Below are positions 1 to 22,710 of a stretch of DNA of 22,710 bases, piece after piece. Position 1 is the first letter of the stretch; each line of letters begins with the position of its first letter. The notes under the pieces were generated by a model. That model saw nothing but the letters and a program-made list of their open reading frames with translations. It searched no databases and was not told the origin of the DNA. The stretch is from a virus: positions 1 through 22,710 of the IMG/VR virus record IMGVR_UViG_3300047668_000226. The stretch is one strand, 5' to 3'. Both the position numbers and the translations under genes were made by a program.

Positions 1-12
1 AAATTTATTCAT
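1..12 (-). CDS. Start of a gene running off the left edge (partial)
   Basis: An ATG at 12-10 opens a frame reading M-N-K-F before the window ends. It overlaps the stop of the preceding 27-aa micro-ORF as ATGA, the same coupling used at several other junctions here. Nothing can be said of the product. Only the junction supports the call. Confidence 0.4.
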
Positions 13-92
13 TTTCCCTTTTTTATAGTTCTATCAGGTGCAGGAAAACCAAACTGCATAATAAAGCTGTCGTGTGTTTTTGGGTTATACAT
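9..92 (-). CDS. 27-aa micro-ORF, unknown function
   Basis: A 27-codon frame begins MYNPKTHDSF and ends RTIKKGK. Its ATG lies inside the last codons of the sigma-like gene upstream (ATGTATAA), and its TGA overlaps the next ATG as ATGA. It fills what would otherwise be an 84-base gap before the left edge. It is mostly polar, has a basic C-terminus and no membrane segment. I do not recognise the family. The stop/start junctions on both sides are the main argument that it is translated; length alone would not support it. Confidence 0.45.
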   Translation of the reverse strand: MYNPKTHDSFIMQFGFPAPDRTIKKGK

Positions 93-636
93 CTTCATTT
101 AATTCTTTTTTTAATATGTTTCTTACTTTATCTATTGTTGAAAATATACTATTGCGACTTATCCTAGTCTTTGCAGCTAGTGAATCTAAAGTTTCGCCTG
201 AATAATATAACTTAAATAATTCCCTGTCGTACCAATAATCTATCTTGTCAAGCTCCTTGTCAATTAATTCTAGCCTTTCTATTTTTGTATTGTCTGTTTC
301 TTCTGCCATATTATAAATACTTTTGTGAAAATTATCAGGAGATGTGTGTGTCATATTTACTCCATACAAATTAGTATAATATTTTTCATATTTATAATAA
401 AAATTACTCCTTTTACTTGTTAATGACCTTCTTAATGCTACTGCTCCATATTTTGTGATTCCTAAAATACCATCTTTATCATAAATTGATTGCAATACAG
501 AGGGGGTCATATTAAGGAAATAAAGCATTAATTCCTGAACCGCCTCATTTACTTTATTCTCATCAGTTGTGATACCATAAGCCATTGTCCTGAATTTATC
601 AGTTAGCTTTGCTATCTCAATATATATATCAGTCAT
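85..636 (-). CDS. Sigma-70-like / HTH transcription regulator
   Basis: This 183-aa protein has the layout of a small sigma-like factor. A helical N-terminal half (about residues 8-75) resembles region 2 by its spacing and aromatic/basic content, followed by a polar linker. A C-terminal helix-turn-helix around residues 140-178 (LYYSGETLDSLAAKTRISRN then a basic recognition helix) resembles sigma region 4 or a LuxR-type HTH. Phages of Flavobacteriia often carry such proteins near the early/late boundary, where they could redirect host RNA polymerase to late promoters; that role is inferred. It is the second-to-last complete gene of the early operon and overlaps the preceding gene by 8 bases. 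It could instead be an anti-repressor or terminase small-subunit-like DNA binder. Confidence 0.55.
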   Translation of the reverse strand: MTDIYIEIAKLTDKFRTMAYGITTDENKVNEAVQELMLYFLNMTPSVLQSIYDKDGILGITKYGAVALRRSLTSKRSNFYYKYEKYYTNLYGVNMTHTSPDNFHKSIYNMAEETDNTKIERLELIDKELDKIDYWYDRELFKLYYSGETLDSLAAKTRISRNSIFSTIDKVRNILKKELNEDV

Positions 637-988
637 TTCTTGGTTCTAAACTATCTAGCCTATCAGCTGTTTCTCTAAGTAGTTGTTCTAAGACTAGCCG
701 ACAAGCCCTTATAGATGCTGCATTGCTTTTAGTTTCTACACCTGCAAAGAAGCCATTGGTGGCAACTGAAACATTTATAGGGATTATCATAAGCCAATCA
801 TAAAAACTTTTTTCTTCTCTTGTGCCTTCTCCATACGCATTAGAATACTCCATTATTACATCTATGACTTCTAGATAATTATTAAGTCTGGATTGTGTTG
901 TGATGTCCTGAACAAACTCTTTGCACATAGATACATAAACTTCAACTATTGACTTGTGTTCTTCACTTGAATAAATTGGCTTATGCAT
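629..988 (-). CDS. Hypothetical 119-aa early protein
   Basis: I do not recognise this protein. It is soluble and mostly helical, with an acidic N-terminal half (EEHKSIVEVYVSMCKEF) and an Ala/Arg-rich C-terminal helix (SNAASIRACRLVLEQLLRET). No membrane segment, metal site or nucleotide-binding motif is visible. Its stop overlaps the start of the sigma-like gene by 8 bases, and it starts 21 bases after the NinG-like gene, so it belongs to the early operon. The link to a regulator is positional only. Confidence 0.75.
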   Translation of the reverse strand: MHKPIYSSEEHKSIVEVYVSMCKEFVQDITTQSRLNNYLEVIDVIMEYSNAYGEGTREEKSFYDWLMIIPINVSVATNGFFAGVETKSNAASIRACRLVLEQLLRETADRLDSLEPRND

Positions 989-1009
989 ACGCCAAAGATA
1001 TTAAAAAAG

Positions 1010-1414
1010 TTACTCTATTCCTTTCTCTTTTTTTAATTTATTAACAGCATCTTTGTAATAACTTATCTTATCTTCATAATCTATCCTAGAAAGTTTTAAT
1101 ATTTGCCTTGATTTTTGTTGTAGTTCTTCAGCAGTTCCTTCTCCATATTCATAGTCTAAAGCCTTACTGAATTTATACTGTTCTCCTTGACCGAAAAGAT
1201 TATCTGCTGCTGACTGTGGCTGTACATTGACCTCACACCACCGAGTTGATAAGCATTTTCTGGAAATAAAATGACCTGCGTGTATGTTTTTGTAATGGTA
1301 TAAACGCCCTGATGTATAGCACTTCACAAAACCCATATAATCAGCATCTCTAAGTCTGATGTAAAGGCTAAAAAATTTGTCTAGTTCTTTTTTTAGTTTA
1401 CTAATTGTTACCAT
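1010..1414 (-). CDS. ninG: NinG/Rap-like recombination protein with degenerate zinc site
   Basis: The 134-aa protein follows the NinG (Rap) pattern: FSLYIRLRDAD near the N-terminus, a CxxC-like turn at residues 32-35, AGHFISR at 46-52, NVQPQ at 63-67, then a KALDYEYGEGTAEEL helix. NinG proteins act in phage recombination, and lambda Rap is a structure-specific endonuclease acting on branched DNA. The odd point is the metal site. The family normally has C-x-x-C and QCxxCN, but here the first pair reads C-Y-T-S and the second Q-S-A-A-D-N, so three of the four expected Cys ligands are missing. The usual Gly-Asn after the second knuckle also reads as Gly-Glu. The AGHF core is kept. It may work without zinc, bind DNA without cutting, or be inactive. 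The start overlaps the end of the upstream HTH gene by 7 bases. Confidence 0.72.
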   Translation of the reverse strand: MVTISKLKKELDKFFSLYIRLRDADYMGFVKCYTSGRLYHYKNIHAGHFISRKCLSTRWCEVNVQPQSAADNLFGQGEQYKFSKALDYEYGEGTAEELQQKSRQILKLSRIDYEDKISYYKDAVNKLKKEKGIE

Positions 1415-1683
1415 AAATATTCTTTTATCACCTCTTTATATATTGGTGCATATATATATTTAGAAATTGTAGTTTTTCTTCCGAATCTAGTTTCTTTAGT
1501 TATTGGCAAACTATCTATATCATAACCATTTTTTCTATGATTAAATATGATTGCTGAAAGTCTAGTAGCCCCATACTCTTTAATAGCCTCATAACTTGTA
1601 ATACTTCCATAATTCTTTAAGTGCCAAAGAACTGCATCTGATTGACTTTTTACTTGTCCTTCTGTAATTGTAATTGTTTTCAT
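1408..1683 (-). CDS. Small helix-turn-helix protein (HTH_39-like)
   Basis: The 91-aa protein has a winged-helix pattern: an N-terminal helix (QSDAVLWHLKNYGSITSYEA), a recognition helix containing EYGATRLSAIIFNHRKNGYD, then a beta wing with GRKTTISKYIY. This matches the short phage HTH family that reads 'L..hGsIT..eAi..yG..RLsa.I..LR..G..I'. Members are assumed to bind DNA, and their targets are mostly unknown. It may regulate the early operon or assist replication. Its ATG overlaps the TGA of a 20-aa micro-ORF upstream, and its end overlaps the NinG-like gene by 7 bases. Confidence 0.72.
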   Translation of the reverse strand: MKTITITEGQVKSQSDAVLWHLKNYGSITSYEAIKEYGATRLSAIIFNHRKNGYDIDSLPITKETRFGRKTTISKYIYAPIYKEVIKEYLW

Positions 1684-1742
1684 TCTCTAATTTTTCTTAT
1701 TATCCACAGGACTATTCCTGCTATTATTACCCACCCTTTCAT
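1680..1742 (-). CDS. 20-aa single-pass membrane micro-ORF
   Basis: The frame encodes MKGWVIIAGIVLWIIRKIRE: a short hydrophobic stretch (W4 to I15) capped by a basic tail, which fits a tiny membrane peptide with its C-terminus inside. Both ends are ATGA overlaps: its ATG overlaps the TGA of the 122-aa gene upstream, and its TGA overlaps the ATG of the HTH gene downstream. It therefore fills the gap exactly, which is unlikely by chance and argues for translation by coupling. No function can be assigned. A membrane-active regulatory or toxin-like peptide, or a spacer ORF that keeps ribosomes engaged, would all fit. Confidence 0.55.
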   Translation of the reverse strand: MKGWVIIAGIVLWIIRKIRE

Positions 1743-2107
1743 TTTAGTAGTTTCCTTTGCTCATCAATAATCCCTCTTACCTCTTTATTTATAGCATGAT
1801 AAGAGCCTTCTTTCATTTTAGCCTGACCATCCCAAATTAATTGTTTCATAGTATAAAGCCACTTACTCATAGTCTGTATATTTATATGAAAGACCTCAGT
1901 ATTTGTAGTGCCATTATAAAAAGCAATTTCTACTGTTTCCCAAGTAAATGTTTTATATCTATTTTCTAGTAATTCACTTAATAAAAAACTCATAGATTCT
2001 AGTGTTTCACCTCCTGGAGTTTGACCAAGTGAGGTATAAGTCTTTGTAAGCAGTCTTACACATAATCTAGTTAATTCTACTTTTTCTATTTTTTCAATCA
2101 TGTCCAT
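1739..2107 (-). CDS. Hypothetical protein, possible replication accessory
   Basis: The 122-aa protein is all helical. Its central segment (residues 48-92, including RYKTFTWETVEIAFYNGT and then INIQTMSKWLYTMKQLI) resembles the 'lt..Ei..AF..G...yGlnv.t...Wl..y' pattern found in small phage proteins encoded next to replication initiators. That similarity is a loose impression, not a family assignment. It directly follows the initiator gene, whose 3' end it overlaps by 14 bases (a second ATG two codons in is an alternative start). It ends as ATGA with the 20-aa micro-ORF. The position suggests a helicase-loader or replisome accessory role. Confidence 0.55.
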   Translation of the reverse strand: MDMIEKIEKVELTRLCVRLLTKTYTSLGQTPGGETLESMSFLLSELLENRYKTFTWETVEIAFYNGTTNTEVFHINIQTMSKWLYTMKQLIWDGQAKMKEGSYHAINKEVRGIIDEQRKLLK

Positions 2108-2747
2108 TTAATTTATTTAATACATTTTTCATGGTATCTATGTTTTTAGTTAGTTTATTTTTATTAATTTTAATAGGCTTCCATTTCTTTTCATTAGCTA
2201 TCCAATTTTTTAATCTCAGTTTTGTACTCCAAGTCTTGCAAAGCTCCCATTTCATATTTGGATTTGTTTTACTTTGAGTTGGTTCTGACCAATAATCAAT
2301 AAATCCATTTAAAATATTTTTATCATAATCAAAAGACATAACTTCTAAAATAAAAGATTCTCGCCTATTAGATATATTAATATTAATACTTGTATTGTTA
2401 ATACTTGTATTGTTATCTTTAACAATTTTGTTAATAGGGCTTATAACATCATTGTTAATACCCCCCCCACATAATTGTAAATACCTCTTATCAATTTCTT
2501 TAGTACCCTTAATGTAAATTATTTGTCTATTAATAAAGCCATGCTTAACTAAACTACTAATCCATCTGCTTATTGTTACTGTTGAAACCTCATAAAGACT
2601 TGAAAAGTATTTATTACTTGCCCAACATCTATTCTCTTTTTTGGATAAGGCAGTTATCTCTGCATAAAGCAACTTAGCATTTGGTGTTAAGTTTTTATTA
2701 TATCTTACTTCAGCAGGGATAACTGCATAATAGTTTGGCTTCTCCAT
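2094..2747 (-). CDS. Winged-helix replication initiator (HTH_36-like)
   Basis: The 217-aa protein begins with a typical phage initiator winged helix: NYYAVIPAEVRYNKNLTPNA, then KLLYAEITALS, CWASNKYFSSLYEVS, and recognition helix TVTISRWISSLVKHGFI (to about residue 72). The middle (residues 112-127) is an Asn/Ser/Ile-rich linker encoded by a tandem DNA repeat. A basic C-terminal region (about 145-217) has a Trp-rich patch and a Lys-rich tail. Proteins of this layout bind origin repeats and recruit the replisome, and in lambda-like systems the origin lies inside the initiator gene, as the internal repeats may show here. Its ATG overlaps the stop of the DnaA-like gene as TAATG. A run of eight G on the coding strand sits before the linker. 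Confidence 0.72.
   Translation of the reverse strand: MEKPNYYAVIPAEVRYNKNLTPNAKLLYAEITALSKKENRCWASNKYFSSLYEVSTVTISRWISSLVKHGFINRQIIYIKGTKEIDKRYLQLCGGGINNDVISPINKIVKDNNTSINNTSININISNRRESFILEVMSFDYDKNILNGFIDYWSEPTQSKTNPNMKWELCKTWSTKLRLKNWIANEKKWKPIKINKNKLTKNIDTMKNVLNKLNGHD
2383..2412 (+). repeat. Tandem 15-bp direct repeat, candidate origin iterons
   Basis: Two perfect, abutting copies of TTAATACTTGTATTG (2383-2397 and 2398-2412) lie inside the initiator gene and encode N-T-S-I-N twice. They continue as TTA, so a third unit is started and then lost. TTGTTAATA occurs at 2395-2403, 2428-2436 and 2452-2460, all in one orientation. Repeats inside an initiator gene, in an AT-rich stretch, are the arrangement of lambda-type origins. 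This is a candidate only: AT-rich low-complexity coding DNA could also produce it. Confidence 0.5.
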
Positions 2748-3256
2748 TAAATAATCTCTAAGTTATATTTACAATCTTGGAGGGCTAACTTACATAATTC
2801 TAATTGATTGTAGAAGTCTTTATAAGAAACTTTAATATCTGCTTCAACTTTGCCTGATGTTATCCTTATTATTGTCTGATGTTTATTACTACTTTCAACT
2901 CCTTTATCTTTTAGGTATTGTTTTAAATGATTTAAGTCAGTAAATATTCTTTTTGAATCCTGAATATTAGAGTATGCATTGAATACCAGATTAAAAATCT
3001 CTCTATATTTAGGAAAAGACCTGTAATTAGATTTATGCATTTTTTCATAGTGATATATTAAGCTTCTATCTCTTTTGAGTTCTTTAGCAATTATCTCTCT
3101 CTTTGTTTCATCAACTATCCTAGATATTACACTAACCACACTTCTTGGTATTTGGTATTCGCTTTTTCTACTTCTGTATGAAAGAGAACCTTTACGCAAC
3201 CCCACCAATGATGTGGTGAGGTTACATAGGTTTTTAAAGTTTTGCTCTGCTATCAT
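2747..3256 (-). CDS. DnaA domain IV-like replication protein
   Basis: From the ATG at 3256 the product is 169 aa. Residues about 18-80 resemble DnaA domain IV: a basic patch (SYRSRKSEYQIPRS), a helix with VVSVISRIVDETKREIIAKE, then KRDRSLIYHYEKMHKSNY, matching the DnaA signature G-x-R-D-H-S-T-V-x-H with H and T replaced. The AAA+ domain is absent, so it would bind DNA, possibly DnaA boxes or the phage origin, without ATP-driven assembly. Such stand-alone proteins are common in Bacteroidota phages next to initiators. The frame is open to an ATG at 3292, which would overlap SSB by 35 bases; the 3256 ATG, 1 base past the SSB stop, is preferred. The stop overlaps the initiator start as TAATG. Confidence 0.68.
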   Translation of the reverse strand: MIAEQNFKNLCNLTTSLVGLRKGSLSYRSRKSEYQIPRSVVSVISRIVDETKREIIAKELKRDRSLIYHYEKMHKSNYRSFPKYREIFNLVFNAYSNIQDSKRIFTDLNHLKQYLKDKGVESSNKHQTIIRITSGKVEADIKVSYKDFYNQLELCKLALQDCKYNLEII

Positions 3257-3257
3257 C

Positions 3258-3578
3258 TTAAAATGGGTCATTGTCAGCAGTAACAAAGTCATTATTTACT
3301 TCAGCATTACTTTGATTTGTAAAATGGTAACCATCTATATTGTGAAAGTATCTACCTTTGTATTCTCTTGAATAAACATTGCACAAAATAGCTACTGTCA
3401 TTCCCTCCTCTAACATATTCATTTTTGCAACCTTATCACCAAAAGCACTAACACATACTAAGTTATTAAATTCACCTCCTGTATCAATTACAATAGATTG
3501 CTTTTGCCATTCTTTACCTGCTTTACTTGTTCCAGATTCTAATTCAAGTATCTGTACTAATTTTCCTTTTACTTCCAT
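3258..3578 (-). CDS. ssb: DUF3127-like single-stranded DNA-binding protein
   Basis: The 106-aa protein reads as an OB-fold SSB of the DUF3127 type. It opens MEVKGKLVQILELESGTSKA, then WQKQSIVIDTG, a strand pair with VCVSAFGDKVAKM, and the SREYKGRYFHNIDGYHF segment. It ends in a short acidic tail closing in DNDPF, like the SSB tail that recruits partner proteins. It would coat phage ssDNA in replication and ERF-mediated annealing. It follows the ERF gene after 25 bases and precedes the DnaA-like gene without a gap. At 106 aa it is shorter than bacterial SSB, as expected for this family. Confidence 0.82.
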   Translation of the reverse strand: MEVKGKLVQILELESGTSKAGKEWQKQSIVIDTGGEFNNLVCVSAFGDKVAKMNMLEEGMTVAILCNVYSREYKGRYFHNIDGYHFTNQSNAEVNNDFVTADNDPF

Positions 3579-3603
3579 GATTTTTTATTTATTTTAATTA
3601 TTA

Positions 3604-4185
3604 TTATTTTTGTTTTAATTTAATACGTGTATTTGTTATCATTTCAGATAGTTTTTCTGATTGTTTAGCTGTCATAATATAATTATTCATCTTTTCATAT
3701 ACCACATTTCCTTTACCTGTATTTATTGCTTCCAACATTGCATTGTAAATGTCAGTAGTCATGACACAATTAGTTTTAGCAATTGGCTCATTTACTTTAT
3801 TACTATCAGCATCTTTAGTGTCATCTAGCAAAAAGAGGTTTCCAAGTGCATACTTCTTAGCATAAGAACTACTACTACCAAAACTTTGTGCTATATCCAT
3901 TCCTTTTCTATCAGGATTAATACCTGCCTGAGATTCTACTGATATAGTAGTTTCGCCATCAGAAATAGTAGCCTTAGAATTTAAAACTAAGTACCCTGCA
4001 ATTTCCTTTGTGGTTTCTGTAAAAGTTAAGTAACAACCATACTTCTTTAATAATGGTTTAACAGCTTCTAAGATATCTTCAGCACTTCTGTAATTATACT
4101 TACCAAAACTGTTAAATTGGCTCTTAGGAGCTTTTAATTCGCTTTGTATAGCTATTAAATAATCCTCTTTCGTTTTTGTTTTCAT
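3604..4185 (-). CDS. erf: ERF-family single-strand annealing recombinase
   Basis: The 193-aa protein has the core of the ERF superfamily: GKYNYRSAEDILEAVKPLLK (residues 29-47), a beta-rich middle, and the signature MDIAQSFGSSSSYAKKYALG (96-115) followed by NLFLLDDTKD. ERF proteins form rings that anneal complementary strands, giving recombination-dependent replication and end repair. The C-terminal 65 residues are variable and helical, probably for partner contacts. The neighbouring SSB is the usual functional partner. A matching 5'-3' exonuclease is not seen in the window. The gene starts 64 bases after the zinc-ribbon gene, the largest gap inside the early operon. Confidence 0.88.
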   Translation of the reverse strand: MKTKTKEDYLIAIQSELKAPKSQFNSFGKYNYRSAEDILEAVKPLLKKYGCYLTFTETTKEIAGYLVLNSKATISDGETTISVESQAGINPDRKGMDIAQSFGSSSSYAKKYALGNLFLLDDTKDADSNKVNEPIAKTNCVMTTDIYNAMLEAINTGKGNVVYEKMNNYIMTAKQSEKLSEMITNTRIKLKQK

Positions 4186-4249
4186 ATTAGTTGCCTGTAT
4201 TAGTGGTTAGGACTTTTACCTGTTAATAATTGTGTTCAAAAATATAAAA

Positions 4250-4432
4250 TTATTTTAACTTTATATGTTTATCTAAATTCCATTCTGTTTTGTCTATCAT
4301 TTCTTTACAACCACCACATGTGATAGCTGACCAAGTAAAGTGATATACTCTATTAGATGCATCACACTTAGGACAATATATTGCCTTGCCATCATACTTA
4401 TTTGCTCTTGTGTATCTAGTTACTTTTGCCAT
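4250..4432 (-). CDS. Small zinc-ribbon protein
   Basis: The 60-aa protein has two Cys pairs, CPKC at residues 20-23 and CGGC at 39-42, separated by an aromatic strand (VYHFTWSAITC). This is a classic zinc ribbon. It has a basic N-terminus (MAKVTRYTRANKYDGK) and basic C-terminus, so nucleic-acid or RNA-polymerase binding is plausible. Small zinc ribbons are common among phage early genes, and their targets are rarely known. Its ATG overlaps the stop of the gene upstream as TAATG. Confidence 0.78.
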   Translation of the reverse strand: MAKVTRYTRANKYDGKAIYCPKCDASNRVYHFTWSAITCGGCKEMIDKTEWNLDKHIKLK

Positions 4433-4713
4433 TATCTTATATTTATTATTAATGCTTTGTTTTTATATTGTTTTTTATATTCTTTCAGTCTTTCTTTGTC
4501 CTTAAAGTCATATCCCTCATCAACATTAAGTCCTGAAACCTCACAGTAGTGATTAAAAGCCTTGTCTATTTGCTTTCTAGTTCCAAAGATTCTAATTGCT
4601 TGACTGTAGTCTTGTATATCATTATCATAACAACCAAATTGTCTATTCCATTTTGAGTTAGATGCAAAGTTGCCATTAGGATAAAAGTAGTATGAATCGC
4701 ATTCTAGTATCAT
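4432..4713 (-). CDS. Hypothetical 93-aa early protein
   Basis: I do not recognise this protein. The frame is open from an ATG at 4782, but that start would overlap the preceding gene by 67 bases and add an unlikely hydrophobic leader. The ATG at 4713, 2 bases after the preceding stop, is preferred and gives 93 aa. It is rich in Tyr, Asn and Asp in the first half (ECDSYYFYPNGNFASN), with a charged C-terminal half (KDKERLKEYKKQYKNK). No catalytic motif is clear. It is the second gene of the early operon. Confidence 0.68.
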   Translation of the reverse strand: MILECDSYYFYPNGNFASNSKWNRQFGCYDNDIQDYSQAIRIFGTRKQIDKAFNHYCEVSGLNVDEGYDFKDKERLKEYKKQYKNKALIINIR

Positions 4714-4715
4714 AA

Positions 4716-4946
4716 TTAATAGTTTAAGTGTAAGTGTAATAAAAAAGAAGATATAACTAAAGCGACAAGCCCTAAACAACATAAGACAAATTTTGCTTGA
4801 CTTATTTCATTAGTACTATCATCAATAGAATAATCTTCTTCTAAGTTAATGTATTGTCCGTTAGCATTTTTAGAGTAAAAGAAATCTGCTGCTCCTTTAC
4901 CGCTCAGGTTAAAGCTATGACCTGTTTTTTTGTTTGTAATTTTCAT
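4716..4946 (-). CDS. Small C-terminally anchored membrane protein, first early gene
   Basis: The 76-aa protein has a soluble N-terminal half (MKITNKKTGHSFNLSGKGAA, then an acidic stretch EEDYSIDD) and a single hydrophobic segment near residues 52-72 (KFVLCCLGLVALVISSFLLH). It would be tail-anchored with the N-terminus in the cytoplasm. It is the first gene after the early promoter, with a leader of roughly 30 bases and an A-rich start region. First early genes of phages often act on the host cell; that is inference here. Confidence 0.68.
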   Translation of the reverse strand: MKITNKKTGHSFNLSGKGAADFFYSKNANGQYINLEEDYSIDDSTNEISQAKFVLCCLGLVALVISSFLLHLHLNY

Positions 4947-4984
4947 CTAGTTTTTTTTTAGTTTATTTCGTTTTAATTATGAAG

Positions 4985-5015
4985 CAAAGATACACCTTTT
5001 GAGTTATTCACACAA
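4985..5015 (-). promoter_or_regulatory. Early promoter, Bacteroidota type (TTG-N20-TAnnTTTG)
   Basis: On the minus strand a TTG (5015-5013) is followed by 20 bases and then TATCTTTG (4992-4985), matching the -33 TTG and -7 TAnnTTTG layout of the Bacteroidota primary sigma factor. The predicted start near 4978 would give a leader of about 30 bases before the first early gene at 4946. It is the only promoter of this type with correct spacing that I found in the intergenic regions, and it sits where an early operon should begin. Confidence 0.72.
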
Positions 5016-5040
5016 TTATAAACAGTTTAATTTACAAAGT

Positions 5041-5063
5041 TATTAACAATTATAGTGTTAATA
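5041..5063. repeat. Inverted repeat TATTAACA-N7-TGTTAATA, candidate operator
   Basis: Two perfect 8-bp arms (5041-5048 and 5056-5063) flank a 7-base spacer, 26 bases upstream of the early -33 element. Read on the minus strand, the left arm extends to TTGTTAATA, the same nonamer found three times in the candidate origin. A dimeric HTH protein could bind here to control early transcription. AT-rich sequence makes such repeats easier to get by chance. Confidence 0.45.
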
Positions 5064-5071
5064 GTGTTTTG

Positions 5072-5102
5072 ACTAGATAAGCAACTTTAACTGCTGTCTA
5101 GT
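5072..5102. promoter_or_regulatory. Imperfect 31-bp palindrome between late and early units
   Basis: ACTAGA (5072-5077) pairs with TCTAGT (5097-5102), and AGCA (5080-5083) pairs with TGCT (5092-5095), around an 8-base loop with a small internal bulge. It lies after the last late gene (ends 5151) and before the early promoter. The minus-strand RNA could fold into a 10-bp stem but has no U tract, so a binding site or a factor-dependent termination or processing signal is likelier than an intrinsic terminator. Confidence 0.4.
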
Positions 5103-5150
5103 ATATAGGTATCAAAAAGTTGTGAAAGTGCCTGAAACGGCTAAAGGGTA

Positions 5151-5228
5151 CTATAAATTAAGCAATATAACAACTACTATAATAAGCAGATATATTCCAA
5201 AGACTTGCCATGTGATGTCTTTCTTCAT
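5151..5228 (-). CDS. 25-aa single-pass membrane micro-ORF
   Basis: This frame starts MKKDITWQVF and continues as an uninterrupted hydrophobic segment of about 15 residues (GIYLLIIVVVILLNL) to the stop. Its ATG overlaps the TGA of the phosphoesterase gene as ATGA, so translation by coupling is plausible. It is the last gene before the intergenic switch region and lies next to the lysis-like cluster, so a small holin- or spanin-like role or a regulatory peptide is possible. There is no positive evidence for any of these. Confidence 0.55.
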   Translation of the reverse strand: MKKDITWQVFGIYLLIIVVVILLNL

Positions 5229-5968
5229 AATTCCATTGGCTCTAAAATCGGCAAACGCCCATTGTCTAAAACGACCCCTACTGCTATAATGGGTTTTTTG
5301 GTGAAATTTTTTGCATAGTTTGCAGCATAAGAAAAAACATCAAACGCTGCTCCTAATTGCATAGACCATAAGAGTTCATCTTTATTGGCATGATAGATAA
5401 TTGATGTTTCAGTATGTATATGACCCTGAACAATTTTTGTGTTCCAATTGATAGCCCTATTGATAGCCCCATTTCTGCCTGAGCTACCTGTACCGTGAAC
5501 ATACATAACGCCATCTATATTGAATTTGTCAGCCCACACCCAACCTGGAGTGCCTAAAACTTCGTTAAAGTCTTTTAGCCATACGTTTGATAGTCCTGAA
5601 GCTACTAATTTTCTACTTATAATGGCATCATGATTTCCAATACATACAGTAGCTATTGGCCATTCTTCCCAAAAAGGCTTTATCTGTTCAATAGCTAAAG
5701 ACAGTTCATCACCTGCACTTTTGCCATCAGGACATATCTCATGAAATGAGGAAAATGAATTATCTAACAAATCACCTGTAAAATGAACAGCATTACAATT
5801 CCATTTATCATAGATATACTTGCAGTGGTCTAAAAAGCCAGGCTCAATGAAAGGGGCATGTAAATCTGGTATGATTAACAGCCTCCTCTCATCATTAGCC
5901 CTCATTTTTTCTAGTGCCACAATCTCATGTGGCTTTAATCTAAATCTATTATTTTGCACTATCTGCAA
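5225..5968 (-). CDS. Calcineurin-like metallophosphoesterase
   Basis: The 247-aa protein carries all the family's metal-site blocks: D35-L-H37 in IIPDLHAPF, G65-D-L-L-D69, G111-N-H-D114, H158 in YVHGTG, and G182-H-I-H185. These bind two metal ions, typically Mn or Fe, for phosphomonoester or diester hydrolysis. An N-terminal helix (NNRFRLKPHEIVALEKMRAN) precedes the fold. The substrate cannot be read from sequence; phage members of this superfamily act as protein or nucleic-acid phosphatases. It overlaps the holin candidate upstream by 20 bases and ends as ATGA with the 25-aa micro-ORF. Its place at the end of the late genes rather than among replication genes is notable. Confidence 0.85.
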   Translation of the reverse strand: MQIVQNNRFRLKPHEIVALEKMRANDERRLLIIPDLHAPFIEPGFLDHCKYIYDKWNCNAVHFTGDLLDNSFSSFHEICPDGKSAGDELSLAIEQIKPFWEEWPIATVCIGNHDAIISRKLVASGLSNVWLKDFNEVLGTPGWVWADKFNIDGVMYVHGTGSSGRNGAINRAINWNTKIVQGHIHTETSIIYHANKDELLWSMQLGAAFDVFSYAANYAKNFTKKPIIAVGVVLDNGRLPILEPMEL

Positions 5969-6131
5969 TCCCTTGACCTACCACTAGGGTAAGACAGGCA
6001 TAGAATAAGTTAGTAGCAGTTGCTTCATCAACTCCTAAGTATGTAACTAATATTGGTACTACGATACTACTTATTGCATACCAAAACTTTTTGCTTTTTA
6101 ACATTTGTCCGATTAAAAAATTCTTAAACAT
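5949..6131 (-). CDS. Holin-like small membrane protein
   Basis: The 60-aa protein has two hydrophobic segments, about residues 16-32 (WYAISSIVVPILVTYLG) and 41-56 (NLFYACLTLVVGQGIA), joined by a short acidic turn (VDEATAT), with a basic N-terminus (KNFLIGQMLKSKKF). This hairpin layout and size fit a class II holin. It follows the DUF5675-like gene after 2 bases. No family is certain, and a structural or superinfection-exclusion membrane protein is possible. Confidence 0.6.
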   Translation of the reverse strand: MFKNFLIGQMLKSKKFWYAISSIVVPILVTYLGVDEATATNLFYACLTLVVGQGIADSAK

Positions 6132-6133
6132 AA

Positions 6134-6598
6134 TTATTTATTTTTGATTATTAAATTAATATTTGAGCCGCCCAAATTTATGATTTCTTTCATAAGTAAA
6201 TCCATTGCTAAAGTTGAATTATGAACAATATTGTGTTGGCTTCCCTGACCTACTAGAATGCAACCCCTTGTGTCTTTAGCTGAATTACCACGATGGAATA
6301 ATATAAATGAGCGGTCTTTTACTTCTTGAACTAATAAGTGTAAATATTCTCTTGTTGCTGATTCTCTTGGATATCTTATCCTTACTTTATAACTACCTGT
6401 TGGAATACAGGATATACTTCTTTGATTATCTCTATATGGCAATTCTAAAGTATCACAAAATCTTTCTCCATCAATAAACAATTCCCCAATAGTAGATTCA
6501 TCAGTAAATGTATCTCTAAGGATTAAGAGATTAACGCCCTTGCCCACGATAGGTGTTTTTATCTTGCTTTGAGTGTCTACCCTTACGCTTCTTTCCAT
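6134..6598 (-). CDS. DUF5675-like protein, candidate cell-wall enzyme
   Basis: From the ATG at 6598 the product is 154 aa. The domain spans about residues 22-150: LLILRDTFTDESTIGELF, FCDTLELPYRDN, CIPTGSYKVRIRYP, then LFHRGNSAKDTRGCILVGQG (H102, G104, N105, G112, C113). The H-x-G-N ... G-C-I-L-V-G block looks like the His/Cys motif of L,D-transpeptidases, though the H-to-C spacing is shorter. With holin-like neighbours and no recognisable endolysin in the window, a cell-wall role is a reasonable guess. The start is unsettled: the frame is open to a TTG at 6652, and a GTG at 6547 (137 aa) would start nearest the domain and overlap the 34-aa ORF by only 17 bases. Confidence 0.68.
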   Translation of the reverse strand: MERSVRVDTQSKIKTPIVGKGVNLLILRDTFTDESTIGELFIDGERFCDTLELPYRDNQRSISCIPTGSYKVRIRYPRESATREYLHLLVQEVKDRSFILFHRGNSAKDTRGCILVGQGSQHNIVHNSTLAMDLLMKEIINLGGSNINLIIKNK

Positions 6599-6635
6599 TG
6601 CGCTTAGAAGCGCTCTTAACCACCTTAGAAGCCAT
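6531..6635 (-). CDS. 34-aa highly basic micro-ORF
   Basis: The 34-codon frame begins MASKVVKSASKRNGKKRKGR and ends KNTYRGQGR. About 13 of 34 residues are Lys or Arg. Its ATG immediately follows the TAA of the 52-aa ORF (TAAATGG), so it is well placed for re-initiation. The 'KGRHSK...YRGQGR' ending resembles short basic peptides I associate with phages of marine Flavobacteriia, but I cannot name a family. DNA or RNA binding is likely from charge. It overlaps the DUF5675-like gene in another frame. Confidence 0.5.
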   Translation of the reverse strand: MASKVVKSASKRNGKKRKGRHSKQDKNTYRGQGR

Positions 6636-6794
6636 TTATTTATTCTTTTCAAACTTAATGAATTTGTAAATAGTAAAAACTATTGCAAGTGTCAGCGAAA
6701 CAAGTGTTAAAATCTCGTTACAGTCTGTTATGCTGAAGCCAATAGCTGAGCCGTTAGCTAACCCTACTTGTATTGTGTCTTTTAGATTTGTCAT
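6636..6794 (-). CDS. 52-aa single-pass membrane protein, possible holin component
   Basis: The frame begins MTNLKDTIQVGLANGSAIGF and has one hydrophobic segment at about residues 28-44 (ILTLVSLTLAIVFTIYKFI), ending in a basic tail (KFEKNK). An amphipathic N-terminus, one membrane helix and a charged C-terminus suit a small class III holin or an accessory membrane protein. It is directly followed by the 34-aa basic ORF. It overlaps the 40-aa ORF upstream by 41 bases, so one of the two starts may be wrong, although only one ATG is available here. Confidence 0.55.
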   Translation of the reverse strand: MTNLKDTIQVGLANGSAIGFSITDCNEILTLVSLTLAIVFTIYKFIKFEKNK

Positions 6795-6876
6795 TATTAT
6801 TTAATTTAGGCTTGGTTTCCAAGTAGGATTTTAGCTTAGTTATATTTATTGATTTTGGTTTGTAGTGTTTCTTCAT
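6754..6876 (-). CDS. 40-aa basic micro-ORF
   Basis: This frame begins MKKHYKPKSINITKLKSYLE and ends NTSRVS. It is strongly basic and has no hydrophobic segment. Its ATG overlaps the TAA of the connector-like gene as TAATG, a coupling also used at several undoubted gene junctions in the window. The 41-base overlap with the next ORF counts against it somewhat. Function unknown. Confidence 0.42.
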   Translation of the reverse strand: MKKHYKPKSINITKLKSYLETKPKLNNNDKSKRHNTSRVS

Positions 6877-7433
6877 TAATCTGATGCAGATAAAAAGTTT
6901 CTTAAAGTAAGTTTATTTCCTTGTGGTGGTGTTTCAAGATTCATGCCGTTGTAGTAGTTTTCACTTGAAGGGCTGACATCTGCACCTGTATTGGTTGAGT
7001 AGGCAGGAAAACTAGATGAATTATTACATATATAGTCTATCAGGCGTTCACGATAATAACTTGCTGTATTAAGCACCTCTTCCCGAAGGTGTTGGCTCTC
7101 TTCCGTTGATAAGGAATTACCTGTTTCTGAGGTTTTGGAATAAATATTCCCATTCTCAAATTTAAACCTAAGATAAGGAATAGCCATATAGACACTATAT
7201 CCTGGCAAACAGTCCGAAATATAATCATCTACTAAGGTCTTATCTGCTCCTGCTAAAGTACCTGCTGTAATTTGAGCTTTAAGGTGGTCTGAAAGGTCTG
7301 TGCCTAGAGCTGTTTCAATATGGAGCTTCTGTGCTTCACGCACAAAAGGGAGCAAAATGGCAGGGTCAATATTAAGGTTCAATGCTGTTGAATCCTTTAG
7401 TTTCTGTTCTGATATAAAAAGTACGTAGCTCAT
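6876..7433 (-). CDS. Head-tail connector-like protein (DUF6712-like)
   Basis: The 185-aa protein matches a pattern common in Bacteroidota phages: an N-terminal FISEQKLKDSTALNLNIDPA, then FVREAQKLHIETALGTDLSD, a helical core with CLPGYSVYMAIPYLRFKFEN, and a helix TASYYRERLIDYICNN. Those proteins are thought to be head-completion or connector subunits of the gp6/gp15 helical type. The C-terminal 40 residues are polar and probably flexible. It follows the portal after 6 bases, the expected partner of a connector. The family name is from memory of this pattern, not a search. Confidence 0.66.
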   Translation of the reverse strand: MSYVLFISEQKLKDSTALNLNIDPAILLPFVREAQKLHIETALGTDLSDHLKAQITAGTLAGADKTLVDDYISDCLPGYSVYMAIPYLRFKFENGNIYSKTSETGNSLSTEESQHLREEVLNTASYYRERLIDYICNNSSSFPAYSTNTGADVSPSSENYYNGMNLETPPQGNKLTLRNFLSASD

Positions 7434-7439
7434 AATTCT

Positions 7440-9455
7440 CTAATTTAAAAATCCATTATTTTTCATTGTCTTAGGGGCTTTTGCTACCAAAGGACTATTT
7501 TTTTTTAATGTAAACCCCTCGCTAATTGCTTTTGCTTCAGATATTATCTGCTTACTATTAATATCAGCTTTAGCATTTCTTAGTGATGTTTTGTAAATCT
7601 TACGCTCCCAAAAATGATGACAGTTCCCACCTCCTTTATAAAATTTGTGTTTTGAACAATTATTTAACCATATAGAATAGGTAGCACTATTCCCTTTAGG
7701 CCCCCAACCTTTATTTACAGGCTTCCCTGTTAATTGTAAAATATCCTCCTTACGATATATTTTTTTGGCATTCATCATAAGTCTGCAAAACTCTCTTGTT
7801 TCTCCCTCTTGACTTAATGCAGTATCTTTAGTGTAAAAGTATCGGACTTTGTAGTATTCATTGTAAGATTCATTAACTCCATCTTGATTGCTACTTGCAT
7901 TTGGTCTAGCAGTTCCTGTTGATGCTAGTTCTGTTTTCCCTTCAACTAATTTATTTAATTCAGCTTCAAAGTCAAAATCTTCATGCTCACCATTAACATT
8001 TTCTTCATCTATCAACTCCCAATCTTCTGACATATCCTCACCAAACTCTTCAATAAATCTAGATAGTTCTGTTGCCTCTTCATGCCCCTCACAAGCCATA
8101 TAGCCTGTTGTACCATCTAAATCATGCTCATGGTACCCTACACACCCTAAAGTCTTAGAATGCGCCTCAGCCTCTTCTATGGTGCTAAAAACAGGCTTCC
8201 CATCTACCATACCAACTTTACTAAAATCCTCTCTTACTTCTACATCTACATCTAAAGGTTCATATCCCATTTCTTCACGAATCTCATTAGGTGTTAAAAC
8301 AGCAGCCAAATCTTGATTTGTAAATTTAGTTGTTATTGGTTTAAGCTGAACAAACTGAACAGGCATATCCATATCATTTACCTTGAAGATTTTACTTAAT
8401 ACTTTTAGGATTCTATTTTGGAAATTTACAATTACAGTATTATGATAAAAATTAGCCGCTGAATTTAGTTCATCAGCATTTGAAGAAAACCCATTTCCTG
8501 AATCTAAGCCCATTAATGTTTTACTCGTAATTCTGTGTCCTGATGTGATGTTAGAAACTAGAAGTTCTTGGAGTGCCAAAAATTGCTTATCCAAATCACT
8601 AGGACTTATTGGTGTTATTTCAGGAACTCTTGTTTTATCATCTGAAAAAGTCAAGATGAATTTTCCTGCATTATTTTCTCCTGTAAATTTAGAGGCTAAA
8701 CTTCTTTCTATTTCGTTTCTCTCTTCAGCCGTTGGAATTCCATTTGCAAAAGAAATCATATAGCTGCCTGAAAATCCATTGCTCACATTCTGGAGGTGAA
8801 ATTCTGAAACTTTACCATCTATAAGCGCCCAATTATTACAAGAAACGTAATCAGGAATATAATAAGAGTTCATGTTAGGACTATAAAGCCCTGCATAAAG
8901 TATTTGATTTGCTGAAGTTCTGTCATTAGGATTAAAAGCAGGAACATAATAAGGCTTATTTTGTCTTGTATTTGTCCAATCAGAACTTATATAAAACCCT
9001 GTTGTCTTTCCAAACTCATCAGGCTTTGCACACCTTAATTTAGAAACATCTACATGGTAGACTTCAGCTATTTGTGTTCTATCTTGAGAATATACTATGT
9101 TAAGGGCGAAACCACCTTGTAACTTAAAGTCAAAAGAAGCCTTCACTAATACCTCATGTAGTGTTTCATTGCCATTTGCACTATCTAAAAAGTGTTGTAA
9201 TTTTACTCTAGCTTCTAAATCTCTTTCTTCTTCATCTTCAATTATAAGGTCTTTCCCACTTATCATCTCGCTAGTTGCGTTGATAATAGCAGCAGAAATA
9301 CTACTTGAATAGTAAAGGTCTATAAGGAATTGAGGGTATAAGTTCGCCCAATCCCCATTTGCATCACCATAAGAAATCCAATCCCTACCACGAACCTCTG
9401 CAACAACAGGAGCTGTTGAAGTTTCTAAATTTACACTAATAATTTTATCTTTCAT
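7440..9455 (-). CDS. Portal protein with C-terminal MuF-like extension
   Basis: Residues 1-410 of this 671-aa protein read as a portal: a clip/stem region with DLYYSSSISAAIINATSEMI, a wing with KASFDFKLQGGFALNIVYS, and SGHRITSKTLMGLDSGNGFS. Then comes NEIREEMGYEPL, the usual end of a portal core. Beyond it are two unusual segments: a Cys/His knuckle-like motif (C438, H442, H444, C455, H458) and a C-terminal domain at 535-625 with ETREFCRLMMNAKKIYRKED and C600/H603 ... C612-H-H-F-W, as in MuF-like minor head proteins. An acidic linker (about 460-510) joins them. Portals are usually 400-500 aa, so this looks like a fusion of portal and minor head protein. Confidence 0.75.
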   Translation of the reverse strand: MKDKIISVNLETSTAPVVAEVRGRDWISYGDANGDWANLYPQFLIDLYYSSSISAAIINATSEMISGKDLIIEDEEERDLEARVKLQHFLDSANGNETLHEVLVKASFDFKLQGGFALNIVYSQDRTQIAEVYHVDVSKLRCAKPDEFGKTTGFYISSDWTNTRQNKPYYVPAFNPNDRTSANQILYAGLYSPNMNSYYIPDYVSCNNWALIDGKVSEFHLQNVSNGFSGSYMISFANGIPTAEERNEIERSLASKFTGENNAGKFILTFSDDKTRVPEITPISPSDLDKQFLALQELLVSNITSGHRITSKTLMGLDSGNGFSSNADELNSAANFYHNTVIVNFQNRILKVLSKIFKVNDMDMPVQFVQLKPITTKFTNQDLAAVLTPNEIREEMGYEPLDVDVEVREDFSKVGMVDGKPVFSTIEEAEAHSKTLGCVGYHEHDLDGTTGYMACEGHEEATELSRFIEEFGEDMSEDWELIDEENVNGEHEDFDFEAELNKLVEGKTELASTGTARPNASSNQDGVNESYNEYYKVRYFYTKDTALSQEGETREFCRLMMNAKKIYRKEDILQLTGKPVNKGWGPKGNSATYSIWLNNCSKHKFYKGGGNCHHFWERKIYKTSLRNAKADINSKQIISEAKAISEGFTLKKNSPLVAKAPKTMKNNGFLN

Positions 9456-9465
9456 ATTTTTTGTT

Positions 9466-10149
9466 TTATAAACTAGCTAGTCTATCATTAACATTTGCAC
9501 TTAATGAGGCACTAGAATTTTTGTAAATCTGTATTTCTGTGATATTCCCATTATAAGGATTGTTGGCAGGTTGTCTTATACCTATTGCATCAATATCAAC
9601 TGTTCCTGTCTTAGTGTCTGTGTCAGCTTGAAGAACTCCATTCCACCACATAGAAAGTAAGCCACTTACTCTTGTTAAGACTAAATATCCTGAACTCCAT
9701 ACATCTGTTCCATCTAAAGTTAAATCTACTGCCCCTGTATTGTCTATTTTTACCCTTAAAGTAGTAGTGTTTATTATCCTTAACCATTCTCCTGCTGTTG
9801 TAACATCAGCCAGAACAGTTCCAAAAGGAGTAACAGGGCTAAGTTTTACGCCAACTGTAAAGTCTGCTGTAATACTCATTTGACTTGAAGAAGAAAGGTG
9901 TTCTCCTGTGCCATCAAACTCTAGGTATTCTCCTGCTACATTCCATTCAGGCATTTTAGCCGCATCTGTTTGAGCCATGTGATAAGCATTACCAGATGAA
10001 TCTTCCCAATTTGAAACATCAGCACCACTTAATGTAATCCCTGTATTTTTTTGATACCACGAAAGTAGGTCAGCATCATCAGTAGGCAACCATGACCCCC
10101 CAAGACTTTTAGAAGATACTAAACTTAATGCTTGTTTAAGTGCTAACAT
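9466..10149 (-). CDS. LamG/concanavalin-like lectin-domain virion protein
   Basis: From the ATG at 10149 the product is 227 aa. It opens with an alpha-helical stretch (MLALKQALSLVSSKSLGG), then DLLSWYQKNTGITLSGADVS and NWEDSSGNAYH. A beta-rich jelly-roll follows with EYLEFDGTGEHLSS, DFTVGVKLSP, WLRIINTTTLRVKID, LVLTRVSGLLSMWWNGVLQ and NGNITEIQIYKNSSAS. This is the LamG/concanavalin A-like pattern, which usually binds sugars. On a virion it could contact host surface glycans. The ATG overlaps the stop of the gene upstream as TAATG, which decides the start over a longer frame opening at 10173. Confidence 0.72.
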   Translation of the reverse strand: MLALKQALSLVSSKSLGGSWLPTDDADLLSWYQKNTGITLSGADVSNWEDSSGNAYHMAQTDAAKMPEWNVAGEYLEFDGTGEHLSSSSQMSITADFTVGVKLSPVTPFGTVLADVTTAGEWLRIINTTTLRVKIDNTGAVDLTLDGTDVWSSGYLVLTRVSGLLSMWWNGVLQADTDTKTGTVDIDAIGIRQPANNPYNGNITEIQIYKNSSASLSANVNDRLASL

Positions 10150-10436
10150 TATATAGGCTGTTCGTAATAACAAAGACCAACACCACTAGCTAAATCTACT
10201 GCTGTGACATTAAGAAAAATTGTTGTTCCTGCTGCCATTGTTGCTCCATGAAGATTTGTTATATCACTTCCACCTCCTGCAATTGCATTAGCTGCTGCTA
10301 TTGTAGTTATAACACTTTCCACAGGAAAATGAATACAATAATAATCTTTACCTGTCATTGCAGTTGTGCTTATTACATCACATCTATTTTTTCCCATTTG
10401 CTCTGTTAAAAGCTGTTGTACGTTTTCTATTGCCAT
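10149..10436 (-). CDS. Small virion-associated protein, unknown
   Basis: The 95-aa protein opens MAIENVQQLLTEQMGKNRCD and then is rich in Ala, Gly and Thr (IAAANAIAGGGSDITNLHGA). The beta-rich C-terminus resembles small decoration or head-fibre proteins. I do not recognise the family. It is paired with the LamG-like gene by a TAATG overlap, suggesting that the two products are made together and perhaps assemble together, for example an anchor plus a lectin. Confidence 0.62.
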   Translation of the reverse strand: MAIENVQQLLTEQMGKNRCDVISTTAMTGKDYYCIHFPVESVITTIAAANAIAGGGSDITNLHGATMAAGTTIFLNVTAVDLASGVGLCYYEQPI

Positions 10437-10452
10437 TTTATTTATTTATTTA

Positions 10453-11157
10453 TTAACCTGTATATATATAATTGTTTTCTTGAATACTAGCCACAATACT
10501 AGCTGTTTGTGTTTCCCCTACACTTGAAAGAGTCACAGAAGGGGCTTCTGTATATCCATTTCCTGCATTTATTATTGTAACTGTATCTACTACTCCTGCT
10601 AATATAGTGCAGGTTGCTGTTGCTTGTGTTATATTATCACCTACTATTGTGATTGTAGGGGCTATACCATAACCAGAACCACCATAAGCTATATCTAAAG
10701 TAATAACATGACCACCATTTTGAGTATATTGCACTTCTTCAGTTCCTGTCTGCTCTGAAACTAAAAGCTTCCCCTTTGTAACCAACCCCTCTACAATTCC
10801 AAATCTAGGATTCACAGGGAGCATAACAGCTAACTCTGTTGCAGGGGCTAAATATTCTGTAAGTGCTACAAATGTTAAAAAGCTAACTTCATAAGCTTCA
10901 TATTTCCAATACCCAGAAGGCTTTAAATCTACTCTTCCTAAATATACATCAGGAACTGCGTTATAGCTAAACTCTAATCTTGTGTATCTATTAAAGATAT
11001 TCTCTGTTGAAGCATAAGCATACTGAATCTCTCCGCTCATATCATTAGTAAACTTTACTAAGTGTTTTATATCATCAGAATTTGCTGCTGTATTAATACG
11101 AGTGTCCTCTGTTTGTATGTAAGCTATAAAATTTGTATTGGTTGTTACTTGTATCAT
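10453..11157 (-). CDS. Virion protein with SGY-type beta repeats
   Basis: The 234-aa protein has two parts. Residues 1-100 form a beta-rich domain (LVKFTNDMSGEIQYAYASTE, RLEFSY, GYWKYEAYEV) of a kind seen in structural proteins of Flavobacteriia phages. The C-terminal part (about 155-225) has two related units, AYGGSGYGIAPTITIVG and NAGNGYTEAPSVTLSSVG, each followed by an Ala/Thr strand (ATATC.. and TASIVAS). These G-x-GY...AP-x-I/V repeats occur in surface and adhesion proteins and probably form a beta stack. It is the first gene after the terminator-like hairpin at 11228-11248. Confidence 0.65.
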   Translation of the reverse strand: MIQVTTNTNFIAYIQTEDTRINTAANSDDIKHLVKFTNDMSGEIQYAYASTENIFNRYTRLEFSYNAVPDVYLGRVDLKPSGYWKYEAYEVSFLTFVALTEYLAPATELAVMLPVNPRFGIVEGLVTKGKLLVSEQTGTEEVQYTQNGGHVITLDIAYGGSGYGIAPTITIVGDNITQATATCTILAGVVDTVTIINAGNGYTEAPSVTLSSVGETQTASIVASIQENNYIYTG

Positions 11158-11168
11158 AATTAGGGTAC

Positions 11169-11182
11169 CTATTATATAATAG
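11169..11182. repeat. Perfect 14-bp palindrome CTATTATATAATAG
   Basis: This fully self-complementary sequence lies 12 bases upstream of the SGY-protein start, just after a terminator-like hairpin. Its 12-bp core TATTATATAATA recurs at 14343-14354 and 11589-11600. It also contains TATAAT, but no -35 element is seen at the right distance. A binding site for a phage regulator is possible. Confidence 0.42.
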
Positions 11183-11227
11183 AAAAAGTCTGAATTTATT
11201 TGCTTATAGAGGTTTATAGAAAAGAAA

Positions 11228-11248
11228 AAGAGGGTATAAAACCCTCTT
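11228..11248 (-). terminator. Intrinsic terminator after the tail-tube gene
   Basis: AAGAGGG (11228-11234) and CCCTCTT (11242-11248) form a perfect 7-bp stem with a 7-base loop. On the minus strand it is followed by TTTCTTTTC, giving a U-rich tail. It lies 30 bases after the tail-tube stop. It would reduce transcription into the SGY and portal genes. Confidence 0.75.
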
Positions 11249-11277
11249 AATCAAAAATATATGAAAACTAAATAAGA

Positions 11278-11874
11278 TTATAAATTTGTTGAAATAATAG
11301 GAATTGCTACTCCTGCATCTGCATTATCAAAAGGCGTTGCACTATAGTCCACCATCATTGCAAAAGGCTCTTGCTCCATGCCATCAAAGTTCAAGGTATA
11401 TCCGTTTTTATCTCCCCATGCTGCCCCTGTGTCCATAGTACCTGCATTAAGTTCCATTCCATTTACCATACCCATAGCAATAATCACGTTATGACCATTA
11501 GCAGCCAATTGTTGATTTAATTCTGCAAAGATAATTGTTTTAGTTGCTCCTAATAATTTAATTTCTGCTTGGTCAGCACGACTTAACTTATTATATAATA
11601 CATTTATCGTTGGAGTGTAGTAAATAGTGCCATTTTCACGACTACCAACGATAGTATCTGTGGCATTTGAAACTCCAATTGGTAAACTGTATTTGTATAG
11701 ACTACTTGTACCCATGTCTAAATCTGTTATTTCTCTAACTGTATTAGGTGCTACTGTTGTATCATAAGTGATAGCAAGAACTTCATCTAATACGGCAAAA
11801 TATACTGCATTAATTCCACCACTTATTCTATTGCAATCAAGCGACCTTCCCCTTGTAAGTACTCCACATGCCAT
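11278..11874 (-). CDS. Major tail (tube) protein candidate
   Basis: The 198-aa protein is beta-rich, with VYFAVLDEVLAITYD near residue 25-38. It continues as YKYSLPIGVSNATDTIVGSR, then TPTINVLYNKLSRADQAEIK and a closing pair NAGTMDTGAAWGDKNGYTLN plus EPFAMMVDYSA. This resembles tail-tube proteins of Bacteroidota phages, which typically have a 'MnG.EL..g...TG...gD..GY.l.f.g.E..P...' ending as here. It would polymerise around the tape measure. It follows the major capsid gene and is set apart by hairpins on both sides, fitting a high-copy virion protein. Confidence 0.66.
   Translation of the reverse strand: MACGVLTRGRSLDCNRISGGINAVYFAVLDEVLAITYDTTVAPNTVREITDLDMGTSSLYKYSLPIGVSNATDTIVGSRENGTIYYTPTINVLYNKLSRADQAEIKLLGATKTIIFAELNQQLAANGHNVIIAMGMVNGMELNAGTMDTGAAWGDKNGYTLNFDGMEQEPFAMMVDYSATPFDNADAGVAIPIISTNL
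11589..11600. repeat. Intragenic copy of TATTATATAATA palindrome
   Basis: A third perfect copy of the 12-bp palindrome lies inside the tail-tube gene, where it encodes part of V-L-Y-N. Because it is coding, it weakens the idea that all copies are regulatory sites. Confidence 0.3.
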
Positions 11875-11901
11875 TTTATTTAATTTTTAAAGGTTAAAAT
11901 T

Positions 11902-11921
11902 AGGGGGTTTTTACGCCCCCT
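11902..11921 (-). terminator. Hairpin after the major capsid gene
   Basis: AGGGGG (11902-11907) pairs with CCCCCT (11916-11921) around an 8-base loop. It lies in the 58-base gap between the capsid stop and the tail-tube start. On the minus strand it is followed by AATTTTAACC, so the U tract is weak. It may be a leaky terminator or an mRNA 3' stabiliser, letting capsid messages outnumber downstream ones. Confidence 0.62.
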
Positions 11922-11932
11922 TATTTATATTA

Positions 11933-12886
11933 TTACGATACTAAAACGCAATCAGAACCAACTCCTGTTTGTGTTCCTGCTGAATATCTACATACCATTC
12001 TCATGTTATCTGAACCATCTAAAGAACTCATGTCAAGCAGATTTATACGAGGACTTGAACCTAACCCGTCCGATAATAAATCAGTCCCAAAGAATAAATT
12101 AGACTTCTCAGCTACAACGATTGCTGCATTTTGTAATCCATTAACTACTGCAATTTTAATTCCATTGAATTGCTTGTAATAGTCATCTGACATATTTCCA
12201 TAAGGGAAACCTGTTAAAGCAGAAACTGCTTGGATATACATGTGCCAATTTTGTTGATTGATATAGATATGTAAATCATCTTTTCCAATTATAGTACCAG
12301 GCGTTGCATCAACTGCCACCTGTAAATCAGCTAAAATAGTTGTTGCTGTTGGAGCTACACCACCACCACCAGATAAAACTCCCTGAATAACTGTTGCATC
12401 ATTACCTGCTCTTAACCAACCTGCTGCACCTGCACCTGTGAATCCGATAAAGTCACCACCTGCATTAGCAACTCCTGCCCAAATAGATGTTTCTGTTGCA
12501 CTAGCTATGATTTCGCCCATGTAAGAAATTACATAGTCATCAAAACTTGCAGGAGGAGGCGCACCTGCACCTGCTCTCATTTGTAAAGCCTCCCAACTAG
12601 AAAGTAAATTAGCCTTGCAAAGTTGCAAATTAACTTGTAGATTAGCAGTAGTAAGCACCTTCTCTGTAAGGTCAAGGTCACCAGCCGTTGTGAAATCACA
12701 AGATGCTGCTGTAACAGGACCATTCCCTGCTGCATCTGCATTTAAATCCATTCTCTGGATATTGCTTTGTAATTTGATATTTTCTATCATTGTTAAGTAG
12801 TCTAAAGAAACTACTGATTGGAGAGCTGCCGAAATATAGAATCCCGCTGCCTTCCCCGTAAAATTTGACGTCACATTAAATGCCAT
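11933..12886 (-). CDS. Major capsid protein (HK97-like fold)
   Basis: The 317-aa protein has the layout of an HK97-fold capsid protein. The N-terminal arm (MAFNVTSNFTGKAAGFYISA) is followed by DYLTMIENIKLQSNIQRMDL and a beta E-loop region (DFTTAGDLDLTEKVLTTANL). Then comes a helix with CKANLLSSWEALQMRAGAGA, a Gly/Ala-rich stretch, and DLHIYINQQNWHMYIQAVSA. The P-domain end is NGLQNAAIVVAEKSNLFFGT ... MRMVCRYSAGTQTGVGSDCV. Length and composition fit. Identification rests on position (protease, scaffold, capsid in order) and this layout. A hairpin follows its stop, as expected for a highly expressed gene. Confidence 0.83.
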   Translation of the reverse strand: MAFNVTSNFTGKAAGFYISAALQSVVSLDYLTMIENIKLQSNIQRMDLNADAAGNGPVTAASCDFTTAGDLDLTEKVLTTANLQVNLQLCKANLLSSWEALQMRAGAGAPPPASFDDYVISYMGEIIASATETSIWAGVANAGGDFIGFTGAGAAGWLRAGNDATVIQGVLSGGGGVAPTATTILADLQVAVDATPGTIIGKDDLHIYINQQNWHMYIQAVSALTGFPYGNMSDDYYKQFNGIKIAVVNGLQNAAIVVAEKSNLFFGTDLLSDGLGSSPRINLLDMSSLDGSDNMRMVCRYSAGTQTGVGSDCVLVS

Positions 12887-12906
12887 GTTTTTTGTTTTTT
12901 AAGTTA

Positions 12907-13590
12907 TTATTTATATAAGTTGTATAAGTATTTCTCCTGCTTAGTCATTCTTTTCATTTCTTGCTTAGTAGGAGTTGCTCTTTCAGAGCTAAATTTATTT
13001 GTATTTATTGGAGCTTCAGCAGGTTCTTTTGCTAAGTCCATTTTAAGTTTTTCGTTTTCAGCTTTTAAGATTTCTAACTCATCTTCTGCTGAAAATTCTA
13101 CTACTTCTTTTGTAGTTATTGTTTTTGGATTTGTAGATGGTTCTACTGTTTCTTCAGCCATTTCTTCAACCTCATCATCACCACCTTCTTTATCTTCTTT
13201 CAGACTTGCTACTGCATCTTCTAGGTTCTGAATACGCTTTTCCATTCCTGCCCAATCCTCAACATCTGCTTCTTTCCCATCATCTTCTGCTGCTTCAACT
13301 TCTTCAACAGTATCTTCTTCTTCAGTTTCTGATTCTAAAACTTCAGAAACTACACCTTCTTCTTCTACTCTAAATGATACGCCTGTATCAGTCTTATATG
13401 TTCCGATTGGCACTAAAATAGTTGTGCCATCTTCTAAAAGTACAGAAACATCTACCCCTGCTTCTAATTCTTCAGCAGTAGAAACAAAAATAGTTCCACC
13501 ATCTTCGCTTTTAGATTGCCATCCTAATTTAATTTCTTCTTCAACTTTATTCAAGCCAAGTGCTACTAATATTTGTTCTTTAATATCCAT
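12907..13590 (-). CDS. Capsid scaffold protein candidate
   Basis: The 227-aa protein is very acidic in its middle (about residues 84-155, with runs such as EVLESETEEEDTVEEVEAAE) and has two coiled-coil-like stretches: WAGMEKRIQNLEDAVASLKE and ELEILKAENEKLKMDLAKE. It ends in a basic tail (TPTKQEMKRMTKQEKYLYNL). An acidic, helical protein with a basic C-terminal hook, lying between the prohead protease and the capsid gene, is the typical scaffold. The beta-rich N-terminus (about 20-75) is an extra domain. It would be cut by the protease before packaging. Confidence 0.74.
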   Translation of the reverse strand: MDIKEQILVALGLNKVEEEIKLGWQSKSEDGGTIFVSTAEELEAGVDVSVLLEDGTTILVPIGTYKTDTGVSFRVEEEGVVSEVLESETEEEDTVEEVEAAEDDGKEADVEDWAGMEKRIQNLEDAVASLKEDKEGGDDEVEEMAEETVEPSTNPKTITTKEVVEFSAEDELEILKAENEKLKMDLAKEPAEAPINTNKFSSERATPTKQEMKRMTKQEKYLYNLYK

Positions 13591-13610
13591 GAGTTATGTT
13601 TTAGGTTCTG

Positions 13611-13622
13611 TTATATAATAGA
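13611..13622. repeat. Degenerate copy of the TATATAATA motif
   Basis: TTATATAATAGA lies 20 bases upstream of the scaffold start and shares its 12 bases with the copies at 11172-11183 and 14345-14356. The outer palindrome bases do not match here (TGTTATATAATAG). It fits the pattern of a motif before late genes, but is the weakest member. Confidence 0.3.
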
Positions 13623-13623
13623 A

Positions 13624-14343
13624 TTATTTTGATTCTGTTTGATTTTCGTTTATTATATCATTTAAAGCTGATAATATTTCTTCATTAGTTGGTTCTGTTT
13701 TTTGCATCGCCTCATATTTTGAAGTGAAAAAGCCCTCAATTGATAACCCTTTTATATCACCACTTTTTACCTTCTCCCAAAGGTCATCATTTGTTATGGT
13801 CATTTTAACGAACCAAGTTCCATTAGGCAAATCATATCCAAATAATTTTGACTTATCACTATCACCTTCCTTAATCCAACTCTCAACAGTTAGAACTCCT
13901 GATACTCTGTCTTGGTGTTGATATGTAGCCTTATGGTGATTGTTGTTTTTTAAATAACTATATGCGCATTTCTTTACAGTATCTTTACTAAAAAAAACAT
14001 AGTAGTCAGAATCAGTATCAGCATCATATCTATAAATTGACTTTTCAGGGATAAGTGCAGGGCTGATTATCTCCCTTTTTTCAGTATCTATCTTAGCTAG
14101 AGTTAAGTTATTTTTAGCCTTACTCATGTAAACCATATTTTCTTCTATGGCAGGAGCTGACACTAAACTTATAGCATCAATTGCCAAAGATTCATTTGAT
14201 TCATCAATTACAAGTTCAATTATTTGAGTAGTTGTTTCGTAATAGTCTTTATTGGCTTCTTCACATTCAGCTATTGAATCATATTCACAGCTTCCTGTTT
14301 CTCCCCATTTTACTTTTCCGTTTTCGCATTGTTCACATGGCAT
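13624..14343 (-). CDS. XkdF-like prohead protease (S78-type)
   Basis: The 239-aa protein matches XkdF-like phage serine proteases. A short N-terminal Cys-rich segment (C3, C6, C19, C27) is followed by IDAISLVSAPAIEENMVYMS, then H143 in YQHQD and ESWIKEG at 154-160. The end reads LPNGTWFVKMTITNDDLWEK followed by VKSGDIKGLSIEGFF, with S201 in the SIEG motif. His143 and Ser201 are the likely catalytic pair. It would mature the capsid by cutting scaffold and capsid arms. It precedes the scaffold and capsid genes. The Cys-rich N-terminus is typical of this family in Bacteroidota phages and may bind zinc. Confidence 0.84.
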   Translation of the reverse strand: MPCEQCENGKVKWGETGSCEYDSIAECEEANKDYYETTTQIIELVIDESNESLAIDAISLVSAPAIEENMVYMSKAKNNLTLAKIDTEKREIISPALIPEKSIYRYDADTDSDYYVFFSKDTVKKCAYSYLKNNNHHKATYQHQDRVSGVLTVESWIKEGDSDKSKLFGYDLPNGTWFVKMTITNDDLWEKVKSGDIKGLSIEGFFTSKYEAMQKTEPTNEEILSALNDIINENQTESK

Positions 14344-14354
14344 ATTATATAATA
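14343..14354. repeat. Palindrome TATTATATAATA at the protease start
   Basis: This perfect 12-bp palindrome overlaps the protease start codon by one base. The core is identical to the one before the SGY gene. Its position fits a binding site that could affect initiation or transcription, but a promoter here would start inside the gene. Confidence 0.4.
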
Positions 14355-14514
14355 GATTTAGTTAATATTTATTTGATTTTTGGTGTTTTTGTTATTTAAC
14401 ATAATATTTTAAAGAGTGTTAGTCTATATCTAGTATTTAATGTTATATCTTTTTTAGTACTAATATACTACTAACATCTTAAAACCCCTTAGAGAGCCTT
14501 AAAATGCTAAATAA
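14344..14514. other. 171-base intergenic gap between tape measure and protease genes
   Basis: This is the second longest noncoding stretch. It is very AT-rich and holds the palindrome at its left end and TTAGTACTAA (14454-14463). I found no frame longer than 14 codons with an ATG, no Bacteroidota promoter of correct spacing and no hairpin with a U tract. It may carry a phage-specific late promoter before the head genes. Confidence 0.5.
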
Positions 14515-16266
14515 CTATATTGTAGCTCTTCGTCTAATATTTTCAAGTTGTGCCTGACTTGAGGTCATTTCATCCGTAACCACATAGGCTCTAGTTGCCT
14601 CTGGAGCTATGCCACCACCTAAATCAAAAGCCCCTGACATCATCTGTGGTGCAGGTATTTGAGGAGGAGGAGGGGCTGAACCACCACCACCACCACCACC
14701 AGGCTTTCCTCCACTTGCAATTTTAGCAATATTCATAGCTGCAAATGTTCCTGCTAGTGCTGCCATAGTAACAGGGTATGCTCCAAAAGAACCTGCTGTT
14801 GCTCCAACATTTGCATTAGCTGAATTAAAGGCATTAATTACAGATTGAGTTCCTGCCATTGTAGCTTGTGCAATTGCGGCTGCCTTTGCTATTGCAGTTC
14901 CTTCTCCTGCTGCTGATGCAATTGCTTGAAGCCCTTGATTAGCCATGCCGAGTTCAAAATCTAGCTTAGATTTAGCTAGTGCCTTTTTCTTGTCTGTTGC
15001 TTTCTTGTCTGCATCTACTCCCTTTAACCTATATTTTTCATCTATTGCAAATATCTCTGATTGTTGTGCCTCTTCTAGCTCTGCAACTGATTCACCTAAA
15101 GCTATCTTACCCTCTATGATTGCATTGTACTTGTCATAAATAGCGTTTTGCTCTTGGTATTGTGCTTCTAATTGTGAGTTATTAAATTCATCTAATAAAG
15201 CAGCAGCATCAATAGTTAGCTTATTTACTCTCTCAGTTTCTAAGTCAATTAATTCTTGTATTTGCCTTTTCTCTTCATCTACTTTTTCTTGTAATAGGGC
15301 TGCTTCTTCTTTAATTTTCTCTGCTCTTTTGTTGCTGCTTTCTAACCTTTTAGCTGCACCCTCTGCTTCTATTGCATTAATCTTGTTATTTAATTCTACC
15401 TGTTTAGTTGCAGATTCACCTCTTATATTTGCTAAATCAATTTCTTTTTGTGCTACAGCATCTAAGGCTTCAGCCTCTGGGTCAAGTATTTTATCTATTC
15501 TTTCCTGTTCTATTCTAACGCTTTCTTCTGCATTTGCAACTCTTTGGTTTAATAAATCATTTTCTATTTTGAAAGCCTTTTTTGCTGCATTTAATCTCTC
15601 TTCTTCTGACTTTGTAACATCTTCAGCTATTAGTTTTAGTTCTTCAATATTTGCTCTCTGTTGTGCTGTTTCCACATTTAATTTTCTTTGTGAGTCTATG
15701 AGCTTTTGCTGTGCCTTTTCTAATAGAATTGAAGCAGAAACATCTAAGAGAATTTCAGTACCTATGTCCTTAAAACTATCTCCCATATCCTTTAGCCCTG
15801 CTTTTACATTTCCACTTAATATCTTTGCTAATCCTCCCCCAAATTTAGCTATTCTATCACCAATAACACTTACTGCTGCTCCAATACCTTTAAATGCAAC
15901 TTCAAGAAGTTCAGCTCCTTTCTTAGTTTTAGTAAAAAATAAAGCTAATGAAGTGAAAGCAACTAAAAGCAATCCTATTCCTGTTGCTGCTATTCCTGTT
16001 TTCATTACTGTAAATAAAGTCTTTGCCCCTTTCCTTATATTTCCACTAAACATCTGCTTAAGCCCAAGACCTGCTAATTGAGCTTGAAACTTTATTTGTT
16101 TCAGTCCATTCATCATTATTTTAGAAACATCTTTGAACTTATCTTTTATTCCTCCGATAGTTATTCCAAAAGCTCCAAAATTATTTGTTAGCTCCTTAGT
16201 TTCTTTAGATACCTCACCAATATTTGACTTAATTTCTGCTTCTAATACTACTTTATCTGATGCCAT
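14515..16266 (-). CDS. Tape measure protein
   Basis: The 583-aa protein is long and helical. It has an N-terminal domain, a hydrophobic segment around residues 88-112 (TGIAATGIGLLLVAFTSLAL), a long charged coiled coil (about 170-430) and a second Ala-rich hydrophobic region (about 440-515). It ends in a Gly7 run (523-529) next to PPPPQIPAPQ and a short tail. Tape measure proteins set tail length and help DNA entry; at about 1.5 angstrom per residue this predicts a tail near 85-90 nm. It is the longest coiled-coil gene here and sits with tail genes, which fixes the call. The Gly run is coded by seven GGT codons. Confidence 0.83.
   Translation of the reverse strand: MASDKVVLEAEIKSNIGEVSKETKELTNNFGAFGITIGGIKDKFKDVSKIMMNGLKQIKFQAQLAGLGLKQMFSGNIRKGAKTLFTVMKTGIAATGIGLLLVAFTSLALFFTKTKKGAELLEVAFKGIGAAVSVIGDRIAKFGGGLAKILSGNVKAGLKDMGDSFKDIGTEILLDVSASILLEKAQQKLIDSQRKLNVETAQQRANIEELKLIAEDVTKSEEERLNAAKKAFKIENDLLNQRVANAEESVRIEQERIDKILDPEAEALDAVAQKEIDLANIRGESATKQVELNNKINAIEAEGAAKRLESSNKRAEKIKEEAALLQEKVDEEKRQIQELIDLETERVNKLTIDAAALLDEFNNSQLEAQYQEQNAIYDKYNAIIEGKIALGESVAELEEAQQSEIFAIDEKYRLKGVDADKKATDKKKALAKSKLDFELGMANQGLQAIASAAGEGTAIAKAAAIAQATMAGTQSVINAFNSANANVGATAGSFGAYPVTMAALAGTFAAMNIAKIASGGKPGGGGGGGSAPPPPQIPAPQMMSGAFDLGGGIAPEATRAYVVTDEMTSSQAQLENIRRRATI
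14680..14700 (-). repeat. (GGT)7 microsatellite in the tape measure gene
   Basis: Seven perfect GGT codons (ACC on the plus strand) encode a Gly7 run. A CCT run encoding Pro4 lies just beyond. Triplet repeats change length without shifting frame, so this could vary between related phages. Confidence 0.7.
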
Positions 16267-16275
16267 AGTTTTATT

Positions 16276-17124
16276 TTATAAAGTTACCCCTGTTCTTATT
16301 TCTGTTATTCTAATTGTAGCTATCCATTCTAAAATCATATCTCTTGCGCCTGTAACAGATAGTTCAAAATCACTACCTGTAACAGTATTTTCTGTACTCC
16401 ATCCTGTTGTACTCCCTGAATCAACAATAGCAGTTTGTGACCTACTAATACTTAACGTGCCTGAAGCATTTTTAACCACCCCTCTTTCAACCCAAGACTT
16501 ATAATCACCTACCGCACCACCTAGATTTGCACCCCCAACTCTAACAGCTAAAATTTCAGATTGAAAATAAAAAACGCTGTTTTCAATAGGCTGAAAAAAA
16601 CTATCTACTGTATTATTTAAATTGGCTAAATCAGGGACATTACTAGTAGTTTGAACTCCATAAATTAAAGTGATATTCTGCCTCTCACCTAAAATGTCAG
16701 CGCCATTATTCCCACCTAAGACTATTGAGTTGCGGGTCGTTGAACCTCCCAAAGTTCCATAAACGAAAGTATTGCTAACTCCGTTGGCAATTTGATTTTG
16801 ACTTCCGATTATAATATTGTTTCTAGATAATCCCCCTACTGAATTACTATCACCCATAATATAGGTATTCGTAGTTCCTGTTTGTACCGTATTTCTTGAG
16901 CCTTGTACGTTATTATCTTCTTTATTTAAATTAAGTCCTAAATTTGGAGTAAAATTAAAAGCCATACATAAGCCACTAGACTTATCGTAAGTATATCCAT
17001 ACGCTTCGCATTGGGTTTGAGTTGGAATTAAATCGTTTGTTGTTCCGTCAGTAAAAGAAACATCTCCAATCGCTGAAACTGAAAAAGGTCTTATCGGTAT
17101 ATTTCCTATAAATGGTATGCTCAT
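16276..17124 (-). CDS. YadA-like repeat adhesin / tail fibre candidate
   Basis: The 282-aa protein has a run of degenerate repeats at about residues 70-145: NNVQGSRNTVQTG, TYIMGDSNSVGG, NNIIIGSQNQIANG, NTFVYGTLGG, NSIVLGGNNGAD. The N-x-I/V-x-G-x-x-N rhythm is that of the beta-roll head of YadA-type trimeric adhesins, and also of some phage fibres. The N-terminus (IPFIGNIPIRPFSVSAIGD) may be an attachment domain. The C-terminal half is beta-rich with FYFQSEILAVRVGGANLGGA and ends in strands likely to form a sheath or tip. It lies between the 929-aa baseplate gene and the tape measure. A host-recognition role is inferred. Confidence 0.63.
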   Translation of the reverse strand: MSIPFIGNIPIRPFSVSAIGDVSFTDGTTNDLIPTQTQCEAYGYTYDKSSGLCMAFNFTPNLGLNLNKEDNNVQGSRNTVQTGTTNTYIMGDSNSVGGLSRNNIIIGSQNQIANGVSNTFVYGTLGGSTTRNSIVLGGNNGADILGERQNITLIYGVQTTSNVPDLANLNNTVDSFFQPIENSVFYFQSEILAVRVGGANLGGAVGDYKSWVERGVVKNASGTLSISRSQTAIVDSGSTTGWSTENTVTGSDFELSVTGARDMILEWIATIRITEIRTGVTL

Positions 17125-17126
17125 AA

Positions 17127-19916
17127 TTAAGGTACTAAAATAAATTCTACTGTTGCTAACTCATTTGGATTGTAATTAATTTTATTGACTCTAAATTTTT
17201 GGTTCTTTATAATTACGGTGTCGTATAGGTTGAATCCTGAAATATCTCCTGCTGTTAAATTTACTTTTAAGCTCATAGTTCTTGTGTCAGGGTGATATAA
17301 CTCTTTAAAATAAGGCAGCCAATATGTATTGAATAAATTATCTGGAACACTCTGTAATGATGATGGCACTAATTGACATTCCCCAAAATTAAAATCTACC
17401 GTTGTTCCAGGAACGGGTGGTATTGCTGACAGGTGACTAAATTGTAAAAAAGTAGTTGCATTTTCGCTAGTACCTCCATTTTGAGGAGGTATATAATAAC
17501 TCGTACTACCTCCTAAAGACAGGTCAACTATGCCGTTATTATACATTATTCTAGGACTGTTTTCAAAACCTTCAGAAGTTCCATCATCAGGATTGTAAGA
17601 ATAAATAGCGGGTGTTATTAATTGCCCATATAGAGGCATTAAAGGCTTCACAACGGTTGCTGCAAATGGTTCTGCTTCTATATCCTTTGTTCCATCTAAA
17701 ATTGTAAATCCTGAAGCATCATATACCTTACTTCCATATAAATGTCCATTTACTGAATTTTTATAATTTTGAAAAGCATAATCGTCATCATCTTCTACAA
17801 ATTTAAATATTGTTTTTTTGTCTAAATCTGTTAAAGGTTTTAATTTTATTTGCGTTAAATCTATTTTATCCGTCCAATCGTGAGCAATACTTCTATCCTT
17901 TAAAGATGTTCCCGCGGTGTTATTTATAAATACATCAGAATATGGCTCAATTATAATATTGCTAGGATTTGATTTGTCAGGAATAGCTACCAAATTAAAC
18001 ATTGTCATAATACCTTTTAGAAATTCCCACTGTCCTAATTCCCCTCTAAGTGTTTGTAATAATGTTTCATTAGTCGTTTCACTAAGTGAGGTTGTAACTG
18101 TTATGAGCGATGGGGTAGCTGGTGGATTAAAAGCATCTAATACTCCATCTAATTCATACGTCCCTATACCTGACTTAGCTTGACATAGTACAGTGTCTCC
18201 TGCTGATAGTGTAGGAATACCACCTACTCCTGTTGTAAAACTCCCTGAATAAGTCAAAAACGGTGAAGTTGAGGTTGCATAATCTACAGGGGCGCCATTA
18301 ACAAGCCATTGAACTTCTATGGTGTCAGATAATATAGACCTATTAAATAGCATAGCATAATTAACCGTTAATACTTGCCCATCTTCTTGGGCTGTAAATA
18401 CTCCTGCTGAATAGCCGAAGTTAGCGTCTAAAGGATTACCCCCAACTGCCAAAGGAGTTCCATCACCATAATTCATTTCATCAAATGGCAACGTAGTATA
18501 AGTTAAAGGTATATTAAAATCTAAAGCCTTTGTTAAGTCACCAAGTGAATTAAAGACCACAGGAGCATTGTCAGACCCCCAATTAAAATCCATGTACAGT
18601 TTTTTAAAGTCAACTGTATTAAAAAAGGCACTTGTATATGAAAATGGAAATGGTGATGATACACTACCTTGATTAAATATTCTATCAATTAAATATTTAA
18701 CTTGAATAAAAGGTCTAAACACTTGTTCTAAAGAACCTAATTCTGGCATATTTGCAATCGGTGTTCCTGAGCCATCGGCTACTGTCATTTGGTGAGTCCA
18801 ATCTACAAAAGGGTATTTAACAGTGTCGTTATTATTTCTAAATGAACTCGTAAAAAAGGGAGGAGCGTTTGCGGAGTTCAGCCAAGTTATTCCAGAAAGA
18901 GGAGCATCGTTCCAACTAACTTTTATTTGTATTTTCTCATAATCGTGGTCTAACTCTGTAAAATCTAAATCGCTAAACTCTAAATTACCTAATACATCGG
19001 CTAAAGCAATTGCTTCAGAATATAAGTTTATATTATAACTCGTTTCACCATTTTTTTCCGTTATATCAATAAGTCTTAAATACCCTTCAAATAAAGTGAA
19101 TCCATCTTGCTTTAATAGAGCTTGAGTTCTTACATAAGGATTAAATATTACGCCATCATCTGCTCTAGTTATTTCAAATACATTGTCAAATATTTTATTG
19201 TTTCTTTTCGTAGCGGGAACTTTAAAAGCCTTTGAATATGATTGTACTTTTTCAGCCGCATTTTTAAAATCATCAATACTTAAAGTAAGTGGTATATTTT
19301 CATCTTCATATAGGTCTAATATTACCTGCCCATCACTTAAAATATTAGTTGTAAAGCTAGGGCTTTGTCCTTGCTCAAATAATATTAAATTTTCAATATC
19401 ACAAATATCATTTACCCCCGTTTGTGTATATGCTATTATTAAATGACAAGTAGTGTTAGTTGCCGTAAAAGAAATAGGAGTAATTGCTGCTACATTTGTA
19501 ACGCTATAATTAATAGAAACTTGTGTAGCCCCATCGTAAACAGCCATAGTCAATTGTCCCGTTGTTGAGTTTGCAAAGTTTAAATTTAACTCATAAACCG
19601 TTCCAATATTTAATCCTGTTATTCTTTGATAGACTCCTGTTCCATCAACAGTATTTTCTCCCGGAAGCTTTAAAACTCCCGCAGTTACGAATGGTGATTG
19701 TACCCCCCCTGTTACCTTAAATCTTTGCCAGACTCCAAAAGCAGGAGTATTTAAAATCCCTATAGCAGGAAAATTAAATGAAGGAAATACAGCTATAGCC
19801 CCTGACGCACTAAGAAAAAGTTGAGAGTCTGAAGCCATATTATTCCCCGAACCCATAGCTATTACATTATACTGCCCGTTATAAGTTTGTGGAAATACTA
19901 TTAACTGAATACTCAT
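17127..19916 (-). CDS. Large tail/baseplate protein
   Basis: This 929-aa protein is the largest here. Residues about 40-190 form a beta-sandwich resembling a carbohydrate-binding module (VWQRFKVTG, TGVYQRITGLNIGTVYELNL, QLTMAVYDG). Then comes the conserved DLYEDENIPLTLSIDDFKNA ... AFKVPATKRNN, FNPYVRTQALLKQDGFTLFE and GYLRLIDITEKNG, a pattern seen in tail proteins of many Bacteroidota phages and prophages. The last third (VAIPDKSNPSNIIIEPYSDV, DKIDLTQIKLKPL, FNLYDTVIIKNQKFRVNKIN) resembles the closing domain of baseplate hubs. Its role is probably the distal tail with sugar contact. It ends 2 bases before the adhesin gene. Confidence 0.7.
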   Translation of the reverse strand: MSIQLIVFPQTYNGQYNVIAMGSGNNMASDSQLFLSASGAIAVFPSFNFPAIGILNTPAFGVWQRFKVTGGVQSPFVTAGVLKLPGENTVDGTGVYQRITGLNIGTVYELNLNFANSTTGQLTMAVYDGATQVSINYSVTNVAAITPISFTATNTTCHLIIAYTQTGVNDICDIENLILFEQGQSPSFTTNILSDGQVILDLYEDENIPLTLSIDDFKNAAEKVQSYSKAFKVPATKRNNKIFDNVFEITRADDGVIFNPYVRTQALLKQDGFTLFEGYLRLIDITEKNGETSYNINLYSEAIALADVLGNLEFSDLDFTELDHDYEKIQIKVSWNDAPLSGITWLNSANAPPFFTSSFRNNNDTVKYPFVDWTHQMTVADGSGTPIANMPELGSLEQVFRPFIQVKYLIDRIFNQGSVSSPFPFSYTSAFFNTVDFKKLYMDFNWGSDNAPVVFNSLGDLTKALDFNIPLTYTTLPFDEMNYGDGTPLAVGGNPLDANFGYSAGVFTAQEDGQVLTVNYAMLFNRSILSDTIEVQWLVNGAPVDYATSTSPFLTYSGSFTTGVGGIPTLSAGDTVLCQAKSGIGTYELDGVLDAFNPPATPSLITVTTSLSETTNETLLQTLRGELGQWEFLKGIMTMFNLVAIPDKSNPSNIIIEPYSDVFINNTAGTSLKDRSIAHDWTDKIDLTQIKLKPLTDLDKKTIFKFVEDDDDYAFQNYKNSVNGHLYGSKVYDASGFTILDGTKDIEAEPFAATVVKPLMPLYGQLITPAIYSYNPDDGTSEGFENSPRIMYNNGIVDLSLGGSTSYYIPPQNGGTSENATTFLQFSHLSAIPPVPGTTVDFNFGECQLVPSSLQSVPDNLFNTYWLPYFKELYHPDTRTMSLKVNLTAGDISGFNLYDTVIIKNQKFRVNKINYNPNELATVEFILVP

Positions 19917-19917
19917 A

Positions 19918-21360
19918 TTATATACTTTGGGTTCTTAGGGTCTTAGTCTTTTCTATTGTAAAACTGTATTGTATCAGATTGTCATTTACTTTGGTTTTTC
20001 TATTAAATCCTTTAGAGCTTATGGTTACGGGAGTTACATAATTATTTAAAGAAGAAAATGGCTGGTCTGTTTGGTAACCTTCTAATAAATAAACTTCAGG
20101 GCTGTTAGTCAGTTCCTCAAACATTACATTGAAATCTTCGCTTACAAAATCAGTGTTAATTGTTATTGTTTCTGTTGCATTTACTCTAAATGTTTTTTGT
20201 CCTCCTCTGTGACTAGACACTCGGTAGGTAGCTTCATTCCAAGAACCCTCTAGCTGAGTATATGTCGTTCCTTTTGTTTTATATGAACGTGATGATTTTT
20301 TTATAAAAGTATAATAATCCCAAGCCCCCCATTGATTAAGCCAACAAAGCCTTATTGGTTCAAAGTTTTTTTGTTGAGGACAATTTACATTTATTTTAAG
20401 TTCTTGTAAACTTAAACCTAACCCAGTATCTAAAGCCCTAATTCTTATATGTCCACCCTCTAGCTGAGCCGCTGTAGGAATCATTGATACAGCACTCCAA
20501 TTTTGTAAATTACCCGGAAAACACCCAAGAAATATAATTTGCTTAGGAGCATCTAGCAACCATTGACTATAGGCTCCTGAACCCGTCCCCTTTCCTAGTG
20601 TAACGGAAACTCCAATTTGAACATTATCACTATCCCAATAAGAAATATTAAATCTATTAACTTTGGTAGCCACCGAATTATTTGGTTGGTAAAAAGCTAT
20701 TGTTCCGTAATCATTATAATTTGCGTATTGCTCCATTGGAGCGTTGGTTAAATATCTTCTAGTATTAAAGCCAGGATTGAATTGTATGGTTTCGTAACCG
20801 AAATTATTATTAAATTCATTTATAACATCGGTGTATTTTACATACCCATTAAAGATACTATATTCATCAGAAGGTATTTCAGTACCGTCAGACCTTCTTA
20901 CTACGTCATTATTCTGTTCATTCGCAGCATTGGTGGCTCCCATAAATTCTACATAAAAATTCAATACCATAAAACTAACGCTATGAGTTGCTAAAGACAT
21001 CTTATCAATAATATGCATAGGGTAAGTATTTTCATTTACGAAAGTTCCTTTGTATGAAGGCCCTGAACTACCGCTATTATCTGTATGGCATCTATTGTCA
21101 GCGGCTACATAGTTCTCAATTACATTTCTTAAATCAAATATTCCAACCCCTGCATTATTTGGGGTGGCTTTGAAAGTTCCTACTAAATGGGTGCTAGTTC
21201 CAATAACAGGCATTGTATCGTTACTTATATGAACCTCAACACAAAATTTTACTTTTGTTTCCGTTGCTACAGCGTCAGCATTTGAAACTGTAAAAATTAT
21301 TTCTTGCCCTACGGGAACCTCATTGTAAATCGGTTGCTGTTCTATAATTGATGCTGCCAT
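19918..21360 (-). CDS. Distal tail / baseplate protein candidate
   Basis: The 480-aa protein is beta-rich, with IEQQPIYNEVPVGQEIIFTV near the start. It then has GIFDLRNVIENYVAADNRCH, a middle of variable strands, and the conserved PIRLCWLNQWGAWDYYTFIK in the last third (about residues 340-360). It closes with DFNVMFEELTNSPEVYLLEG. The RLCWLNQ-GAWD-Y-F segment is one I associate with tail proteins of Bacteroidota phages, but its function is not known to me. It precedes the 929-aa gene with a one-base gap, so both probably assemble in the tail tip. Confidence 0.63.
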   Translation of the reverse strand: MAASIIEQQPIYNEVPVGQEIIFTVSNADAVATETKVKFCVEVHISNDTMPVIGTSTHLVGTFKATPNNAGVGIFDLRNVIENYVAADNRCHTDNSGSSGPSYKGTFVNENTYPMHIIDKMSLATHSVSFMVLNFYVEFMGATNAANEQNNDVVRRSDGTEIPSDEYSIFNGYVKYTDVINEFNNNFGYETIQFNPGFNTRRYLTNAPMEQYANYNDYGTIAFYQPNNSVATKVNRFNISYWDSDNVQIGVSVTLGKGTGSGAYSQWLLDAPKQIIFLGCFPGNLQNWSAVSMIPTAAQLEGGHIRIRALDTGLGLSLQELKINVNCPQQKNFEPIRLCWLNQWGAWDYYTFIKKSSRSYKTKGTTYTQLEGSWNEATYRVSSHRGGQKTFRVNATETITINTDFVSEDFNVMFEELTNSPEVYLLEGYQTDQPFSSLNNYVTPVTISSKGFNRKTKVNDNLIQYSFTIEKTKTLRTQSI

Positions 21361-21366
21361 GATTTT

Positions 21367-21957
21367 TTATTTTACTGTTGTGGTTTGTAGTTCTTGTATT
21401 ATATCTTCTTTAACTGCTCCTAATAATTCCTTTCCAAATTTCTTCATTCCTAACATTAAAGAGTTCTGAAAAAAACTGATTCCATGAATACCTTTAATCC
21501 ATAGAACTTTAACTATTGCTATTTTAAGCCCTGTTGTTGTCATATATTGACCTCCTGCACTTCTTGGCTGTAAGCCTTTCTTTTTAATAAATGAACCTAT
21601 TCCTTTGTATATTCCATTTTTCTTTCCCTTGCCGCTTCCATATTGATATGGGCTATCCTTTCTGTTGCCTTTCCAATCTATATAATGCCTTCTACCTCCC
21701 CAACTTCCCTTGTGTTCACCTGTCTTAATTTTACCCCCTGCTCCCTTAACCCCTTTATCCTGAAAAGCTCCATAATCTGCCATGTAAAATTGCACTACAA
21801 AACCCTTTCCATCTGGAACAACTTTAAAGTCTATTGACTTCTCTAAATTGCCACCTCCCTTGCCACCCTCTTTTAGATTCTTTTTAGCATTTCTAACTAC
21901 TTCTTTTCCAAAGCTATTTAATTGATTCTTTAAATTAGTGAAATCAATAGCTGCCAT
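21367..21957 (-). CDS. HK97-gp10-like tail completion protein
   Basis: The 196-aa protein is basic and Gly/Lys-rich. It opens with a helix FTNLKNQLNSFGKEVVRNAK and has VVQFYMADYGAFQDKGVKGA (YG..qDKGVkG is the gp10-like signature). A loop rich in G/K follows (GSGKGKKNGIYKGIGSFIKK), and the protein ends with a helix KFGKELLGAVKEDIIQEL. HK97 gp10-like proteins close the head-tail interface in siphoviruses. In most phages the gene lies between capsid and tube genes; here it precedes the baseplate genes. Its ATG lies 1 base before the preceding stop. Confidence 0.7.
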   Translation of the reverse strand: MAAIDFTNLKNQLNSFGKEVVRNAKKNLKEGGKGGGNLEKSIDFKVVPDGKGFVVQFYMADYGAFQDKGVKGAGGKIKTGEHKGSWGGRRHYIDWKGNRKDSPYQYGSGKGKKNGIYKGIGSFIKKKGLQPRSAGGQYMTTTGLKIAIVKVLWIKGIHGISFFQNSLMLGMKKFGKELLGAVKEDIIQELQTTTVK

Positions 21958-22406
21958 TAGATAGAGGCGGTAAATATTTCAACTCTAGGGTCAAAGCTTA
22001 CTCCTACAGGTGTTACTTGTATAGAAGCTAAATTTAGCATCGTTCCAAAACTAGGAGCACCGACTTCCCCCAAAGCAACCGCTTCGGCTTGGGATAGTAT
22101 GTGAGAGGTTCCGGGAGTTAGTAAAACCGTATAGCTAGAGGTTGTGGTTTGTATTGCTAATTCTATCCACCCTGCTGAATCTAAGTTCGTTACTCGTACA
22201 TACTTACACCTATCAACGTCAATAGCTCCTGCTGAAGTATAAGGACTTGCTGCGAAAGTTGCTATTGTTGTCGTTTGCGAATTTACACAAGTTACCACCC
22301 TTTCAAATGTATCTTGTATATCTACTATTGTTAAATTGTTTGCTGAACCTCTTTGAGCGCCATTGATTACTATTGCCTCTGAAATTGTTACTGTTAAATT
22401 TGCCAT
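21957..22406 (-). CDS. Small beta-rich virion protein
   Basis: The 149-aa protein starts MANLTVTISEAIVINGAQRG and contains a beta-rich core (ERVVTCVNSQTTTIATFAA, DVDRCKYVRVTNLDSAGWIE, TSSYTVLLTPGTSHILSQAE). I cannot name the family. The layout resembles small structural proteins sharing a single beta-sandwich. It lies between the 29-aa micro-ORF and the gp10-like gene. Confidence 0.63.
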   Translation of the reverse strand: MANLTVTISEAIVINGAQRGSANNLTIVDIQDTFERVVTCVNSQTTTIATFAASPYTSAGAIDVDRCKYVRVTNLDSAGWIELAIQTTTSSYTVLLTPGTSHILSQAEAVALGEVGAPSFGTMLNLASIQVTPVGVSFDPRVEIFTASI

Positions 22407-22409
22407 TTT

Positions 22410-22499
22410 TTAAATTTTTATTTTTATTCTTGGTGGAATTATTGTTATTTCTACTTTACCTATCTTTATCTTATTTAATCTCTTTAGCATCTCAATCAT
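22410..22499 (-). CDS. 29-aa basic micro-ORF
   Basis: The frame begins MIEMLKRLNKIKIGKVEITI and ends PRIKIKI. Its ATG overlaps the preceding TAA as TAATG, and it ends 4 bases before the next start, filling the 92-base gap between genes. It is basic, with alternating Ile/Lys strands that could form a beta hairpin. No known family. The coupling is the main evidence. Confidence 0.48.
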   Translation of the reverse strand: MIEMLKRLNKIKIGKVEITIIPPRIKIKI

Positions 22500-22710
22500 T
22501 AGTAACCTGCTCCTGCATCAGTTACAGGAATAGTACAAGTATCAAAGTCATTCATTACTTTAACATTTAACTGAAACACTTGACCACATAGTAGGTTGTC
22601 AAATCTCTCACTAAAAGGCTCTATTGTGAATTGGTCTTGTGTGAAATATAAAGGATAATTAATATCATTTACACCTGCTAAAGATTGTCTTGTGCTATGC
22701 CTTAACATTC
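22499..22710 (-). CDS. Hypothetical virion protein, 5' end beyond window (partial)
   Basis: About 70 residues are visible, including SLAGVNDINYPLYFTQDQFT and a beta-rich end closing VTDAGAGY. An ATG at 22708 exists, but the frame is open to the edge, so the gene probably starts outside. It is followed by the 29-aa micro-ORF by TAATG overlap. Likely a tail or head structural protein from its neighbours only. Confidence 0.5.
   Translation of the reverse strand, partial: MLRHSTRQSLAGVNDINYPLYFTQDQFTIEPFSERFDNLLCGQVFQLNVKVMNDFDTCTIPVTDAGAGY

Follow-up and report, generated by a model that had tools for sequence, protein, structure and literature searches.

Organization of the locus

The window analyzed here is a 22,710-bp stretch (a 22.7-kb fragment) of a virus record from a tailed phage. 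On its minus strand, the tail, capsid and portal genes are followed by p185 (DUF6712), a 40-aa basic ORF and a 52-aa membrane protein. Next come a 34-aa basic ORF and the DUF5675 ORF that it overlaps, then a 60-aa membrane protein, a metallophosphoesterase and finally genes for recombination (Table 1). The first-pass annotation had described two small hydrophobic proteins, two basic micro-ORFs and a DUF5675-like ORF as a possible lysis module closing the late genes. All of these were found, and the group does lie between the portal gene and the metallophosphoesterase. The PF18925 profile confirmed the DUF5675 identity with E 5.6e-31 and a score of 107 bits, where the cut-off is 26.7. The metallophosphoesterase serves as the anchor for the locus search and is outside the lysis module. 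Upstream, the portal protein was seen to end in a long C-terminal tail, in which residues 423-458 match DUF3721 (E 1.2e-5).

Table 1. Features of the proposed lysis locus and its neighbours in the window (all on the minus strand).
Feature	Position	Remarks
DUF5675 protein, proposed endolysin with predicted L,D-transpeptidase (YkuD-like) fold	6134..6598 (-)	154 aa from ATG 6598
DUF5675 ORF, alternative longer form	6134-6652 (-)	172 aa from TTG 6652
His102 codon, proposed catalytic histidine (H-x-G-N)	6293..6295 (-)	invariant in 30/30 aligned members
Cys113 codon, proposed catalytic cysteine (G-C-I)	6260..6262 (-)	invariant in 30/30 aligned members
Possible N-terminal extension when the DUF5675 ORF is read from TTG, amphipathic MKRINKWLLRWLRALLSA	6599..6652 (-)	TTG kept in most type-1 relatives
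34-aa very basic micro-protein	6531..6635 (-)	ends YRGQGR; net +12; overlaps 5' end of DUF5675 ORF; homologues in type-1 relatives
52-aa one-TM protein, holin-like candidate	6636..6794 (-)	KD19 2.15; phrog_920 holin, E 0.011
60-aa membrane protein, holin-like candidate	5949..6131 (-)	2 nt after DUF5675; phrog_9987 holin, E 5e-4
40-aa basic micro-protein	6754..6876 (-)	net +10; 41-nt overlap with 52-aa gene; conserved in most relatives
Metallophosphoesterase, conserved downstream neighbour	5225..5968 (-)	Metallophos, E 9e-6; phrog_221, E 6e-38
Portal protein	7440-9455 (-)	DUF3721 match in C-terminal tail

Chance does not account for the ORF content of this region. None of 2000 first-order random sequences of the same region contained an ORF of at least 150 aa. 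One membrane-like ORF of 40-100 aa was found in 39 of the 2000 and two in none, and the real region has two. The description of these two small proteins as holin-like was upheld in part: hydrophobic segments are present in both, but the holin profile matches are weak. Some homologues of the 60-aa protein match holin profiles near E 1e-3. The holin assignment of both proteins is therefore given as suggestive.

No known endolysin was found among the 32 ORFs of the window in a Pfam scan, in agreement with what had been read from the sequence alone. The same holds for a near-complete relative of 28.9 kb, whose 47 ORFs (one boundary ORF being partial) contained no known wall enzyme.

Contents of the slot in related phages

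Relatives were collected by searching viral contigs for the metallophosphoesterase. The search was anchored on this gene and not on DUF5675 in order to avoid circularity. Among the 42 loci obtained, the slot upstream of the metallophosphoesterase was occupied 20 times by DUF5675 and 16 times by a Peptidase_M15; the remaining 6 ended before the slot, and both enzymes together were found in none. All 36 slot-reaching loci thus have exactly one enzyme there, flanked by the small proteins upstream and by the metallophosphoesterase, and never neither. A scan of ten M15 representatives, that of Nonlabens phage P12024S among them, gave a Peptidase_M15_3 match for every one (E 2e-9 to 7e-23). At the level of whole records, PF08291 was detected in 0/36 DUF5675-bearing records and in 14/14 DUF5675-less ones, and PF18925 in 0/15 M15-bearing records. 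The mutual exclusion of the two enzymes is strict across these 51 records. Most relatives retain the two small membrane genes as well as the basic ORFs, and the 52-aa and 60-aa genes are kept beside either enzyme.

The boundaries of the exchange are visible in closely related pairs. Locus L145 (M15) and locus L017 (DUF5675) are 84.6% identical across 5.4 kb, as far as the stop codon that closes the basic ORF upstream. The slot then differs throughout, and similarity returns near the metallophosphoesterase. In a second pair, L142 (M15) and L024 (DUF5675), most 60-nt windows in the flanks on both sides have an identity of 0.90-1.00, against 0.35-0.52 inside the slot. A 90-row tree of the metallophosphoesterase requires at least seven switches of the enzyme label, at least five of them forced by well-supported branches; some branches of this tree are long, and the count is therefore a guide. 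Two rows with different enzymes, L115 (M15) and L024 (DUF5675), have zero-length end branches within the same three-row group. The long branches suggest that the metallophosphoesterase too may have been exchanged.

The slot was also recognized in cultured phages. In P12024S, an annotated peptidase M15 at the syntenic site is followed by a holin (phrog_3427, E 3e-31) and a metallophosphoesterase. In Flavobacterium phage 11b, a GH19 enzyme occupies the corresponding site upstream of the metallophosphoesterase and ERF genes. Three unrelated types of wall enzyme (DUF5675, M15 and GH19) therefore alternate at one site. The metallophosphoesterase was observed to trail the slot in both of these otherwise divergent phages. 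DUF5675 thus lies in the lysis slot and is interchangeable there with a known lysin. In comparison with the Peptidase_M15_3 endolysins of flavobacterial phages, the slot, the small-protein neighbours, the metallophosphoesterase and the cassette boundaries are the same in sister phages. The proteins themselves are unrelated: M15 has zinc peptidase motifs, whereas DUF5675 has an invariant His and Cys in a predicted beta-rich LD-transpeptidase fold.

Leader segments and basic micro-proteins

Two very basic micro-proteins were observed to alternate upstream of the slot gene, overlapping it (window 6531-6635; sites in L002-L081). Type 1, present in the window, has the YRGQGR ending. Type 2, found in the remaining relatives, is a 42-aa protein (MKKRKLNSTNPKY...KGCKIYKTYYL) and precedes DUF5675 as well as M15. 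The possibility was considered that the DUF5675 leader is an out-of-frame shadow of the basic ORF. Across the overlap, the DUF5675 frame is open in 25 of 27 type-1 relatives, compared with 43% expected from codon reshuffling, so that the type-1 overlap is open more often than reshuffling predicts.

In some lineages DUF5675 and M15 have an identical 5' leader (MWLKCVKNLLKKLKAAKS...), a further likeness between DUF5675 and some versions of M15. An M15 gene (L116:984-1442) and the DUF5675 ORF of L017 have an N-terminal leader in common (MWLKCVKNLLKKLKAAKSIKPTIS), as if one delivery segment had been kept and the catalytic domain swapped. L017 and L018 at first seemed to contain M15 as well as DUF5675, but this was judged to be the same kind of signal, namely the N-terminal leader common to those DUF5675 proteins and the M15 query.

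Conserved motif and predicted fold

The H-x-G-N ... G-C block noted in the first pass was located exactly at H102 and C113 in ATG-start numbering. In an alignment of 30 sequences from several phage lineages, H102, N105, G112 and C113 are invariant, and all 30 members have the motif H-x-x-N-...-G-C. The spacing from His to Cys is 11, and the residue before GC is usually R or E (R-G-C in the window protein). DUF5675 falls below the Pfam cut-off of the YkuD family (PF03734) and lacks its strict motif HXX14-17[S/T]HGC; it is therefore filed as an LD-transpeptidase-fold protein and not as a member of the YkuD family. The window protein had no match to PF03734, and one aligned member reached E 0.014. 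Of the 30 members, 11 match the Tlde1 domain (PF10908) below its cut-off (best 18.2 bits versus 30.1); the match takes in positions 64-99 of the 120 in the profile and covers the H...GC motif. An hhalign comparison of DUF5675 with an E. coli LdtB/LdtE profile gave no match, the two-sequence profile being too thin for a fair negative. Searched against PDB sequences, neither the window protein nor the alignment gave a relevant match.

Structure prediction against YkuD folds, which had been proposed as a check, favoured the relationship. The AlphaFold2 model of the window protein (30 sequences) has a mean pLDDT of 84.8 and a pTM of 0.78, and that of a divergent crAss-like member has a pLDDT of 92.0 and a pTM of 0.86. 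A plain Foldseek search against the PDB gave no significant match for either model. The fold comparison consists of a re-alignment of Foldseek candidates with VIA-align 2. Since the fold was seen solely after this step, the comparison was run again with the second, divergent member as a safeguard against coincidence. For the window model, Pgp2 was at the top (Z 8.8), with Csd6, LdtMt1, Tlde1a and DpaA within 7.3-8.8. The list, which ranges from Z 8.8 to 5.5, includes mycobacterial Ldt enzymes, and two of its 47 titles (4xxt, 1zat) name other peptidoglycan proteins. For the crAss-like model, Pgp2 (Z 10.5), Csd6 (9.0), Tlde1a (8.9) and YkuD (8.8) were followed by LD-transpeptidase-type entries down to 6.0, and unrelated proteins start at 2.2 and below. 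This gap makes the fold assignment credible. DUF5675 is thus predicted to have an L,D-transpeptidase (YkuD-like) fold, and it may work like a YkuD enzyme.

The best structural matches are the LD-carboxypeptidases Csd6 of Helicobacter pylori and Pgp2 of Campylobacter jejuni (Z 8.6-10.5 over 110-123 residues). These are host housekeeping shape enzymes that are larger, have other domains and are only 13-16% identical to DUF5675. The Tlde1 effectors of the T6SS and YkuD are similar in fold and likewise have a His and a Cys, and the His-to-Cys spacing of 10 in Tlde1a (from its published description) is near that of DUF5675. DUF5675 differs from them in scoring below both Pfam cut-offs, in lacking the [S/T]HGC form and in its position in a phage lysis cassette. 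A rare YkuD class of 10 proteins has been counted among phage lytic proteins in PhaLP; it is defined by cd16913, PF03734 and PF10908, and DUF5675 is unnamed in that entry (PMC8310338). Several crAss-like phage records annotate their DUF5675 relatives as 'transpeptidase' or 'L,D-carboxypeptidase/transpeptidase'. The fold resemblance has therefore already been noticed by others, in record annotation alone, and no proposal of a lysis role for these crAss-like proteins was found in the records or papers retrieved.

DUF5675 in other phages

Matches to DUF5675 come from many metagenomic contigs and from annotated phage records, of which there are at least 277. In the PMC literature the family was found in two papers, solely as annotation, and a lysis role is proposed in neither. 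Candidate lysis genes are nearby in several phages. In a Salinibacter phage, the third gene downstream of DUF5675 strongly matches a holin profile (phrog_3427, E 4e-43). In a Microcystis phage, an Rz-like spanin match (E 0.008) lies downstream. In the cultured Cellulophaga phage Ingeline, a 44-aa membrane protein (gp37) precedes DUF5675 (gp38) and a spanin-like protein (gp39) follows. Gp39 has a cysteine-containing hydrophobic stretch at its N-terminus and another near its C-terminus, both seen by eye and below the TM threshold of the script, in the arrangement of a unimolecular spanin. The authors of the Ingeline genome list just a spanin and no endolysin (PMC8776804); gp39 is probably the spanin they meant. 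No known wall hydrolase besides DUF5675 was found among the 50 proteins of Vibrio phage 1.165.O or the 41 proteins of phi39:1.

Other members are placed differently. The DUF5675 genes of Vibrio phage 424E50-1 and of the crAss-like phage cr10_1 are remote from lysis genes. DUF5675-like domains were also observed, as BFVD matches, in very large phage proteins: A0A8S5VTR0 (868 aa), A0A1L7N1E2 (1251 aa, Ralstonia phage RP31) and A0A7H0XAI4 (1210 aa). These are possibly virion-associated wall enzymes. Given such contexts and such large-protein members, not every DUF5675 need be an endolysin.

Proposed role in lysis

The preferred reading is that DUF5675 is an endolysin, a small cysteine peptidase with an LD-transpeptidase fold that would use its thiol to cleave the mDap3-D-Ala4 bond. 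A probability of about 0.84 is assigned to this reading on the basis of gene context and structural models. The lysis role is proposed because of the slot swap with M15, and in the marine phage studied here DUF5675 very probably represents an unrecognized class of phage endolysin. The suggestion in the first-pass annotation that DUF5675 acts on the wall is largely supported by the M15 replacement and the predicted wall-enzyme fold. What would have spoken against it was a canonical endolysin elsewhere in the genome together with an unrelated fold. Neither was found: the window and a near-complete relative yielded no canonical endolysin, M15 was missing from the 36 DUF5675-bearing records, and the models match L,D-transpeptidase and carboxypeptidase structures.

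Gram-negative walls are mainly 4-3 cross-linked. The type VI effector Tlde1a cuts between mDap3 and D-Ala4 (PMC9638812). This cut site, taken with that pattern of cross-linking, is the reason for proposing a thiol L,D-peptidase endolysin. DUF5675 is encoded where the late genes end and has no recognizable signal peptide; one or two of the adjoining holin-like membrane proteins would give it access to the wall late in infection. His102 would activate Cys113, which would attack the peptide bond that follows the L-centre of meso-diaminopimelate. Water, and not a second stem peptide, would then resolve the acyl-enzyme, as happens in the LD-carboxypeptidases Csd6, Pgp2 and Tlde1a. A cut in the donor stem of a 4-3 cross-link would free the cross-link and weaken the wall.

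Enzymes of the YkuD fold can be LD-transpeptidases, LD-carboxypeptidases or LD-endopeptidases (review PMC12729407). Most are transpeptidases and not lytic hydrolases, and the relation of DUF5675 to YkuD is weak at the level of sequence; both points weigh against a lytic role. DUF5675 could accordingly be a non-lytic transpeptidase or amino-acid exchanger that re-crosslinks the host wall or edits its stems, the more so as Tlde1a performs exchange as well as carboxypeptidase reactions (PMC9638812). A pure cross-linker, however, would not be expected to replace M15 in the slot without another lysin appearing, and the nearest structural matches are carboxypeptidases, which makes such a role unlikely. 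A role of DUF5675 in lysis would be no more than auxiliary if the small membrane and basic proteins lysed the cell by themselves. Their persistence beside either enzyme agrees with this, but the presence of one wall enzyme in every slot-reaching locus is hard to square with a dispensable accessory, and the idea is regarded as very improbable.

DUF5675 might instead belong to the virion and act in entry and not in release. Its gene closely follows that of the portal, where the structural block ends, related domains occur in the very large proteins described above, and the cr10_1 member adjoins a virion structural gene. Within the clade, though, DUF5675 is tiny and free-standing, with small membrane proteins adjoining it, and the interchangeable M15 of P12024S precedes a strong holin match. 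The Ingeline order of TM protein, DUF5675 and spanin-like protein points the same way, and gp30 of phi39:1 has no proteomics note, compared with about 14 other proteins of that phage that have one. An entry enzyme is considered improbable for these reasons, and release by an endolysin is preferred.

If DUF5675 is an endolysin, a function would be provided for a Pfam family of this size, and lysis by Ingeline-type phages lacking a recognized endolysin would be accounted for. A cysteine peptidase of the LD-transpeptidase fold, with a bond specificity unusual among endolysins, would join the phage wall enzymes. The natural swap of M15 and DUF5675 constitutes a ready-made genetic experiment, and anchoring on neighbours and inspecting what fills the slot offers a general route to lysis genes. 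The odds appear even for a broader proposal, in which DUF5675 would form a widespread new catalytic class of metal-independent cysteine L,D-endopeptidases cutting mDap-D-Ala. Its users would be tailed phages of Bacteroidota, Salinibacter, Vibrio and cyanobacteria and, possibly as a single lysis gene, some microviruses. DUF5675 genes were observed in ssDNA microvirus genomes of 4.9-6.8 kb (L106:3009-3419, L171:4839-5252) beside five other annotated genes, and the microvirus DUF5675 is a candidate lysis gene.
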